Assembly (NCBI RefSeq): GCF_017311415.1
Contig: NZ_JAEKIS010000005.1
Span: forward strand, 62,001 to 126,000
Source of the DNA: Salipiger abyssi
Lineage (GTDB): Bacteria; Pseudomonadota; Alphaproteobacteria; Rhodobacterales; Rhodobacteraceae
DNA length: 64,000 bases
Direction of reading: 5' to 3'
How positions within the stretch are numbered: the first letter of the stretch is position 1; every line of letters begins with the position of its first letter. The notes beneath the pieces were generated by a model. The model saw only the letters and a list, made by a program, of their open reading frames with translations, searched no databases and was not told where the DNA came from. Made by a program: the position numbers and the translations under genes. Shown here piece after piece: positions 1-64,000 of the stretch.

Positions 1-687
1 AAGCTGCTGAAGGATGCCCCCGTGATCCTTCTGGCCTATGATCTGCTGGAGTCGGAGGGACAGGACATCCGCGACCGCCCCTTTGCCGAACGCCGCGCCA
101 TGCTCGATACGCTGCTCGCCGATCTGCCGCCGGACGCGCCGCTGCGCGCCTCGCCGCGCATCGCCTTCGACAGCTGGGAGGTGCTGGCCGCCACCCGCGC
201 CACCGCCCGCGAGCAGCGCGCCGAGGGGCTCATGCTGAAGCGGCTGGACGCCCCCTATCTCGCCGGGCGCAAAAAGGGCGACTGGTGGAAATGGAAGCTC
301 GATCCGCTCAGTGTCGATGCGGTGATGATCTATGCCCAGCAGGGCCACGGGCGCCGCGCCAACCTCTTCACCGATTTCACCTTTGCCGCCTGGGACGGCA
401 ACGATCTGGTGCCTTTCACCAAGGCCTATTCCGGCCTCACCGATGCCGAGTTCAACGAGATCACCGCCTGGGTGCGGCGCAACACGCTGCAACGCTTCGG
501 CCCGGTACGGCAGGTGCGGCCCGAGCTGGTCTTCGAGATCGCCTTCGAGGGCATCCAGCCCAGCCCGCGCCACAAATCCGGCCTCGCCCTGCGCTTTCCC
601 CGCATGGCACGCTGGCGCCGCGACAAGCCGGCGCAGGAGGCCAACACGCTGGCCGATCTGCGTGACATGCTCACCGCATACGGGTGA
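1..687 (+). CDS. ATP-dependent DNA ligase, C-terminal part (5' end outside window)
   Basis: The frame is open from the first base, so the gene starts upstream and only about 228 C-terminal residues are visible. The protein has the end of the nucleotidyltransferase domain (EGLMLKRLDAPYLAGRKKG, then DWWKWK, the late lysine-containing motifs that contact ATP) followed by an OB-fold domain with the conserved stretch ELVFEIAFEGIQ. This matches the C-terminus of the bacterial ATP-dependent ligases often annotated as cisplatin-damage-response ligase, which usually pair with an MBL-fold exonuclease-like gene upstream. It would seal nicks with ATP as cofactor. The catalytic KxDG lysine is not in the window, so activity cannot be judged. 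The gene ends with TGA and is followed by a short hairpin. Confidence 0.88.
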   Translation, partial: KLLKDAPVILLAYDLLESEGQDIRDRPFAERRAMLDTLLADLPPDAPLRASPRIAFDSWEVLAATRATAREQRAEGLMLKRLDAPYLAGRKKGDWWKWKLDPLSVDAVMIYAQQGHGRRANLFTDFTFAAWDGNDLVPFTKAYSGLTDAEFNEITAWVRRNTLQRFGPVRQVRPELVFEIAFEGIQPSPRHKSGLALRFPRMARWRRDKPAQEANTLADLRDMLTAYG

Positions 688-695
688 CGCCGTAG

Positions 696-714
696 GGTGG
701 GCAATCTGCCCACC
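696..714. repeat. Short hairpin repeat (GGTGGGCA / TGCCCACC), copy 1
   Basis: Perfect 8-bp inverted repeat with a 3-nt loop just after the ligase stop codon and between two convergent genes. The surrounding stretch from CCGTAGGGTGGGCAAT onward recurs almost unchanged at 21565-21587. No T tract follows, so termination is possible but unproven. Confidence 0.6.
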
Positions 715-724
715 GGGCCTGGGC

Positions 725-1690
725 TCAGCCGCACGCGCCCTCAAGACCGACCAGACCGCCGCCGACGCCGGTCACCGTGACCGAGCAGGCCTTGCCGTCG
801 ACCTCGACCTCCAGCGACGATCCGGTCGCGACCATCTCCGTCTCGATCCCGTTCACCGCCAGCCGCGCCGCCGAGCCGTCCGCGCCCAGCCCCGAGACAT
901 AGACGCGCAGTGCCCCGTCGGCAAGCCGCGCCATATGGCCCGGGCGATAGCCCTCCTCCGGCACCTTGCCGGCCTCGGCGGGCGCCGCCTCCGCGCGCTC
1001 GCCTGCGCCACCGCAATCCGACCCGAGCGTGACCCGCCCGTCCCGCAGCGCCATCACCGCGACCGAGCAATCGCCGCCCGCCACTGGCGCGGAACCGCCG
1101 GCGCCGAGCGCCACCAGCCCGCCATTGACCGCCAGCCGCACCGAGCCGCCCTGCGGATCGAGCCGCGAGACAAAGGCCCGCACCCGGCCGTCGTCGAAAA
1201 GCGCCGTCTCGCCCACGCCCAGCGGATCGGTGACCATCATCCCCGCCGCTGCCGGGCCGCCGCCGTCATTGCCGACACCCCCGCTGCGTGTCGCCACGGC
1301 GGCGGCGGCGATCTGCGCCGCCTCCTCCATGCCGCCGGAGAGATCCGCCAGCACGCCCCGCACCGCCTGCGACTGCGCCTCGGCCTGCTCCGACAGGGCG
1401 TCGAGCCGCTCTTGCATGCCGGTTTCCAGCGCGTCGAGCCGGGCGGTCAGGTCGTTGCCGTCCCCCTCCTCGGAGATCGCCGCTTCCAGCGCCGCGATGC
1501 GCTCACCCAGCCCGGTCAGCGCCTCCTGCTGCGATGCCGCGGCGCTCTCGTTCGCCGCCTGCGCGGGCGCCAGCGCCTGGCTCACCGCCTCGCCGACCCG
1601 GCTCTGACTGGTGGCGCTGCCGATGGCGATGCCGCCGACAAAGCCCACCAGAATGCCGATGGCACCGTAGAGAATGGGTTTCTGTGTCAT
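725..1690 (-). CDS. Membrane-anchored coiled-coil protein with duplicated C-terminal domain
   Basis: A 321-residue protein of unknown function. The start is set by a strong ribosome site (GGGAGGAG) 5-6 nt before the ATG at 1690. Residues 7-25 form one hydrophobic segment, so it is probably anchored in the inner membrane and faces the periplasm. Residues 50-135 are Ala/Glu/Gln-rich with heptad character (coiled coil). A Gly-rich linker leads to two related repeats, about 157-226 and 248-320. Each contains DGR/DGA-x-R-x-(F/Y)VS-x-L and RLAVNG, and each ends with two cysteines exactly 18 residues apart (C208/C226 and C302/C320), which suggests one disulfide per repeat. It is a single gene convergent with the ligase. 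The family was not recognised. Confidence 0.75.
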   Translation of the reverse strand: MTQKPILYGAIGILVGFVGGIAIGSATSQSRVGEAVSQALAPAQAANESAAASQQEALTGLGERIAALEAAISEEGDGNDLTARLDALETGMQERLDALSEQAEAQSQAVRGVLADLSGGMEEAAQIAAAAVATRSGGVGNDGGGPAAAGMMVTDPLGVGETALFDDGRVRAFVSRLDPQGGSVRLAVNGGLVALGAGGSAPVAGGDCSVAVMALRDGRVTLGSDCGGAGERAEAAPAEAGKVPEEGYRPGHMARLADGALRVYVSGLGADGSAARLAVNGIETEMVATGSSLEVEVDGKACSVTVTGVGGGLVGLEGACG

Positions 1691-1922
1691 GATCGTCTCC
1701 TCCCGAAATCGCACATTCACAAAACGCCCCTCTCCTCACGGGGCACTGAGAAAAACTCTACCCGCTCACACCGCGCCGTCGAAAGATTTTTGCCCAAATC
1801 CGCGTGAACAGCGCCGAAAGTCTCGGGTCGTCGCCCCGGCGCCTTGTGCAAAATCCGCGCGGCGCCATTGCCATCCGGGCGGGCACGCCCCTATGTCTTG
1901 GGGAAACAGATGTGAGGATCCC

Positions 1923-3752
1923 ATGCAGACCGCCTTTCCCGCCTCCCGCCCGCTTTTCGACGCCAACGCCTCTGCCGGAGGCCGCGACCTGGGCGATCTG
2001 CCGGAATGGGACCTGACCGACCTCTACGCCGCCCCCGACGCGCCCGAGCTCAAACGCGATCTCGACTGGCTGGAAGATGCCTGCGCGCGCTTTGCCAGCG
2101 ATTACGAGGGCAAGATGGCCGGGCTCGACGCGGCGGGCTTTCTCGAAATGGTGCAGCGTCACGAAAAGATCGAGACCATCGGCGGGCGGCTGATGTCCTA
2201 TGCCGGGCTGCGCTATTACCAGCAATCCACCGATGCGGAACGCACCAAGTTCCTCTCCGACCTTCAGGAAAAGGTGACGATCTACACCACACCGCTGGTC
2301 TTCTTCACGCTCGAGCTCAACGCCATCGAGGACGCGACCTATGACGCGCTCTTCGCCGCCGATGACGATCTCGCGCGCTACAAGCCCGCCTTCGACCGCA
2401 TCCGCGCGATGAAACCCTATCAGCTTTCCGACGAGCTGGAGCGTTTCCTGCACGATATGGGCGTGGTGGGCGACGCCTGGATGAAGCTCTTCGACGAGAC
2501 CATCGCGGGGCTGGAATTCACCGTCGATGGCGAGACCCTGTCGATCGAATCCACCCTCACCCTGCTGACCGAGCAGGACCGGTCCAAGCGCGAGGCCGCC
2601 GCGCACGAGCTGGCGCGGGTCTTCGGGCAGAACCTGCGCACCTTCGCCCGGGTCCACAACACCCAGGCCAAGGAAAAGGAGATCATGGACCGCTGGCGCG
2701 GCATGCCCTCGGCGCAGATGGGCCGACACCTTTCGAACGATGTGGAGCCCGAGGTGGTCGAGGCGCTGCGCGACGCGGTGGTCGCCGCCTATCCGCGCCT
2801 GTCGCATCGCTATTACGCGCTCAAGGCGAAATGGCTGGGGCTCGACACGATGCAGGTCTGGGACCGCAACGCGCCGCTGCCGATGGAGAGCGACCGCATC
2901 GTCGGCTGGGACGAGGCGCAAAAGACGGTGATGGAGGCCTATGCCGGGTTCGATCCGCGCATGGCCGAGATCGCGCAGCCCTTCTTCACCAAGGGCTGGA
3001 TCGACGCGGCGGTGAAGCCGGGCAAGGCCCCGGGCGCCTTTGCCCACCCCACGGTGACCGAGGTGCATCCTTACGTCATGCTGAACTATCTCGGCAAACC
3101 GCGCGACGTGATGACGCTGGCGCATGAGCTGGGCCACGGCGTGCACCAGGTGCTGGCCGCCGGTCAGGGCGAGATGCTGGCCTCCACCCCGCTGACCCTG
3201 GCCGAGACCGCCAGCGTCTTCGGCGAGATGCTGACCTTCCGCGCCATGCTCGACAGGGCGACCGATCCCAAGGAGCGCAAGGTCATGCTCGCCGGCAAGG
3301 TCGAGGACATGATCAACACCGTGGTCCGGCAGATCGCCTTCTACGATTTCGAATGCAAGCTGCACGAGGCCCGGCGCGGCGGCGAGCTGACCCCCGACGA
3401 CATCAACGCGCTGTGGATGTCGGTCCAGGCGGAAAGCCTCGGCCCGGTCTTCGAGTTCATGCCGGGCTACGAGACCTTCTGGGCCTATATCCCGCATTTC
3501 GTGCATTCGCCCTTCTATGTCTACGCCTATGCCTTCGGCGACGGGCTGGTGAACGCGCTCTACGCGGTCTACGAGGAGAATCCCGAAGGCTTCCAGGACA
3601 AGTATTTCGACATGCTCAAGGCGGGCGGCTCGAAACATCACAGCGCGTTGCTGGCGCCCTTCGGCCTCGACGCGAGCGATCCGAAATTCTGGGACAAGGG
3701 CCTCGGCATGATCGAGGGCTTCATCGACGAGCTGGAGGCGATGGAGGGGTGA
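1923..3752 (+). CDS. pepF: Oligoendopeptidase F (M3 family zinc metallopeptidase)
   Basis: A 609-residue cytoplasmic peptidase that would cut short oligopeptides. The M3 zinc site HELGH is at H401-E402-H405, within TLAHELGHGVHQ. A third ligand is expected about 25 residues later in LAETASVFGEM, which is present. Length and the C-terminal motif around PHFVHSPFYVYAYAFG fit the PepF/M3B family. The frame is open further upstream, but the ATG at 1923 follows GTGAGG and gives the usual family N-terminus. The next gene overlaps its stop codon (GTGA), so they are co-transcribed. Confidence 0.93.
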   Translation: MQTAFPASRPLFDANASAGGRDLGDLPEWDLTDLYAAPDAPELKRDLDWLEDACARFASDYEGKMAGLDAAGFLEMVQRHEKIETIGGRLMSYAGLRYYQQSTDAERTKFLSDLQEKVTIYTTPLVFFTLELNAIEDATYDALFAADDDLARYKPAFDRIRAMKPYQLSDELERFLHDMGVVGDAWMKLFDETIAGLEFTVDGETLSIESTLTLLTEQDRSKREAAAHELARVFGQNLRTFARVHNTQAKEKEIMDRWRGMPSAQMGRHLSNDVEPEVVEALRDAVVAAYPRLSHRYYALKAKWLGLDTMQVWDRNAPLPMESDRIVGWDEAQKTVMEAYAGFDPRMAEIAQPFFTKGWIDAAVKPGKAPGAFAHPTVTEVHPYVMLNYLGKPRDVMTLAHELGHGVHQVLAAGQGEMLASTPLTLAETASVFGEMLTFRAMLDRATDPKERKVMLAGKVEDMINTVVRQIAFYDFECKLHEARRGGELTPDDINALWMSVQAESLGPVFEFMPGYETFWAYIPHFVHSPFYVYAYAFGDGLVNALYAVYEENPEGFQDKYFDMLKAGGSKHHSALLAPFGLDASDPKFWDKGLGMIEGFIDELEAMEG

Positions 3753-4147
3753 ACGCCCCCTCCTGGGCATTGCTGAAAGGCTGGTGCGCGGTCGAGGCCG
3801 CGCGCCGGCTGCATCCCGAGGATTACGCAAGGCGCCATCGAAACGCGCCATATCAGATGACGCTCGACGGCGCATGCTTCGCACCCCTGCGTCTCGTCTA
3901 TGAGCTGGGCCTCGGCGCGCCCTACCCGCCCGAGGACAATTTCGGGAAGGATTTCAAAAGCCTTGCCAAAGACATGGAAGCGCAGGGCTGGCAGCGGATC
4001 ACAGACACGGACCCGGCCTTCGAGGCGCTCTATACGGCCTTTGCCACAGATTGCACGCGGCTCGATCCGAAGGGCACGCCCGGCTGCTTTCACCATCCCA
4101 GCGATCCGCGCATCGGCCGCGTCTTCATGCTGCCGCAGGGGATCTGA
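3749..4147 (+). CDS. Conserved hypothetical protein downstream of pepF
   Basis: A 132-residue soluble protein with no signal peptide or membrane segment. The GTG start at 3749 overlaps the pepF stop by 4 nt, and GGAGG in the pepF end is a suitable ribosome site, which indicates translational coupling. The sequence is rich in aromatic residues and prolines (PYPPEDNFGKDF, GTPGCFHHPSDPRIG) and has four cysteines. No catalytic motif was recognised. Position suggests a role connected to the peptidase, but that is only context. Confidence 0.7.
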   Translation: MNAPSWALLKGWCAVEAARRLHPEDYARRHRNAPYQMTLDGACFAPLRLVYELGLGAPYPPEDNFGKDFKSLAKDMEAQGWQRITDTDPAFEALYTAFATDCTRLDPKGTPGCFHHPSDPRIGRVFMLPQGI

Positions 4148-4154
4148 TCCCCCT

Positions 4155-4238
4155 GGGTGAGTCTGCGAAGGGTCAAGGATCGGCGCAGCCGACCGCGCGT
4201 CTCGCGCGGCGTGTCCTTGAGGCTTCGCAGACTCGCCC
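4155..4238. repeat. Long intergenic hairpin (25-bp arms)
   Basis: Arms 4155-4179 and 4214-4238 are complementary at 22 of 25 positions by eye (arm core GAGTCTGCGAAG / CTTCGCAGACTC). The 34-nt loop is itself GC-rich and can form a small inner stem. It lies 8 nt after the stop of the upstream gene. There is no T tract, so it may be an RNA-processing or stabilising structure, or a repeat element, rather than a classical terminator. Confidence 0.65.
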
Positions 4239-4368
4239 CGACACTGGAACAGGCGCTCTGAGGGCAGACCTGCCCCTCAGACGCCTCTCAGCAGAATTCC
4301 CCGTTCCCCGTAACATATCGGACCGCCGCCATCCCGGGTGCAATACCACCCAAAGGCACCCACCCGAG

Positions 4369-4389
4369 CCCCCGGCCACAGGCCGGGGG
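4369..4389 (-). terminator. GC-rich hairpin downstream of the DksA-like gene
   Basis: CCCCCGGCC-ACA-GGCCGGGGG is a perfect 9-bp stem with a 3-nt loop, about 40 nt after the stop of the minus-strand zinc finger gene at 4431. There is no T run, so it is either a weak terminator or a palindromic repeat. Confidence 0.4.
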
Positions 4390-4430
4390 TGAGACGACAT
4401 GCGCGGGCGCCGCGCGCCCGCCCCGCCGGA

Positions 4431-4700
4431 TCACTTCAGCTGCGAATCCTTTGAGCCGCGCCGGTTGACCCCGCCGCGGGCCCGGTACGCCCCGTCGCGC
4501 TCCTGCTGGCAGTCGATGCAGAGCTTCACCCCCGGAATCGCGCTGCGGCGCTTCTCGGGGATCTCCTCGCCGCATTCGGCGCATTCGGTCAGGCTCTCGC
4601 CCACCGGCGCGCGGCGCCCGCGCATGCGCTCCAGCTCGTCGGAAATCGACGCTTCGATCTGTTCGCTTACCGCTCCGTCGCGGCTCCAGCCTCCGGCCAT
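4431..4700 (-). CDS. DksA/TraR family C4 zinc finger protein
   Basis: An 89-residue protein with the TraR/DksA zinc finger: C40-x2-C43 and C61-x2-C64, in the contexts TECAECGEEIPEKRR and LCIDCQQE. It lacks the long N-terminal coiled coil of full-length DksA, so it belongs to the short TraR-like group that can bind in the RNA polymerase secondary channel and change promoter selection. The ATG at 4700 is used as start. It is a single gene divergent from the glutathione peroxidase gene. Its role as a transcription modulator is inferred from the family. Confidence 0.85.
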   Translation of the reverse strand: MAGGWSRDGAVSEQIEASISDELERMRGRRAPVGESLTECAECGEEIPEKRRSAIPGVKLCIDCQQERDGAYRARGGVNRRGSKDSQLK

Positions 4701-4802
4701 GGCACACCTCCTGAACCCTCAGGATACGCCCGCCGCGACGCGCTGACCAGTGCCATTGATTTCGCCCACCGCGCCCTATTTCCCGACAAAAGGAGCCCGC
4801 CC

Positions 4803-5318
4803 ATGATCCGCATCCTCGCCACGCTCGCCGCCCTCACCCTCGCCCTGCCCGCGCTCGCCGCGCAAAGCTTTACCTTCGACAGCATCGACGGCGGCACGCT
4901 CTCGCTCGACCGCTGGAAAGGGCGGCCGGTGCTGGTGGTCAACACCGCCTCGCGCTGCGGTTTCACCCCGCAATATGACGGGTTGCAGGCGCTCTACGAC
5001 CGCTATCGCGACCGCGGGCTTGTGGTGCTGGCGGTGCCTTCGGACGATTTCCGCCAGGAGCTCGGCAGCGAGGAAGAGGTCAAGGCGTTCTGCGAGCTGA
5101 ATTTCGCCCTCGATCTGCCGATGACCACGATCACCCGCGTCACCGGCGAGGCCGCGCATCCGCTCTATCGCTGGCTCGCGGCGCAGGGCTTCGAGCCGGG
5201 GTGGAATTTCAACAAGGCGCTGATCGGGCCGGATGGCGGTTTCGTCGAGGGCTGGGGCGCCACCACGCGCCCGCTCTCAGAGCCCATCGTCACCCGGATC
5301 GAAGCGCTGCTGGAGTAA
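4803..5318 (+). CDS. Glutathione peroxidase family protein, exported
   Basis: A 171-residue thiol peroxidase. Residues 1-20 form a signal peptide ending ALA-A, so it probably acts in the periplasm. The peroxidatic cysteine is C52 (NTASRCGFTPQY), and the WNF motif of the family is at W134-N135-F136. The usual second motif FPCNQFG, which carries the catalytic Gln and in many bacterial enzymes a resolving Cys, reads VPSDDFR here. C97, in the helix after it, may be an alternative resolving cysteine. The ATG at 4803 follows AAAGGAGCCC. The physiological reductant is unknown and could be thioredoxin. Confidence 0.88.
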   Translation: MIRILATLAALTLALPALAAQSFTFDSIDGGTLSLDRWKGRPVLVVNTASRCGFTPQYDGLQALYDRYRDRGLVVLAVPSDDFRQELGSEEEVKAFCELNFALDLPMTTITRVTGEAAHPLYRWLAAQGFEPGWNFNKALIGPDGGFVEGWGATTRPLSEPIVTRIEALLE

Positions 5319-5358
5319 ACCTCCGGCGCCCGGGAAAGGCGCCGGACGCATGCCCTGC

Positions 5359-5607
5359 TCAGGCGGCGGGCTCGGCACTCAGGATCGCGTAGAGCTCGTC
5401 CTTCAGCGCCGCGCGACGCTTGCGCAGATCGTTTTCCGCAAGCTCGTCCATCGGCACCAGATTGGTCTCTGCCCGATGCACCTCGCGGTTGATTTCGTGA
5501 TATTTCTCCATGAGATGCGCGAAGTGCTTGTCGCTCTGTTTCAGCGCCGAGATGCGCGCGGCATGGTCCGGAAATTCGTCGGCAAGCTCATGCGGTACGT
5601 GGGACAT
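5359..5607 (-). CDS. YdcH family protein (DUF465)
   Basis: An 82-residue, charged, helical protein with no cysteine. The pattern MSHVPHELADEFPDHAARI followed by a second helix DLRKRRAALKDELYAIL is typical of the YdcH/DUF465 family, whose function is unknown. The start at 5607 is preceded by CAGGAGGAGACGCAAT, a strong ribosome site. It is a single gene convergent with the peroxidase gene. Confidence 0.85.
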   Translation of the reverse strand: MSHVPHELADEFPDHAARISALKQSDKHFAHLMEKYHEINREVHRAETNLVPMDELAENDLRKRRAALKDELYAILSAEPAA

Positions 5608-5706
5608 ATTGCGTCTCCTCCTGTGTGGTCCGTTACGCCGGATCACAGGCTTGCACGCAGACCCGGGCGTCACCTTGACCGGGATCAAACCGCCACGACT
5701 TTCCGC

Positions 5707-6378
5707 TCAGCGTTTCGCCCTGCGCCAGCCCGCCGCGCGCGCCTCCGCCTCGGAGCAGAACCAGCGTTCGCCCCGCGCAGGATTGATACGCGTTGCCTCG
5801 TAGTATGTCTGTCCGGGGATATGGTAGATGCGCTTGCCGTCGCGCGAGATATTGCCCTTGATCACACAGCCCTGTGGCGCCGTGGCGGCATTGACCGCCG
5901 CCGCCCCCTCGCGCGCCGCCGCGCGGAACGCCGCCGGAGACTGCACGCCCGCGCCATGCAGGCCGCGCCCCTGCACCGCCGCGCGCTTTTCGTCGAGATC
6001 GTAATCCATGGAATATTGCCGATAGGCAAAGGCCAGCCCCGCCTGCACCAGGCTGCGCCCCATATCCTTGCCGCCGACCGTGCAGCGCGCCACTGCGCGC
6101 CCGTAGCGGTCGGTGTCTAGCGTCTCACAGCGCGCCCGGCGCCCGTCATAGCGCGCGCGGACCTCGCCGCTCACCCAGGCGCCGCAGCCCCACATCGGCA
6201 CACCGTCGCCGCCGCACATCTGTTCGGCCTCCGGCGCATCAATCCCGTGCAGACGCACCCGCGTGCCGCCCACATCGAGCGTGTCGCCGTCGATCACATG
6301 CAACCGCCCCGACGGGCCGGCCTCTGCCGTGACCGCGAGGCCGAGCAGCAGAACAAGGGCTGAACAAAGTCTTAACAT
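5707..6378 (-). CDS. Secreted thermonuclease (staphylococcal nuclease) family protein
   Basis: A 223-residue protein with an N-terminal signal peptide (hydrophobic core SALVLLLGLAV, cleavage near AEA-G). The SNase core is visible: HVIDGDTL (calcium-binding Asp), VRLHGIDAPE (catalytic Arg, Asp, Glu) and DRYGRAVA (second catalytic Arg). A C-terminal domain of about 60 residues with two cysteines follows (GCVIKGNISRDGKRIYHIPG...RWFCSEAEA), a layout common in alphaproteobacterial SNase proteins. It would degrade nucleic acid outside the cytoplasm. A TTG start 36 nt upstream is possible but would put extra residues before the signal peptide, so ATG 6378 is preferred. Confidence 0.88.
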   Translation of the reverse strand: MLRLCSALVLLLGLAVTAEAGPSGRLHVIDGDTLDVGGTRVRLHGIDAPEAEQMCGGDGVPMWGCGAWVSGEVRARYDGRRARCETLDTDRYGRAVARCTVGGKDMGRSLVQAGLAFAYRQYSMDYDLDEKRAAVQGRGLHGAGVQSPAAFRAAAREGAAAVNAATAPQGCVIKGNISRDGKRIYHIPGQTYYEATRINPARGERWFCSEAEARAAGWRRAKR

Positions 6379-6462
6379 AGCCCATGATCTCTGCGCCCCG
6401 GGCGGGGTTTTCAAGACGATTTGTCGAAAGAGCTTAACGCCATATCGCCGCAGCCGGCGCCC

Positions 6463-8121
6463 TCAGCGCTGCGCGCTCTGCCAGTCGGGATGCATCCAGG
6501 GCATGGCGTTCTCCGGTGGCAGACGGCGCCCGAGCAGGTGATCGGCCACCTTCTCGCCCACCATGATCGAGGGCGCGTTGAGATTGCCATTGGGAATGCG
6601 CGGAAAGACCGAGCTGTCGGCGACGCGCAGCCGCTCGACCCCGATCACCCGCGCCTCCGGATCGACCACAGCGCCGGGATCCTCCGCCCGCCCCATCCGG
6701 CAGGTGCCGCAGGGGTGATAGGCGCTCTCCACATGGGCGCGCAGGAAATCGTCCATCTCGTCCTCGCTCTGCACGCCGGCCCCGGGCTGGATCTCGTGCC
6801 CGGCAAAAGGGGCAAAGGCCTCCTGCGCAAAGATCTCGCGGGTGAGCCGGATGCAGGCGCGGAAATCCTCCCAGTCCTGCGCGTGGCTCATGTAGTTGAA
6901 GCGGATGCGCGGCGGGGTGGCGGGATCGGCAGAGCGCAGGGTGACCGAACCGCGCGAGGGCGAGCGCATCGGCCCGACATGGGCCTGAAACCCGTGCCCC
7001 TCGGCAGCGGCCCTGCCGTCGTAGCGCACCGCCAGCGGCAGGAAATGGAACTGGATATCGGGATAGGCCACCCCGGCGCGCGAGCGGATGAAGCCCGCGC
7101 TCTCGAACTGGTTCGAGGCGCCCGGGCCACGCCGCGTCAGCAGCCATTGCGCGCCGACCAGCGCCTTGCCCAGCGGGTTCCAGTGACGGTAGAGGCTCAC
7201 CGGCAGCCGCGCCGCCATCTGGAGATAGATCTCCATGTGATCCTGAAGGTTCTGCCCCACCCCGGCGCGATCGGCCAGCACCGGCAGGCCGTGCCCGGCA
7301 AGCTGCGCGCCCGGCCCGACCCCCGAAAGCATCAGCAGCTTCGGCGTATTGATCGAGGAGGCGGCAAGGATCACCTCGCGCGTCGCCCGGATCAGGCGCG
7401 CGCCGCGCGGCGTGGCGATCTCCACCCCGGTGGCGCGGCCCTCCTCGATCACCACCCGCGTCGCCAGACCGCGCAGCACCCGCGCGCCCAGCCGCTGCGC
7501 CGGACGCAGATAGGCGTTCGCCGCCGACCAACGCCGCCCGCGCCAGACCGTCATGTCGAAGGCGCCAAAGCCCTCCTGCTGCGCGCCGTTGTAATCGCCG
7601 GTCACCGGGTAACCCGCCTGCCGTCCGGCCTCGACAAAGGCGCGCACCAGCGGGTTGCGCCGGCCGCCGCGCGTCACATGCAGCGGGCCGGAGCGGCCGC
7701 GCCAGCCCGGATCGCCGCCATGGCCGCCATCGTGCCAATGCTCCATCCGCCTGAAATAGGGCAGCACATCCGCATAACCCCAGCCGCTGGCGCCGGCCTC
7801 GCGCCAGTGATCGTAATCGCAGGCATGGCCGCGCACATAGACCATGCCATTGATCGAGGACGACCCGCCCAGCACCTTGCCGCGCGGCACCGCCAGCACC
7901 CGCCCGCCCAGATGTGGCTCGGGCTCGGACACAAAGCCCCAGTCATAGCGCGGCATGTTCATCGGATAGGAGAGCGCGCCCGGCATCTGGATGAACGGCC
8001 CCGTATCGCTGCCGCCGAACTCCACGACGATGACCGACCGCCCGGCTTCTGCCAGCCGGTAAGCCAGCGCGCAGCCCGCCGAGCCGGCGCCGACAATGAC
8101 ATATTCGGCCTGCCCGCTCAC
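6463..8121 (-). CDS. betA: Choline dehydrogenase (GMC oxidoreductase)
   Basis: A 552-residue FAD enzyme that oxidises choline to betaine aldehyde, and possibly on to glycine betaine. It has the N-terminal FAD motif [16 protein letters not shown], the GMC signature [20 protein letters not shown], and the C-terminal HPCGTCRMG and [17 protein letters not shown] motifs. The C-terminus ([12 protein letters not shown]) is typical of BetA. Its start overlaps the betI stop by 4 nt, so betI-betA is one operon. The betaine aldehyde dehydrogenase gene betB, usually adjacent, is not in this window. Confidence 0.92.
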
Positions 8122-8684
8122 ACCGCATCCGCCAGCGCATGGGCGGCGGCGATCACCTCCGCCGCAGCGCCCGCCACGCCGTCGCCCGAGAGTGCGGCGC
8201 GCAGATAGACCCCGTCGATCAGCGCCGCGATCCGGCGCGCGGCAAGCTGCGGATCGGCGGCGCGGGGCCGCAGCGCATGCACGAGATTGGAATGCAGCCG
8301 CGCCTGATAGATGCGCAGCAGCCGCGCCGCCTGCGCGTCACGACGGGCCAGCACATAGAAGTTCAGCCAGGCCGAAACGGTGGCCGGTGCGAAGCAGCTC
8401 TCGGAGAAATTGGCCGCGATCAGCGCGTCGAGCCGCTGCCCCTCTGGGGCAGCCTTCAGCGCGGCACGCACCTCGGCGCCGTAATCGCTGAGGATCTGGC
8501 GCATGGCGGCGAGAAAGATATCCGCCTTGCCGCCGAAATAGTGATGCGCCAGCGCCGGCGACATCCCGGCGCGGCGCGCGATCTGTCCGACGGTCACATC
8601 GAGCGAGCCCGCGCGGCCCACCTCTTCCACCGTCGCCGCCAGCAGCGCCGCGCGGCGCTTCGGCTCCTGTCCCATTCTGGGCAT
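8118..8684 (-). CDS. betI: TetR-type repressor BetI
   Basis: A 188-residue regulator. The N-terminal TetR helix-turn-helix is seen at about residues 25-50 ([27 protein letters not shown]), and the ligand-binding part contains [18 protein letters not shown], typical of BetI. It represses choline-to-betaine genes until choline is present. The start at 8684 follows GGAGGGG. A palindrome matching BetI boxes lies 43 bp upstream, so autoregulation of betI-betA is likely. Confidence 0.9.
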
Positions 8685-8726
8685 AGGCCCCTCCGCGAAA
8701 ACACATCGCGGAAAGGCTAGATCACG

Positions 8727-8746
8727 TTGATTGATTCATCAATCAA
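8727..8746. promoter_or_regulatory. BetI operator (bet box)
   Basis: TTGATTGAT-TC-ATCAATCAA is a perfect 9-bp inverted repeat with a 2-nt centre, located 43 bp upstream of betI. Known BetI boxes share the TTGATTGA/TCAATCAA arms. It stands out as AT-rich in GC-rich surroundings. It would repress the betI-betA promoter. Confidence 0.85.
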
Positions 8747-8782
8747 TAAAAATCTTGGCACCTGTTCGGCGCATGCGGGCGC

Positions 8783-8980
8783 TTACAGCTCCAGCGTGCC
8801 GAGCACCCGGTTCTGCGGCAGGCGGGCCACTTCCATGCCGCCATCGGTGCGGCGCAGGTTGTAGCCGTAGCCGCGCATCCGGAACCGCCATTCGGTATCC
8901 GACAGCACCTTGGCGCGCTCGTTCAGAAGGAAATCGCGGACTTCGTTCATATCTTCGGTCAGCTTGTTATCTGCAAACAT
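8783..8980 (-). CDS. Small conserved hypothetical protein
   Basis: A 65-residue charged protein (MFADNKLTEDMNEVRDFLL...) with no membrane segment. Two ATGs occur in tandem. The one at 8980 is chosen because GGAG is then 6 nt upstream, while the codon at 8983 leaves only 3 nt. Codon use looks like that of neighbouring genes. No family was recognised. Confidence 0.6.
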   Translation of the reverse strand: MFADNKLTEDMNEVRDFLLNERAKVLSDTEWRFRMRGYGYNLRRTDGGMEVARLPQNRVLGTLEL

Positions 8981-9102
8981 CATACTCTCCATTGACCAGA
9001 ATTGACCTTACGTCGGCTTCGACTTTCGCGGTGAAATAAGGCGAAACTTGGCAACGGATGTGGATTTTTCTGGAATTGGAAACGGATCGTTTCCGGCACC
9101 TT

Positions 9103-10002
9103 TCACGCCTGAGTTTCCGGCCCCGCAGGCGAGATGCGCCGCTTCAGCACCGCCTCGCGCCAGGTGATGAACAGCACCGCGCCCATGATCACTGAACCGC
9201 CCGCGACCACCCAGATATCGACCGGTTCGGCGAAGAACACCGCCCCGAGCAACACCGACCAGACCAGTTGCAGGAAGGTGACCGGCTGCGTCACCGTCAC
9301 CGGCGCCGCGGCGAAGGCAAGCGTCATGGAATAATGCCCGCCGGTGGCGAAGCAGGCGACACCGAAGAGGATCGCCAGATCGGTCAGCGAGGGGGTGACC
9401 CAGACTGCCAGCGCAAAGGGCAAAAGCCCGATGGTCACCGCCACCGAGAGCAGCGCGACAACGATGGTCGCGCTCATCTCGCCCGAGACGATCTTGGCGA
9501 TCAGGTAGGAGATCGAGAACATGAAGGCCGTGGTCAGCATCGCGAAATGCCCGGGATCCAGCTCGCGGAACCCCGGTCGCAGGATCAGCAGCGCACCGCC
9601 CAGCGCCGCGACGATGGCCATGATGCGCCGCACCGCCAGCCGCTCACCTAGGAAAAACACGGCGAGGATCGTGACATAGACCGGCGTGAGATAGTTCATC
9701 GCCGTGACCTCGGCGATGGGGATGCGGGTCATGGCGAAAAACCAGCAGATCACCCCCAGCGTATGCACCGCCCCGCGCAGCGCCGTCAGCTTCATCTGTC
9801 GCCGTGTCAGCCGCAGCTCGCGCAGGCTGCGCCAGGCCGGCACGAGAAAGATCAGCCCAAGAAGGTAGCGCAGGAAAGCCGACTCGGCGGCGGGGACGCG
9901 CCCGCCCAGCGTCTTCACGAGGGCCGTGACGGTGACGAAGCAGAGTCCCGTCACGATCATCCAGAAAATCCCCCGGACGGGGGTCGATACGGCGGTGGTC
10001 AT
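9103..10002 (-). CDS. EamA/DMT family transporter
   Basis: A 299-residue inner membrane protein with about ten hydrophobic segments in two related halves of five, the EamA (drug/metabolite exporter) architecture. Recognisable pieces are FLRYLLGLIFLVPAW and AVFFLGERLAVRRI in the first half, and YSMTLAFAAAPVTVTQPVTFLQLVWSVLLGAVFF in the second. The substrate cannot be read from sequence; metabolite or amino acid efflux is typical. The frame stays open upstream, but ATG 10002 gives the normal length. The ribosome site is weak. Confidence 0.86.
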   Translation of the reverse strand: MTTAVSTPVRGIFWMIVTGLCFVTVTALVKTLGGRVPAAESAFLRYLLGLIFLVPAWRSLRELRLTRRQMKLTALRGAVHTLGVICWFFAMTRIPIAEVTAMNYLTPVYVTILAVFFLGERLAVRRIMAIVAALGGALLILRPGFRELDPGHFAMLTTAFMFSISYLIAKIVSGEMSATIVVALLSVAVTIGLLPFALAVWVTPSLTDLAILFGVACFATGGHYSMTLAFAAAPVTVTQPVTFLQLVWSVLLGAVFFAEPVDIWVVAGGSVIMGAVLFITWREAVLKRRISPAGPETQA

Positions 10003-10064
10003 GTAGATGACTGTTAGCGTACCTCCGGCGCAGCGCAAGGCGAAAGCGCCGCCGCCGCCACGTC

Positions 10065-10658
10065 TTAGCCCGTGATCAGCTTCGCCGCGATGGCCCACAT
10101 GGTCAGCCCGATCCCCAGATCGAGGGCCCGCCAGGCAGCGGGTCGGGCAAAGACCGGCGCCAGCGCCCGGGCACCGTAACCGAGGGTAAAGAAGAACACG
10201 ACCGAGGCGCTCATGGCGCCCAGCGCAAAGCCCGTGCGGTTGTCGTACTGCGCCGAGACCGCGCCCAAAAGCACCACCGTGTCGAGATAGACATGCGGGT
10301 TGAGCCAGGTCAGCGCCAGGCAGGTCAGTAGCGCCGCACGCAGGCCGCCGGCGGCGACCCCGGCGCGCAGGCTCTCGCCGCCGCGCCAGGCGGAATAGAG
10401 CGTGCGCGCGCCGTACCAGAGCAGGAAGCCCGCACCGAGCCAGCGCATCGCCGCCTCCAGCCCCGGCAGCGCGGCGGTGAGCGAGCCGAACCCCGCGACC
10501 CCGGCGGCGATCAGCACCGCGTCCGAGAGCGCGCAGAGCAGGCAGACCGCAAAGACATGCGCACCGGACAGCCCCTGCCGCAGCACAAAGGCGTTCTGCG
10601 CGCCGATGGCCAGGATCAGCGAAAGCCCCAGCGCAAATCCCGATATTGCCGCCTGCAT
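10065..10658 (-). CDS. argO: LysE/ArgO family amino acid exporter
   Basis: A 197-residue membrane protein with about six hydrophobic segments. The N-terminal LILAIGAQNAFVLRQGL and central LTWLNPHVYLDTVVLLG motifs are diagnostic of the LysE/ArgO branch, which exports basic amino acids. It is divergent from an ArgP-type LysR regulator, the standard genetic arrangement for this pair, which supports arginine or lysine export controlled by that regulator. Confidence 0.88.
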   Translation of the reverse strand: MQAAISGFALGLSLILAIGAQNAFVLRQGLSGAHVFAVCLLCALSDAVLIAAGVAGFGSLTAALPGLEAAMRWLGAGFLLWYGARTLYSAWRGGESLRAGVAAGGLRAALLTCLALTWLNPHVYLDTVVLLGAVSAQYDNRTGFALGAMSASVVFFFTLGYGARALAPVFARPAAWRALDLGIGLTMWAIAAKLITG

Positions 10659-10760
10659 GTCCCTGCCCTGCCTTTTGTATTTGCTCTTGCGAGGGGCGGC
10701 CTAGCACGAGGCAGCCGAAATACCCTAGTTAAAGAATTTCTACTCTGTTAAGATTTTCTA
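10659..10760. promoter_or_regulatory. argO-argP divergent control region
   Basis: A 102-bp gap between divergent start codons. The half next to argP is AT-rich (CCCTAGTTAAAGAATTTC then TCTGTTAAGATTTTCTAATG). It contains several T-N11-A spacings, the loose LysR-type recognition pattern. The exact operator is not resolved. Confidence 0.45.
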
Positions 10761-11639
10761 ATGTCATTCGACCCCGCTCAGCTTGCCGCGCTCGACGCGG
10801 TCCTGCGTCTCGGCGCCTTCGAGGCGGCGGCGCGTGCGCTGCATGTGACGCCCTCGGCGGTGTCGCAGCGGATCAAGGCGCTGGAGGACCGGATCGGCAC
10901 CGCGCTGATCCAGCGCGGCAGCCCCTGCACGGCAACGCCCGCCGGGGCGCGGCTGGCGCGGCACGCTTCGGACATCGCGCTGCTCGACGCGGCGCTGGCA
11001 CGCGATCTGGCGCTGCCCGGCACCCCGGCCCGGCTGCGGCTCGCGGTCAATGCCGACAGTCTCGCGGTCTGGTTCCTGCCGGCCCTCGCCGGGCAGGAGA
11101 TGCTCTTCGATATCGCGCTCGACGACGAGTCGCATTCCGCCGACTGGCTGCGCCGGGGCGAGGTCTCGGCGGCGATCACTGCCCATGCGCGCCCGGTGCA
11201 GGGCTGCGACAGCCTCCCTCTCGGCTGGCTGCGCTATATCGCGACCTGTTCGCCGGAGTACATGGCGCGGCATTTCCCCGACGGCGCCGATGCGGCAACG
11301 CTCGCCTCCGCGCCCATGCTGCAATTCAACGCCAAGGATTCGCTTCAGCACGATTGGCTGCGCGAGGTGACCGGACAGGCGCTGTCTCCGCCTGTGCACC
11401 GCCTGCCCTCCTCACAGGGCTTTGTCGAGGCAGCGCGGCTCGGGCTTGGCTGGGGGCTGAACCCGGAGGCGCTGGTCTCCGAACCCCTTGCCCGTGGCGA
11501 ACTGGTGGCGCTGTTGCCGGGCCATCCGCGCGAGGTTGCGCTTTACTGGCAGGTCAACCGGCTGGTGGCCGGCGCGCTGACGCCGCTCACCCGCGCGGTG
11601 CGGGCGGCGGCGGCGAAGGCGCTGGTCCCGCCGGAATAA
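10761..11639 (+). CDS. argP: LysR-type regulator ArgP
   Basis: A 292-residue LysR protein. The winged helix-turn-helix spans about residues 5-60 (FEAAARALHVTPSAVSQRIKALEDRIGTALIQRG) and is followed by the two-lobe effector domain. LMAxTPAG-like (CTATPAGARLARH) and SSQGFVEAARLGLGWGLNP match ArgP/IciA. It is expected to activate the divergent exporter when arginine or lysine accumulates. The ATG lies directly after the AT-rich intergenic region. Confidence 0.88.
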   Translation: MSFDPAQLAALDAVLRLGAFEAAARALHVTPSAVSQRIKALEDRIGTALIQRGSPCTATPAGARLARHASDIALLDAALARDLALPGTPARLRLAVNADSLAVWFLPALAGQEMLFDIALDDESHSADWLRRGEVSAAITAHARPVQGCDSLPLGWLRYIATCSPEYMARHFPDGADAATLASAPMLQFNAKDSLQHDWLREVTGQALSPPVHRLPSSQGFVEAARLGLGWGLNPEALVSEPLARGELVALLPGHPREVALYWQVNRLVAGALTPLTRAVRAAAAKALVPPE

Positions 11640-11647
11640 AAACCGGC

Positions 11648-12817
11648 TCAGCCCACCTGACGCCCGTGGCTCCAGACGCCGCGAATGACCGGCACGCCGT
11701 CGAGATGCGCGACGCGCACCAGATCGGCGAAAAGCCCCTCGGCGATCACGCCCCGATCGTCGAGCCCGGTGGCCCGCGCCGGCGTGGCCGTGACCGTGGC
11801 AATCGCGCGCGGCAGATCGCCCCAGAGATCGGCGAGCTGGAACGCCGCCGTCATCAGCGCCGAGGGCACATAGTCCGAGGACAGGATGTCGAGCAGCCCC
11901 TTCCCGGCCAGTTCCGCCGCCGCCACATTGCCGGAATGCGAGCCGCCCCGGATCAGGTTCGGCGCGCCCATCATCACCGCGATGCCATGATCGTGACAGG
12001 CCTGCGCCGCCTCCACCGTGGTGGGAAACTCCGCCAGGCGAATGCCATGGCCTGCGCTCACCGCCACATGCTCGGCGGTTGTGTCGTCATGGCTGGCCAG
12101 CACCGCGCCCAGCCGCTTTGCCGCCGCCACAGCACCCGCCTCATGCGCGGCGCCCAGCCGCGCGCGCAGCGACTTCTGATGCGCCACATGGTCGGCGAAT
12201 TCGCTCTCCGACAACCCGTGCTTGCCGCAGACATAATCCTTCAGCTTCGTAAGATCGCGGAACTGCCGCTGCCCCGGCGTGTGATCCATGATCGACAGGA
12301 TGCCCACCCGGTCGGCCTCGCCGAACTCCGCCAGCTCGTCGAGCAGCGTTTCCGAACAGATCTCGGCGCGCAGGTGCAGGAAATGGCTGATCCTCAGCAT
12401 GCCTTTCGCCCGCGCCTGCATCAGTTCGCTGGCCAGCGCGCGGGCGTATTTGCGGTAATCGGTGCGCGCCTCGACAACCGAGCCCGCGCGCATCGCGTCG
12501 AACACCGTGGTGATGCCCACAGAGGCCAGCTCGCCGTCATGCGCCAGGATCGCCGCCGCATGCGGCCAGTCGACCTTGGGGCGCGGCCGGATATGGCGTT
12601 CGAGATTGTCGGTGTGCAGCTCGATCAGGCCGGGAATGATCAGATCGCCCTCGCAATCCACAGCCCCCGCCGGCGCTGCGCCCTGCTCCACCGCCGCGAT
12701 CCGCCCGTCGCGGATCAGCACGCTGCCCCGGATCACCTCGCGCTCCAGCACGATCCGCGCATTGGCCAGCGCCAGCTCGCCCGTTGCCTGGATGTGGCCC
12801 ATACTCATCTCACCCAT
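11648..12817 (-). CDS. phnM: RPnTP diphosphatase PhnM, copy 1
   Basis: A 389-residue amidohydrolase-fold enzyme of the C-P lyase pathway. It releases pyrophosphate from alpha-D-ribose 1-phosphonate 5-triphosphate. The metal-binding start LIIPGLIELHTDNLERH, the later SHDDTTAEHV, MMGAPNLIRGGSHSGN and LSSDYVPSAL are all PhnM hallmarks. It is on the same strand as phnG-N but is separated from phnN by an opposite-strand gene, so it has its own promoter. A second PhnM lies at 20019-21200. Start codons at 12808 and 12802 are alternatives to 12817. Confidence 0.92.
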   Translation of the reverse strand: MGEMSMGHIQATGELALANARIVLEREVIRGSVLIRDGRIAAVEQGAAPAGAVDCEGDLIIPGLIELHTDNLERHIRPRPKVDWPHAAAILAHDGELASVGITTVFDAMRAGSVVEARTDYRKYARALASELMQARAKGMLRISHFLHLRAEICSETLLDELAEFGEADRVGILSIMDHTPGQRQFRDLTKLKDYVCGKHGLSESEFADHVAHQKSLRARLGAAHEAGAVAAAKRLGAVLASHDDTTAEHVAVSAGHGIRLAEFPTTVEAAQACHDHGIAVMMGAPNLIRGGSHSGNVAAAELAGKGLLDILSSDYVPSALMTAAFQLADLWGDLPRAIATVTATPARATGLDDRGVIAEGLFADLVRVAHLDGVPVIRGVWSHGRQVG

Positions 12818-12861
12818 GTCCTGCCCTTTGCTCCGTCATCATTCCGTGACATGAGACGCTT

Positions 12862-13557
12862 ATGTCCGCGCCCATGACCGATTATTCCCGTTTCGCGATC
12901 TACTACGCGCCCGAGCCCGGGCCCTTTGCCGAGTTCTGCGCAAGCTGGCTCGGCTGGGATGCCGCAACCGGTACGCTCCGCGCCCATCCCGAGCTGCCCG
13001 GCCTGCCGCGCCCGGTGGCCGAGATCACCGCCACGCCGCGCAAATACGGCTTTCACGGCACGCTGAAGCCGCCCTTCCGCCTCACCGGCAGCCGCGCCGC
13101 GCTGGAGGCCGATCTGGCCGCGCTCGCCGCCCGGCTTGCCCCCGCCGAGATGCCGGGGCTGACCCTGTCGCGGCTCGGCTCGTTCCTCGCGCTGACGCCC
13201 GAGGGCGACACCACGGCCCTCGCCGCGCTCGCCGCCGAGACGGTGCGCGCACTCGACACGCACCGCGCCCCGCCCACCGAGGCCGAGCTGGAGCGCCGCC
13301 GCAAGGCGCGGCTCTCGCCCGCGCAGGAAGACAACCTCGCGCGCTGGGGCTATCCGTATGTGATGGAGGAGTTCCGCTTCCACCTCACCCTGTCGGGCCG
13401 GCTCTCCGCCGAGGATGCCACGCAAACCGCCGAGGCCCTGGAGCCGGTGCTGGCGCCGCTGCTGCCTCGCCCCTTCCGGGTCGGCGCGCTGGTGCTCTTT
13501 GGCGAGGCACCGGACGGGCGGTTCCACATCCTGCACCGCTACGTCCTCGCCGGCTGA
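12862..13557 (+). CDS. Putative phosphonate metabolism protein, DUF1045 (2H phosphoesterase-like)
   Basis: A 231-residue soluble protein of the family known only as phosphonate-operon protein (DUF1045). Two H-x-T-L motifs are visible, HGTLK (around residue 70) and HLTLS (around residue 173). This is the signature of 2H phosphoesterases, which open cyclic phosphates. No phnP (5-phosphoribosyl 1,2-cyclic phosphate phosphodiesterase) is found in the window, so this protein is a candidate for that step. That is inference. It is divergent from phnM (44 bp gap), and its 3' end overlaps the 3' end of phnN by 19 nt. A second in-frame ATG at 12874 is possible. Confidence 0.85.
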   Translation: MSAPMTDYSRFAIYYAPEPGPFAEFCASWLGWDAATGTLRAHPELPGLPRPVAEITATPRKYGFHGTLKPPFRLTGSRAALEADLAALAARLAPAEMPGLTLSRLGSFLALTPEGDTTALAALAAETVRALDTHRAPPTEAELERRRKARLSPAQEDNLARWGYPYVMEEFRFHLTLSGRLSAEDATQTAEALEPVLAPLLPRPFRVGALVLFGEAPDGRFHILHRYVLAG

Positions 13558-14081
13558 AGCAGCGCAAGGAGCCGCGTCACGGCCTCGTCGAGCGCGCCGG
13601 AATTGTCGATCTCATGCACCGCCAGCCCTTCGGGCAGCGCCGCGCCCTGACGCGCCAGCCTGCGGGCGATGTCCTCGACCGTCTCGCGCCCCCGGTCGGC
13701 AAGCCGCTCCGCCAGAACCTCCGGTCGCGCGGTGACATGCAGCGCCGCCATGCCGGGAAACCGCGCCATCGCCTGCGGCAGGACCGCGCGCGACAGGTTG
13801 CAGAGCACCGGGTGCCCCTGCGCCAGCACCGTGTCGACCGTGGCCGGCACCCCGTAGCGCAGCCCATGCGCGGCCCAGTGCAGCGCGAAATCCCCCGCCG
13901 CCAGCCGCGCGTCGAATTCGGCCTCGCTCACGCCGTCGAAATCCTCGCCGCCGGCGTTGGCCGGGCGCGTGATCACGCGCCGCGCCAGATGCAGCCCGGG
14001 CAACCGCGCCGCCGCCGCTTCCATCAGCGTGTCCTTGCCGGCACCCGAAGGCCCGACCACCGCGTAAAACCGCCCCGTCAT
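13539..14081 (-). CDS. phnN: Ribose 1,5-bisphosphate phosphokinase PhnN
   Basis: A 180-residue P-loop kinase (guanylate kinase-like) that makes PRPP from ribose 1,5-bisphosphate, the last salvage step of the C-P lyase pathway. The Walker A motif is GPSGAGKDT near the N-terminus; RRVITRPANAGGEDF and the lid region with LADRGRET follow. ATG 14081 overlaps the phnL stop by 4 nt, giving translational coupling at the end of the phnGHIJKLN operon. Confidence 0.93.
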   Translation of the reverse strand: MTGRFYAVVGPSGAGKDTLMEAAAARLPGLHLARRVITRPANAGGEDFDGVSEAEFDARLAAGDFALHWAAHGLRYGVPATVDTVLAQGHPVLCNLSRAVLPQAMARFPGMAALHVTARPEVLAERLADRGRETVEDIARRLARQGAALPEGLAVHEIDNSGALDEAVTRLLALLQPART

Positions 14082-14761
14082 GCCGCCTGCGCCGGTGCAA
14101 AGCCGCTCACATCCACCTCGCGGTCGCAAACCTGCGCCCGCGCCTCGGCATCGTGAAAGATCCCCACGATGGCGGCGCCGCGCGCCTTGGCCTCCGCGAT
14201 CAGCGCCAGCACCACCGCGCGGTTGGTGGCGTCGAGGCTGGCCGTTGGCTCGTCGAGCAGCATCGCCGGAAACAGATGCGCAAAGCCGCGCGCGATGTTC
14301 ACCCGCTGCTGCTCGCCGCCTGAAAAGGTCGTTGGCGACAGCGTCCAGAGCCGCTCCGGCACATTGAGCCGCGCCAGCAGATCCCGGGCGCGTGCCTCTG
14401 CCTCAGCATGTGAGCCGCCCGCCGCCAGCACCGGCTCGGCCACCACATCGAGCGTCGGCACCCGTGGCACCACGCGCAGGAACTGGCTGACATAGCCCAG
14501 CACCTCGCGCCGCATCCTCAGGATCTCGCGCGGCTCGGCCCGGGCGACGTCCACATCGCCCACCCGGATCGCCCCGCCGCCGGCCAGGTAATTGCCATAG
14601 ATCATCCGCATCAGCGTGGATTTGCCCGCGCCGGAATTGCCCACCAGCGCCACGCATTCCCCCGGCGCCACCGAGAGCGCCGCCCCCGCCATCACCGGGA
14701 TCACCGCATCGCCCTGATTGTGCAGGACAAAGCTCTTCGACACATCGCTCAGCTCGATCAT
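14078..14761 (-). CDS. phnL: C-P lyase ABC-type ATPase PhnL
   Basis: A 227-residue ABC ATPase required by the C-P lyase core; it is not a transporter. Walker A GNSGAGKST, signature FSGGEQQRV and Walker B AMLLDEPTASLD are all present. The start at 14761 has an AGAGAAGAAG ribosome site that overlaps a repeat element filling the 65-bp gap to phnK. Confidence 0.93.
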   Translation of the reverse strand: MIELSDVSKSFVLHNQGDAVIPVMAGAALSVAPGECVALVGNSGAGKSTLMRMIYGNYLAGGGAIRVGDVDVARAEPREILRMRREVLGYVSQFLRVVPRVPTLDVVAEPVLAAGGSHAEAEARARDLLARLNVPERLWTLSPTTFSGGEQQRVNIARGFAHLFPAMLLDEPTASLDATNRAVVLALIAEAKARGAAIVGIFHDAEARAQVCDREVDVSGFAPAQAA

Positions 14762-14766
14762 GATCT

Positions 14767-14822
14767 TCTTCTCTTTGCAAAATACGCGGGGGAGCGCGCC
14801 CCGGCGCGCGAGGGGCAACGCC
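14767..14822. repeat. Dispersed intergenic element, copy 1 (phnK-phnL gap)
   Basis: On the plus strand: TCTTCTCTTTGCAAAATACG, then a GC-rich tail with AGCGCGCCCCGGCGCGCGA and GGGGCAACGCCCC, both self-complementary. The first part recurs at 32775-32794 and the tail recurs at 34560-34597. It supplies the phnL ribosome site on the minus strand. Confidence 0.6.
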
Positions 14823-14826
14823 CCAT

Positions 14827-15597
14827 TCAGACCTGCAACACGCTCGATACAAGCAATTGCGTATAACCGTGCTGCGGATCGTCCAGCACCTGATCGGTGA
14901 GCCCGGTCTCGACCACATGGCCGCCCTTCATCACCATCAGCCGGTCGGCAAGCAGCCGCACCACCGCCAGATCGTGGGTGACAATGATGGCGCTCAGCCC
15001 CATCTCGCGCACCAGCCCGCGCAGAAGATCCAGCAGCCGCGCCTGCACCGAGACATCAAGCCCGCCGGTGGGCTCGTCCATGAACACAAGCCTCGGGCCG
15101 GTCACCAGATTGCGCGCGATCTGCAAGCGCTGTTGCATGCCACCGGAAAAGGCGCGCGGGCGGTCGTCCACCCGGTCGGCGGCGATCTCCACCCGGCCCA
15201 GCCAGTCAACCGCCTGCTCGCGGATCTGACCGTAATGCCGGGCGCCCACCGCCATCAGCCGCTCGCCCACATTGGCCCCGGCACTCACCCCCATGCGCAG
15301 CCCGTCGCGCGGGTTCTGATGCACAAAGGCCCAGTCGGTGCGCCCCAGCATCCGCCGCGCCGGTTCCGACATGGTCAGCACATCGCGCGGCCCCTCGGCG
15401 CGGGTGTCGAAGATCACCTCGCCCGCATCGGGGCTCAGATGCCCGGCAAGGCAGCTCAGCAGGGTCGATTTGCCCGAGCCGCTCTCGCCCACGATCCCCA
15501 TCACCTCGCCGGGCCAGAGATCGAAACTCACATCGCCGCAGCCCAGCCGCGCGCCATAGCGTTTGGTAACGCCCTTCACCTGCAACAGCGGTGTCAT
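14827..15597 (-). CDS. phnK: C-P lyase ABC-type ATPase PhnK
   Basis: A 256-residue ABC ATPase that docks on the PhnGHIJ core complex in the known system. It has Walker A GESGSGKST, a PhnK-type Q-loop region (DWAFVHQNPRDGLRMGVSAG), signature FSGGMQQRL and Walker B LVFMDEPTGGLD. Its start overlaps the phnJ stop by 4 nt. Confidence 0.94.
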   Translation of the reverse strand: MTPLLQVKGVTKRYGARLGCGDVSFDLWPGEVMGIVGESGSGKSTLLSCLAGHLSPDAGEVIFDTRAEGPRDVLTMSEPARRMLGRTDWAFVHQNPRDGLRMGVSAGANVGERLMAVGARHYGQIREQAVDWLGRVEIAADRVDDRPRAFSGGMQQRLQIARNLVTGPRLVFMDEPTGGLDVSVQARLLDLLRGLVREMGLSAIIVTHDLAVVRLLADRLMVMKGGHVVETGLTDQVLDDPQHGYTQLLVSSVLQV

Positions 15598-16472
15598 GCC
15601 AGTTCCTCCGCCAAATCCTCGCCCGAAAGCCGCCCGCGATGCCCTTCGGCCCGCCGCGTAGAGCAGAAATCCGTGTCCGAGCAGACGAACATCCGCCCGC
15701 CTGCGTCGTCCACGATCACCTCGTCAAGATAGCTCGTCGCGCAGCCGCAGAGATCGCAGGGGTGATCGGCCTTACTGGCCTCAAACGGGTAATCCTCGAA
15801 ATCGAGGCTCACGACCTGCGTATAGGGCGGGATCGCATATATCCGCTGTTCGCGCCCGGCGCCGAAAAGCTGGACCGCGGCGCTTTCCAGCCGCGGGTTG
15901 TCGAATTTCGGGATCGGCGACGGGTCCATCACGTAGCGCCCCTCCACCTGGACCGGATAGGCATAGGCGGTGGAGATCTCGCCGTTATGGGCGATGTCCT
16001 CGTAGAGTTTCACATGCATGAGCCCGTATTCCTCGAGCGCGTGCATCTTGCGGGTCTCGGTCTCGCGCGGTTCGAGAAAGCGCAGCGGCTCGGGGATCGG
16101 CACCTGATAGACGAGGATCTGCCCTTCGGCGAGCGGCGTCTCGGGGATGCGGTGGCGGGTCTGGATGAGGCTGGCCTCCTCAGTATGTTCGGTCACCGCC
16201 ACCTGCGCGGTGCGCTGAAAGAACTTGCGGATCGAGACGGCGTTTGTGGTGTCGTCGGCGCCCTGGTCGATGACCTTGAGCGTGTCCGCAGGGGTCAGGC
16301 AGGCGGCGGTGACCTGCACGCCGCCGGTGCCCCAGCCATAGGGCATGGGCATCTCGCGGCTGGCAAAGGGCACCTGATAGCCGGGGATCGCCACGCCCTT
16401 GAGGATCGCACGGCGGATCATCCGCTTGGTCTGCTCGTCGAGATAGGCGAAATTATAGGCTGTCTCAGTCAT
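15594..16472 (-). CDS. phnJ: C-P lyase catalytic subunit PhnJ
   Basis: A 292-residue radical-SAM-type enzyme that breaks the carbon-phosphorus bond of ribose-1-phosphonate 5-phosphate. The cluster region is intact: C239, C242, C264 and C270, plus C244, in DHPCDLCGC and CSDTDFCSTRR. The spacing matches the E. coli ligands C241, C244, C266 and C272 with a shift of two. The N-terminal YAYLDE-like opening (YNFAYLDEQTKRMIRR) is also typical. It overlaps the end of the DUF559 gene by 8 nt, so that insertion preserved coupling. Confidence 0.95.
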   Translation of the reverse strand: MTETAYNFAYLDEQTKRMIRRAILKGVAIPGYQVPFASREMPMPYGWGTGGVQVTAACLTPADTLKVIDQGADDTTNAVSIRKFFQRTAQVAVTEHTEEASLIQTRHRIPETPLAEGQILVYQVPIPEPLRFLEPRETETRKMHALEEYGLMHVKLYEDIAHNGEISTAYAYPVQVEGRYVMDPSPIPKFDNPRLESAAVQLFGAGREQRIYAIPPYTQVVSLDFEDYPFEASKADHPCDLCGCATSYLDEVIVDDAGGRMFVCSDTDFCSTRRAEGHRGRLSGEDLAEELA

Positions 16473-16806
16473 CGTTCAGCGCCTCTTCGATGGTTGTCAG
16501 CGCGCCCGCGAGATCGGCACAGACCGCGTCTTCGGCCAGCCACAGCACGCGCCAGCCGCGCGCCCGCAGCCCGGTATGCATCTCCTGCGCCTCGGTGCGC
16601 AGGGTGGCGCTGTCGTAAAGCGCCACCGCCAGCCGCCTCTTTGCGCAGACAAACGGCAGCAGCCACGGCCCCACCGGCGCCTGGCGCCGGAACTTCGCAC
16701 CGCCCAGTTGCCGCCGGCGCAGCGCCTGCCAAAGCAAAGCCTCCGCCGGCGTCGGCACCTGCCGCAGGATCCGCGCGTCATAGGTCTGGAAAAAGCTCTG
16801 CCGCAT
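16465..16806 (-). CDS. DUF559 (Vsr-like endonuclease fold) protein inserted in the phn operon
   Basis: A 113-residue protein of the DUF559 family, which shares the very-short-patch-repair endonuclease fold. The visible family pattern is LRQVPTPAEALLWQALRRRQLGGAKFRRQAPVGP, then VCAKRRLAVALYDSATLRTEAQEMHTGLRARGWRVLWL. The usual acidic catalytic position (family E/D in the second block, normally ...AVELDG...H) reads AVALYDSA here, so activity may be lost. It sits between phnI and phnJ, which are normally adjacent, with twin hairpin repeats on the phnI side. It is probably a mobile or domesticated module, and a role in phosphonate metabolism is unlikely. Confidence 0.85.
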   Translation of the reverse strand: MRQSFFQTYDARILRQVPTPAEALLWQALRRRQLGGAKFRRQAPVGPWLLPFVCAKRRLAVALYDSATLRTEAQEMHTGLRARGWRVLWLAEDAVCADLAGALTTIEEALNDD

Positions 16807-16845
16807 GGCCCGGCCTCCGCTGCCGCTCTCCATCCCCCTCCCAAA

Positions 16846-16940
16846 CCCTCCCCCGATCCGGGGGAGGGCCCGACAGCAGGCTGACGGCACCAAGGTTAAC
16901 GCCGGGTTTCCAAAGCTCCCTCCCCCGGCACGGGGGAGGG
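16846..16940. repeat. Paired hairpins next to the DUF559 gene
   Basis: Two copies of the same 9-bp arms, CCCTCCCCC / GGGGGAGGG, at 16846-16868 (loop GATCC) and 16918-16940 (loop GGCAC), separated by 49 bp. They lie in the 161-bp gap between the phnI stop and the DUF559 start. A REP-like element accompanying the DUF559 gene is the simplest reading. Confidence 0.7.
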
Positions 16941-16967
16941 CTGGGGAGGGGGACAGCGACACGCACG

Positions 16968-18053
16968 TCATTCCGCCGCCTCCCGCATCGCGCCTGTCGC
17001 GCCGGCCCGCATCCGGCGCACCAGTTCGAGCTCGGACTGGAAATCCACGTAATGCGGCAGCTTGATATGTTCGAGAAAGCCGCTCGCCTGGATATTGTCC
17101 GCATGCGCCAGCACGAATTCCTCGTCCTGCGCCGGCGCGCCGAGATTGTCCTCGCCCAGCTCCTGCCAGCGCAGCGCCCGGTCGACCAGCGCCATGGAGA
17201 TCGCCTTGCGCTCGGTCTGGCCGAAGACCAGCCCGTAGCCACGGGTGAATTGCGGCGGCTCGGTTTTCGAGCCGGCAAACTGGTTCACCGTCTCGCATTC
17301 GGTCAGGGTCACCTCGCCGATGCAGATCTCGAAGCCCAGCTCGGGCACCTCCATCTCCACCTCCACCGCGCCGATGCGCAGCTCGCCGACAAACGGGTGG
17401 TTGCGCCCGTAGCCGCGCTGGGTGGAATAGGCCATGCCCAGCACGAACCCCTCGTCGCCCCGCGTCAGCGCCTGCAAGCGCAGCGCCCGGTTGGCCGGGT
17501 AGTCCATCGGCTGCCGCGTCATGTCGGGCGGCACCGCCTCGCTCACCGCCTCGTCCTGGATCAGCCCGTCCTTGTTCAGAAATTCGGTGATCCGCGGCAT
17601 CGGCGCCTCCGAAGGCGCGCTCTCCGGCGCCTCCGGCAACTCTCCATCCGCCGCAAGTTTGAAATCCAGCAACCGGTGGGTGTAGTCGAAGGTCGGCCCC
17701 AGCACCTGCCCGCCCGGCGCGTCCTTGAAGGTCGCGCTGATGCGGCGGTCGCAGCGCATGGCGCCGGTGTCGACGGCACGCGACGCACCGATGCGCGGCA
17801 GCGTCGTGCGATAGGCACGGATCAGAAAGATCGCCTCGATCAGATCGCCCCGCGCCTGCTTGATCGCCAGCGCCGCCAGATCGGGATCGTAAAGCGAGCC
17901 CTCGGCCATCACCCGGTTCACCGCGAGGCTCATCTGCTCGCGAATCTGATCCAGCCCCAGCTCGGCCACCGCCCGATCGCCGCGCCGCTCTTCGGCCAGC
18001 CAGTCATGCGCCGCGTCGATGGCCCGCTCGCCGCCTTTCACCGCCACATACAT
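16968..18053 (-). CDS. phnI: C-P lyase subunit PhnI (nucleosidase/phosphonate ribosylation)
   Basis: A 361-residue core subunit of C-P lyase. With PhnG, H and L it makes ribose 1-phosphonate 5-triphosphate from ATP and a phosphonate. Characteristic stretches include MYVAVKGGERAIDAAHDWL at the start, then AYRTTLPRIG, RRISATFKDAPGGQVLGPTFDYTHR and LPHYVDFQSELELVR. Its start overlaps the phnH stop by 1 nt (TGATG). Confidence 0.94.
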   Translation of the reverse strand: MYVAVKGGERAIDAAHDWLAEERRGDRAVAELGLDQIREQMSLAVNRVMAEGSLYDPDLAALAIKQARGDLIEAIFLIRAYRTTLPRIGASRAVDTGAMRCDRRISATFKDAPGGQVLGPTFDYTHRLLDFKLAADGELPEAPESAPSEAPMPRITEFLNKDGLIQDEAVSEAVPPDMTRQPMDYPANRALRLQALTRGDEGFVLGMAYSTQRGYGRNHPFVGELRIGAVEVEMEVPELGFEICIGEVTLTECETVNQFAGSKTEPPQFTRGYGLVFGQTERKAISMALVDRALRWQELGEDNLGAPAQDEEFVLAHADNIQASGFLEHIKLPHYVDFQSELELVRRMRAGATGAMREAAE

Positions 18054-18625
18054 CAGAGCGCCTCCACAATGGTTGTGCGCGGCAGCGCCGCGATCCGCTC
18101 GCCCGCCGCAAGGAAACAGTCCCAGCCCAGCGGGAACAGCGCCCGGTTGGCATGGAAGGCACGGGTCTCGGGCAGCGACAGAAACGCCGCCTCGCGGATC
18201 CCCGGCCCGGTCAGCCGCGCCCCCTCCGCCGCCAGCCCGGGCAGCTCGGCGATCAGCGTCACCGAGCGGTCGGGATAGTCCGGCGTGCCGATCTGATAGG
18301 CGTCGAGCGGCTTCAGCGCCTCCCAGCCGCCCAGCGCGAACATCGCCTCGCCCGGCCCCACCAGCGGCGCGCCGATATGGAAGGCCACCCAGTCGCGCAC
18401 CGCCGCGCCATCGTGCCCCGGCGCTAGATAAAGCGGCGTCTCGCGATCACAGAGCGTCAGCAGCAGCACCGAGGCCGCCACCGAGACTGGCGCGGGCGCC
18501 GCTGCGCCGCTCACCGTGTAAATGGTTCCCGGCCGTGCCATGGCCTCAAGTGCGGCGCGAAAGGCGCGCGCCGCCTCGACCGGCGCCTCGGCGAACCCAC
18601 CGGAAAGCACGTCGTCCCGCATCAC
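18053..18625 (-). CDS. phnH: C-P lyase subunit PhnH
   Basis: A 190-residue subunit of the C-P lyase core. The family opening (GGFAEAPVEAARAFRAALEAMARPGTIY) and the internal TLCDRETPLYL and FALGGWEALKPLDAYQIGTPDYPDRSVTLI are present. It is in frame-overlapping arrangement with phnG (4 nt) and phnI (1 nt), consistent with stoichiometric production of the complex. Confidence 0.93.
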   Translation of the reverse strand: MMRDDVLSGGFAEAPVEAARAFRAALEAMARPGTIYTVSGAAAPAPVSVAASVLLLTLCDRETPLYLAPGHDGAAVRDWVAFHIGAPLVGPGEAMFALGGWEALKPLDAYQIGTPDYPDRSVTLIAELPGLAAEGARLTGPGIREAAFLSLPETRAFHANRALFPLGWDCFLAAGERIAALPRTTIVEAL

Positions 18626-19077
18626 GCCTCCCCCCGCACCATGGTGAAGAAATCCACCTTCGTCGCCGCCGCCCTGGCCGCCCGCGCCCGGCGCGTCTCG
18701 GCCTCCGCCGCCTCCAGCGGCGCCAGCACCGCCGCGCGCAGCTCTTCGGCCCGGTCGCCCTGCATCAGCGCATCGACCAGCGCCGCGCGCTCCGCATGGG
18801 CCTTGTCGCGGCCCTGCACATAGGCGTGCCCGACCTCGCCGCTCTCCAGCCGCAGCGCGCAGCGCGTCACCGTCATCTCGCCCAGATTGAACGGCGCGCC
18901 GGTGCCGCCCATGCGGCCCCGCACCATGACACCGCCCACTTCCGGCACGCGCAGCCAGTCAAAGCCCGGCAGCTCGCCGAGCCCCTCGAGCCGCGCCGCA
19001 AGCTGTGACGCCGGCGCCCGGGCCAGCAGCCCCATCCAGCCCTTGCGGGCCTCGTTTCCGACATCCGTCATGCTCAT
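18622..19077 (-). CDS. phnG: C-P lyase subunit PhnG
   Basis: A 151-residue first gene of the C-P lyase operon. RKGWMGLLARAP and WLRVPEVGGVMVRGRMGGTGAPFNLGEMTVTRCALRL are typical of PhnG, which forms a pair with PhnI in the core. A Pho-box candidate lies 87 bp upstream, and a PhnF operator candidate lies 16-49 bp upstream. Confidence 0.93.
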   Translation of the reverse strand: MSMTDVGNEARKGWMGLLARAPASQLAARLEGLGELPGFDWLRVPEVGGVMVRGRMGGTGAPFNLGEMTVTRCALRLESGEVGHAYVQGRDKAHAERAALVDALMQGDRAEELRAAVLAPLEAAEAETRRARAARAAATKVDFFTMVRGEA

Positions 19078-19092
19078 CTGGACAACCTTGCC

Positions 19093-19126
19093 GATTTGTC
19101 TAAGATTCTATACAACTAGACAAATC
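19093..19126. promoter_or_regulatory. Putative PhnF operator
   Basis: GATTTGTCTA and TAGACAAATC are perfect 10-bp inverted arms (19093-19102 and 19117-19126) separated by 14 AT-rich bases. They lie in the phnG-phnF divergent gap, close to phnG. GntR/HutC regulators such as PhnF bind palindromes with TCTA/TAGA cores, so this is the likely site for repression of phnGHIJKLN. Confidence 0.7.
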
Positions 19127-19163
19127 ATAGGCCCGACTCACATCAAAGCGCAAGCGGGCTCGC

Positions 19164-19181
19164 ATGAAATTTCGATGACAG
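19164..19181 (-). promoter_or_regulatory. Putative Pho box upstream of phnG
   Basis: On the minus strand CTGTCAT, 4 nt, ATTTCAT. The first half-site is a perfect match to the PhoB consensus CTGTCAT, and the second matches at 5 of 7 positions with correct 11-bp phasing. It is 87 bp upstream of the phnG start, a suitable place for PhoB activation under phosphate starvation. Confidence 0.6.
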
Positions 19182-19230
19182 CGCCGATAGAGGCGCCCAG
19201 CAGAGACAGCGCAACACACTCAGAGCAAAG

Positions 19231-19950
19231 ATGCCCCGCACCCCGATCTGGAAATCCATCGCCGCCGAGCTGGAGGGCGAGATCGCCCGCACCCTGTACC
19301 GCGCCGGCGACAAGCTGCCGACCGAGGCGGAGCTTTCCGCGCGCTTCGGCGTCAACCGCCACACCGCCCGCCGGGCGCTCGCGGATCTCGCCGAGCGCGG
19401 GCTGGTGCACAGCCGCAGGGGCGCCGGCGTGTTCGTGACGGCAACGCCGCTCGATTACGCCATTGGCGCGCGCGTGCGCTTTCACCGCAACATCCGCGCC
19501 ACCGGCCGGCTGCCGGAAAAGCGCGTGCTGCGGGTCGAGACCCGACCCGCCGACACAGCCGAGGCCGAGGCGCTCGCCCTGCCGCCGGGCGCGCCGGTCA
19601 TCGTCTACGAGGGGCTGTCGCTCGCCGAAGGCGCCCCCATCGCGCATTTCTTCAGCTGCTTTCCCGCCGAGCGCCTGCCCGGCCTCGCCGACACGCTGCG
19701 CGAGACCTCCTCGGTGACCGAGGCGCTGCGCCGCAACGGCGTGACCGATTACACCCGCGCCCGCACCCGGCTCACCGCCGAGGCCGCGAGCCCCACCCAG
19801 GCGCTGCATCTGGCCACCCGCGAGGGCGCGCCGCTCCTGCGCAGCGAGAGCGTCAATATCGACCCGGAGGGGCAGCCGGTGGAATACGGGCTGACCTGGT
19901 TCGCCGGCGACCGGGTGGCGCTGACCGTCGCGCCGGAGGACGCCTCGTAA
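19231..19950 (+). CDS. phnF: GntR/HutC-type regulator PhnF
   Basis: A 239-residue regulator. It has an N-terminal winged helix-turn-helix (KLPTEAELSARFGVNRHTARRALADLAERGLVHSRRGAGVFV) and a C-terminal UTRA ligand domain. YAIGARVRFHRNIRATGR and SESVNIDPEGQPVEYGLTWFAGDRVALTV match PhnF. It is divergent from phnG, so it probably represses the C-P lyase operon and itself. phnM2 follows 68 bp downstream on the same strand. Confidence 0.9.
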   Translation: MPRTPIWKSIAAELEGEIARTLYRAGDKLPTEAELSARFGVNRHTARRALADLAERGLVHSRRGAGVFVTATPLDYAIGARVRFHRNIRATGRLPEKRVLRVETRPADTAEAEALALPPGAPVIVYEGLSLAEGAPIAHFFSCFPAERLPGLADTLRETSSVTEALRRNGVTDYTRARTRLTAEAASPTQALHLATREGAPLLRSESVNIDPEGQPVEYGLTWFAGDRVALTVAPEDAS

Positions 19951-20018
19951 ACAATCGTCATGCGGGTGACATCTAGCCCCGGTACATCCTGTGGAAAAGT
20001 AATGAGCGGTACACGGGC

Positions 20019-21200
20019 ATGACGGTCTTGCTTCCTCCCCTGCGCCTGACCGGCGCCACCATCCTCAGCGGCGGCGCGCTGCAAAAGCGCTCGCTGGTGG
20101 TTGCGGATGGCCTGATCACCAAAGGCCCCCTGCCCGAGGTGGACATGTCGGGCTATCTGATCCTGCCCGGCATCATCGACCTGCATGGCGACGCCTTCGA
20201 GCGCCATATCGCACCGCGCCCCTCTGCCCCCTTTCCCATCGAGGCCGGGCTGCGCTCGACCGACCGCGAGGCGGCAGCGCACGGGGTGACCACCGCCTGG
20301 CTGGCGCAATGCTGGAGCTGGGAAGGCGGCATGCGCAGCCCGGATTTCGCCGAGGCCGTGATGGCGGCGCTCGATGCCTACCGGCCCCGCGCACTCACCG
20401 ATCTGCGCCTCCAGATCCGCTGCGAGACCCATATGCCCGAGACCCGCGCGCGTCTTCTGGCGGCGATCCGGCGGCACGGCATCGGCTATGTGATCTTCAA
20501 CAACCACCTGCCGGAAACGCTGGCGGCGGTGGAGAGCGCGCCGCTGAAGGTCGCCGGCTGGGCCGAGCGCGGCGGGCGCAGCGTCGACGAGTTCGTCGCC
20601 GTGCTGCGCGCGGCCGAGGAGCAGCGGCGCGACGTGCCGCGCCATCTCTGCGCGCTGGCCGAGGCCTTCGACGCCATGGAGGTGCGCTATGGCAGCCATG
20701 ACGATCCCGATGGCGAGACCCGCGAATATTACCGCATCATCGGCGCCCGCATCGCCGAGTTTCCGATCACGGCGGCAGCGGCGAAACTGGCGCGCGCCTG
20801 CAACGATCCGGTGCTGATGGGCGCACCCAATGTGGTGCGCGGCGGCTCGCAATCGGGCAATGTCTCGGCCACGCATCTGGTGGCGCGCGGGCTCTGCGAC
20901 GCGCTGGTGTCGGATTATCACTACCCCTGCCTGGCGCAGGCGGCCTGGGTGCTGGTGGATCGCGGTTTGCGCACGCTGCCGCAGGCCTGGGACATGATCT
21001 CCCGCGTGCCCGCCGAGATCATGGGGCTCGCCGACCGGGGCTCGCTGGAGCGCGGCAAGCGCGCGGATTTCGTGGTGGTGAACGAGGCCACGCGCGAGAT
21101 CGAGGCGACGGTGAGCGGCGGGCGGCTGGCCTATCTTGCGGGCGAGGCCGGGTCACGGCTGGTTGGCGCCATGCAGAGCACGCGAATGGCGGCGGAATAG
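20019..21200 (+). CDS. phnM: PhnM-type diphosphatase, copy 2
   Basis: A 393-residue second PhnM paralogue in the same locus. The metal-binding start reads LPGIIDLHGDAFERHIAPRP; copy 1 has LHTDNLERHIRPRP, so the HxD ligands are kept but the residue between differs. Later motifs YGSHDDP, LMGAPNVVRGGSQSGN and LVSDYHYPCL are intact. It is likely active and may differ in substrate or regulation. It lies downstream of phnF and ends before a hairpin-rich gap. Confidence 0.9.
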   Translation: MTVLLPPLRLTGATILSGGALQKRSLVVADGLITKGPLPEVDMSGYLILPGIIDLHGDAFERHIAPRPSAPFPIEAGLRSTDREAAAHGVTTAWLAQCWSWEGGMRSPDFAEAVMAALDAYRPRALTDLRLQIRCETHMPETRARLLAAIRRHGIGYVIFNNHLPETLAAVESAPLKVAGWAERGGRSVDEFVAVLRAAEEQRRDVPRHLCALAEAFDAMEVRYGSHDDPDGETREYYRIIGARIAEFPITAAAAKLARACNDPVLMGAPNVVRGGSQSGNVSATHLVARGLCDALVSDYHYPCLAQAAWVLVDRGLRTLPQAWDMISRVPAEIMGLADRGSLERGKRADFVVVNEATREIEATVSGGRLAYLAGEAGSRLVGAMQSTRMAAE

Positions 21201-21279
21201 GCGCGCGCGTGCGGTGGGCAGATCACCCTCCCTACGGATGTGCAGTGCATCGGCGCGGAACAAGACGAAGTCGCCTCTC

Positions 21280-21398
21280 ACACATCGCAAAGCGATGTGT
21301 TGCCGGCAGGCGTTTGCCAGCAAACGCCGGGAGGCGCGCCATCGTCATGCCGGAGGCATGCCTCTGGCATGACCCGTCCCGTCGCACCAAAGGTGCGC
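21280..21398. repeat. Array of four hairpins after phnM2
   Basis: Back-to-back inverted repeats: ACACATCGC-aaa-GCGATGTGT (21280-21300); GGCGTTTGC-ca-GCAAACGCC (21310-21329); a nearly perfect palindrome CATGCC...GGCATG (21347-21372); and CGCACC-aaa-GGTGCG (21384-21398). It occupies the 402-bp gap between convergent phnM2 and the acetyltransferase gene. No coding sequence was found in this gap. It may act as a bidirectional terminator or be a composite repeat element. Confidence 0.7.
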
Positions 21399-21564
21399 CG
21401 TTTATAATCGGCACACTTTCGGCGTGACGGGCCGGCGATTTGGTGACGTAGGTGCTTCGTTTTGAGGTTCTTCGGATTTGGCCGGGATAAATCGAGAGAT
21501 TCTTGCCCTCGCATCACCGTTCCACGGCCTGGCGATGGCGCAGCTCGCATAGGTCCGGGTGGCC

Positions 21565-21587
21565 GTAGGGTGGGCAATTTGCCCACC
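21565..21587. repeat. Short hairpin repeat (GGTGGGCAA / TTGCCCACC), copy 2
   Basis: Same unit as at 692-714 (GTAGGGTGGGCAAT core), here with 9-bp arms at 21569-21577 and 21579-21587. It lies 16 bp after the end of the minus-strand acetyltransferase gene. Confidence 0.6.
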
Positions 21588-21602
21588 GCCCCTTGCCCCG
21601 CC

Positions 21603-22214
21603 TCACTCATACCTTTCGAGAAACGCCTCCACCGGCATCGTCCGGAAATCGTCCAGCCGAGCCCGCAACGTGGCGTGGTCCCACTCCCACCAGGCCAGCG
21701 CCAGAAGCCGCTCGGCCACTGCTGCGGGAAACCGTTCGCGCAACGGTACAGCCGGCACGCCCACGACGATCATGTATGGCGCGACGTCCTTCGTCACCAC
21801 GGCGCCCGCGCCCACGACGGCGCCATCTCCAATGGTTACCTCCGGCCGCACCACCGCGCCGTGACCGATCCACGTATCGTGCCCGATAGAGGCCCGCCGC
21901 GACAGGCGATGCGCAAAGAACGCCTCATCGCGCTCTGCATCGTCCCAGTAATCGCCCGAACGATAGAGGAAATGGTGCAGCGACGGCTGGCCCATCGGGT
22001 GATCGGTCGGCCCGATCCGGGAGAAGCTCGCGATATTGGCGAATTTTCCCACCGAGGCGTTGGCGATATCCGCATAGCGGTCGCAATAGGAATAGTCGCC
22101 CATCTCCACATGCGACAGCCGCGAGCCGCGCCCGATCTCGACAAAGCGCCCGAACACGCAGCCCGTCAGCTCGCAATCGGGGTGGAAAAAAGGGGCATCC
22201 CCGAGCCGCGCCAT
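21603..22214 (-). CDS. Phosphonate-locus hexapeptide-repeat acetyltransferase
   Basis: A 203-residue left-handed beta-helix acyltransferase (CatB/XAT-like). Hexapeptide repeats run through CVFGRFVEIGRGSRLSHVEMGDYSYCDRYADIANASVGKFANIASF. IGHDTWIGHGAVVRPEVTIGDGAVVGAGAVVTKDV, with the catalytic-type His in the region around GPTDHPMG, follows. The family occurs in phn operons and is thought to modify aminophosphonates or intermediates, filling the place of PhnO. It overlaps the phnE2 stop by 1 nt, so it is the last gene of phnCDE1E2. Confidence 0.85.
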   Translation of the reverse strand: MARLGDAPFFHPDCELTGCVFGRFVEIGRGSRLSHVEMGDYSYCDRYADIANASVGKFANIASFSRIGPTDHPMGQPSLHHFLYRSGDYWDDAERDEAFFAHRLSRRASIGHDTWIGHGAVVRPEVTIGDGAVVGAGAVVTKDVAPYMIVVGVPAVPLRERFPAAVAERLLALAWWEWDHATLRARLDDFRTMPVEAFLERYE

Positions 22215-23518
22215 CACGACCCCGAGATCAGCTTGCGACGCAGCCAGCCCGAAAGGCTGTCCATCGCCATCACCATGAGCACCACCAGAACGATGTAATA
22301 GCTCACCTCTTCCCAGTCCTTCTGGGTGATCATCGCCTGGGTCAGCAGCAACCCGATACCGCCGCCGGTGATCGCGCCGATGATCGTGGCGGAGCGGGTG
22401 TTGGATTCGAGGTAATAGAAGAGCTGCGAGATCAGCACCGGCGTGATCTGCGGGATCACCCCGAAACGGTAGCTCTGCAAGGGCCTGGCACCGGTCGAGG
22501 ACACGCCTTCGATCTGCTTGCCGTCGACATTCTCCAGCGCCTCGGAAAAGAGCTTGCCGAAGGTGCCCGTGTCGGTCAGCAGGATCGCCAGCGACCCGGT
22601 GAGCGGCCCTGGCCCGAAGGCGCGGCTGAGCACGATGGTCCAGATCAGCCCATCCACCCCGCGCAGGAAGTCGAACACCCGCCGCACGCCAAAGCGCAGC
22701 GCCACCAGCGGCGCAAAGTTCTTGGCCGACAGGAACGCCAGCGGCAGCGCCACGATGGCCGCGCCGAAGGTGCCGAGGAAGGCCATAAGGATCGTCTCGA
22801 ACAGCGCCCAGGCGACATCGGCGTGGCGCCACATATTGTTCTGCCAGAAATCGTGCCAGGCGCCCGCGATGTTCGACCGCGACGCGTCGAGACGGTCACC
22901 CAGCAGGATCTCACCCAGCCCGTGGCCGTGATAGGGGCTGTCCAGCGTGAAGAAAAACAGCTCCCAGCCGGGGAAATAGCGGAACAGCTCGGTCTTGTTG
23001 CGGGTGAGCGACACGCGCCCCGCCTCGGTCTGCACCTGGAGCCGCGTGCGCGAGGCGGAAATCCAGTCCGGCAGCGCTTCGGGCAGGTTCGACGTGACCG
23101 TCCGCCCGTCCATATGCGCCACGATTGGGCCGAAGCCCGGCACATCATAGGTGAACCCGCCTGCTGGATCGAAGACCACCACATGTCCCTCGCCCAGATC
23201 GACACGGGTGCCCGCGGCGTCCGGCGTCACCCAGTCGGGCTCGGTGCCCGGCGCATAGGTGCCCTTGCGCTCGCCCTCGATGGCCACGGTCAGCGCGCCG
23301 GAGCGGTTGTCCTGCGTGACATGGGTCTTGTAGCTGTAGGCATCCGAGACCAGCGCGCGGGCATTGTCCATGCGGGCGCGTTCGGCGAGGCCCGGAATGT
23401 CGAAGGCAAAGAAAACATAGACCAGATAGACCAGCACCAGCGCGGGCAGGCCGAAGGAGATCAGCCGCTTGCGAGCAAAGAGCCGGTCGGCGGAGGCGTA
23501 GAGCGCGGCGTCGGCCAT
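22214..23518 (-). CDS. phnE: Phosphonate ABC transporter permease PhnE2, with large extracytoplasmic insert
   Basis: A 434-residue permease. The first membrane segment (about 20-42, LISFGLPALVLVYLVYVFFAF) is followed by some 180 mostly polar residues and then the permease core with the EAA-type loop SEALENVDGKQIEGVSSTGARPLQSYRFGVIPQ. The insert makes it much longer than its partner (286 residues); similar long PhnE proteins are known in alphaproteobacteria. It overlaps phnE1 and the acetyltransferase gene by 1 nt each. Confidence 0.9.
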   Translation of the reverse strand: MADAALYASADRLFARKRLISFGLPALVLVYLVYVFFAFDIPGLAERARMDNARALVSDAYSYKTHVTQDNRSGALTVAIEGERKGTYAPGTEPDWVTPDAAGTRVDLGEGHVVVFDPAGGFTYDVPGFGPIVAHMDGRTVTSNLPEALPDWISASRTRLQVQTEAGRVSLTRNKTELFRYFPGWELFFFTLDSPYHGHGLGEILLGDRLDASRSNIAGAWHDFWQNNMWRHADVAWALFETILMAFLGTFGAAIVALPLAFLSAKNFAPLVALRFGVRRVFDFLRGVDGLIWTIVLSRAFGPGPLTGSLAILLTDTGTFGKLFSEALENVDGKQIEGVSSTGARPLQSYRFGVIPQITPVLISQLFYYLESNTRSATIIGAITGGGIGLLLTQAMITQKDWEEVSYYIVLVVLMVMAMDSLSGWLRRKLISGS

Positions 23519-24378
23519 CAGTGGCTCCCTTTCTTCGCGATCATGGCGTTGCGGATATGCGAGGAGAGCTGGTCGAAGACCACGATAGTGGCGAAGAGCA
23601 GGATGAAGATCGCCGCCGCCTCGTCGAACTTGCCCTGCCCCCAGGACATGGCATTCTTCAGTTCGTAACCGATGCCGCCGGCGCCGACGAAGCCGAGGAT
23701 GGCGGAGGCGCGGATATTGATCTCGAAGCGCAGCAGCGCGTAGCTGAAGTAATTCGGCGAGACCTGCGGCACGACGCCGAGCCACATGCGCTGGAACCAG
23801 GTGGCGCCGACCGATTGCAGCCCCTCGACCGGTTTCAGATCGGCGTTCTCGTTGACCTCGGAGAAGAGCTTGCCCAGCGCGCCGGCGGTGTGAAAGGCGA
23901 TGGCGATCATCGCGGGCACCGGCCCGCCGCCGAGAATGAAAATCAGCACCAGCGCGATGACGATCTCGGGCACCGCGCGCATGATGTCCATGCTCCGGCG
24001 AAACAGCGGAATGAGCCGTGGCCAACGGGCAAGGCCCCGCGTGGAAAGCAGCGACAGCGCCATGGCCAGCACAGCGCCGATGAGGGTCGAGACGGCGGCG
24101 ATATTGACGGTCTCCACCAGCGCCGGGAAATAGGTGACGAGATGGCCCGGCAACTGGTCGAGCTTCGGCGCGGTGTCGGCGATGACATCGGCGGGAAAGT
24201 CGAACACATGCGGCAGCCCGCGCCAGAAGCCGCCGGCGTTGCGCTCGTCGGCCAGCATAAAGCCGGAGGCCATGAGCGCCACAAAGACCGCCAGAACCAG
24301 CCCGCCGTAAAGCCGCTTGCGGGCCATCAGCGCCATGTAATGGGCGCGCGTGTCGAATGTAGGGTCGGCGTGGGTCAT
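23518..24378 (-). CDS. phnE: Phosphonate ABC transporter permease PhnE1
   Basis: A 286-residue inner membrane permease with about six hydrophobic segments. The EAA loop is SEVNENADLKPVEGLQSVGATWFQRMWLGVVPQVSP, and the PhnE family stretch LGFVGAGGIGYELKNAMSWGQ is present. It forms the membrane channel with PhnE2 and is energised by PhnC. The frame is open upstream, but ATG 24378 gives the usual N-terminus. Confidence 0.92.
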   Translation of the reverse strand: MTHADPTFDTRAHYMALMARKRLYGGLVLAVFVALMASGFMLADERNAGGFWRGLPHVFDFPADVIADTAPKLDQLPGHLVTYFPALVETVNIAAVSTLIGAVLAMALSLLSTRGLARWPRLIPLFRRSMDIMRAVPEIVIALVLIFILGGGPVPAMIAIAFHTAGALGKLFSEVNENADLKPVEGLQSVGATWFQRMWLGVVPQVSPNYFSYALLRFEINIRASAILGFVGAGGIGYELKNAMSWGQGKFDEAAAIFILLFATIVVFDQLSSHIRNAMIAKKGSH

Positions 24379-24411
24379 GAGTGGCTCGTCAAGCGTGGGA
24401 GAGGCGGGAGG

Positions 24412-24474
24412 CCCCGGATCGGGGTCCGGGGCGCGGGTCTTCCGCGCCCACCCGTCCCGGGCTTGATCCGGGAC
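24412..24474. repeat. Pair of CCGGGG palindromes in the phnD-phnE1 gap
   Basis: CCCCGGA-tcgggg-TCCGGGG at 24412-24431 and GTCCCGG-gcttgat-CCGGGAC at 24454-24474. A similar pair occupies the nirB-nirD gap at 46656-46728. Both pairs look like the palindromic repeats scattered through alphaproteobacterial genomes. Confidence 0.55.
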
Positions 24475-24510
24475 CTCACCGGACACCACCGGCGCGGGAG
24501 ATGGGCACAG

Positions 24511-24538
24511 AAAAAGGCCCCGCGTCTGCCGCGGGGCC
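24511..24538 (-). terminator. Intrinsic terminator/attenuator after phnD
   Basis: On the minus strand: GGCCCCGC, 7-nt loop, GCGGGGCC followed by TTTTT. The stem begins 17 nt after the phnD stop and lies between phnD and phnE1. It would reduce read-through so that the binding protein is made in excess over the permeases. Confidence 0.8.
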
Positions 24539-24554
24539 CTCCATCAAACTCCGA

Positions 24555-25460
24555 TCAGTTCGACTTGGCCTGACGGGCCGCGATGATCGAGAGGTAGTTA
24601 TCGTGGCCGATGGGCTTGAAGCCCAGCGATTCACCGGCGGAGATGTTGTAGGTGCACTCCTGATCGGCCTCGTACATGCCGTCGATAAGCGCGGTCATCT
24701 TGTCCTTCACATCCTGCGGCAGCGATTTGCGCAGCACGATCGGGCCTTCGGGGATCTCTTTCGACCGCCAGATCTCGGTCAGCTCGTTCATGTCGATGAG
24801 GCCCGCGTCCACCGCCTTGCGCAGCGCGCCGGAGTTGTAGCCGTCTTCCCAGGCGCCCTGGCCATCGGCCCAGGTCACACCGGCATCCACGTCGCCATTG
24901 TTCACCGCGACGATGGTCTGCTCATGACCGCCGGTGAACTTCACTTCCTTGAAGTAGTCGCCCGACTCCATGGTGATGCCGTCTTTGTATTGCGGGATCT
25001 CGATGGAGGGGATCAGGTAGCCCGAGGTCGAGTTCGGATCGCCGAAGCCGAAGGTCTTGCCTTCCATGTCGTCCAGCGAGGCAACACCGCTGTCCTTGCG
25101 AGCGAAGCCGATGGAGTAATAGCCGATGGAACCGTCCATATTGACCTTGACCAGCACCGGCTCGACCGCTTCGGGATCGGAGAGATAGGTGGCCGCATAA
25201 CCCGAGGCGCCGAGCCAGGCCATATCCAGCGTGCCGCCCAGCAGGCCCTGGATCACGCCGTTATAGTCGGCGGGGGCAAAGAGCTTGACCGGAACGCCGA
25301 GCGTTTCCTCGGAATACTCTTTCAGGCATTCGTGGTTGTTCAGGCGGTCCTGCGCGTTTTCGCCGCCGAGGATGCCGATATTGAACTCGGTGATCTCCTG
25401 CGCCGAGGCGGCGGAAACCAGCGCGGTGGTGGCCAGTGCGGCCGCGATGAGCTTTTTCAT
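24555..25460 (-). CDS. phnD: Phosphonate ABC transporter substrate-binding protein PhnD
   Basis: A 301-residue periplasmic binding protein. Signal peptide MKKLIAAALATTALVSAASA. The family signature with residues for the phosphonate group is seen in MAWLGASGYAATYL and YYSIGFARKDSGVASLDDMEGKTFGFGDPNSTSGYLIP. It delivers phosphonates to PhnE1/E2. It is the second gene after phnC, 57 bp downstream, and is followed by a terminator-like hairpin. Confidence 0.93.
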   Translation of the reverse strand: MKKLIAAALATTALVSAASAQEITEFNIGILGGENAQDRLNNHECLKEYSEETLGVPVKLFAPADYNGVIQGLLGGTLDMAWLGASGYAATYLSDPEAVEPVLVKVNMDGSIGYYSIGFARKDSGVASLDDMEGKTFGFGDPNSTSGYLIPSIEIPQYKDGITMESGDYFKEVKFTGGHEQTIVAVNNGDVDAGVTWADGQGAWEDGYNSGALRKAVDAGLIDMNELTEIWRSKEIPEGPIVLRKSLPQDVKDKMTALIDGMYEADQECTYNISAGESLGFKPIGHDNYLSIIAARQAKSN

Positions 25461-25517
25461 GGGTCTTCCCTCTCTGTCAGTGAACGCCCCGTCCCTCGGG
25501 GCCTCATGGAAGCTGGT

Positions 25518-26336
25518 TCAGACCGAGACCTCGGCCTGACGGATCTCCGTCTGGGCCACGGGGTCGCGGATTTCGGTGGAGGTGGCGTCTTCGGAAAACT
25601 CCGCCCCCGCGCCATAGATGTCGCGGGCGACGCCGGTGGTGAGCTGTTCGGGTGTGCCGTCAAAGACGATGCGCCCGTCGCGCATCCCGATCACCCGGTC
25701 GCAATAGCGCCGCGCGGTGTCGAGCGTGTGCAGGTTGGCGATGACCATGCGGCCATCCTCGTCATGGATGCGGCGCAGGGCCTCCATGACGATCTGCGCG
25801 TTCATCGGGTCGAGCGAGGCAATCGGCTCGTCGGCCAGAATGACCCTGGGGTCCTGCATCAGCGCCCGCGCGATGGCGACGCGCTGCTGCTGACCGCCCG
25901 ACAGCGCCTCGGCGCGTTTCGCGGCGTGATCGGCGATGCCCAGACGGTCGAGAATGTCGATGGCGCGGTGAATGTCCTCACGCGGGTAGAGGTTGAACAT
26001 CGTGGAGAGCGTCGGACGCTTGGCCAACGTGCCGTGCAGCACGTTGGACACCACATCCATGCGCGGCACCAGGTTGAACTGCTGAAAGATCATCGCGCAG
26101 TCGGATTGCCAGGCGCGCCGTTCGGCGCCTTTCAGTGCCAGCACGTTGCGGCCCTCGAAACGGATCTCGCCCTCGGTCGCATCGGTCAGCCGGTTCATCA
26201 TGCGCAGGAAGGTCGACTTGCCGGCACCGGAGCGGCCGATGATGCCGATCATCCTCGGGCGGTCGACGGCAAAGCTCGCGTTGTCCACGGCCGTGTTCGC
26301 GCCGAAGCGCTTGGTCAGCTGGTCTACGACGAGCAT
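25518..26336 (-). CDS. phnC: Phosphonate ABC transporter ATP-binding protein PhnC
   Basis: A 272-residue ABC ATPase. Walker [11 protein letters not shown]-loop [21 protein letters not shown] (PhnC type), signature LSGGQQQRV and Walker [15 protein letters not shown]-terminal tail of about 30 acidic residues extends beyond the core. ATG 26336 follows a GGGGG run that can serve as ribosome site. A Pho-box candidate is about 90 bp upstream. It is the first gene of phnCDE1E2-acetyltransferase. Confidence 0.93.
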
Positions 26337-26425
26337 GTGTCCCCCGAGTTCATCGTTTCGAGGCTCTATAAAGATGCGCTGGTATCGGCTGCGTGACGGT
26401 TTCTTGTCGAAACCCTCACCGAACG

Positions 26426-26443
26426 GTGAAGCTTTGATGACAG
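26426..26443 (-). promoter_or_regulatory. Putative Pho box upstream of phnC
   Basis: Minus-strand CTGTCATCAAAGCTTCAC. The first half-site is a perfect CTGTCAT; the second keeps TCAC at the right phase. It sits 90 bp before phnC. A small palindrome TCACCG-AA-CGGTGA overlaps its edge (26416-26429). Together with the box at 19164-19181 it supports joint PhoB control of uptake and catabolism. Confidence 0.55.
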
Positions 26444-26562
26444 GATAGGGCGACGGAGTGGAGATTGCGGCCCGCCGGGATTGGTGATCTACAACGGGAA
26501 TAGCCCAACGGCACCGCACTCTTCGACGGCGCCGAGACCCCGGACAGACCGAAACGCGCCCC

Positions 26563-27981
26563 ATGGCAGAGACTCCCAGCCCCGAACAGGCGATGGCGCC
26601 CCCCCTTCCCGATTTCATCGCCGGGCTGCTGCTGATGGCGGTCACCGGATTGGTGGCGCTGCGCGAATGGGGCGGGCCGGCGGCGCTCGACCCGCTGCTC
26701 TTCCTGCTGTTGGGGTTGCTGGTGGCGGTGCTGTTTTTCCAGGTGCGCCCCGGGCGCAAGGGCTTCGTCATCGTGGCGCTGGCGCTCACCGGAGCGCTGA
26801 TCTGGCGCGGCGGCGACTGGCAGGAAGTGGTGCTGCGCGCCGCCCGCTCCGCCGCCTTCATCGGCGCCTTCTTCACCGCGCTGGCGACGCTGCGCAGCGC
26901 CGCAGAGCCGTCGCAGGCGATCCGCGCGGGGGGCAGCTTTCTGGCGCGCCAGCCGCCGGGGCGGCGCTATCTGGCGCTGACCATGGGCGGCACCGCCTTT
27001 GCGCTGATCCTCAATTACGGCGCGATCTCGCTGCTGGGCAGCCTCGCCACGGCGGCGGCGCAGGAAGAGCCCGATGCCGAGATCCGCAACCATCGCCGCC
27101 GCCGCATGCTGCTGGCGATCCAGCGCGGTTTCATCACCTCGCTGCCCTGGTCGCCGCTGTCCTTTGCCGTGGCCATCACCACGGTGCTGATCCCCGGCAC
27201 GAGCTGGGGCAGCGTGCTGCTGCCGGCGCTCGGCACCTCCGCGCTGATGACGCTGATCGGCTGGGGGCTGGATACGCTGTTCAAGCCGCGCCTCAGCCAC
27301 CCCGCCAAGACACCCGAGCCCGAGGGCTCCTGGGCGCTGATGCTGCCGCTGCTCGCGCTGCTTGCGATCCTCGCCGCCAGCGTGCTGGTGCTGGGGGCGC
27401 TGACCGGCATCCGGGTGGTCGGGCTGGTGCTGGTGATCGTGCCGGCGATGGCGCTGGTCTGGGCGGCGCTCCAGGCGCGCGCCGGCGCCGCGCCGCTGCG
27501 CCGGCGGCTGTCGGATTACTGTTTCCGCGAGATGCCCAGCTATCGCGGCGAGGTGCTCTTGCTGATGATGGCGGGCTATATCGGCACGGTCGCGGCCCCG
27601 CTGCTGGTGCCGCTGGTCAAGGCCAGCGGCTTTCACCCCGAAGATCTGCCGCCCTGGCTGGTGCTGGCGGGCCTCGTCTGGGTGATCCCGCTCGCGGGAC
27701 AGTTCGCCATGAACCCGATCCTCGCGGTCACCATGATCGCGCCGCTGCTGCCGAGCCCCGCCGCGCTCGGCGTCACGCCGGTGGCGCTGGTCACCGCGAT
27801 CACCGCGGGCTGGGCGCTTGGCGGCATCAGCTCGCCCTTTACCGCCACGACGCTGCTCACCGGTTCCTTCGGCAATGTCAGCGCACGTCATGTGGGTCTG
27901 CGCTGGAACGGCAGCTATATGGTGACCGCTTTGGTGGCACTGCCGCTCTGGGTTTTGGCCTATGCCTATCTGCTGAGCTGA
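26563..27981 (+). CDS. Polytopic membrane protein, possible transporter
   Basis: A 472-residue inner membrane protein with about 11-12 hydrophobic segments. A charged cytoplasmic loop after the fourth or fifth segment carries [16 protein letters not shown]. Paired motifs [23 protein letters not shown] and [23 protein letters not shown], one in each half, contain Pro/Ser/Thr/Gly helix breaks like the re-entrant regions of ion-transporter-superfamily carriers. It is transcribed just before a dipeptidase and a peptide ABC transporter, but a 70-bp gap separates them. The substrate is unknown. Confidence 0.7.
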
Positions 27982-28051
27982 AATTTGCTTGCACACGAAT
28001 GACTCGCGGTGCCAGTCTCGGTCCATCCAAGACTGCGGAGCCCGCGATACC

Positions 28052-29113
28052 ATGACGTCCCCCCTTATCGACCCGCCGATTTTCGACGGCCATAACGACC
28101 TGATCCTGCGCCTGCTGCGCAGCACCGCCACGGCGGAGGGCGTCGCCGCCGGGCTGCCCGACGGCCATATCGACCTGCCCCGTGCCAGGGCCGGCGGCTT
28201 TGCCGGCGGGTTCTTTGCGATCTTCGTGCCCTCGCCCAGCAACAAGGCCGAGCGCCAGGAGGAGATGAACAAGCCCGAATACGATATGCCGCTGCCGCCG
28301 ATGATCCCCTTCGAAGAGGGCTATGACGTCACCATGCGCGGTGTCGCGGCGCTGGAGGCGCTGGAAAACGCCGGCGCGGTCACGATCTGCCGCAGCGTGG
28401 CCGAGCTGGAAACCGCGATCCACGGCCCAGACATGGCTGCGATCATGCATATCGAGGGTGCCGAGGGCATCGACCCGGAATTCGAGACCCTGCACGCGCT
28501 GCATGCGCGCGGGCTGCGCTCGCTCGGGCCGGTCTGGTCGCGCCCGACGGTCTTCGGCCATGGCGTGCCGTTCCGATTCCCCGCCTCCCCCGATACCGGG
28601 CCGGGGCTGACCGAGCATGGCAAACGGCTGATCGCCGAGTGCAACCGGCTCGGAATCATGGTCGATCTGAGCCACCTAAATGAGCAGGGATTCGATGACG
28701 TCGCGTCGCTTTCCGATGCCCCCCTGGTCGCCACACATTCCAATGCCTGGGAGGTCACCCCGCACTCGCGCAACCTGACAGACAGGCAGTTGCAGGTGAT
28801 TGCCGAGAGCGACGGCATGGTCGGAATCAACTTCGCCTCCGCCTTCCTGCGCCCCGACGGGCAGATGGACAGCGATTTTTCCCTTGACCTGCTGCTCCGC
28901 CATCTTGACCATTTGATCAAATTTCTGGGCGAGGACCGCGTGGGCTTCGGATCGGATTTCGACGGCGCGCTGGTGCCGAAGGATATCGGCGACTGCGCGG
29001 GTCTGCCCAACCTGCGGGCGGCGATGGCCGCTCACGGCATCGGGTCCGAGCTGATGGAGAAACTGGCCTACCGGAACTGGCTGCGCGTGCTGCGGCTGAC
29101 CTGGGGCGACTGA
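28052..29113 (+). CDS. Membrane dipeptidase (M19 family)
   Basis: A 353-residue zinc dipeptidase. The first metal ligands are in FDGHNDLILRLLRS (H14, D16). The bridging Glu is in MHIEGAEGID, and further His ligands are in VATHSNAWEVTPHSRNLTD. GSDFDGALVPKDIGD is the conserved late segment. It cleaves dipeptides, including D-amino acid-containing ones in some relatives. It lies directly upstream of a dipeptide-type ABC transporter, so the imported peptides may be its substrates. No signal peptide is seen. Confidence 0.9.
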   Translation: MTSPLIDPPIFDGHNDLILRLLRSTATAEGVAAGLPDGHIDLPRARAGGFAGGFFAIFVPSPSNKAERQEEMNKPEYDMPLPPMIPFEEGYDVTMRGVAALEALENAGAVTICRSVAELETAIHGPDMAAIMHIEGAEGIDPEFETLHALHARGLRSLGPVWSRPTVFGHGVPFRFPASPDTGPGLTEHGKRLIAECNRLGIMVDLSHLNEQGFDDVASLSDAPLVATHSNAWEVTPHSRNLTDRQLQVIAESDGMVGINFASAFLRPDGQMDSDFSLDLLLRHLDHLIKFLGEDRVGFGSDFDGALVPKDIGDCAGLPNLRAAMAAHGIGSELMEKLAYRNWLRVLRLTWGD

Positions 29114-29183
29114 AAGAGCAAACGACAAGGCCACGCAATAACGGGCCGGACAAAAGACAACATAACCGTAGGGAGTAAATATC

Positions 29184-30785
29184 ATGAAACAGTCACGCAG
29201 CTTGCGCGCCGCCGCGCTGGTCGCCGCCCTGATGGGCTCGGCCGCCCTGCCCGCCATGGCGGAAACCCCGCCCAACATGCTGGTGATCGCCAACCGCATC
29301 GACGACATCAAGACCTTCGACCCGGCCGAGAGCTTTGAATTCGCCGGCGCCGACGTATCGCGCAACGTCTATGAAAAGCTGGTGAATTTCGATCCGCTCG
29401 ATCTCGACGCGGGCTTCGGGCCTGAACTGGCCGAAAGCTGGGAGATCTCCGAGGACGGCACAGAGATCACCTTCACCATGGCAGAGGGCCATGTCTTTGC
29501 CTCCGGCAACCCGGTGACCGCCAAGGACGCGGAATTCTCGCTGCGCCGGGCGGTAATCCTGAACAAGACGCCCTCCTTCATCCTCACCCAGTTCGGCTTT
29601 ACCCCCGAGAATGTCGAGGAAACCATCGTCGCCACCGACGACAGCACCCTGGTGATCAAGCTCGACCAGAAATACGCGGTCTCGTTCGTGCTGAACTGCC
29701 TGACCGCCACCATCGGCGGCATCGTCGACATGGAAACCGCCATGGCCAATGAGGTCGACGGCGACATGGGCGCGGAATGGCTGCGCACCAACACCGCCGG
29801 CTCCGGCCCCTACAAGGTGGTGGACTGGAAGCCCAACGAATCCGTGCTGATGGATCTCAACCCCAATTACGGCGGCGAGAAACCGGCGATGGAGCGGGTG
29901 ATCGTCCAGCATATCCAGGAATCCGCCACCCAGCGCCTGCAACTGGAGCGCGGCGATATCGACATCGCGCGCAACCTCAGCCCCGAGGACATCGCCTCCG
30001 TCAAGGAGACCGACGGGCTCAAGGTCGTCGACGAGCTCAAGGGCCGGCTGATGTATTTCTCGGCCAACCAGAAAAACGAGATGCTGAGCGATCCCAAGGT
30101 GCTCGAAGCGCTGAAATGGGCCACCGATTACGAGGGCATGGCCGGCAGCTTCCTCAACGGGCAATACACCGTGCATCAGGCCTTCCTGCCGCTGACCTTC
30201 CTCGGCGCGCTTCAGGACAAGCCCTACAGCTTCGACTTGGACAAGGCCAAGGCGGCGCTGGCGGAATCGGGCTTTCCCGATTGCGGCCCGATCGAGATCT
30301 CGGTCCGCGAGGCGCAGGAGCGCATCGATATCGCGCAATCGCTGCAAAACACCTGGGGCCAGCTCGGCTGCGAGGCGGAGCTGATCGTCGGCACCGGTGC
30401 GCAGACGCTCGACCGTTACCGTGCGCGCGAGCATGACATCTATCTCGGCGCTTGGGGTCCGGACTATCCCGACCCCAACACCAACGCCGGCACCTTCGCC
30501 TATAACCCGGACAATTCCGACGAGGCCGGCGCCACCGGCCTGCTCGCCTGGCGCAACGCCTGGGGCATTCCGGAGATGAGCGAGGAGACCCTCGCCGCAG
30601 TCACCGAGAACGACACCGACACCCGCCGCGAGATGTATCTGGCGATCCAGAAGGAGCATCAGCAGATCTCGCCCTTCGGCATCATGTTCCAGCAGATCGA
30701 ACAGCACGCGATGCAGGAGAATGTGCAGGACTTCATCTCCGGCGGCGCCACCACGGCGGCCTCCTACTGGGTCGTGACCAAGTAA
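29184..30785 (+). CDS. Peptide-type ABC transporter substrate-binding protein (SBP family 5)
   Basis: A 533-residue periplasmic binding protein with signal peptide (core AALVAALMGSAALPAMA-E). The family 5 signature is recognisable in VYEKLVNFDPLDLDAGFGPELAESWEISEDGTEITFTMAEGHVFASGNPVTAKD, and the GPYKVVDWKPNESVLM and LGAWGPDYPDPNTNAGTFAYN blocks follow. The ATG has a GTAGGGAG ribosome site. It precedes permease and ATPase genes in one operon. Dipeptide, oligopeptide or a peptide-like substrate is likely, given the adjacent dipeptidase. Confidence 0.9.
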   Translation: MKQSRSLRAAALVAALMGSAALPAMAETPPNMLVIANRIDDIKTFDPAESFEFAGADVSRNVYEKLVNFDPLDLDAGFGPELAESWEISEDGTEITFTMAEGHVFASGNPVTAKDAEFSLRRAVILNKTPSFILTQFGFTPENVEETIVATDDSTLVIKLDQKYAVSFVLNCLTATIGGIVDMETAMANEVDGDMGAEWLRTNTAGSGPYKVVDWKPNESVLMDLNPNYGGEKPAMERVIVQHIQESATQRLQLERGDIDIARNLSPEDIASVKETDGLKVVDELKGRLMYFSANQKNEMLSDPKVLEALKWATDYEGMAGSFLNGQYTVHQAFLPLTFLGALQDKPYSFDLDKAKAALAESGFPDCGPIEISVREAQERIDIAQSLQNTWGQLGCEAELIVGTGAQTLDRYRAREHDIYLGAWGPDYPDPNTNAGTFAYNPDNSDEAGATGLLAWRNAWGIPEMSEETLAAVTENDTDTRREMYLAIQKEHQQISPFGIMFQQIEQHAMQENVQDFISGGATTAASYWVVTK

Positions 30786-30786
30786 C

Positions 30787-31845
30787 GTGGCCGATCTTTC
30801 GCAAACTCCGGGCGGGCAGCGCAGGCTGCCCGTTCCCCGCTGGCTGAAAAAGACCGCCGGCACGGTGCTGACCGTCGCGGTCACGCTGCTGGGGCTCTTG
30901 TTCGTCACCTTCATGATCGGTCGGGTCATGCCCATCGACCCGGTGCTGGCCGTCATCGGCGAGCGCGCGACGCAGGCGCAATACAATGAGGTGTTTCGCG
31001 AGCTCGGCCTAGACAAACCGCTGATCGCGCAATTCGCGATCTATGTGAACGACGTGCTGCATGGCGATTTCGGCACCTCGATCCGCACCGGCCAGCAGGT
31101 CTCCGAAGACATCGCCCGCGTCTTCCCTGCAACGCTGGAACTGGCGACGCTGGGCACCCTGATCGGGGTCTTCATCGGCGTGCCGCTGGGGGTGCTGGCG
31201 GCTGTCTTCCGGGGCCGCTGGATCGACCAGCTGGCGCGGCTCGTGGGCCTTGTGGGCTATTCCATGCCAATCTTCTGGCTGGGCCTCGTGGGGCTCTTGA
31301 TCTTCTACGGCATTCTCGGCTGGGTCGCGGGGCCGGGCCGGCTCGGCGTGTTCTACCAGGGGCTGGTGCCGACGCGCACCGGGCTCCTGCTGGTCGACAG
31401 CCTGATCGCCGGCGACTGGACCGTCTTCAAGGACGCCTTCAGCCACATCATCCTGCCGGCCTCGCTGCTGGGCTATTTCAGCCTCGCCTATATCAGCCGC
31501 ATGACCCGCAGCTTCATGCTGGAGCAGCTGAATTCCGAATACATCACCACCGCGCGGGTCAAGGGCCTGTCGGAATGGACGGTGATCTGGCGCCACGCCT
31601 TCCGCAATATCCGCATCCAGCTCATCACCGTGATCGCGTTGGCCTATGCCAACCTGCTCGAAGGCTCGGTGCTGACCGAGATCATCTTTGCCTGGCCCGG
31701 CATCGGCCAGTACATCACCACCTCGCTGCTCGCCAATGACATGAATTCGGTGCTGGGCGGCACGGTGGTGATCGGCACGATCTTCGTGGCGCTGAACATC
31801 TTCTCCGACCTGCTCTACCGTTTCTTCGATCCGAGGGCCAAATGA
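30787..31845 (+). CDS. Peptide-type ABC transporter permease (DppB-like)
   Basis: A 352-residue permease with about six membrane segments and the DppB-type N-terminal helix (VTLLGLLFVTFMIGRVMPIDPV). The binding-protein-dependent motif TARVKGLSEWTVIWRHAFRN is near the C-terminus. The GTG start is 2 nt after the stop of the binding protein gene. It pairs with the next gene (DppC-like). Confidence 0.9.
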   Translation: MADLSQTPGGQRRLPVPRWLKKTAGTVLTVAVTLLGLLFVTFMIGRVMPIDPVLAVIGERATQAQYNEVFRELGLDKPLIAQFAIYVNDVLHGDFGTSIRTGQQVSEDIARVFPATLELATLGTLIGVFIGVPLGVLAAVFRGRWIDQLARLVGLVGYSMPIFWLGLVGLLIFYGILGWVAGPGRLGVFYQGLVPTRTGLLLVDSLIAGDWTVFKDAFSHIILPASLLGYFSLAYISRMTRSFMLEQLNSEYITTARVKGLSEWTVIWRHAFRNIRIQLITVIALAYANLLEGSVLTEIIFAWPGIGQYITTSLLANDMNSVLGGTVVIGTIFVALNIFSDLLYRFFDPRAK

Positions 31846-32753
31846 GCGATACGTCTCTCCGCGCCTGGCTTCTGGCCGACGCCCCCGCCTCGCGCGCCCA
31901 GGCGCGCGCCGCCGCCTGGTATGCGGGCTGGCTGAAACTGCGCGGCAACACGCTGGCCATGGCCGGGCTGGTGGTGCTGGTTCTGCTGATCCTCGCCGCC
32001 CTCCTGGCACCGCTGCTGGCCACACAAGACCCGTTCGTGCAGGATCTCGGCGCGCGGCTGAAACCGCCGGGCTGGGAAGGCCATATCTTCGGCACCGACA
32101 GTCTCGGGCGGGATATCTGGTCGCGCATCGTCTATGGCGCCCGCATCTCGCTCTATATCGTTGCGCTGGTGGCGCTGGTGGCGCCGCTTCTGGGGCTGAT
32201 TATCGGCACCGTGGCGGGCTATATGGGCGGCATCATCGACGTGGCGCTGATGCGCTTCACCGATATCTTCCTCGCCTTCCCCCGGCTGATCCTGGCGCTG
32301 GCCTTCGTCGCGGCCCTGGGCGCGGGGATCGAGAACGCGGTGCTGGCGATCTCGCTCACCGCCTGGCCGCCCTATGCGCGGATCGCGCGGGCCGAGACGC
32401 TGACCATCCGCAATTCCGATTTCATCCACGCCATCAAGCTTCAGGGCGCTGGGCCGCTGCGCATCATCACGCGCCATGTCTGGCCGCTCTGCATCTCCAG
32501 CCTGGTGATCCGCGTCACCCTCGACATGGCGGGCATCATCCTGACCGCCGCCGGGCTCGGCTTCCTCGGCCTCGGCGCGCAGCCGCCCTCGCCGGAATGG
32601 GGTGCCATGGTCTCGGAGGGGCGCAAATACATCCTCGATTACTGGTGGGTCGCCACCATCCCGGGGCTTGCCATCTTCACCATCTCGCTTGCCTTCAACC
32701 TGCTGGGCGACGGGCTGCGCGACGTGCTCGATCCCAAGGAGGCCGGACAATGA
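31842..32753 (+). CDS. Peptide-type ABC transporter permease (DppC-like)
   Basis: A 303-residue permease with an N-terminal OppC-type segment (GNTLAMAGLVVLVLLILAALLAPLLA). HIFGTDSLGRDIWSRIVYGARISL is diagnostic of DppC/OppC, and the EAA loop is HAIKLQGAGPLRIITRHVWP. It overlaps the previous permease gene by 4 nt (ATGA). A 70-bp spacer with a repeat fragment separates it from the ATPase gene. Confidence 0.9.
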   Translation: MSDTSLRAWLLADAPASRAQARAAAWYAGWLKLRGNTLAMAGLVVLVLLILAALLAPLLATQDPFVQDLGARLKPPGWEGHIFGTDSLGRDIWSRIVYGARISLYIVALVALVAPLLGLIIGTVAGYMGGIIDVALMRFTDIFLAFPRLILALAFVAALGAGIENAVLAISLTAWPPYARIARAETLTIRNSDFIHAIKLQGAGPLRIITRHVWPLCISSLVIRVTLDMAGIILTAAGLGFLGLGAQPPSPEWGAMVSEGRKYILDYWWVATIPGLAIFTISLAFNLLGDGLRDVLDPKEAGQ

Positions 32754-32774
32754 CCCCTCCCCCGGCCCGCCACG

Positions 32775-32794
32775 TCTTCTCTTTGCAAATACGC
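32775..32794. repeat. Dispersed intergenic element, fragment copy (dppC-dppD gap)
   Basis: TCTTCTCTTTGCAAATACGC matches 14767-14787 with one base fewer, on the same strand. It lies in a spacer inside an operon, as the first copy does, although that operon runs in the opposite direction. Confidence 0.55.
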
Positions 32795-32823
32795 ACCGGC
32801 CCGACAGCGGCCAGAGGCGCGCC

Positions 32824-33681
32824 ATGACCAGTCTTCTCGACGTCGAAAACCTCCGCGTCACCTTCCCCACCCGCTCCGGCAGTTTCGAGGCGGTGCGCGG
32901 CATCTCCTTCTCGCTCGGGCGCGAACGCCTCGGCATCGTGGGCGAGAGCGGCTCCGGCAAATCCATGACCGGTCGCGCCATCCTGAAGCTCATCCGCAAA
33001 CCCGGCATCGTCACCGCCGACCGCATGCAGATGGGCGGCACCGATCTGCTCACCGCCTCGGAACGCGAGATGCGCAGGATCCGCGGGCGCCATGCCTCGA
33101 TGATCATGCAGGATCCGAAATTCTCGCTGAACCCGGTGATGACCGTGGGCAGCCAGATCACCGAGGCGCTGCTCACCCACGAGAAACTCTCCCGTGCCGA
33201 GGCGCGCAAACGCGCCGTCGCCATGCTCGACGCGGTGGCGATCCGCGATCCAGAGCGGGTGATGTCGCTCTACCCACATGAGGTCTCGGGCGGCATGGGT
33301 CAGCGCATCATGATCGCCATGATGCTGATCCCCAATCCCGAGATCCTGATCGCCGACGAGCCGACCTCCGCGCTCGACGTGTCGGTGCAGCTCCAGGTGC
33401 TGGAGATCATGGACAAGCTGGTGACCGACCGTGGCATGGGGCTGATCTTCATCAGCCACGACCTCAATCTCGTGTCGAATTTCTGCGACCGCATCCTGAT
33501 CATGTACGCGGGCCGCATCGTCGAGGTCTGTCAGGCTGGCAAACTGCACGAGGCGAAACACCCCTATACGATAGGCCTGCTGAATTCCGTGCCCGATCTC
33601 GAACATCCCCGCCCGCGCCTCGACGCGCTGCAACGCGATCCCGCCTGGCGTGAGGCCCCTTCCGTGAGCGCGCTGACATGA
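32824..33681 (+). CDS. Peptide-type ABC transporter ATPase (DppD-like)
   Basis: A 285-residue ABC ATPase: Walker A GESGSGKSMT, signature VSGGMGQRI, Walker B ILIADEPTSALD, and the oligopeptide-type C-terminal extension HPYTIGLLNSVPDLEHPRPRL. The signature has GMGQR where most relatives have GMRQR or GMQQR, a mild deviation. An upstream open frame exists, but ATG 32824 fits the family start. Confidence 0.9.
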   Translation: MTSLLDVENLRVTFPTRSGSFEAVRGISFSLGRERLGIVGESGSGKSMTGRAILKLIRKPGIVTADRMQMGGTDLLTASEREMRRIRGRHASMIMQDPKFSLNPVMTVGSQITEALLTHEKLSRAEARKRAVAMLDAVAIRDPERVMSLYPHEVSGGMGQRIMIAMMLIPNPEILIADEPTSALDVSVQLQVLEIMDKLVTDRGMGLIFISHDLNLVSNFCDRILIMYAGRIVEVCQAGKLHEAKHPYTIGLLNSVPDLEHPRPRLDALQRDPAWREAPSVSALT

Positions 33682-34439
33682 GTGCCATCGAGATCCGCGA
33701 CCTCTCGGTCTATTTCGGCGAAGGCGCCGAGCAGATGCGTGCCGTGAAATCCGCGAACTTCACCGTGGCCGAGGGAGAAAGCTTCGGCCTCGTGGGCGAA
33801 TCCGGCTCGGGCAAATCCACCGTGCTGCGCGCCATCGCCGGGCTGGTCGACAGCTGGACCGGCGAGATGTCGGTGCTGGGCACGCCGCTCGGCCGCAAGC
33901 GCGCGCCGGCCTTCTTCAAGCAGGTGCAGATGGTGTTTCAGGACCCCTACGCCTCGCTGCACCCGCGCCATACGGTCGACCGGGTGCTGGGCGAGGTGCT
34001 GAAACTGCACGGGTTTTCCGATATCGACGCGCGCATCGACAGGCTGCTCGACGATGTCGGGCTCGGCAAGGGCTTCCGCTTCCGCTACCCGCACCAGCTG
34101 TCCGGCGGCCAGCGCCAGCGCGTCGCCATCGCCCGCGCGCTCGCGCCCGAGCCGCGCATCGTGCTGCTCGACGAGCCGACCTCGGCGCTCGATGTGTCGG
34201 TACAGGCGGAGATTCTCAACCTGCTCTCGGATCTGCGCGCCGAGCGTGGGCTCACCTATCTGATGGTGAGCCACGATCTCGGCGTGATCGGCCATATGTG
34301 CGACCGCATCGCGGTGATGCAGCATGGCGAGATCGTCGAGCTGCTGGATGTGGAGAAGATGCGCGCGCTTCAGGCCGAGCACGCCTATACGCGGCACCTG
34401 CTCGACAGCTCGATCCGCAGCGTGCGCGAGATCTCCTGA
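33678..34439 (+). CDS. Peptide-type ABC transporter ATPase (DppF-like)
   Basis: A 253-residue second ATPase with Walker A GESGSGKST, Q-loop MVFQDPYASLHPRHTV, signature LSGGQRQRV and Walker B IVLLDEPTSALD. It overlaps the DppD-like gene by 4 nt and is the last gene of the peptide operon. It is convergent with a monooxygenase gene across an inverted repeat. Confidence 0.9.
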   Translation: MSAIEIRDLSVYFGEGAEQMRAVKSANFTVAEGESFGLVGESGSGKSTVLRAIAGLVDSWTGEMSVLGTPLGRKRAPAFFKQVQMVFQDPYASLHPRHTVDRVLGEVLKLHGFSDIDARIDRLLDDVGLGKGFRFRYPHQLSGGQRQRVAIARALAPEPRIVLLDEPTSALDVSVQAEILNLLSDLRAERGLTYLMVSHDLGVIGHMCDRIAVMQHGEIVELLDVEKMRALQAEHAYTRHLLDSSIRSVREIS

Positions 34440-34468
34440 CCGCGCACCCGGCCGTGATGGACGGCCTG

Positions 34469-34600
34469 CCTCCGGCGGGGAATATTTATGGCCAATGGAA
34501 ACAGGCTGCCGCGCGCGAGGCGCCCCATGTTTCCATTGGCCCCAAATATCCCGGAGGTGAAGCGCGCCCCGGCGCGCGAAGGGGGCAGCGCCCCCTCCCT
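34469..34600. repeat. Imperfect inverted repeat plus dispersed GC-rich tail
   Basis: Left arm 34469-34502 and right arm 34529-34557 share GGCCAATGGAAAC / GTTTCCATTGGCC perfectly, and CCTCCGG plus TATTT in the outer part. The following 34560-34597 (AGCGCGCCCCGGCGCGCGA, then GGGGGCAGCGCCCCC) repeats the tail at 14793-14819. It fills the space between convergent genes and may serve as terminator. Confidence 0.65.
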
Positions 34601-34604
34601 TTTC

Positions 34605-35633
34605 TCAGCCGGCCTTGCGCAGTTCCGGCGCCACCTTCGTGCCCAGAACCTCGATGGCCTTGAGCATTTCCGCATGCTCGATCACCCCGATCGCCATCTG
34701 CATCGACACCCGGTCGAAGCCCAGATCCTCGCGCAGCCCGAGGATCTTGTCGACGATCTGCGCGGGCGAGCCGACGAACTGCGCGCCTTCGGGGCTCATG
34801 GCGGCGTCGAACTGCGCGCGGCTCTGCGGGCCCCAGCCGCGCTCGCGCCCGAGCTGGTCCATCACCGCCTTCTGCGCCGGGAAGAACAGATCCGCCGCGC
34901 GCTTGCCGTCCTCGCCCACGAAACCGTGCACGTTGAGCGAGACCCGCGCTTTCTCCGCATGGCCCGATTCCGCCGCCGCGCGACGATAGAGATCGGCCAG
35001 AGGCGCAAAACGGCGCGGCTCGCCGCCGATGATCGCCAGCGCCAGCGGCAGGCCCAGCGCGCCGGCGCGCACCATGCTTTGCGGCGTGCCGCCCGCCGCG
35101 ATCCAGACCGGCAGCGCGCCGTTCACAGGGCGCGGATAGATGCCCAGCCCCTCGACCGCCTGCGTATGCGTCGTGCCCGGCCAGCTCAGCCGCTCGCGCG
35201 CGTTGATCGCCAGCAGCATCGCCAGCTTTTCCTCGAAAAGCGCGTCGTAATCGCCCAGATCGTAGCCGAAAAGCGGGAAGCTCTCGATGAAGCTGCCGCG
35301 CCCGACCATCAGCTCGGCGCGCCCGCCCGACAGGTTGTCGAGCGTCGCGAACTGTTCGAAAACCCGCACCGGATCGTCCGAACTCAGCACCGTGACCGCC
35401 GAGCTCAGCCTTATGCGCCCGGTGACCGAGGCCGCCGCCGCCAGCACCGTGGCGGGGGAGGAGACCACGTAATTTGGCCGGTGATGCTCGCCAAGGCCGA
35501 AGAGATCCAGCCCGACCTCGTCGGCCAGCCGGATTTCCTCGAGCAGATCCGACAGGCGCCGGCGCGCGTCGATGCGCTCGCCGGTGGCCGGGTTGGTCCC
35601 GAGATCGCCGAATGTGTACAGTCCGATTTCCAT
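34605..35633 (-). CDS. LLM class flavin-dependent oxidoreductase
   Basis: A 342-residue bacterial-luciferase-like TIM barrel that would use reduced flavin and oxygen or F420-type chemistry. Family features: MEIGLYTFGDLGTNP, DLFGLGEHHRPNYVVSSPATVLAAAASVTGRIRLSSAVTVLSSDDPVRV, and NLSGGRAELMVGRGSF. The usual SxRP loop appears as GLGIYPRP. The substrate is unknown. It is a single gene, convergent with the peptide transporter operon. Confidence 0.88.
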   Translation of the reverse strand: MEIGLYTFGDLGTNPATGERIDARRRLSDLLEEIRLADEVGLDLFGLGEHHRPNYVVSSPATVLAAAASVTGRIRLSSAVTVLSSDDPVRVFEQFATLDNLSGGRAELMVGRGSFIESFPLFGYDLGDYDALFEEKLAMLLAINARERLSWPGTTHTQAVEGLGIYPRPVNGALPVWIAAGGTPQSMVRAGALGLPLALAIIGGEPRRFAPLADLYRRAAAESGHAEKARVSLNVHGFVGEDGKRAADLFFPAQKAVMDQLGRERGWGPQSRAQFDAAMSPEGAQFVGSPAQIVDKILGLREDLGFDRVSMQMAIGVIEHAEMLKAIEVLGTKVAPELRKAG

Positions 35634-35774
35634 GCGCGTGCTCCGTTCTTTGCCCCCAACCTAGCGCCGCCCGCGCGGGCCGAAAGCCCCCCGCGCCGCA
35701 CAAACGCTGTGCGCCCGCTTGCAAATCGCAGCGCACTCCGCATTCTGGGGCGTAACCGGAGAGGGAGCCAGGGT

Positions 35775-36614
35775 ATGACCAGAACAGCCGCGCCGAGGAT
35801 GCGGGTGGCGCGACAGGACGAGGTCGCGCTGATGCTCGACTGGGCGGCGGCGGAAGGCTGGAATCCCGGGCGCGACGACGCGGCGGCGTTTCATGCCGCC
35901 GATCCGGAGGGGTTTTTCCTTGCCGAGTGCGACGGCGCGCCGGTGGCGGCGATCTCGGTGGTCAACCACTCCGACAGCTTCGCCTTTCTCGGGCTCTATC
36001 TCTGCCGGCCCGAGTGGCGCGGGCGCGGCGTGGGGTTTGCGCTCTGGCAGTACGCGCTGGCGCATGCGGACACACGCACGATCGGGCTCGACGGGGTGGC
36101 CGAGCAGCAGGAGAATTACGCCCGCTCGGGCTTTGTGCTGACAGGCAGCACCACGCGGCTGGAGGGCCTGGCCGCAGCGCCTGCGCCGATGCGCGCCGCC
36201 GCGATGGACGACCTGCCGGCGCTTGCGGCGCTGGACAGAGCCGCCAATGGCATCGCGCGCCCGCGCTTTCTGAGCGCCTGGCTCGCCCCGTGTGCCACCC
36301 GGCGCAGCGTTGTGCTGGACGGCGCACAGGGGCCGGCGGGGTTTGCCACCGCAAGGCTCTGCCGCGAGGGCTGCAAGGTCGGACCGGTGGTGGCGCCCGC
36401 TCTCGACGCGGCGCTGGCGCTCGCCGATGCGGCGGCGGGAGCGGTGGGTGCTGAGCGCTATATCGTCGATGTGCCCGGCCCGCAGCCGGGCTTTCGCGCG
36501 GCGCTGGAGGCGCGCGGCTTTGCTGCCACCTTCGCCACCGCCCGGATGTATCGTGGCACGCCGCCCGACAGCGCACCGACGCTCTTTGCCCCCGCGACGC
36601 TGGAGCTCGGCTGA
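35775..36614 (+). CDS. GNAT family N-acetyltransferase, two-domain
   Basis: A 279-residue protein with an N-terminal GNAT domain (about 8-135). The acetyl-CoA loop is RPEWRGRGVGFALWQYAL. A second, shorter GNAT-like domain follows (about 145-270, MDDLPALAALDRAANGIARPRFLSAWL), the tandem layout common in marine alphaproteobacteria. The substrate is unknown. ATG 35775 follows GGAGAGGGAGCCAGGGT. It precedes nasT by 99 bp and is not clearly part of the nitrate operon. Confidence 0.85.
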   Translation: MTRTAAPRMRVARQDEVALMLDWAAAEGWNPGRDDAAAFHAADPEGFFLAECDGAPVAAISVVNHSDSFAFLGLYLCRPEWRGRGVGFALWQYALAHADTRTIGLDGVAEQQENYARSGFVLTGSTTRLEGLAAAPAPMRAAAMDDLPALAALDRAANGIARPRFLSAWLAPCATRRSVVLDGAQGPAGFATARLCREGCKVGPVVAPALDAALALADAAAGAVGAERYIVDVPGPQPGFRAALEARGFAATFATARMYRGTPPDSAPTLFAPATLELG

Positions 36615-36713
36615 CAGCGTCTACGCCCAAAAAACAGGCAGCCCGCCCAGAGAACGGGCGACATGACCGGGCACGGCTTTACTTCACACCGAAAGCTTGC
36701 TGTTGCTGGCCGC

Positions 36714-37298
36714 ATGAGTGCCGCGCTTTCGATCATCGTCGTAGAACCGGACCGTGACCGCGCCATGCTGATCGTCGACAGCCTGCGCGAAGCGGGCGAG
36801 TACGAGATTCACGTCATTTCCGAACCCACCGGCCTGGCCCGCAGGATCCAGGCGCTGATGCCGGATGTGGTGCTGATCGACATCGAGAGCCCCTCGCGCG
36901 ACATGCTGGAGGAGCTGGCGCTGGCCTCGGGCCCGCTGGAGCGCCCGGTGGCGATGTTCGTCGACCGTGACGATGCCGGGCTGACCGATGCCGCCATCGA
37001 GGCCGGGGTCTCGGCCTATGTGGTCGACGGGATGCAGCCGCAGCGGGTGAAGCCGATCATGGATGCGGCCATCGCGCGGTTCCGCATGTTCCAGCGCATG
37101 CGCACCGAGCTTGCCGAGACCAAGCGCGCGCTGGAGGAACGCAAGATGATCGACCGCGCCAAGGGTATGCTGATGAAGGCGCGCGGCGTCGACGAGGACG
37201 AGGCCTATGCGCTCTTGCGCAAGACCGCGATGGATCAGGGACGGCGCGTCGCGGAGGTGGCGGCGGCGCTGGTGACGGCGGCGGGGCTGCTGGGATGA
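36714..37298 (+). CDS. nasT: Nitrate-responsive ANTAR antiterminator NasT
   Basis: A 194-residue protein: a receiver-like domain (IIVVEPDRDRA...VVLIDIESPSRD) plus a C-terminal ANTAR RNA-binding domain (ALEERKMIDRAKGMLMKARGVDEDEAYALLRKTAMDQGRRVAEVA). In the known system NasT is held by NasS without nitrate and, when released, prevents termination in the leader of nitrate assimilation genes. The next gene encodes NasS and overlaps by 4 nt. A matching leader is found at 38584-38691. Confidence 0.92.
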   Translation: MSAALSIIVVEPDRDRAMLIVDSLREAGEYEIHVISEPTGLARRIQALMPDVVLIDIESPSRDMLEELALASGPLERPVAMFVDRDDAGLTDAAIEAGVSAYVVDGMQPQRVKPIMDAAIARFRMFQRMRTELAETKRALEERKMIDRAKGMLMKARGVDEDEAYALLRKTAMDQGRRVAEVAAALVTAAGLLG

Positions 37299-38470
37299 TC
37301 GCCGCGACACTCTCGGTCGGCTTTTTGCCGCTGGTGGATGCGGCGCCGCTGATCGTGGCGCATGAGATGGGCTTTGCCGCCGAGGAAAGCATCGCCATCG
37401 AGCTGCGCCGCGCGCCCTCCTGGTCCTCGGTGCGCGACATGCTCAGCTTTGGCCGGGTCGAGGCGGCGCATATGCTCTCGCCGGTGCCAGTGGCCGCCGC
37501 GCTGGGGCTGGGCGGCACCGGCACGCCGCTGTCGGCGGTCTCGGTGCTCTCGGCCAATGGCGATGTCATCGGGGTCAGCAACGAGCTCGCCGCGCGGATG
37601 CGCGAAGGCGGGCACGATTTCGCCTTCAACGACGCGCGCGCGGCGGGCGCCGCGCTCATTACGCATGCCGCCCGCCCGCTGCGGCTGGGCGTGCCCTTCC
37701 CCTTCTCGATGCACGCGGAGCTGCTTTATTACTGGCTCTCCGCCCTCGGCCTGCCGGCGCCGCAAAGCGTCGATATCCGCACCGTACCGCCCTCGCTCAT
37801 GGCCGATGCGCTGGAGGCGGGCGAGATCGATGCGTTTTGCGTCGGCGAGCCCTGGGGCTCGATGGCGGTGGAGAACGGCGTCGGCACGCTGCTGCTGCCG
37901 GGCAATGCGATCTGGCGCTTTTCGCCGGAAAAGGTGCTGGCGGTGCGCAGCGACTGGGCCGATGCCGAGCCCGAGCTGATGGGCCGGCTGATCCGCGCGG
38001 TCTGGCGCGCCGGGCGCTGGCTGGCCGAGCCGGGCTCGCCGATGCTGGCCGCCGAGCTGCTGAGCCGCTCGCAATATCTCGACCTGCCCCCCGAAATCCT
38101 CGACCGAGCGCTGACCGGGCGGCTGGTGATCTCGCCCCAGGGCGAGGAGCGCACGGTGCCCGGGTTTGTCGAATTCCACCACAACGCCGCCACTTTCCCC
38201 TGGCGCAGCCAGGCGGAATGGATCGGTCTACAGCTCGCAGCGCGCACCGGGCTCGACCGTGCCACCGCCGCGCGCAGCGCCGCGTCGGTGTTCCGCAGCG
38301 ATATCTACCGCGCCGCGCTGGCCCCGACCCGGGCCGAACTGCCGGGTGCCTCGGCAAAACGCGAGGGCGCGCTCGACGCCCCCACCGCCGTACCCGGCGC
38401 CTCCGGGCATCTGACGCTTGGGCCGGATTCGTTTTTCGATGGCCGGATTTTTGAGCCCAGCCAGAGTTGA
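37295..38470 (+). CDS. nasS: Nitrate/nitrite sensor NasS (CmpA/NrtA-like, cytoplasmic)
   Basis: A 391-residue protein with the fold of NrtA nitrate-binding proteins (VGFLPLVDAAPLIVAHEMGFAAEE; GVPFPFSMHAELLYYWL; DAFCVGEPWGSMAV). It has no signal peptide, as expected for the cytoplasmic sensor that sequesters NasT. The start overlaps nasT (ATGA). The C-terminal DSFFDGRIFEP is shared by this family. Confidence 0.92.
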   Translation: MIAATLSVGFLPLVDAAPLIVAHEMGFAAEESIAIELRRAPSWSSVRDMLSFGRVEAAHMLSPVPVAAALGLGGTGTPLSAVSVLSANGDVIGVSNELAARMREGGHDFAFNDARAAGAALITHAARPLRLGVPFPFSMHAELLYYWLSALGLPAPQSVDIRTVPPSLMADALEAGEIDAFCVGEPWGSMAVENGVGTLLLPGNAIWRFSPEKVLAVRSDWADAEPELMGRLIRAVWRAGRWLAEPGSPMLAAELLSRSQYLDLPPEILDRALTGRLVISPQGEERTVPGFVEFHHNAATFPWRSQAEWIGLQLAARTGLDRATAARSAASVFRSDIYRAALAPTRAELPGASAKREGALDAPTAVPGASGHLTLGPDSFFDGRIFEPSQS

Positions 38471-38502
38471 CGCCCAGTAATTGTGCAGATGCAGCGTCAG
38501 GA

Positions 38503-38546
38503 TTTGACCACCCGGTCAAAGGTGCCGGATTCCTACAAAATATAAT
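38503..38546 (+). promoter_or_regulatory. Promoter of the nitrate assimilation operon with upstream palindrome
   Basis: A perfect -10 element TATAAT is at 38541-38546. No good -35 is seen at 17 bp. Instead the palindrome TTTGACC-ACCC-GGTCAAA at 38503-38520 is centred about 41.5 bp before a start site predicted near 38553, the classical position for an activator touching RNA polymerase. The activator is unknown; NtrC or a CRP/FNR-type protein are options. Confidence 0.55.
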
Positions 38547-38583
38547 TGCGCGGCGGGGCGAGTCTGCGTCATAGACCTCTCAC

Positions 38584-38631
38584 GACACCGGCAATGGCGC
38601 CTGTGTCCCGAATTTCTCCCAGCGTTTGGGA
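38584..38631 (+). promoter_or_regulatory. ANTAR-type antiterminator hairpins in the nrt leader RNA
   Basis: First hairpin 38584-38607: stem GACAC/GTGTC and GGC/GCC around the hexaloop AATGGC (A at position 1, G at 4, as NasT-like proteins need). Second hairpin 38617-38631: TCCCA/TGGGA around GCGTT, which can also be read as AGCGTT-type loop with A1 and G4. Ten nucleotides separate them, and the terminator follows 9 nt later. This is the target expected for NasT. Confidence 0.7.
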
Positions 38632-38640
38632 TCTATGAGC

Positions 38641-38694
38641 AAAGCCGCTCGACTGCTGCGACATCCGTCGCGGTGAGTCAGCGGCTTTTTTGTT
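38641..38694 (+). terminator. Regulated intrinsic terminator in the nrt leader
   Basis: AAAGCCGCT (38641-38649) pairs with AGCGGCTTT (38680-38688), with an inner stem GACT/AGTC and GCGAC-atcc-GTCGC, followed by TTTTTTGTTTT. It is a strong terminator placed before nrtA and after two ANTAR hairpins, so it is very probably the site of NasT-controlled antitermination. Confidence 0.88.
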
Positions 38695-38741
38695 TTGCCC
38701 GATCGCAACCGGGCGCATCACCAAAGGGACGGACCGACAGA

Positions 38742-40103
38742 ATGAAGAACCTTCTCCTCACGCTCTCCGCCACGACGGCACTTGCTTCTCCCCTGCTGGC
38801 GCAGGATCTCGAAAAGGACGAACTGACCTTCGGCTTCATCAAGCTGACCGATATGGCGCCGCTCGCGGTAGCATATGAGAACGGCTATTTCCTTGATGAA
38901 GGCCTGTTCGTCACGCTGGAGGCACAGGCCAATTGGAAGGTGCTGCTCGACGGCGTGATCGGCGGCCAGCTCGACGGCGCGCATATGCTGGCCGGCCAGC
39001 CGCTCGCGGCGACCATCGGCTACGGCACCGAGGCGCATATCATCACCCCGTTCTCGATGGACCTGAACGGCAACGGTATCACCGTTTCGAACGCCGTCTG
39101 GGAAGAGATGAAGCCCAACATCCCCACCAATGCCGATGGGCTGCCGCAGCACCCGATCAGTGCCTCGGCCCTGAAGCCGGTGGTGGAAAAGTACAAATCC
39201 GAGGGCAAGCCCTTCAACATGGGCATGGTGTTCCCGGTCTCGACCCACAATTACGAGCTGCGCTACTGGCTCGCCGCCGGCGGGCTGGAGCCGGGCTATT
39301 ACTCGCCTGAGAACGTCACTGGCCAGATCGGCGCCGACGTGCTGCTCTCGGTGACCCCGCCGCCGCAAATGCCCGCCACGCTCGAAGCCGGCACGATCTA
39401 TGGCTATTGCGTGGGCGAGCCGTGGAACCAGGCTGCGGTGTTCAAGGGCATCGGCGTGCCGGTGATCACCGATTACGAGCTTTGGAAGAACAATCCCGAA
39501 AAGGTCTTCGGCATCACCGCCGAGTTTGCGGAAGAGTATCCCAACACCACCAAGGCCGTGGTCAAGGCGCTGATCCGCGCGGCGATGTGGCTCGACGAGA
39601 ACGACAACGCCAACCGTATGGAAGCGGTCGAGATGCTGTCGCAGCCGGAATACGTGGGTGCGGATGCCGAGGTGATCGCCAACTCGATGACCGGCACCTT
39701 CGAATACGAAAAAGGCGACAAGCGTGAAGTGCCCGATTTCAACGTGTTCTTCCGCTACAACGCCACTTATCCCTATTACTCCGATGCGGTCTGGTATCTG
39801 ACCCAGATGCGCCGCTGGGGCCAGATCCCCGAGGCGAAGTCCGACAGCTGGTACGATGAGGTGGCAAAGTCGGTCTACAAGCCCGAGATCTATCTCGAAG
39901 CCGCCCGAGCCCTGGTCGACGAGGGGCTCGCCGATGAGGCCGATTTCCCCTGGGACAGCGACGGCTACAAGGCCGCCACCCCCGCCGAGGACGTGATCGA
40001 CGGCATCGCCTATGACGGCCGCCAGCCCAACGCCTATCTCGAAAGCCTGCCGATTGGCCTGAAAGGCGAGCAAAAGGTCGTCGGCACCGAGATCGAAGGC
40101 TGA
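38742..40103 (+). CDS. nrtA: Nitrate ABC transporter substrate-binding protein NrtA
   Basis: A 453-residue periplasmic protein of the CmpA/NrtA family. Signal peptide [21 protein letters not shown]. The core begins [23 protein letters not shown]; the family stretch [33 protein letters not shown] follows. It is the first gene after the regulated leader. An upstream in-frame start is possible, but ATG 38742 gives a proper signal peptide. Confidence 0.92.
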
Positions 40104-40156
40104 TTTCGCTTCCCGGTTGCGCCTGCAAGGGCGCAGCCTAGGGGAACTGAAGATAA

Positions 40157-40179
40157 GCGACAGATATATCTTCTGTCGC
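40157..40179 (+). other. Hairpin between nrtA and nrtB
   Basis: GCGACAGA-TATATCT-TCTGTCGC, a perfect 8-bp stem, with GGGGA/TCCCC possible outside it. It lies in a 183-bp gap with no gene. No T tract follows, so mRNA protection of nrtA is the more likely role. Confidence 0.55.
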
Positions 40180-40286
40180 CGTCCCCTCCCCGAGACAGAC
40201 GACGGGACGGCGGGCGGGGCGAGGTTTCCAGCGGAAACGAGCGCCCGCCCCCCGAACCGATCCATCCAACCCCGAGGACTCCTCAG

Positions 40287-41369
40287 ATGACAACCGTCGA
40301 TCCCGAATACGCCCGTGAAGCAGAACGCGACGCCCGCCGGGCCCGCCTCTTCACCCGCATCAACAAGGCCGACGCCTGGTTTCAGGTCCTCGGTCTCGCC
40401 TGGCTCACTCCGATCCTGAAAGCCGCCGCCGGCGACAACCCGCGCGCCCAGATGAAGGATATCTGGCGCCTGCTCGGCGTCCCGCTGCTGGCAATCGCGG
40501 GCTTCCTGCTGCTCTGGGGCACGCTGGCGCCCCGGGTCGAGACCTCGCTCGGCGCGGTGCCCGGCCCCGCCCAGGTCTGGGAAGAGGCGGTCAACCTGCA
40601 CGAGGACGCACAGGCCAAGGCCGCCAAGAAGGAAAAATTCGAGGCGATGGTGGCCAAGCGCAACGACAAGCTCATCGCCGAGGGTCGTGCCGACGAGGTC
40701 AAGACCATCGCCTATACCGGCGCGCCGAGCTATTACGAGCAGATCTGGACCTCGATCAGGACGGTGTTCTTCGGCTTCCTGATCGGCTCCGCCGTGGCGA
40801 TCCCGCTGGGCATTCTTGCCGGCCTCTCGCCCTATGCCAATTCCGCCATCAACCCGCTGGTGCAGATCTTCAAGCCGGTCTCGCCGCTGGCCTGGCTGCC
40901 CATCGTGACGATGATCATCTCGGCGGCGGTGGCGACCAATGACGGGCTCTTTTCCAAGTCCTTCCTGATCTCGGCCATCACCGTGACGCTGTGCTCGCTC
41001 TGGCCGACGCTGATCAACACCGCGCTCGGCGTGGCCTCCATCGACAAGGATCTGGTCAACGTCTCCAAGGTTCTGAAAATGAACACCTGGACCAAGATCA
41101 CCAAGCTGGTGCTGCCCTCGGCCCTGCCGCTCATCTTCACCGGCTTGCGCCTGTCGCTCGGCGTGGGCTGGATGGTGCTGATCGCCGCCGAGATGCTCGC
41201 CCAGAACCCCGGCCTCGGCAAGTTCGTCTGGGACGAGTTCCAGAACGGCAGCTCCAGCTCGCTCGCCAAGATCATGGTCGCGGTCTTCACCATCGGCATC
41301 ATCGGCTTCCTGCTGGATCGCGTGATGTACGCCCTGCAATCGCTCTTCACCTTCTCGAACAACCGATGA
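40287..41369 (+). CDS. nrtB: Nitrate ABC transporter permease NrtB
   Basis: A 360-residue permease with about seven membrane segments. It carries an N-terminal cytoplasmic extension and a soluble loop rich in Lys/Glu (residues about 105-145). The EAA-type loop GVASIDKDLVNVSKVLKMNTWTKITKLVLPSALP is typical of NrtB/TauC/SsuC permeases. It is likely the single permease, used as homodimer with NrtA and the double ATPase. Confidence 0.9.
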   Translation: MTTVDPEYAREAERDARRARLFTRINKADAWFQVLGLAWLTPILKAAAGDNPRAQMKDIWRLLGVPLLAIAGFLLLWGTLAPRVETSLGAVPGPAQVWEEAVNLHEDAQAKAAKKEKFEAMVAKRNDKLIAEGRADEVKTIAYTGAPSYYEQIWTSIRTVFFGFLIGSAVAIPLGILAGLSPYANSAINPLVQIFKPVSPLAWLPIVTMIISAAVATNDGLFSKSFLISAITVTLCSLWPTLINTALGVASIDKDLVNVSKVLKMNTWTKITKLVLPSALPLIFTGLRLSLGVGWMVLIAAEMLAQNPGLGKFVWDEFQNGSSSSLAKIMVAVFTIGIIGFLLDRVMYALQSLFTFSNNR

Positions 41370-41372
41370 CCG

Positions 41373-41472
41373 GCGCTCAAGCAGCGAAGCGGTAGCGCGA
41401 CAAACCCAGCGCTCAAGCAGCGCAGCGGTAGCGCGACAAACCCAGCGCTCAAGTAGCGAAGCGGTAGCGCAG
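41373..41472. repeat. Three tandem 36-bp repeats between nrtB and nrtC
   Basis: Units start at 41373, 41409 and 41445. The unit begins GCGCTCAAGCAGCGAAGCGG and continues TAGCGCGACAAACCCA; the copies differ at one or two bases and the third is cut short. Each unit can form a hairpin through GCGCT/AGCGC. They fill almost the entire gap between the two genes. Confidence 0.85.
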
Positions 41473-41486
41473 AAAGGAAAGACATC

Positions 41487-43181
41487 ATGAGCATTCTCAA
41501 GTTCGACAATGTCTCCAAGAGCTTCGGCACCGGCCTTCACGAGAACAAGGTGCTGAAGGGGATCGACCTCGACGTGCAGGAAGGCGAGTTCCTCGTCCTC
41601 CTCGGCTTCTCGGGATCGGGCAAGACGACGCTGATCAACCTGATGGCCGGGCTCGAAAAGCCCACCAAGGGCAAGGTCACCTTCAAGGGCGCCGAGATCG
41701 AGGGGCCCGGCCCCGAGCGCGGCGTGATCTTCCAGAACTACTCGCTGATGCCCTGGCTCACGGTCAACGGCAATGTGCAGCTGGCGCTGGACTCGGTCTT
41801 CCCGCAGATGTCCAAGGCCGAGAAGACCGAAACGGTGGCGAAATACGTCACGATGGTCGGGCTCAGCCACGCCACCACCCGCCGCCCGGCGGAGCTTTCG
41901 GGCGGTATGCGCCAACGGGTGAACGTCGCCCGTGCGCTGGCGATGAACCCCGAAATGCTGCTGCTGGACGAGCCGCTCTCGGCGCTCGACGCGCTGACCC
42001 GCGCCAACCTTGCCGACGAGATCGAGGCGATCTGGAACCAAGACAAGAAGACCTGCGTGCTGATCACCAATGACGTGGACGAGGCGATCATACTCGCCGA
42101 CCGCATCATCGCGCTCAATCCCGACGGCACCCTTGGCGAAGAGTTCAGGGTCACGCTGCCCCGTCCCCGCGACCGGGGCGAGATGAACCATAACGACGAG
42201 TTCAAGCGCCTGCGCGCCGCCGTCACCACCTATCTGATGGACGTGGGCATCGAAGCCAAGGCCGAGGGCACTCACTCCCTGCCCGACATCACGCCGATCC
42301 ACGGCGCGGCCTCCGACCTGCCCGCCGCGGTTCAGGACGCCTCGGGCAGCACCCGCGAGGACCGCTTTCTCGACTTTTCGCAGCTGCACAAGGTCTATCC
42401 GACGCCCAAGGGGCCTCTCACCGTGGTGGAGGATTTCAACCTCAAGATGGACAAGGGCGAGTTCATCTCGCTGATCGGCCACTCGGGCTGCGGCAAATCC
42501 ACCGTGCTGACCATGGCCGCCGGTCTCAACAGCATCTCCAAGGGCGTCATCAACCTCGACGGTCGCGCCGTGCTGGGCGCCGACCCGGAGCGTGCCGTGG
42601 TGTTCCAGTCGCCCAACCTCTTCCCCTGGCTCACCGCGCGCGAGAACTGCGCCATCGGGGTCGACAAGGTCTACCCGCGCGCCTCCCAGGCCGAGCGGCA
42701 GGAGATCGTGGAATACTATCTCGAACGCGTGGGCCTCGCCGATGCGATGGACCGGGGCGCGGCGGATATGTCGAACGGCATGAAACAGCGCGTCGGCATC
42801 GCCCGCGCCTTCGCCCTCTCACCCAAGCTGCTGCTGCTCGACGAGCCCTTCGGCATGCTCGACAGCCTCACCCGCTGGGAGCTTCAGGAGGTGCTGATGG
42901 AGGTGTGGAGCCGCACCAAGGTCACCGCGATCTGCGTCACCCACGATGTGGACGAGGCGATCCTGCTGGCCGACCGCGTGGTGATGATGACCAACGGCCC
43001 GCAGGCCACCATCGGCAAGATCGTCGATGTCGACCTGCCCCGCCCGCGCACCCGCAAGGCCCTGCTCGAACACCCCGATTACTACCTCTACCGCGAGCAG
43101 GTGCTGAACTTCCTCGAGGAATACGAGCACGGCAAGCACGGGAAATCCGGGGCCAAAGCCGAAAAGAAGAAAGCCGCCTGA
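41487..43181 (+). CDS. nrtC: Nitrate ABC transporter ATPase, two fused ATPase domains
   Basis: A 564-residue protein with two ABC domains. Domain 1 (about 1-250): Walker A GFSGSGKTT, signature LSGGMRQRV, Walker B MLLLDEPLSALD. Domain 2 (about 295-540): Walker A GHSGCGKST, signature MSNGMKQRV, Walker B LLLLDEPFGMLD. In cyanobacteria the two domains are separate (NrtC, NrtD), and there NrtC carries a regulatory NrtA-like domain that is absent here. The second signature has SNG where SGG is usual, so the sites may be asymmetric. The C-terminal Lys-rich tail is unstructured. Confidence 0.9.
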   Translation: MSILKFDNVSKSFGTGLHENKVLKGIDLDVQEGEFLVLLGFSGSGKTTLINLMAGLEKPTKGKVTFKGAEIEGPGPERGVIFQNYSLMPWLTVNGNVQLALDSVFPQMSKAEKTETVAKYVTMVGLSHATTRRPAELSGGMRQRVNVARALAMNPEMLLLDEPLSALDALTRANLADEIEAIWNQDKKTCVLITNDVDEAIILADRIIALNPDGTLGEEFRVTLPRPRDRGEMNHNDEFKRLRAAVTTYLMDVGIEAKAEGTHSLPDITPIHGAASDLPAAVQDASGSTREDRFLDFSQLHKVYPTPKGPLTVVEDFNLKMDKGEFISLIGHSGCGKSTVLTMAAGLNSISKGVINLDGRAVLGADPERAVVFQSPNLFPWLTARENCAIGVDKVYPRASQAERQEIVEYYLERVGLADAMDRGAADMSNGMKQRVGIARAFALSPKLLLLDEPFGMLDSLTRWELQEVLMEVWSRTKVTAICVTHDVDEAILLADRVVMMTNGPQATIGKIVDVDLPRPRTRKALLEHPDYYLYREQVLNFLEEYEHGKHGKSGAKAEKKKAA

Positions 43182-43188
43182 AAGGCAG

Positions 43189-43208
43189 GCGCCCCGGCAC
43201 CGGGGCGC
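43189..43208. repeat. GC-rich hairpin after nrtC
   Basis: GCGCCCCGG-ca-CCGGGGCGC, a perfect 9-bp stem with 2-nt loop, starts 8 nt after the nrtC stop. No T run follows. It may trim or protect mRNA between the transporter genes and the next gene. Confidence 0.5.
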
Positions 43209-43253
43209 GACCCAACGCAACCTCTCCATCGCGCTTGAAAGGGAGGCAATAAA

Positions 43254-44195
43254 ATGGACACTGTCGTGGACGCCCCCACCAAAACCTTCATTCAGGTCAC
43301 CGAGATCTGGGTGCCCGAGGCCGACCGGCTGGTTCTGGCGGAGGGCAATTACGGCGGGCTCGCCGCCTTCGAGGAGGCCACCCGCGCCATCAGCTTCGGC
43401 AAGGGCGAGGGCCTGCCGGGCAAGGCCTGGGCCGAAGAGCGCCCCGTCGTGCTCAAGGGCTTCGATGGCAGCTATTTCAAGCGCATCGAGGCCGCTGCCG
43501 AGGCCGGGCTGACCAGCGCCGTGGCGATCCCGGTCTTTGACGACGCCACGCTCAAGGCCGTGCTCGTGGTGCTCTGCGGCGATGACGAGACCCGCACCGG
43601 CGCCATCGAGGTCTGGCACGAGGAAGACGGGCTGATGATGCTGGATGACGGCTATTACGGCGCCGCCAGGCATTTCGAATGGGTCAGCCAGCACACGCAT
43701 TTCCCGCGCGGCCAGGGTCTGCCCGGCGGGGTCTGGTCGGCCAACACGCCGATGCTGTTTCGCGATCTCGGCTCGGGCTACCGCTTTATCCGCGCCGACA
43801 GCGCCGGCAAGGCGGGGCTCACCACCGGGCTCGGCCTGCCGATCCCGGTGCCGCAGGACAAGACCTTTGTGCTCACCCTGCTTTCGGCACGCGGCACCCC
43901 CATCGCCCGGCGTTTCGAGATGTGGGACGCCCGCCCGGTCAAGGTCGGCAAGGAAACCGCCGCGATCCTCGCCGACGGCATCTGCGAACGCGACGGCCCG
44001 CTCTGGACCGACGACACCCAGCAGGAGCCGCGCCGGGTCACTGCCCATCAGGGCAATATCGGCAAGGTGCTGGCCACCGGCCTGCCGCTTGTCGCCAGCG
44101 GCAAACCCTCGCTGACCGAGGGCTATGACAGCATGGTCGCGCTGCCGATCTACGACGACGGCGCGATCTCCCACATCATCGCCTGGTATTGCTGA
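43254..44195 (+). CDS. GAF-like repeat protein of the nitrate operon
   Basis: A 313-residue cytoplasmic protein of uncertain function, between the transporter and the nitrite reductase genes. It contains related blocks. Block 1 (about 15-110): FGKGEGLPGKAWAEERPVVLKGF...AGLTSAVAIPVF. Block 2 (about 120-220): FPRGQGLPGGVWSANTPMLFRDL...AGLTTGLGLPIPV. Block 3 (about 230-313): AHQGNIGKVLATGLPLVASG...MVALPIYDDGAISHIIAWYC. The G-x-LPG-x-x-W motif and the following (A/G)IP(V/I) strand are GAF-domain features. A strong AGGGAGG site precedes the ATG. A sensory or regulatory role for nitrogen or redox state is plausible but not shown. Confidence 0.75.
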   Translation: MDTVVDAPTKTFIQVTEIWVPEADRLVLAEGNYGGLAAFEEATRAISFGKGEGLPGKAWAEERPVVLKGFDGSYFKRIEAAAEAGLTSAVAIPVFDDATLKAVLVVLCGDDETRTGAIEVWHEEDGLMMLDDGYYGAARHFEWVSQHTHFPRGQGLPGGVWSANTPMLFRDLGSGYRFIRADSAGKAGLTTGLGLPIPVPQDKTFVLTLLSARGTPIARRFEMWDARPVKVGKETAAILADGICERDGPLWTDDTQQEPRRVTAHQGNIGKVLATGLPLVASGKPSLTEGYDSMVALPIYDDGAISHIIAWYC

Positions 44196-44201
44196 GAGGA
44201 C

Positions 44202-46640
44202 ATGAGGATGCAGAAACTCGTCGTCATCGGAGCGGGCATGGCCACGGGCCGGATGCTCGAACATCTGCGGGACACCGATCCCGGCGCCTACGAGATCACG
44301 CTGTTCAACGCCGAACCGCGCGGCAATTACAACCGCATCATGCTGAGCCCGGTGCTCTCGGGCGAGAAGAGCTTTGCCGAAATCGTCACCCATGACGAGG
44401 GCTGGTATGCCGACAATGCCATCACCTGCCGCTTTGGCGAAAAGGTTCTGAGCGTCGACACAGAGCGCAAGGTGGTGACCGGAGAACAGGGCGAGGTTGC
44501 TTATGACAAGCTGGTCTTCGGCACCGGGTCGTCGGCCTTCATCATCCCCGTGCCCGGGCACGACCTGCCCGGCGTCGTGGCCTTCCGCGATCTGGAGGAC
44601 ACCACGGCGATGACCGAGGCCGCAGGCAAACCCGGCGCGCGCGCCGTGGTGATCGGCGGCGGCCTGCTGGGGCTCGAAGCGGCGGCGGCGCTGCGACTGC
44701 GCGGCATGGAGGTGACGGTGCTGCACATCGCCTCGCACCTGATGGAGCGCCAGCTCGATCCCGCCGCCGGCTACCTGCTCAAGAAGGATCTGGAAAAGCG
44801 CGGCATCGAGGTGCTCCTCGAAGCCTCCACCAAGGAGATCGTGGGCAACGGTCGCGCCGAACAGGTAAATCTTGCCGACGGCACCGAACTGCCCTGCGAT
44901 ATCGTGGTGATGGCCGTGGGCATCCGCCCCGCCGTGACACTGGCGCAGGAAGCGGGCGTCGCCTGCGGCCGCGCCATCAAGGTCGATGCGCAGATGCGGA
45001 CCGAAACCCCCGATGTCTTTGCCGTCGGCGAATGCGTCGAGTTCGAGGGCAATCTCTTTGGCCTCGTCGCGCCGCTTTACGATCAGGCCAAGGTGCTGGC
45101 CAAGACCCTGCTGGGCGAGGACACGAGTTTCGCCATGCGCGAGCTGTCGACCAAGCTCAAGGTCACCGGCTGCGACCTGTTCTCGGCGGGCGATTTTGCC
45201 GAAGGCGAGGGCCGCGAGGACATCGTCTTCCGCGATCCGGCACGCGGCATCTACAAGCGGCTGGTCATCGAGGACGAAAGGCTCATCGGCGCGGTGATGT
45301 ATGGCGACACCGCCGATGGCAACTGGTTCTTTGGCCTGATCAAGGACGGCACCGATATCTCCGAAATGCGCGAGACGCTGATCTTTGGCCCGGCCTATCA
45401 GGGAGGCAGCTCCGTGGACCCTCTCTCAGCCGTTGCAGCATTGCCGCCTGATGCGGAGATCTGCGGCTGCAACGGCGTGTGCAAGGGCGATATCGTGGCG
45501 GCCATCGAAGGCGGCGCCACCGATCTGGGCGCGGTGCGCGCGATCACCAAGGCGAGCAATTCCTGCGGTACCTGCACGGGGCTGGTGGAACAGGTGCTGT
45601 CGGTCACGCTGGGCGACGATTTCGTGCTGCCCACGGCGCAACCGGTCTGCGGCTGCACCGATCTCACCCATGAGGATGTGCGCCGGCTGATCAAGGCGCA
45701 GGAACTGAAATCTCAGGAAGCGGTCTGGCAGGAATTGGGCTGGAAAACCCGCAACGGCTGCCATGTCTGCCGCCCGGCGGTGAACTTTTACCTGCTGGCG
45801 GACTGGCCGCTCGACTATCGCGACGACCCGCAAAGCCGTTTCGTCAACGAGCGCAACCACGCCAATATCCAGAAGGACGGCACCTATTCGGTGATGCCCC
45901 GCATGTGGGGCGGCATGACCACGCCCGAGGAACTGATCGCCATTGCCAGAGCAGCGGAGAAATACGGCGCTACGGTGAAGGTCACCGGCGGCCAGCGCAT
46001 CGACCTGCTGGGCATCAGGAAAGAGGATCTGCCGGCGATCTGGCACGATCTGAACGAGGCCGGCATGGTCTCGGGTCACGCCTATACCAAGGGGCTGCGC
46101 ACGGTGAAGACCTGCGTCGGCTCCGACTGGTGCCGCTTTGGCACGCAGGACAGCACGGGGCTCGGCATCAAGCTGGAGAAGAAACTCTGGGGCAGCTGGA
46201 CGCCGCACAAGGTCAAGCTCGGCGTCTCGGGCTGTCCGCGCAACTGCGCCGAGGCGACCTGCAAGGATGTCGGCATCATCTGTGTGGACAGCGGCTATCA
46301 GATCGGTGTCGGCGGCGCCGCCGGCATGGATGTGAAGGAGGTAGAGCGGCTTGTGGACGTGAAGACCGAGGCGGAGGCCATCGAATGGACCACCGCCTTT
46401 GTCCAGCTCTACCGCGAGCACGCCAAGTATCTCGACCGCCCCTATAAGTGGGTGGCCAAGGTCGGGCTCGACTGGGTCAAGGAGGTGCTCTCTGACGCCG
46501 CCGAGCGCACCGCGCTGGTCGAACGTTTCGACGTCAGCCAGAGCGTCTATCAGAAAGACCCCTGGGCCGAGCGGGCGGAACCGGAGGCGGCACGCCGCTT
46601 CCAGCCGCTGGCCGATCTCACCGCACAGGCGGCGGAATGA
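44202..46640 (+). CDS. nirB: Assimilatory nitrite reductase [NAD(P)H] large subunit NirB
   Basis: An 812-residue enzyme reducing nitrite to ammonia. Order of domains: FAD/NAD part (VVIGAGMATGRMLEHL; VVIGGGLLGLEAAAAL), two BFD-like [2Fe-2S] regions (EICGCNGVCKGDIVAAI...SCGTC; VCGCTDLTHEDVRRLI...GCHVC), ferredoxin-like half domain, and siroheme/[4Fe-4S] part with TCVGSDWCRFGTQDS and GVSGCPRNCAEATCKD supplying the four cluster cysteines. An in-frame ATG at 44208 is an alternative start. Confidence 0.95.
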   Translation: MRMQKLVVIGAGMATGRMLEHLRDTDPGAYEITLFNAEPRGNYNRIMLSPVLSGEKSFAEIVTHDEGWYADNAITCRFGEKVLSVDTERKVVTGEQGEVAYDKLVFGTGSSAFIIPVPGHDLPGVVAFRDLEDTTAMTEAAGKPGARAVVIGGGLLGLEAAAALRLRGMEVTVLHIASHLMERQLDPAAGYLLKKDLEKRGIEVLLEASTKEIVGNGRAEQVNLADGTELPCDIVVMAVGIRPAVTLAQEAGVACGRAIKVDAQMRTETPDVFAVGECVEFEGNLFGLVAPLYDQAKVLAKTLLGEDTSFAMRELSTKLKVTGCDLFSAGDFAEGEGREDIVFRDPARGIYKRLVIEDERLIGAVMYGDTADGNWFFGLIKDGTDISEMRETLIFGPAYQGGSSVDPLSAVAALPPDAEICGCNGVCKGDIVAAIEGGATDLGAVRAITKASNSCGTCTGLVEQVLSVTLGDDFVLPTAQPVCGCTDLTHEDVRRLIKAQELKSQEAVWQELGWKTRNGCHVCRPAVNFYLLADWPLDYRDDPQSRFVNERNHANIQKDGTYSVMPRMWGGMTTPEELIAIARAAEKYGATVKVTGGQRIDLLGIRKEDLPAIWHDLNEAGMVSGHAYTKGLRTVKTCVGSDWCRFGTQDSTGLGIKLEKKLWGSWTPHKVKLGVSGCPRNCAEATCKDVGIICVDSGYQIGVGGAAGMDVKEVERLVDVKTEAEAIEWTTAFVQLYREHAKYLDRPYKWVAKVGLDWVKEVLSDAAERTALVERFDVSQSVYQKDPWAERAEPEAARRFQPLADLTAQAAE

Positions 46641-46655
46641 ACGCCGCCGCCCCCC

Positions 46656-46728
46656 GCCCCGGATCTGTCCCGGGGCCTCACCCCTCTCCTGCCCCTTGGC
46701 ACAGGCGGCCCCGGGTCGCGCCCGGGGC
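46656..46728. repeat. Pair of CCGGGG palindromes in the nirB-nirD gap
   Basis: GCCCCGG-atctgtc-CCGGGGC (46656-46676) and GCCCCGGG-tcgcg-CCCGGGGC (46708-46728). Same style and spacing as the pair at 24412-24474. The 121-bp gap has no other feature. Confidence 0.55.
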
Positions 46729-46761
46729 GGGACATACCGCAACCCAACCGGAGGCGCTCGC

Positions 46762-47094
46762 ATGAGCTGGATCGACATCGGACATATCGAAGACGTGCCG
46801 CTGCGCGGGGCGCGGCTGGTCAAGACCGCAGTGGGCTGCGTCGCGGTGTTCCGCACCGACGAGACGGAGGTCTTTGCCGCTTCCAACACCTGCCCGCACA
46901 AGCAGGGCCCGCTCTCGGAAGGCATCGTGCATGGCCACAAGGTCACCTGCCCGCTGCACAACTGGGTGTTCGACCTGAACACCGGCGAGGCGCAGGGCGC
47001 CGACGAGGGCCGCATCGCCACCTATCCGGTGCGGCTCGAAGACGGGCGCATCCTGCTCGACGGCGACTCGGTCGCCAAGCGGAGTGCCGCGTGA
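46762..47094 (+). CDS. nirD: Nitrite reductase small subunit NirD (Rieske type)
   Basis: A 110-residue Rieske-fold protein. A complete ligand set is visible: C44-x-H46 (NTCPHKQGPL) and C63-x2-H66 (VTCPLHNWVF), so a [2Fe-2S] centre is likely; NirD of E. coli lacks these ligands. It partners NirB in NAD(P)H-dependent nitrite reduction. It overlaps nasA by 4 nt. Confidence 0.92.
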   Translation: MSWIDIGHIEDVPLRGARLVKTAVGCVAVFRTDETEVFAASNTCPHKQGPLSEGIVHGHKVTCPLHNWVFDLNTGEAQGADEGRIATYPVRLEDGRILLDGDSVAKRSAA

Positions 47095-49727
47095 TGAAAG
47101 ACGACAGGGTTTGCGAAATCCGCTCCACCTGCCCCTATTGCGGCGTGGGGTGCGGCGTCTGCCTGAGCGCCGATGCGGCGGGCGGGCTCGAGGTGCGGGG
47201 CGACCCGGATCATCCGGCGAATTTCGGCAAGCTCTGTTCCAAGGGCTCCGCCCTTGGCGAAACCGTCGGCCTTGAGGGCCGCCTGCTGGCCCCGCGCGTG
47301 GGCGGCACCGACACCGACTGGGACAGCGCCCTGTCGCTGGTCGCTAGCCGGTTCAAGGAGACAATCGCGCAGCACGGGCCGGAGAGCGTGGGCTTCTACG
47401 TCTCCGGCCAATTGCTGACCGAGGATTACTATGTCGCCAACAAGCTGATGAAAGGCTATATCGGCGCGGCGAATATCGACACGAATTCAAGGCTCTGCAT
47501 GGCCTCCACCGTGGCGGGGCACAGGCGGGCCTTCGGCACGGATACCGTGCCCGGCAGCTATGAGGATCTCGAAGAGGCCGACTTGGTGGTTCTGGTGGGC
47601 AGCAATCTGGCCTGGTGCCACCCGGTGCTCTACCAGCGCATCCTGCGCGCCCGCAAAAAGCGCCCGGAGATGAAACTGGTGGTCATCGATCCGCGCCGCA
47701 CCGCGAGCTGCGACGGCGCCGACATGCATCTGGCGCTGAAAGCGGGGACCGACGCGGCGCTCTTCAACGGGCTGCTCTGCGCCATCCATGACGCGGGCGC
47801 CGTCGACAAGCGCTTTGTCACCCATGTGAACGGGTTCGACGAAACGCTCGCCGCCGCCTCCAGCGACCGCGACGCGGTGACCGGGCTTTCCGACGCCGAG
47901 CTGAGCGCCTTCTACGATCTCTGGATCCGCACGGAAAAGGTGGTCACCGTGTTCAGCCAGGGGGTCAACCAGTCCTCCTCCGGCACCGACAAGGTGAATG
48001 CGATCCTCAACTGTCACCTCGCCACCGGACGGATCGGTCTGCCCGGCATGGGGCCGTTCTCGGTCACCGGCCAGCCCAACGCCATGGGCGGGCGCGAGGT
48101 CGGTGGGCTTGCCAATATGCTGGCCTGCCATCTGGAGCTGGAAAACGCCGATCACCGCGCGGCGGTGCATGAATTCTGGGGCTCGCCGCAGATCGCCCAA
48201 GGGCCGGGGCTAAAGGCCGTCGAGATGTTCCGTGCCGCGGGCGAGGGCCGGATCAAGGCGCTGTGGATCATCCACACCAACCCCGCCGTCTCGATGCCCG
48301 ATGCCGATGCGGTGCGCCAAGCGATTGCCGATTGCGAGTTTGTCGTCGTGTCCGACATCACCGCCGAGACCGACACCGCGCGGCTCGCCGACGTGCTGCT
48401 GCCCGCCACCGCCTGGGGCGAAAAGGAGGGCACGGTCACCGGCTCGGACCGGCTCATCAGCCGCCAGCGCGCCGCTCTGCCCGCGCCGGGGCAGGCCCGG
48501 CCCGACTGGGATATTCTCGCTGAGGTGGGCCGCCGCATGGGCTGGTACGAGGCCTTCGACTACGCCTCGCCCGCCGAGATCTTTTGCGAATATGCGGCGC
48601 TGTCGGGCGTCGCGGGCAAGCTGGGGCGTGATTTCGATATTTCGGGAAAGGCCGAAATGGACGACCGCGCCTATGACGCGATGGCCCCCTTCCACTGGCC
48701 GCAGAGCGCCGAACGCCAGGGCGGACGCTTCTTTGCCGACGGCAAGTTCTACCACCCCGACGGCAAGGCCCGCATGGTGCCGGTGCGCTACCGCCCGCCC
48801 GAGGCGAAACAGGCGCCGCGCTACCCGTTCCGCTTCAACACCGGGCGCATCCGCGACCAGTGGCATACGATGACCCGCACCGCACGCTCGCCGCGTCTGG
48901 CGGCGCATCTGGCCGAGCCCTTCCTCGATCTGCATCCCGGCGATGCCGCCCGGCTGGGGATCTCGCATGCCGATCTCGTGCGCGTCGAGAGCCCCGAGGG
49001 CCGTGCCATCCTGCGCGCGCGGCTCACCGATGCGCAGCAGCCGGGCGATGTCTTTGCGCCGATGCACTGGACCGGCGAGACCGCGCCCTGCGCCCGCGTC
49101 GATGCGCTGGTGGCGGCGGTGACCGACCCCGTTTCGGGTCAACCCGAAAGCAAGGCCAGCGTCGTGGCGGTGACGAAATTCCAGGCCGCCTGGTACGGGT
49201 TCGCCGTCTCCTCGCGCGCCATGATCCCGCGCAGCGCGTACTGGGCGCGGGCGCGCACCCGGGCGGGCTGGCGCGCCGAGCTTGCGGGCAGCACGCAGCC
49301 GGAGGACTGGGAGGCGGAGGCGCGCGCGCTTTTCGGGCTGCCCGACGCGGAGGTTCAGACGCTGATCGACCGGCGGCGCGGGCTGGCGCGCATCGCCTTT
49401 CATCAGGACGGGCAACTTCTGGCCGCGCTCTTCGCCGGGCCGCAGCCGGTGGCGGTGAAGCGCGATTTCCTCGCCACCCTGCCCGGCTCTGACGCGCCCG
49501 ACGCGCTCACCGGCCAGCCCCCCGCCGACCGGCCCGACCCCGGCCCGCTGGTCTGCTCGTGTTTCAATGTCGGGCTCAACACCATCCTCGCGGCAATCGA
49601 GGAAAAGGGGCTTGTCAGCGTCGATCAGATCGGCGCGGCGCTGGAGGCGGGGACCAACTGCGGCTCCTGCCGGCCCGAACTGGCGGCGATCCTCGCCAGC
49701 ACCCAGACCATGGAAGCGGCGGAATGA
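47091..49727 (+). CDS. nasA: Assimilatory nitrate reductase catalytic subunit NasA
   Basis: An 878-residue cytoplasmic molybdenum enzyme reducing nitrate to nitrite. N-terminal [4Fe-4S] ligands C14, C17, C21 and C49 (TCPYCGVGC...KLCSKG). The Mo-bis-MGD domain contains NSRLCMASTVAG with the probable Mo-ligand cysteine, and the family stretch GPFSVTGQPNAMGGREVGGLANMLACH. A C-terminal BFD-like [2Fe-2S] domain (CSCFNVG...GTNCGSC) receives electrons. There is no TAT signal, consistent with assimilation. It overlaps nirD and the next gene by 4 nt each. Confidence 0.95.
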   Translation: MMKDDRVCEIRSTCPYCGVGCGVCLSADAAGGLEVRGDPDHPANFGKLCSKGSALGETVGLEGRLLAPRVGGTDTDWDSALSLVASRFKETIAQHGPESVGFYVSGQLLTEDYYVANKLMKGYIGAANIDTNSRLCMASTVAGHRRAFGTDTVPGSYEDLEEADLVVLVGSNLAWCHPVLYQRILRARKKRPEMKLVVIDPRRTASCDGADMHLALKAGTDAALFNGLLCAIHDAGAVDKRFVTHVNGFDETLAAASSDRDAVTGLSDAELSAFYDLWIRTEKVVTVFSQGVNQSSSGTDKVNAILNCHLATGRIGLPGMGPFSVTGQPNAMGGREVGGLANMLACHLELENADHRAAVHEFWGSPQIAQGPGLKAVEMFRAAGEGRIKALWIIHTNPAVSMPDADAVRQAIADCEFVVVSDITAETDTARLADVLLPATAWGEKEGTVTGSDRLISRQRAALPAPGQARPDWDILAEVGRRMGWYEAFDYASPAEIFCEYAALSGVAGKLGRDFDISGKAEMDDRAYDAMAPFHWPQSAERQGGRFFADGKFYHPDGKARMVPVRYRPPEAKQAPRYPFRFNTGRIRDQWHTMTRTARSPRLAAHLAEPFLDLHPGDAARLGISHADLVRVESPEGRAILRARLTDAQQPGDVFAPMHWTGETAPCARVDALVAAVTDPVSGQPESKASVVAVTKFQAAWYGFAVSSRAMIPRSAYWARARTRAGWRAELAGSTQPEDWEAEARALFGLPDAEVQTLIDRRRGLARIAFHQDGQLLAALFAGPQPVAVKRDFLATLPGSDAPDALTGQPPADRPDPGPLVCSCFNVGLNTILAAIEEKGLVSVDQIGAALEAGTNCGSCRPELAAILASTQTMEAAE

Positions 49728-50683
49728 GCCTTGGCGCCCATGTCCGCACGCTGGGGCGCGGGCCGGGGCGGTCGCGCTCGCTGACCCGCGACGAGGCGGA
49801 AGACGCCATGCGGCTGATGCTCTCTGGCGAGGCCGACCCGCATTCGGTGGGCGCGCTGCTCATGCTCCTGCGGATGAAGGGCGAAACCGCCGAGGAGATC
49901 GCGGGCTTTGCCGGCGCCGCGCAGGCCAGCCTGCCGCCGCTGCCGCGCCCGGCGCTCGACTGGCCCAGCTACGCGGCGGGGCGCACGCGCGGCCTGCCCT
50001 GGTTCCTGCTCTCGGCGCGGCTGGTGGCGATTGCCGGCCACAGCGTGCTGCTGCACGGATGGAACGGCGCCGACCACGCGGTGCGCGGCGGGCTGGCGGC
50101 GGCGGGCATACCGGTGGCCGAGACACCCGATCAGGCCGCGCCGCTGCTCGACCGCCACGGCATCGCCTATCTGCCGTTGGAGATGCTTTCTCCGCCGCTC
50201 TTCAGACTGCTCGGGTTGCGCGAGGTGCTGCATCTGCGCTCCTGCATCAACACGGTCTGCCGGATGCTGAACCCGGGCCGCGCCAAGGCCGGCGTGCAGG
50301 GCGTGTTCCACCCCTCCTACCGGCTGTTGCAGGCCGATGCCGGGCAGATCCTCGGGCTCGACGCGCTGAGCGTGATCAAGGGCGGCGGCGGCGAGGTCGA
50401 AACCCATCCCGGCAAGGAGATCGCCATCTTCGGTCTGCGTGGCGGCCAGCCCTGGGAGACCAGCCTTCCCGCGCTACTGCCCGACGAGACGCGGCGGCTC
50501 GACGACGGCACCAGCGACATTGAGCTGCTTTCAGCGCTCTGGTCCGGTCAGCGGCGGGATCGCTTTGCCGAGGCCGTGGTTCTGGGCACCGCCGCGCTGG
50601 CGCTCGACACGCTGGGGCATACGGAGGCGATGGCCAACGCACGGGCGCTCTGGGAGAAACGCCCCATTACCTCGCCTGCGTGA
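49724..50683 (+). CDS. Glycosyl transferase family 3 (TrpD-like) protein of the nitrate operon
   Basis: A 319-residue protein with the anthranilate phosphoribosyltransferase fold (TrpD2/YbiB group). The N-terminal helical domain reads LTRDEAEDAMRLMLSGEADPHSVGALLMLLRMKGETAEEIAGF. HPSYRLLQADAGQILGLDALSVIKGGGGEVETHP is the late family segment. The phosphate-binding GTGGD motif of true TrpD is replaced (HSVLLHGWNGADHAV), so it is unlikely to make tryptophan. It overlaps nasA by 4 nt. YbiB-type relatives bind nucleic acid, so RNA or cofactor binding is an option. Confidence 0.8.
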   Translation: MSLGAHVRTLGRGPGRSRSLTRDEAEDAMRLMLSGEADPHSVGALLMLLRMKGETAEEIAGFAGAAQASLPPLPRPALDWPSYAAGRTRGLPWFLLSARLVAIAGHSVLLHGWNGADHAVRGGLAAAGIPVAETPDQAAPLLDRHGIAYLPLEMLSPPLFRLLGLREVLHLRSCINTVCRMLNPGRAKAGVQGVFHPSYRLLQADAGQILGLDALSVIKGGGGEVETHPGKEIAIFGLRGGQPWETSLPALLPDETRRLDDGTSDIELLSALWSGQRRDRFAEAVVLGTAALALDTLGHTEAMANARALWEKRPITSPA

Positions 50684-51410
50684 ACAGCCGCCCCGGCGCG
50701 CGTTTCGGCGGCGCAATCCCCGCCAGCCGCATCATGTGCCAGGCGAGCACCTGGTTGCTCGACAGCACCGGCAGGCCCAGCGCCGCCTCCAGCTCCGGCA
50801 GCACCGCCAGCGTGCGCAGGTTGGTGCAGGAGAGAAACAGCCCGTCCACCGCTGCTTCGCTCGCCACCCGCTGCGCCGCGTCATGCAGGCTTTGCGGCCC
50901 GATCCGCGCCACCAGCGCCTCCTCGGCCAGCTCGAAACTGCCGAAGGCCGGCGTCTCGATCCCCGCCTGCGCCAGCACCGCGCGCAGCCGGGCCGAGACC
51001 GGCGCCACATAGGGCGAAATCAGCCCCAAACGACGCAGTCCCAGCGCGCCGCAGGCCGCGATCAGCGCCGAAACCGGCTCGGTCACCGCCTCGGTCTTCA
51101 CCGCCGCGCCGATCTGCCCGGCCACATGGCCCGCGCCGATCTGCGCCGTGCCCGAGGTGCAGGCATAACCCACCGCGCGGAACCGCGCCCAGGGCGGAAA
51201 AAGCGCGGCGGCCTGCGACAGATGCCCCTCCATCTCGGCCAGCGTCTCCGGCGTGACCTCTGCACCCGAGGGCACGCGACTGACCAGAAACCGCGTCGCG
51301 GCGGGGATCAGGCGGCGCATGTCGCCTTCCACCGTCTCGTCCGATTGCAGCACGATGAGCCCCAGCGCCGCACGCGCCGGCCCCAGCCGGCAGGGCAGCG
51401 GCGCGCTCAT
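50667..51410 (-). CDS. Asp/Glu racemase superfamily protein (maleate isomerase/EutA-like)
   Basis: A 247-residue protein of the aspartate/glutamate racemase superfamily. The two catalytic cysteines appear in FRAVGYACTSGTAQIG and VDGLFLSCTNLRTL. GLRRLGLISPYVAPVSARLRAVLAQAGIE is shared by maleate isomerase, arylmalonate decarboxylase and EutA-type proteins. It forms a two-gene operon with an M24 peptidase (4-nt overlap). That pairing also occurs in ectoine catabolism (EutA with an M24-type ectoine hydrolase), but the other genes of that pathway are not here. Confidence 0.8.
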   Translation of the reverse strand: MSAPLPCRLGPARAALGLIVLQSDETVEGDMRRLIPAATRFLVSRVPSGAEVTPETLAEMEGHLSQAAALFPPWARFRAVGYACTSGTAQIGAGHVAGQIGAAVKTEAVTEPVSALIAACGALGLRRLGLISPYVAPVSARLRAVLAQAGIETPAFGSFELAEEALVARIGPQSLHDAAQRVASEAAVDGLFLSCTNLRTLAVLPELEAALGLPVLSSNQVLAWHMMRLAGIAPPKRAPGRLFTQAR

Positions 51411-52549
51411 GCGGCGATCTCCACGATCTCCGGCGCGGCAACCGGTGACAGCCAGCGTGCGCCCTCTTCCGTGATCACGATATTCTCCTCATGCACAAGA
51501 ATCCGGCCCTGCCCCATGGAAATCAGCGGCTCAAGCGTCAGCACCATGCCGGGCAGCAGCTCGGTGTCGTCCGCCGGGATCAGCGACGGCGGCTCGGTGA
51601 GCTGCATGCCGAGCCCATGCCCCAGCCGCCCGCTTTCCGCCCCGCCGCCGGTGAGCCCCGCCATGGCGTCGTAAAGATCGCAGACCCGCGCACCGGGGCG
51701 CGCGGCGGCAAAGCCCGCCTGCGTGGCGGCGATCAGCGCGGCATGGGCCTCGCGCAGCGCGTGCGACGCGGGGCCGATGGAGAAATTCCGGTCGAAATCG
51801 CAGAAATACCCGTCACGCACGAGCCCTGTGTCGAGCATCAGCACATCGCCCACCGCCAGCGGCGCGTCGGTCGCGGGCGAGATCACATCCGCATACCCGC
51901 CCGGCGCCGCCGCGCCGGCGAGATAGGGCACCCAGTCGGCGCCCTCCTCCAGACACAGCATCTGGAAGCGACGGAATACATGGCTCAGCGGAACACCCGC
52001 GCGGGCGATCTCGGGCACCCGGGCAAAGGCACGCCCGGCGATGGCGCAGGCATGTTCGATACAGGCGATCTCGCCAGCAGATTTCACCATGCGCAGGCGG
52101 CGCATCAATCCCGCATCGTCGCCAAAGCTGCGCAACGGCAGCGCTACCCGCAATGCCGCCCAGGACTCCAGCGGCATCCGCAGATGGGTTTCGCCGCCGC
52201 TCGGCATACCGATGGCACCACCGGTGGGAACAAGCTCCGCCAGCGCCGAGGCCAGCAGCGCCACGCCGTCATCGGTGTAATCGGGCGAGGACCAGCAGCG
52301 GATATCCGCGATCCAGCCCTGCGCCATGAGCGGCCGGCCGATGGTTGGGATCACCGCGACCGGATCGCCGCGCACCGGCACGATGAGGAACCAGGGCCGC
52401 GTCGGGCTTTCCCAGAACCGGGTGAGGAAGCCCGATATATAACGGATCTCGGGCTCGGTGGTGAGCAGCAGCGCATCGCGCCCCGCCCGCGCCATGCCGG
52501 TCTGCACGGCGCCGAGTCGGGCGCGGTATTCGGCCTCGGGAAAGATCAT
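51407..52549 (-). CDS. M24 family metallopeptidase (Xaa-Pro peptidase/creatinase-like)
   Basis: A 380-residue protein with a creatinase-type N-terminal domain and a pita-bread catalytic domain. Metal ligands are recognisable in VLMLDTGLVRDGYFCDFDRNFSIG (two Asp), RLGHGLGMQLTEPPSL (His), VLTLEPLI (Glu) and VHEENIVITEEG (Glu). It may be a peptidase or an amidinohydrolase-like enzyme such as ectoine hydrolase; the N-terminal domain does not settle this. Likely co-transcribed with the racemase-like gene. The IS1182 element lies about 300 bp upstream. Confidence 0.85.
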   Translation of the reverse strand: MIFPEAEYRARLGAVQTGMARAGRDALLLTTEPEIRYISGFLTRFWESPTRPWFLIVPVRGDPVAVIPTIGRPLMAQGWIADIRCWSSPDYTDDGVALLASALAELVPTGGAIGMPSGGETHLRMPLESWAALRVALPLRSFGDDAGLMRRLRMVKSAGEIACIEHACAIAGRAFARVPEIARAGVPLSHVFRRFQMLCLEEGADWVPYLAGAAAPGGYADVISPATDAPLAVGDVLMLDTGLVRDGYFCDFDRNFSIGPASHALREAHAALIAATQAGFAAARPGARVCDLYDAMAGLTGGGAESGRLGHGLGMQLTEPPSLIPADDTELLPGMVLTLEPLISMGQGRILVHEENIVITEEGARWLSPVAAPEIVEIAA

Positions 52550-52849
52550 GGCCGTGCGGGCGGAACGGAAAAGCGCATGACCTCATGGGAGGCCGCTTTG
52601 ACCTCCAGGTCAATGCTTGGGCGACACCGGCGGGCAAAACCGGATGACTGAGGGCGGCCACTGCCTCGCCCGTGTCCGATGTGAGAGGTCAGGCGGGACG
52701 GGCTTTGCGGGGATAGCGCGGAGCCTGATGATTTACGGGAGATTGAAAGCGGTGGTTTGCTCGGATGCCGCGAAAGCAGGAGTGAGCCCTTATTTCCAGC
52801 TAATGCGCATGCAGCGTCTCGCGAGCACAGCGAACCTGCGACGGTAATC
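52550..52849. other. Gene-free flank left of the insertion sequence
   Basis: No convincing coding sequence. The part next to the M24 gene should hold its promoter. The last 80 bp (with GCAGCGTCTCGCGAGCACAG) look like a remnant rather than an intact gene. The open frames here lack coherent codon use and domain similarity. Confidence 0.5.
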
Positions 52850-54392
52850 GGCCGATTCCGTGGAAAAAGTCCCGCTCGCGACCGCAGCAATGATCCACTT
52901 GAAACGGCCGTGAGTGCCTTTGTTGTCAGGCTTTCCGCGGTTGCTGCGGTGCGGGAAAGACCTTGGCCAGCTTGCGGAGGTTCTGGGCGGTGGCAGCGAG
53001 GAGGAATTCGTCGTTTGCGCCGCATGGACCCCGCAATCGGAGCCGTCCCATGCCGAGTATGCGCTTGAGGTGTGCAAAGAGCATCTCGACCTTCTTCCGT
53101 AGCCTCATCGAGATCACGTATTGGTCGGTCTTCGCGATGTCACGGGCCACTTGCCGGGCGTCTTCGTTTTCCTCGCGGGTGATGGATCGGAAGTCCATGT
53201 TGGGGCAGCAACGCGCCTTGGAAGGACAGGCCTGGCAGGTGTGCTTCAGGCAGCGGTATTTGGCCGTCCCTTTGCCGGTCGGCCCCCGATTGGGATCGGA
53301 GTAGTTCCGGCGGAACTGCTTCAGCGCGTGTCCCTCGGGGCAGATGTATTGATCGTTCTTGGCGTCCCACTCGAAGTCCACCCGGCTCCAGGTGCCGTCG
53401 GTGCGCGCGGACTTGTCGAAGACAGGGATGTGCGGCGCGATCTTACGGTCGACCAGCCAGCCCAGCATCGGCCCGGTGCCGTAGGCCGTGTCCGCGATCA
53501 GCCGTTCAGGATGCAGGTCGAACTTGGCCCTCACGCGATCCAGCATGGTCTTGGTCGAGCCGACCTCGGCCTGCCGTATCGACCGCGTCGCCTCAACATC
53601 GACGATCACGCCGTGATCGGTGTCGATCAGATAGTTGTCGGAATAGCTGAAGAAGGCCGGGCCCTTGCGCGCTGCCGTCCATTGGCTCGCCGGATCGGAA
53701 TGCGACGTGAACTTGGGCTGCACTGCGCTGGCGGCACCAAACGCGGTCTCATCCAGAGTGTCGAGATACTCGCGCACCGCGCGGGGAGCATCGGCTGGAT
53801 CAATCTTCGCGACATCCCAGTCCTCCTTCGGCGTCGAGTTCTGTTTGTTCGCGTCCGCCTCAATCAGGCTGGCGTCCACCGCCATGCGCTGACCGCTGAC
53901 CAAGCCCTCCTCGATGCACCGCGCGACGGTCGTCTCGAACAGGTGGCGTAGCAGTTCGCTGTCACGAAACCGGCCGTGCCTATTCTTCGAAAACGTAGAA
54001 TGGTCAGGGATGCGGTCGCTCAGATCGAGCCGGCAGAACCAGCGATACGCGAGGTTCAGATGCACTTCTTCGCAAAGTCGCCGTTCCGACCGAATGCCGA
54101 AGCAATACCCCACCAACAGCATGCGGATCAGCAGCTCCGGATCGACCGACGGGCGGCCGGTATGGCTGTAGAAGTTGGCGAGATGGGTGCGGATGCCTGA
54201 GAGGTCGACGAACCGATCAATAGAGCGGAGCAAGTGGTTCTGCGGGACGTGATCCTCCAGCGAGAACTCGTAGAAGAGCTCCGGTTGCGCCTCCTGCCGT
54301 CGTCCCATCATTGCAGATCCTCCAACCCTCTGGAGGAATTGAATCAGCCAGATGTGCCTCGATCAAGCACGAGTTTTTCAACGGAATAGGCC
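52850..54392 (-). mobile_element. IS1182-family insertion sequence
   Basis: An element of about 1.54 kb bounded by imperfect inverted repeats of about 28 bp. The left end is GGCCGATTCCGTGGAAAAAG (52850 on); the right end, read inward, is GGCCTATTCCGTTGAAAAAC (from 54392). It contains one transposase gene on the minus strand. No obvious target duplication was found at these boundaries, so the exact ends could be off by a few bases. Confidence 0.75.
52926..54311 (-). CDS. IS1182 family transposase
   Basis: A 461-residue DDE transposase. It has the N-terminal DUF772 region (HVPQNHLLRSIDRFVDLSGIRTHLANFYSHTGRPSVDPELLIRMLLVGYCFGIRSERRL), VDASLIEADANK with the first catalytic Asp, LIADTAYGTGPMLGWL with the second, and a zinc-finger-like block CLKHTCQACPSKARCCPN before the C-terminal Glu region (RKKVEMLFAHLKRILGMGRLRLRG). 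It is full length with no frameshift, so it may be active. Confidence 0.93.
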   Translation of the reverse strand: MMGRRQEAQPELFYEFSLEDHVPQNHLLRSIDRFVDLSGIRTHLANFYSHTGRPSVDPELLIRMLLVGYCFGIRSERRLCEEVHLNLAYRWFCRLDLSDRIPDHSTFSKNRHGRFRDSELLRHLFETTVARCIEEGLVSGQRMAVDASLIEADANKQNSTPKEDWDVAKIDPADAPRAVREYLDTLDETAFGAASAVQPKFTSHSDPASQWTAARKGPAFFSYSDNYLIDTDHGVIVDVEATRSIRQAEVGSTKTMLDRVRAKFDLHPERLIADTAYGTGPMLGWLVDRKIAPHIPVFDKSARTDGTWSRVDFEWDAKNDQYICPEGHALKQFRRNYSDPNRGPTGKGTAKYRCLKHTCQACPSKARCCPNMDFRSITREENEDARQVARDIAKTDQYVISMRLRKKVEMLFAHLKRILGMGRLRLRGPCGANDEFLLAATAQNLRKLAKVFPAPQQPRKA

Positions 54393-54510
54393 CAAAGCGG
54401 ACATCGACCACAGGTGGGCGTGTCACAGTGTAGCTTATCTATGTGGACATTCGCCGCGAGTCTTGCGTTATCCCTTGGCTCGTCAGGTGAAGGAGTAGCC
54501 ACAATTCATC

Positions 54511-55359
54511 TCAAGGAGAGCTAAACTGAGCAAAATCCGCTCGATATGAACGCTGATCAGTTCGCGATAATTCCTGGGATCTGGATTCCACATATTCGAA
54601 AATAGGCTTTAGTCGAGCGTAAACGGATATATCAGCAATATAGTCCGGCCCACGTTCATGTAGAGGCAGGAATTGTTGTCTCAGCAGGTTTCCACCACAT
54701 TCCTCGCAAATCGTTTTTGCAATTGGGCTCAGGAAATTGAAGGTTTCTGTTATAAATGCTGCATCAATGTCGGCAGCATGGTCTGCGAGCAGCTCGTCGC
54801 CGATACGTGTGGCGTCATAGTGTATGATCATCCCAGCGTTGTGAGCTACCGAGTGCCTAAGCACCCAAAGCTTTTCCAATGTTTCCACTTCTCGAGCGCT
54901 GAAGGCATTCCTATTAAAGAGGCTACAGTATCTGGCATTTACCTGCGCGGGAGAATGCCATCCAAGCGTGGAGTGAACGAGAGTTGAACCAATTGTGGCC
55001 ATACCAGAGCGATTTGCTAAGACCCGATCCACATTAATTTCGAGCCACTTCTCTTTCTTAATTTTCTCATCAAGGAGGGTTGTAGCATCAACCGCCTTCG
55101 CCACAAAATCTTTCAAGAAATACTCAAATGAAGCCATGAGCTGACCAAACAACGCCAAGTGAATTCGGTGACGATGTTTAAGTGCAATTCCACCCCGAGC
55201 TGATTTCGCCAGCCTCTCGTCCGTAAAGTAACTGGCGGCCAACACTTGGCCGCGGCCTTGAGAGTAGAAAAATGAGCCAGGACTCTTCCGCCTTTTCCTT
55301 TCATCCCTTTCAACATCAACCGTATCGCGATTGCGACGAGATGGAATTGGAAAACTCAT
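54511..55359 (-). CDS. HEPN-like (RiboL-PSP-HEPN type) putative ribonuclease or toxin
   Basis: A 282-residue protein whose gene is visibly less GC-rich than its neighbours, a sign of transfer. The centre carries LEKLWVLRHSVAHNAGMI, with R168-x4-H173, the R-x4-6-H motif of HEPN ribonucleases. The preceding helices (LFGQLMASFEYFLKDFVAKAV) resemble the RiboL-PSP/MAE-28990-type HEPN group. A cysteine pair ICEECGG (C218, C221) follows. A weak GAGGACATTT ribosome site precedes the ATG at 55359. No antitoxin gene is adjacent; the IS element lies downstream. A role in phage defence or RNA cleavage is inferred from the motif only. Confidence 0.6.
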   Translation of the reverse strand: MSFPIPSRRNRDTVDVERDERKRRKSPGSFFYSQGRGQVLAASYFTDERLAKSARGGIALKHRHRIHLALFGQLMASFEYFLKDFVAKAVDATTLLDEKIKKEKWLEINVDRVLANRSGMATIGSTLVHSTLGWHSPAQVNARYCSLFNRNAFSAREVETLEKLWVLRHSVAHNAGMIIHYDATRIGDELLADHAADIDAAFITETFNFLSPIAKTICEECGGNLLRQQFLPLHERGPDYIADISVYARLKPIFEYVESRSQELSRTDQRSYRADFAQFSSP

Positions 55360-55650
55360 TGAAATGTCCTCAGGCGTATCTTCGATGATGTCCCAAAATT
55401 ACTATCAAAAGATGATTTTCCTTACAACAATCGAGGTCGGCTCGAGGCGGGCGTTGGTATGTGCCGCGGCGAAAGTCGACTTCCTGCCTTTCGCGCAAAA
55501 CGTCTCGTCTCTGCGGCAAAGATCAAGCGACTGCGGCGAACGGCAGGTTTCCCGCTCACCGGACCTTCATACCCGCCCAAGCCAATGCGAAACGGCTAGA
55601 AAATCCGCTGAGGAGCACCGAAGAAACACGATGCTCCGCCAGCACGCCCC
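55360..55650. other. Intergenic stretch between the HEPN-like gene and the GH13 gene
   Basis: 291 bp with no supported gene. The part near the HEPN-like gene is AT-rich and should contain its promoter. The part from about 55440 to 55600 (with GACTGCGGCGAACGGCAGG) resembles a decayed fragment. An open frame runs across it on the plus strand but lacks coding character. Confidence 0.5.
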
Positions 55651-58056
55651 TCAGTGCGGCTCACCCGCCAGCGGCGTCACGTCGATCCCGCGGGTGAAGA
55701 CCAGCCCCATGGAATCGCGCAGCACCAGCGGCCCGCCGATATAGTCCGGCCCGATCCCGGGGCTGCGGATCGTGAGGTGCCAGTCGTTGCGGCTGACGCT
55801 GTCGGGCAGCAGGTCGAGCGGGTCGATATCCTCGGTCTCGCCGCCCTCCATATGGCAGACGACAAAGACCTCGCCCCCCTCCGGCGCGTTGCGCAGCGCC
55901 ACAAAGACCGTGCGCCCCTCGATCGGTTCGAGATAGCGGAAATGATCGTCGTCGCGGAAATTCTGCCGCAGCCACGGGTTGTTGAGCCGGAACATGCGCA
56001 GCCGCCGCATGGCATTGGTCTGCGCCGGGTCGAGCTTCGACGTGGAATGCGAGACGTTGCAGTATTCGTGCATATCATCCATCCAGGCCCGCGCGATCTG
56101 TTTCAACGTGCCCACGGTGAAGGGGCGCGGCCCGGAAAGCGGCGGCTCGACCGCGTTCAGCAGCGTGGCGATGGTGTGCAGGTCGTAATCGGTCACCTCG
56201 ACCAGCGCCGGCAGGAATTCGAGAAAGCGCGCCAGATCCTCGCGGGTCTCGAAACCCAGCTCCTTGAGCCAGCGGAAGGCGCCGGGGATCGAATAGCTGT
56301 ATTCGTCCACCTGCCATTTCAGCGAGATCGCCTCCTCCGCCACGACCTTGACGCCGTATTTGTCGTCCTGATTGCGGATAAAGCCCCAGCTTGCCCGCGC
56401 GGTGGCGTTGAGGAAATCCATCGGCACGCCGGGCAGTGCCGCATAGGTCAGGATCGACACGGCGGGGTTGTCATAGGCCTTGTCGAGGATCTCCATCTTG
56501 GTGTCGCCGAGACGGGTGTTGATATTGAGCTTGGGGTTCACCTGCGTGCCCCGGCGCAGCGTGTCGTGATTGGCGGTGCCGGAAATCCAGTTGGAGCCGC
56601 GTTTCAGGATCTCCTGAAGGCGCCAGTATTTCGACAGCCAGAACGTGTAGATAAAGGGCGTGTTGTGGGCAAAGGTCAGCGGCCCCCACTGGAACACGTC
56701 CGGATCGGTCTCTTTCTGGCTCTCGATCACCGCGCGGTAGTCGGAGGAAAGCTCCCAGTCTTCCTGCGGCCAGGGGCGGCCGTCCTCGAAAACGAACCAC
56801 GGGTGATAATCGACGCCGGCGACGTTCTGCACGATATCCGACATCTCTTGCAGATATTCGTCGTCATGGCGCATCTCCTGTATAGAGACATCCCACCATT
56901 TGAAATCCTGCGCGCCATCGACGCGCACGCCGTCGGCTCCGAAATCCACCTTGCGGCGCTGCATCTCCAGCAGGATCGCGCGGACGAAGGGGTTATGGTA
57001 GTCGAGATTCTGGCCGTACATGTTCGGCCCGGCAAAGAAATGGCTGTTTAGCGCGCCGAGCCCCTGGTTGTCGGCGTGACCAAAGACAACGTCGAGCACC
57101 AGCATCTTGGGCCAGCGCGGGAAATTGTGCAGCACCGCCGCCAGATCGACCAGCTCGTCGGGCCGCGCGGTCTCCAGCAGCACCGGGTTCACCGTGGCCA
57201 TGCCCGAGATCACGATATCGTAGCCCCAGTTCGTCGTGTCCGGGCGCATCAGATGCGCGGTGACGCTTGTCTCATCGCTCTCGGTATCGGTCCAGAAATC
57301 CGGGCCGGCTTCGTAGACCGTGGTGGGCTCCACAGGCAGCAGTTGCACTGCGTCGTATCCGGCAAACAGCTCCTCGTCCGGTTCCAGCACCAGCCCGTTG
57401 GCCACCCGCGCGGCCAGCCGCTCGAACTGGCGGGTGAGCGAGGCCAGCGTGCCGCCCGGCGTGGCGGTGGGCACATGCACCTGCAAAATCGAGGTGGGTG
57501 GCGCGAATTTATGCGGCCCGTCCTTCTTCACCTGCTCGAAATAGCCCTTGTCCTGCCGCCGCGCCTGCATGGCGCCGACATCGTAGATCTCGGCGGGAGA
57601 GAACGCACCGAAGGGCAGCGAGGCGGCGAGCGGGTCGAGGATGCGGTGATAGACCCCTTCGTGATCGCGATAGGTCAGCGCGTAGAAATCGCCGATCCTG
57701 TCGCGGTCGCCGGAGATCAGCCCGGTGGCGGCGGCAAAGGTGAAGCCCTCGCAGCGCGCCACCGGCAGCAGCGCGCGGTCGAAGGTGACATCGGCCTGGC
57801 TCGCGATGAGGTCGAGCTCCTCGCGCGGGCGCAGGATTTCGAGGAACACGTCGCCATCGGCGATGCGCCAGTCGAGCAGTTCCGGCGTCCAGAACCCGAA
57901 CTCGACCCTGTCGCCCTCCACCAGCGCGCCCAGCCGCCGGGCGATCGCGCGCCCCGCGGCGAACCGGTCCGGGGCGGTGTTGAGCACCTCCTGGCACCAT
58001 GCGGCGCGGGCGGCGGCTGCGTCGGGGTCGCTGGCGATGGAGGGCATGTCTTTCAT
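55651..58056 (-). CDS. Large GH13 glycoside hydrolase, possibly glucosylglycerol hydrolase
   Basis: An 801-residue alpha-amylase-superfamily enzyme. Catalytic signatures: VDFGADGVRVDGAQDF (nucleophile Asp), the acid/base region HPWFVFEDGRPWPQED, and ISGTANHDTLRRG with the third acidic residue. The N-terminal 300 residues form a non-catalytic domain. VLDVVFGHADNQGLGALN replaces the usual first GH13 motif (DxVxNH). Length and the altered first motif fit the GghA-like group acting on the osmolyte glucosylglycerol, but other sugar substrates are possible. There is no signal peptide, so it is cytoplasmic. Confidence 0.7.
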   Translation of the reverse strand: MKDMPSIASDPDAAAARAAWCQEVLNTAPDRFAAGRAIARRLGALVEGDRVEFGFWTPELLDWRIADGDVFLEILRPREELDLIASQADVTFDRALLPVARCEGFTFAAATGLISGDRDRIGDFYALTYRDHEGVYHRILDPLAASLPFGAFSPAEIYDVGAMQARRQDKGYFEQVKKDGPHKFAPPTSILQVHVPTATPGGTLASLTRQFERLAARVANGLVLEPDEELFAGYDAVQLLPVEPTTVYEAGPDFWTDTESDETSVTAHLMRPDTTNWGYDIVISGMATVNPVLLETARPDELVDLAAVLHNFPRWPKMLVLDVVFGHADNQGLGALNSHFFAGPNMYGQNLDYHNPFVRAILLEMQRRKVDFGADGVRVDGAQDFKWWDVSIQEMRHDDEYLQEMSDIVQNVAGVDYHPWFVFEDGRPWPQEDWELSSDYRAVIESQKETDPDVFQWGPLTFAHNTPFIYTFWLSKYWRLQEILKRGSNWISGTANHDTLRRGTQVNPKLNINTRLGDTKMEILDKAYDNPAVSILTYAALPGVPMDFLNATARASWGFIRNQDDKYGVKVVAEEAISLKWQVDEYSYSIPGAFRWLKELGFETREDLARFLEFLPALVEVTDYDLHTIATLLNAVEPPLSGPRPFTVGTLKQIARAWMDDMHEYCNVSHSTSKLDPAQTNAMRRLRMFRLNNPWLRQNFRDDDHFRYLEPIEGRTVFVALRNAPEGGEVFVVCHMEGGETEDIDPLDLLPDSVSRNDWHLTIRSPGIGPDYIGGPLVLRDSMGLVFTRGIDVTPLAGEPH

Positions 58057-58280
58057 GTCGTCTCTGTCCTGTCGTTGCGCGAGGCACAGTGTGCGAAATG
58101 CACCTGCCGCCCCTGCGCGATGGCTTCGGATGTGAAGGAAGAGCGGCACGGCGCCAGATGCCCGCGCGCGGCGCCCGAAAGCGCAGGACGGACCTCTTCC
58201 TGCCGGAGCGGCGGGCGGAGAGCCGCAACCGCGCCGTGTTCAAGCAAGCAACCTAAAGCGATGCGGCGCGGCTTCAACGC

Positions 58281-58313
58281 AAAATCCCCCGATCCGGCGG
58301 GAACGGGGGGATT
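58281..58313 (-). terminator. Putative terminator of the HCCA isomerase gene; rest of the gap empty
   Basis: On the minus strand: AATCCCCC...GGGGGATT stem followed by TT, about 57 nt after the isomerase stop. The T run is short, so it is a moderate candidate. The remaining 58057-58369 shows no gene and should hold the GH13 promoter. Confidence 0.45.
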
Positions 58314-58369
58314 GGTCGTCAGGCTGCCTGTCTGTGGGGCAATGGATAACGTAAGACCGATCTGTGCCC

Positions 58370-58975
58370 TCAGGCGGCGGCCTTCATCAGCGTTTCGCGC
58401 ATGAAGTCGATGCGGTCCTGCCCCCAGAAACGTTCGCCCTCGATCACATAGGTGGGCGAGCCGAACACGCCTGCCGCGATGGCGCGCTGGGTGACCGCGT
58501 CGGCCTCGTCGCGGATCTCTTCGCTTTCGGCCACATGCAGCAGCTCGAAGGCGGGCATGTCGATCTGGCGCAGCGCCTCGCCGAGATCACCGGGATCGGC
58601 GATGTTGCGGCCCTCGGCCCAGACGCCGCGCAGGCAGGCCATGCTGATCGCGTCCTGATCGAGCCCCAGCCGACCGGCGGCGAGGATCACACGACCGGCG
58701 AGACGCGGGCAGGTCGGGTAATGGGTCGGCACTTTCGCCATGCGCAGCCCGCGCAGCCGCGCCCAGCGGGCCTGATCCTCGATACGGTAGCTGCGCCGCA
58801 CCTCGGACTGGTCGAAGGGCGCGACGGTCTCGGCGGCCTCATAGACCTGATGCGGGATGATCGGCAGGAACCGCACATGCGCGCCAGTCTCGCGCGCCAG
58901 CGCCATCAGGGCCTGATGCCCCAGATAGGCGTATCCCGACACTGGCGAAAAGTAATACTCGATGACCTTGCTCAT
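58370..58975 (-). CDS. 2-hydroxychromene-2-carboxylate isomerase family protein (DsbA/kappa-GST fold)
   Basis: A 201-residue thioredoxin-like protein. The N-terminal IEYYFSPVSGYAYLGHQAL has the Ser that replaces the DsbA cysteine in HCCA isomerases. The C-terminal GVFGSPTYVIEGERFWGQDRIDFMRETL is diagnostic. Such enzymes use glutathione in aromatic ring degradation or in general glutathione chemistry. No aromatic degradation genes are nearby. ATG 58975 is chosen over an upstream in-frame codon because it gives the family start MSKVIEYYF. Confidence 0.88.
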   Translation of the reverse strand: MSKVIEYYFSPVSGYAYLGHQALMALARETGAHVRFLPIIPHQVYEAAETVAPFDQSEVRRSYRIEDQARWARLRGLRMAKVPTHYPTCPRLAGRVILAAGRLGLDQDAISMACLRGVWAEGRNIADPGDLGEALRQIDMPAFELLHVAESEEIRDEADAVTQRAIAAGVFGSPTYVIEGERFWGQDRIDFMRETLMKAAA

Positions 58976-59357
58976 GGCAGCCCCCAGGCACAGCGTTTCC
59001 GTGGCGGTCCTCCTCGGCGGCCCCGGCTCCTCGGAGCCCCGAACCGGATCGTTGATATCAGTCGGCGCGCGATGCGCTTGGCTTGTCAACAAATGGGCAG
59101 GGCCGTGTGTTCCGTGCAGATCCTGTGCCGGAGGTTTCGGCAGAAAGATCTCTCCGGACAGGCGAACGCCCGGTTTTCAGGCAAATTTGAATCGAAACCG
59201 GCTGCGCCCCGCCCCGCCCTGCCAAGATTTCGCCCCACCCTGAAACGCCGCCGCGTCGCGGGCGCTCTGCAATATGCTGCGGCACGGGCAAGCAGAGGGT
59301 GCCCCTGTCCTGCCGCATCCCGCTTGATCACCGCCCACGCCCGGGGCATGAGAAAGC
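58976..59357. other. Divergent intergenic region, 382 bp
   Basis: Separates the HCCA isomerase gene (minus) from the membrane protein gene (plus), so both promoters should be here. No gene, clear repeat or recognisable operator was seen. Confidence 0.4.
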
Positions 59358-60827
59358 ATGAAGCTTGTTTTCACCGCGCTTTACGGTTTTTGCCTGATCC
59401 TGTTCTGGCTGGATCGCAATCGGAACTCCGCCGTACGCCGGATCATCAACGAGGCGAATGCGGCGCTTCTCCGCCTGCTCGAAAACGTCTTCCGCAAAGG
59501 GCTGTTCCTCGTGTCGGAGCAGAGGTCGTGGGCGGCGGTGCGGGCGCTGTTCGGCAGCTTTCTCCGCCCCGGGCGGCAGCTCCGCCGGGCGGCGCTCTGG
59601 AGCCTGGCATTCCTCGTCCTCTCGATCTCGGGATTCGAGCTGAACGCGCATCTGCTGCGCAATCAGCCGGTGCCGCAGACCGATCACCTGACAAGCACGG
59701 TCAGGGTGATCCGCGATTTCGCAAGCGCGAGGAACTGCCTTGTCGTGACCGGGAACGTGCCACTCTGTAGGGAGGCCGGCTTTCTCATCCTTGATACCGC
59801 CTCTCTCACAGCCAATCTGCAATCCATGGGACCTTACTGGTCCAGCGACATGGATTTCAGCACCGGCGACACCGACGATCTCGAAACCTCGATCTTTCTT
59901 CTGGGCCTGGGGGAAGAGATAGCGCGGACACATCTGTCGCTTGTTCTGGCGGAGGGGGACGCCTATCTCGGCCTGAGTTCCGAACTTTCGACCTCCATCT
60001 TAAAGAGATCCGGCTGGTTCACCTCGGCCTTCTATGCCACGGTCCTGCTGCCAAGCCTCTATCTTTCCTGCCTCATCACCACCGCGCTGATCTACTTTTC
60101 CAAGGAGATCCGGCTCGACAGGGATATCTACCGCGGCGGTATCATCCTCGGTTCGGCACTTCTGGATTTCGCCTTTTGCGTCGTGCTGTTCTTTGTCGTG
60201 ACCGCCATCATCTATTTTCTGGGTCCGATCCTGACCCATCTCACCGAGCGGCTTTACGAAAGCTACCTGTTCCCTGAAAACCTGCGGCCGCAGTTCACCC
60301 ATTACGTGAAAGATGTTTTCGCTCCGCGCGTTCTCGACTATTACGCTCAGCACGGCACCGCTCTCGCCGACCCATGGCGTACGCTTTTCAACGCGCTGGA
60401 CGAGGGCCTTTCTGCGAACGCATCAGATGCCGTCGTAAATGCCCCGCAGGCACGCTCGCTCTTTGGCGACATGACGCTGTCGACCACCCCGATCTCCGCC
60501 ACCCTTTCGATGCAACCGACCTTTTTCAAAACACTGGTCGCGACGGGCGGCCTGGTGATTTCGGACGCAGCCACGATCCTGCGCGGATTCTGGAGCTATA
60601 TTCCAATATATTCGGCAATCCGGAACTGGATGATCCTGATCACGCTGCTGCCGCTTCTCCTGCATATCGCGATCGTCGCGGCGAACCTCTTTTACGCCGC
60701 TGCGATGCTGTTCGTCACACGGCCCCTGATCGAGCTGACGCGCGTCGCCTCGGAAACCAGCGCGACAAAGTTCTATGGCGGCGCGCTGGCCTTTACCCTG
60801 GGCGTGCTGGGGATCTGGATACTGTAG
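59358..60827 (+). CDS. Unrecognised multi-spanning membrane protein
   Basis: A 489-residue protein with about seven hydrophobic segments: residues 1-18, 75-95, 220-240, 260-285, 405-425, 430-455 and 470-489. A soluble region with two cysteines (NCLVVTGNVPLC) lies between the second and third, and another polar domain (about 300-400, ending in a Thr/Ser-rich stretch) before the last three. The base composition is lower in GC than that of the neighbours, suggesting transfer. No family or motif was recognised. It is a single gene with ATG at 59358 after a GAGAAAG site. Confidence 0.75.
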   Translation: MKLVFTALYGFCLILFWLDRNRNSAVRRIINEANAALLRLLENVFRKGLFLVSEQRSWAAVRALFGSFLRPGRQLRRAALWSLAFLVLSISGFELNAHLLRNQPVPQTDHLTSTVRVIRDFASARNCLVVTGNVPLCREAGFLILDTASLTANLQSMGPYWSSDMDFSTGDTDDLETSIFLLGLGEEIARTHLSLVLAEGDAYLGLSSELSTSILKRSGWFTSAFYATVLLPSLYLSCLITTALIYFSKEIRLDRDIYRGGIILGSALLDFAFCVVLFFVVTAIIYFLGPILTHLTERLYESYLFPENLRPQFTHYVKDVFAPRVLDYYAQHGTALADPWRTLFNALDEGLSANASDAVVNAPQARSLFGDMTLSTTPISATLSMQPTFFKTLVATGGLVISDAATILRGFWSYIPIYSAIRNWMILITLLPLLLHIAIVAANLFYAAAMLFVTRPLIELTRVASETSATKFYGGALAFTLGVLGIWIL

Positions 60828-60875
60828 CGCTCCCGGCCCTTCCGCCCGCCCCCTCTGCCCGTGTATCCTGTGACC

Positions 60876-61463
60876 ATGTCCGCGAATCTGTCCCAGTGCT
60901 TTCCCCTGCGCCGGTCCCGCGTCCACGAGGTCTGCGGCCCCGGCGCCACGAGCTTTGCCGCGATCCTCGCCGCGCGCGGGACGGGGCCGGTGCTCTGGGT
61001 GCGGCAGGGCTGGGATCATCAGGCGCTGCACCCTCTGGGGCTGGCGCGGGTCTTCGATCCGGCGCGGCTGCTCGTCGCGCAGGCGCCCGGCCAGGTCGAT
61101 GCGCTGGCGGTCAGCGAAGAGGCGCTGCGCGACGGCGCCGTGCCGCTGGTGGTGACCGAGATCGTCCAGCCGCTCGACCTGCGGCAGGGCCGGCGGCTGC
61201 AACTGGCCGCCAAGGCGGGCGCCACGACGGGGCTCTGCCTGATCCCCGAGGGTATGGGCAGCAACGCCACCGAGACCCGCTGGCACGCCGCGCCCCGGCT
61301 GGCGGCAGAGGGCGAGGACTCGACAGCGCTGCGCTGGGAAATTATAAAGAACAAATCGGGAACACTTGGGGCCTGGGATGTTCGATGGGATGACACGGCG
61401 CATCGTCTGCATGTGGTTCCCCCGGCTGGCGAGCGACCGGGCTCTGCGCGCGCGCCCGGTTGA
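60876..61463 (+). CDS. imuA: Mutasome protein ImuA
   Basis: A 195-residue RecA/SulA-like protein. The family-type start VHEVCGPGATSFAAILAARGTGPVLWVRQGW is followed by LHPLGLARVFDPARLLVAQAPGQVDALAVSEEALRDGAVPLVVTEI. With ImuB and DnaE2 it forms the damage-inducible mutagenic translesion complex of alphaproteobacteria. It overlaps imuB by 86 nt if that gene starts at 61378. No clear GTTC-N7-GTTC LexA box is seen directly upstream. Confidence 0.88.
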   Translation: MSANLSQCFPLRRSRVHEVCGPGATSFAAILAARGTGPVLWVRQGWDHQALHPLGLARVFDPARLLVAQAPGQVDALAVSEEALRDGAVPLVVTEIVQPLDLRQGRRLQLAAKAGATTGLCLIPEGMGSNATETRWHAAPRLAAEGEDSTALRWEIIKNKSGTLGAWDVRWDDTAHRLHVVPPAGERPGSARAPG

Positions 61464-62868
61464 CGGGGCGCCCTTCGCGCTGCTTCTGACCCAGGCCAAT
61501 GCCGAACGGCTGCATTGCCTCAACGCGCCGGCCGAGGCGCTGGGGCTCTATCGCGGCATGAGCCTCGCCGATGCCCGCGCCTTCTGTCCCGACCTGATCA
61601 CCGCCCCCGCCGATCCGCCGCGCGAGGCGCGCTTTCTGTCCACCTTGCGCCGCTGGGCCACGCGCTATTGCCCCTGGGTCGGGATCGAGGGGCAGGATGC
61701 GCTGGTGCTCGATGTCACCGGCGCGACGCATCTGCATGGCGGCGAGGCGGCGATACTGGAGGATATGCGCGCCCGCGCCACCCGCGCCGGGCTAAGCCTG
61801 CGGCTGGGGCTGGGCGACACGCGCGGCGCCGCCTGGGCGCTGGCGCATCACGGCGAGGGTGCAGCGCCGCCCGGCGACGGGCTGGCGACGCTGGGGCCGC
61901 TGCCGGTCGAGGCGCTGCGCCTCGCCCCGGACACCGTCACCGGGCTGCAACGGCTGGGCCTGCGCCGCATCGCCGATCTGGCCGCAACGCCGCGCGCCCC
62001 CCTCGCCCGCCGCTTCGGCCCCGAGCCGCTGCGGCGGCTCGATCAGGCGCTCGGGGCGCAGCCCGAACCGGTCACGCCGGAGCCCGATCCGCCGCATTAC
62101 GGCGTCCGCCTCAGCCTGCCCGAGCCTATCGGCCGCACCGAGGATGTGATGGCCGGCGCCGCCCGGCTGCTGGAGCCGCTCTGCGCCAAACTGCTGGCGC
62201 AGGAGGCCGGCGCGCGGGTGCTGACGCTGAGCCTGCGCCGGGTCGATGGCGGCAGCCAGTCGGTGGAGCTGCGGCTGGCCAGCCCGATGCGCGACGCCGC
62301 GCGTATCCTGCCGCTCTTTGCCCGCGGGGTGGAGGCCGCCGAGGCGGGCTTCGGCATCGACCAGCTGCGGCTGGAGGCGACGCAGGTCGAGGCGCTGCAG
62401 GTGCAGCAGCTCGGCGGCCCGGTCGCGGCGGGCGCGGCGGGCGGCCCGGCGCTCGACGATCTGGTGACCCGGATCGGCACCCGCATCGGGCTGGAGAACG
62501 TGCAGCGCTTTCTGCCCGCCGACAGCCATATCCCCGAGCGCGCCTTTTCCATCGCCCCCGCCGCCTTTTCCCGCGCCGCGACGGGCTGGCACGCGCCGCG
62601 CCCGCGCCCGCTGCGGCTGTTCCCGCCCGAGCCCATCGCCGCCACCGGCCCGCGCCCGCCCGGGCGCTTTCGCTGGCGCGCCATGGCGCTCGACACCGCC
62701 CGCGCCACCGGCCCCGAGCGCATCGCGCCCGAATGGTGGCTGCCGGACGACAACTGGCAGCGCGGCGTGCGCGATTACTGGCAGGTCGAGACCCGTCAGG
62801 GCCGCCGGCTCTGGCTCTTTCACACGCCGCAGCAGCCGGGCTGGTTCGTGCAGGGGGAATTCGCATGA
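61378..62868 (+). CDS. imuB: Mutasome protein ImuB (Y-family polymerase homologue)
   Basis: A 496-residue Y-family DNA polymerase relative. The N-terminal IVCMWFPRLASDRALR lacks the metal-binding Asp of active Y polymerases (ImuB is normally inactive and acts as scaffold). ALGLYRGMSLADARAFCPDL, GIEGQDALVLDVTGATHLHGGE and the little-finger region follow. A C-terminal extension with beta-clamp and partner-binding role ends LFHTPQQPGWFVQGEFA. The start could be 61378 or 61390. It overlaps dnaE2 by 4 nt. Confidence 0.9.
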   Translation: MFDGMTRRIVCMWFPRLASDRALRARPVDGAPFALLLTQANAERLHCLNAPAEALGLYRGMSLADARAFCPDLITAPADPPREARFLSTLRRWATRYCPWVGIEGQDALVLDVTGATHLHGGEAAILEDMRARATRAGLSLRLGLGDTRGAAWALAHHGEGAAPPGDGLATLGPLPVEALRLAPDTVTGLQRLGLRRIADLAATPRAPLARRFGPEPLRRLDQALGAQPEPVTPEPDPPHYGVRLSLPEPIGRTEDVMAGAARLLEPLCAKLLAQEAGARVLTLSLRRVDGGSQSVELRLASPMRDAARILPLFARGVEAAEAGFGIDQLRLEATQVEALQVQQLGGPVAAGAAGGPALDDLVTRIGTRIGLENVQRFLPADSHIPERAFSIAPAAFSRAATGWHAPRPRPLRLFPPEPIAATGPRPPGRFRWRAMALDTARATGPERIAPEWWLPDDNWQRGVRDYWQVETRQGRRLWLFHTPQQPGWFVQGEFA

Positions 62869-64000
62869 CCGCCGCCCTGCCCCAGCCCACGCCCCCCGCC
62901 TATGCAGAGCTGTATGTCACCTCGAATTTCACCTTCCTCACCGGCGCCTCGCATCCCGAAGAGCTGGTCGCCCGCGCCGCCGAGCTGGGCCTCGCCGCCA
63001 TCGCCATCACCGACCGCAATTCACTGGCCGGCGTGGTGCGGGCCTATAGCGCGCTGAAGATCCTGAGGGAAAAGGCCGAGGAAACGCTGCGCATCCGCTC
63101 CCGGCACCGGGTGGACAGCTGCTCGCGGCAGGAGATCGGCACGCCGGAGGAGATCCCCCACCCCGCCGCGCCGCAACTGCCAAAGCTCATCACCGGCGCC
63201 CGGCTGGTGCTCGAGGACGACCCGGTGGAATGGCTCGCCCTGCCGGTGGACCGGCCCGGCTATCACCGGCTGGCGCGGCTGCTCTCCACCGGCAAGCGGC
63301 GCGCCGAAAAGGGCCAGTGCCGGCTGCATCTGGAGGATCTTCTGGAGGGCTGCGCCGGCATGATCCTCATCGCCCTGCCGCCGCCCGATCTAACGCAGGC
63401 CACCGCCCCGGTCCGCGCCCTGCAACGGCGCTACCCGGGCCATGTGTTCCTCGGCGCCGCGCCGCGCTATGACGGCTCCGATCAGGCCTGGCTCGACGCC
63501 TGCGCCCATGCGGCGCTGCGGCTCTCGGCGCCGATGGTCGCGGTGGGCGACGTGCTTTTGCACCGCGCATCGCGCCGCCGGCTCGCCGATGTGCTGACCT
63601 GCCTGCGCGAGGGGCTGACCATCGACGCCATCGGCACCCGCGCCCTGCCCAATGCCGAGCGCCGGCTGAAGGGCGCCCCCGACATGGCGCGACTCTACCG
63701 CAACCACCCCGCCGCGCTGCGCCGCACGCTGGAGATCGCCGCGCGCTGCGCCTTCGATCTGTCGGAACTCAGCTACGAATACCCCGACGAGATCGCCGAC
63801 GGTGAAACGCCCCAGGGCCGGCTGCGGCGCCTTGCCGAAGCGGGGCTGGTCCGGCGCTACCCGGACGGCGCGCCGGAGAAGGTCTGCAAGCTCATGGAAA
63901 AGGAGCTGGCGGTGGTCGGCGAGCTGGGCTTTGCCGCCTATTTCCTCACCGTGAACGACATCGTGACGCATGCCCGCAGCGAAGGCATCCTCTGCCAGGG
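62865..64000 (+). CDS. dnaE2: Error-prone DNA polymerase DnaE2/ImuC, N-terminal part (3' end outside window)
   Basis: The first 378 residues of a C-family polymerase; the frame is open to the window end. The PHP domain starts AELYVTSNFTFLTGASHPEELV, with AIAITDRNSLAGVVRAY and further PHP blocks. LGFAAYFLTVNDIVTHARSEGILCQG begins the polymerase core. DnaE2 carries out the mutagenic extension step together with ImuA and ImuB. The ATG overlaps the imuB stop (ATGA). Confidence 0.93.
   Translation, partial: MTAALPQPTPPAYAELYVTSNFTFLTGASHPEELVARAAELGLAAIAITDRNSLAGVVRAYSALKILREKAEETLRIRSRHRVDSCSRQEIGTPEEIPHPAAPQLPKLITGARLVLEDDPVEWLALPVDRPGYHRLARLLSTGKRRAEKGQCRLHLEDLLEGCAGMILIALPPPDLTQATAPVRALQRRYPGHVFLGAAPRYDGSDQAWLDACAHAALRLSAPMVAVGDVLLHRASRRRLADVLTCLREGLTIDAIGTRALPNAERRLKGAPDMARLYRNHPAALRRTLEIAARCAFDLSELSYEYPDEIADGETPQGRLRRLAEAGLVRRYPDGAPEKVCKLMEKELAVVGELGFAAYFLTVNDIVTHARSEGILCQ

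Follow-up and report, generated by a model that had tools for sequence, protein, structure and literature searches.

The DUF1045 protein encoded in the phn locus of Salipiger abyssi is very probably a 2H phosphoesterase that performs the PhnP step of the C-P lyase pathway, the opening of 5-phosphoribosyl 1,2-cyclic phosphate (PRcP). The window mentioned below is the whole stretch of DNA analysed, 64,000 nucleotides long. The replacement of PhnP is already known as a proposal, since Martinez 2013 (PMC3840354) put forward the 2H gene rcsF as a PhnP analogue and later papers proposed DUF1045; the rcsF of the phosphonate papers was taken to be DUF1045. The published idea was strengthened here, not proven. 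The distribution of the two enzymes in 135 genomes, a DUF1045-PhnN fusion and a 2H-fold model were added to it.

A Rhodobacteraceae fosmid carrying its 2H gene and without phnP was reported to let an E. coli delta-phnHIJKLMNOP strain grow on methylphosphonate (PMC3840354). A survey of 54 operons, as quoted in a 2023 review, found PhnP in 27 and rcsF in 16 without phnP. DUF1045 was named as the putative enzyme in an Aminobacter paper, after an earlier review, and the same idea was repeated in a 2017 paper on marine isolates. In a Phaeobacter strain, a table of proteins under P stress lists DUF1045 beside PhnI, J, L and M (PMC10132767). The cyclic phosphate is described as building up in E. coli phnP strains (PMC3463581). 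An assay of a purified DUF1045 enzyme was not found among the open-licence papers searched.

The DUF1045 gene and its locus

The DUF1045 gene (12862–13557, + strand) encodes 231 aa, predicted to form a 5-phosphoribosyl 1,2-cyclic phosphate phosphodiesterase. The first-pass annotation described the gene as embedded in the phn locus, and it indeed sits between phnM (11648–12817, − strand; TIGR02318, 450.3 bits) and phnN, the ribose 1,5-bisphosphokinase gene (13539–14129, − strand; TIGR02322, 210.9 bits), on the strand opposite to both. The ends of DUF1045 and phnN overlap by 19 bp, and the start of DUF1045 is 44 bp from the start of the phnM ORF. The other genes on the − strand are phnL (14078–14818; TIGR02324), phnK (14827–15597; TIGR02323), phnJ (15594–16472; PF06007), phnI (16968–18053), phnH (18053–18625; TIGR03292) and phnG (18622–19077; TIGR03293), and the phnF regulator gene (19231–19950; TIGR02325) is on the + strand.

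The locus had been described as having every core and uptake function, and this was borne out. NCBIfam models recognized the products of phnC, D, E, E2, F, G, H, K, L, M and N, all above their cut-offs; PhnJ was recognized by Pfam. No NCBIfam match was found for phnI at the threshold used, and its name comes from position and cross-matches. A hexapeptide transferase (TIGR03308) was also part of the full locus by NCBIfam. As had been noted, phnP was absent from the window: the PhnP model (TIGR03307) matched nothing there even at E ≤ 10, the DUF1045 protein included.

Other features of the locus were observed. A DUF559 gene (16465–17298, − strand; domain at about 16477–16782) lies between phnI and phnJ and splits the core C-P lyase genes. 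A second phnM-like gene (20019–21200, + strand) follows phnF, and the order that was surveyed separately has several loci where the same phnM paralogue directly precedes DUF1045 and phnN. Among the best 80 of 593 loci, the nearest named relatives of the window PhnJ were from Salipiger. Elsewhere in the genome is another C-P lyase cluster, of divergent sequence and with the genes phnF-G-H-I-J-K-L-M (L035, G000:C7:142502-143299); phnN, DUF1045 and PhnP were unmatched within the 19 kb taken there. Divergent PhnJ copies of this kind were seen in five other surveyed genomes.

The divergent phnM-DUF1045 spacer of 44 bp (12818–12861) contains a weak copy of TGTCACA-N4-TGTGACA, which resembles a variant of the Pho box. 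The copy agrees at 10 of 14 positions, a score reached by about 3% of resamples, and no match with three or fewer mismatches was present in the window spacer. In the divergent phnM/DUF1045 spacers of relatives, many from Rhodobacteraceae-like loci, 20 of 77 agreed at no fewer than 12 of the 14 positions, with 0.0007 per spacer expected from first-order Markov resamples; this enrichment is only descriptive, because the pattern was drawn by eye from the same spacers and many rows are related. The motif was given no weight, since it is enriched in the relatives but weak in the window.

Family membership and predicted fold

The window protein scored 251.4 bits against TIGR03223, "putative phosphonate metabolism protein", just over the curated cut-off of 248.95, and this was the sole NCBIfam model matched at E ≤ 0.001. 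Against PF06299 (DUF1045) the score was 183.4 bits (E 3.8e-54; cut-off 24.3). The Pfam models PF13563 and LigT_PEase were matched more weakly.

The window protein was aligned with 97 of 136 non-redundant DUF1045 proteins (alignment A2; the copy L025 and two fusions were among those left out). The two H-x-T-L motifs reported in the first-pass annotation were present and near-invariant in the homologues. The first is HGTL at residues 65–68 (13054–13065, + strand), and the second is HLTL at residues 174–177 (13381–13392, + strand). H65, T67 and H174 were identical in 98 of 98 aligned sequences, so the motifs are not due to chance; residue 176 was threonine in 95 and serine in 3. R10 was also identical in all 98. 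The segment between the motifs (13264–13356, + strand) is a candidate 5-phosphate site. It carries R135, R145 and R146, conserved in 92, 84 and 93 of the 98 rows, and G163, Y164 and P165, conserved in 98, 97 and 96. The three arginines are candidates for 5-phosphate binding.

The three-dimensional structure of the window protein was predicted with AlphaFold2 from the 98 sequences, with a mean pLDDT of 96.8. The best fold matches in the PDB were 2H phosphoesterases: YjcG (Z 15.3, VIA), LigT (Z 13.4) and the Arabidopsis Appr>p cyclic phosphodiesterase (Z 13.1). Foldseek gave E 6.7e-6 for the predicted model against YjcG. A PDB sequence search found no close relative of DUF1045; the single sequence gave one match at E 0.95, and the profile gave one match, 2fyh, at E 0.35, which is labelled a 2'-5' RNA ligase-like protein in the fold search. 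The two H-x-T/S motifs, together with the predicted fold, suggested that the window protein belongs to the 2H superfamily.

Proposed reaction

In the proposed reaction, DUF1045 would bind PRcP, H65 and H174 would most likely provide general acid-base catalysis of the attack by water, and T67 and T176 would hold the phosphoryl group. The attack would cleave the bond to O2 and yield alpha-D-ribose 1,5-bisphosphate, which PhnN would then phosphorylate to PRPP. In a modelled substrate complex of LigT, His125 is reported to activate water and His43 to protonate the leaving group. By analogy, H174 may activate the water and H65 may protonate the leaving group. The substrate of DUF1045, the regiochemistry and the individual residue roles are what we infer.

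Distribution of DUF1045 and PhnP

The surveys covered Pseudomonadota. In the first draw of 396 genomes, PhnJ was over the cut-off in 108, with a PhnJ fragment in G040 uncounted. A strong DUF1045 match (> 100 bits) was found in 91 of the 396, 80 with PhnJ and 11 without; four weak matches of 19–38 bits (G165, G219, G334 and G302, all PhnJ-less) were not counted, and would raise the 11 to 15. PhnP was sought in the 108 PhnJ genomes and the 11 PhnJ-less DUF1045 genomes. It was over the cut-off in 26, all with PhnJ and none with DUF1045. Accepted PhnPs in the surveyed genomes scored at least 296 bits and the highest match below the cut-off scored 111 bits, which gives a clear gap. In the window's class, all 75 PhnJ-bearing genomes had DUF1045 and none had PhnP above the cut-off. 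In 14 control genomes, PhnJ and PhnP were over the cut-off in E. coli only, and DUF1045 was found in none.

The second draw comprised 299 genomes of one order, 32 of them with PhnJ (5 shared with the first draw). DUF1045 alone was found in 22 of these, PhnP alone in 7, both in 1 and neither in 2. Both loci with neither enzyme were interrupted by contig ends, so the gene may just be missing from the assembly. In the union of 135 PhnJ-bearing genomes, 98 had DUF1045 only, 32 PhnP only, 1 both and 4 neither (Fisher p 1.8e-25 for the exclusion, with kinship ignored). Co-occurrence, which the first-pass annotation had proposed to survey, was thus rare. In the sole genome with both (G631), PhnP is in the phn locus and DUF1045 lies by a second phnM on another contig. 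Among genomes with PhnJ, DUF1045 is thus found instead of PhnP, and the independent events are few.

The first-draw genomes with PhnJ and neither enzyme, G305 and G308, belong to one family, and contig ends do not explain their loci. By eye, the place beside phnN in G308 holds short repeats (L038, 3880–4480); the G305 locus is L037. G146, a genome of the same genus, has kept phnP.

The independence of the pattern was examined on trees of PhnJ and DUF1045, built by quick searches with SH-aLRT support only. On the PhnJ tree (78 sequences from fetched loci, covering part of the 135 genomes, with two contig-end loci carrying no label), the DUF1045/PhnP label needed two changes. PhnP follows two PhnJ lineages and DUF1045 follows all others, and each enzyme mostly moves along with its PhnJ locus. 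Only about two swaps are therefore supported, and Fisher p-values overstate the independence. Taxonomy alone was considered as the cause of the exclusion, but both enzymes were found within one order and even within one family, f87, where one locus has PhnP (L175) and three have DUF1045 (L176–L178). In the order of the second draw, 7 of 8 PhnP genomes lacked DUF1045.

Gene placement and fusion with PhnN

The best 80 of 593 named PhnJ loci, whose titles point almost entirely to Rhodobacteraceae-like or Rhizobiales-like bacteria, were scanned for the locus alone, some being cut by contig ends. DUF1045 was present in 66 of these 80, no PhnP match over 100 bits was found in them, and the arrangement phnN, antisense DUF1045, phnM occurred in 57. 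One of the scanned contigs (L136) is filed under Enemella evansiae, an actinobacterium, and its PhnJ is 83% identical to the Rhodobacteraceae-type-locus query; the sequence is probably a contaminant or was transferred very recently.

Six genomes of the window's family that carry PhnJ have DUF1045 outside the phn locus, elsewhere in the genome. The DUF1045 tree was built from 61 of 65 proteins (four repeats or a fragment set aside; L032 had no ORF). Five of the six off-locus copies grouped with the phn-linked copies, and that of G372 grouped with the stand-alone copies, with modest support.

DUF1045 and PhnN formed one reading frame in 3 of 399 genomes, from two genera of family f108. Two of the fusions, of 425 and 427 aa, scored 231–232 bits against TIGR03223, below its cut-off, and matched the PhnN model above its own. 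In the third, the match spans 3–419 with no internal stop. No mention of such a fusion was found in the open-licence literature. The substrate of PhnN is given as ribose 1,5-bisphosphate, the product of PhnP (PMC3463581). The fusion is thus in keeping with the proposed step and with a retained 1-phosphate. It would also serve directly in a one-tube assay.

DUF1045 without C-P lyase

Eight of the 11 PhnJ-less DUF1045 genomes had no PhnN over the cut-off. In the other three, phnN adjoins DUF1045 and phnM, with no C-P lyase core. Seven stand-alone copies from PhnJ-less genomes were aligned, and six of them keep R10, H65, T67, a basic residue at 69, R135, R146 and H174. The eighth, the unaligned L025, is a second DUF1045 copy in G378 that has lost both catalytic histidines and is likely dead or repurposed. 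In addition, phnM and DUF1045 were seen together in small clusters, in some cases joined by phnN or phnF and in no case by the C-P lyase core (L034, L024, L026, L022 and L192), and PhnJ was absent from four of their five genomes.

Since DUF1045 occurs in 11 PhnJ-less genomes, replacing PhnP may not be the family's only job: either these copies are leftovers or the family has a wider role. PRPP breaks down spontaneously to PRcP. A less likely account holds that the basic role of DUF1045 is to clear PRcP whatever its origin; some C-P lyase loci would have recruited this enzyme and others PhnP. A stand-alone DUF1045 would then clear PRcP in genomes without C-P lyase, and the pocket residues kept in six of seven stand-alone copies are consistent with this. 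Against this, PhnN is missing from most of these genomes, where the product would have to be used in some other way, and the stand-alone copies may instead be leftovers. Nothing on the breakdown of PRPP to PRcP was found in the open-licence literature.

It is improbable that DUF1045 is a helpful but dispensable enzyme that has a different cyclic phosphate as its substrate or removes a side product; 2',3'-cyclic nucleotides, or ribose 1,2-cyclic phosphate that escapes from the pathway, would be examples. The PhnJ-less carriers, the few PhnJ-bearing genomes with neither enzyme and the several cyclic phosphates reported as substrates of 2H enzymes would agree with such a side role. However, DUF1045 is near-universal where PhnP is absent and is fused to PhnN in some genomes, and the growth reported for the E. 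coli phnH-P deletion with the phnP-less fosmid (PMC3840354) also argues against it.

Search for PhnP and other candidates in the genome

The first-pass annotation had asked whether phnP lies elsewhere in the genome. The assembly searched (5.2 Mb in 75 contigs, with a completeness rating of 100%) gave no match to TIGR03307 above the cut-off of 272.25; the best match scored 54.2 bits. Together with the rarity of co-occurrence, this absence supports DUF1045 as the PhnP replacement.

The best match, over positions 1–249, is a Lactamase_B_2 metallo-beta-lactamase (L036 7001–7798; G000:C5:165006), whose gene lies behind a TatD-like gene, TatD being named by eye. There is only a slight chance that this protein performs the PhnP step and that DUF1045 does something else. 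Of the 27 genomes in the window's family that have PhnJ, 26 had a match of this kind at E ≤ 1e-8, and phnP is reported, by KEGG number, for all seven Marivita genomes (PMC8774927). However, the score is far under that of any accepted PhnP, and the gene is outside the phn locus. Matches of similar score were seen in PhnJ-less relatives, among them 5 of 6 PhnJ-less DUF1045 carriers of the window's family, and 34 of the 80 PhnJ-bearing DUF1045 genomes (G372 and 33 others) had none at E ≤ 1e-8. Labels of "phnP" in such genomes may go back to this gene, perhaps including those in the Marivita paper.

It is hardly credible that PRcP is opened here by a PHP-domain phosphoesterase of the PhnPP type. 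Three PHP matches were found in the genome, and a PHP protein is listed in the Phaeobacter P-stress table (PMC10132767), but the one stand-alone ORF (326 aa) scores as a CehA/McbA family metallohydrolase (97.7 bits) on a different contig from the phn locus. The other two matches fall within frames of 1175 and 1579 aa, which from their length are probably DNA polymerase III.

If DUF1045 does perform the PhnP step, one missing C-P lyase step would be filled for many bacteria in a pathway that is a route from methylphosphonate to methane. The annotation "DUF1045" would gain a function, and generic metallo-beta-lactamases would no longer be called phnP.

Comparison with known systems

The window protein matched the TIGR03223/PF06299 family over its whole length and in the same phn context, and nothing notable differed. 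With the 2H phosphoesterases LigT, YjcG and the Arabidopsis cyclic phosphodiesterase, the last reported to open a ribose 1,2-cyclic phosphate, DUF1045 shares the predicted fold (Z 13–15) and the two H-x-T motifs, at an identity of 10–18%. The two histidines are 109 residues apart in DUF1045 and 82 in LigT (His43 and His125), and DUF1045 has conserved arginines between them. Compared with PhnP (TIGR03307, the E. coli phosphoribosyl cyclic phosphodiesterase), DUF1045 has the same predicted reaction and the same place in the pathway. The folds differ: PhnP is a metallo-beta-lactamase protein, whereas DUF1045 is predicted to be a 2H phosphoesterase.
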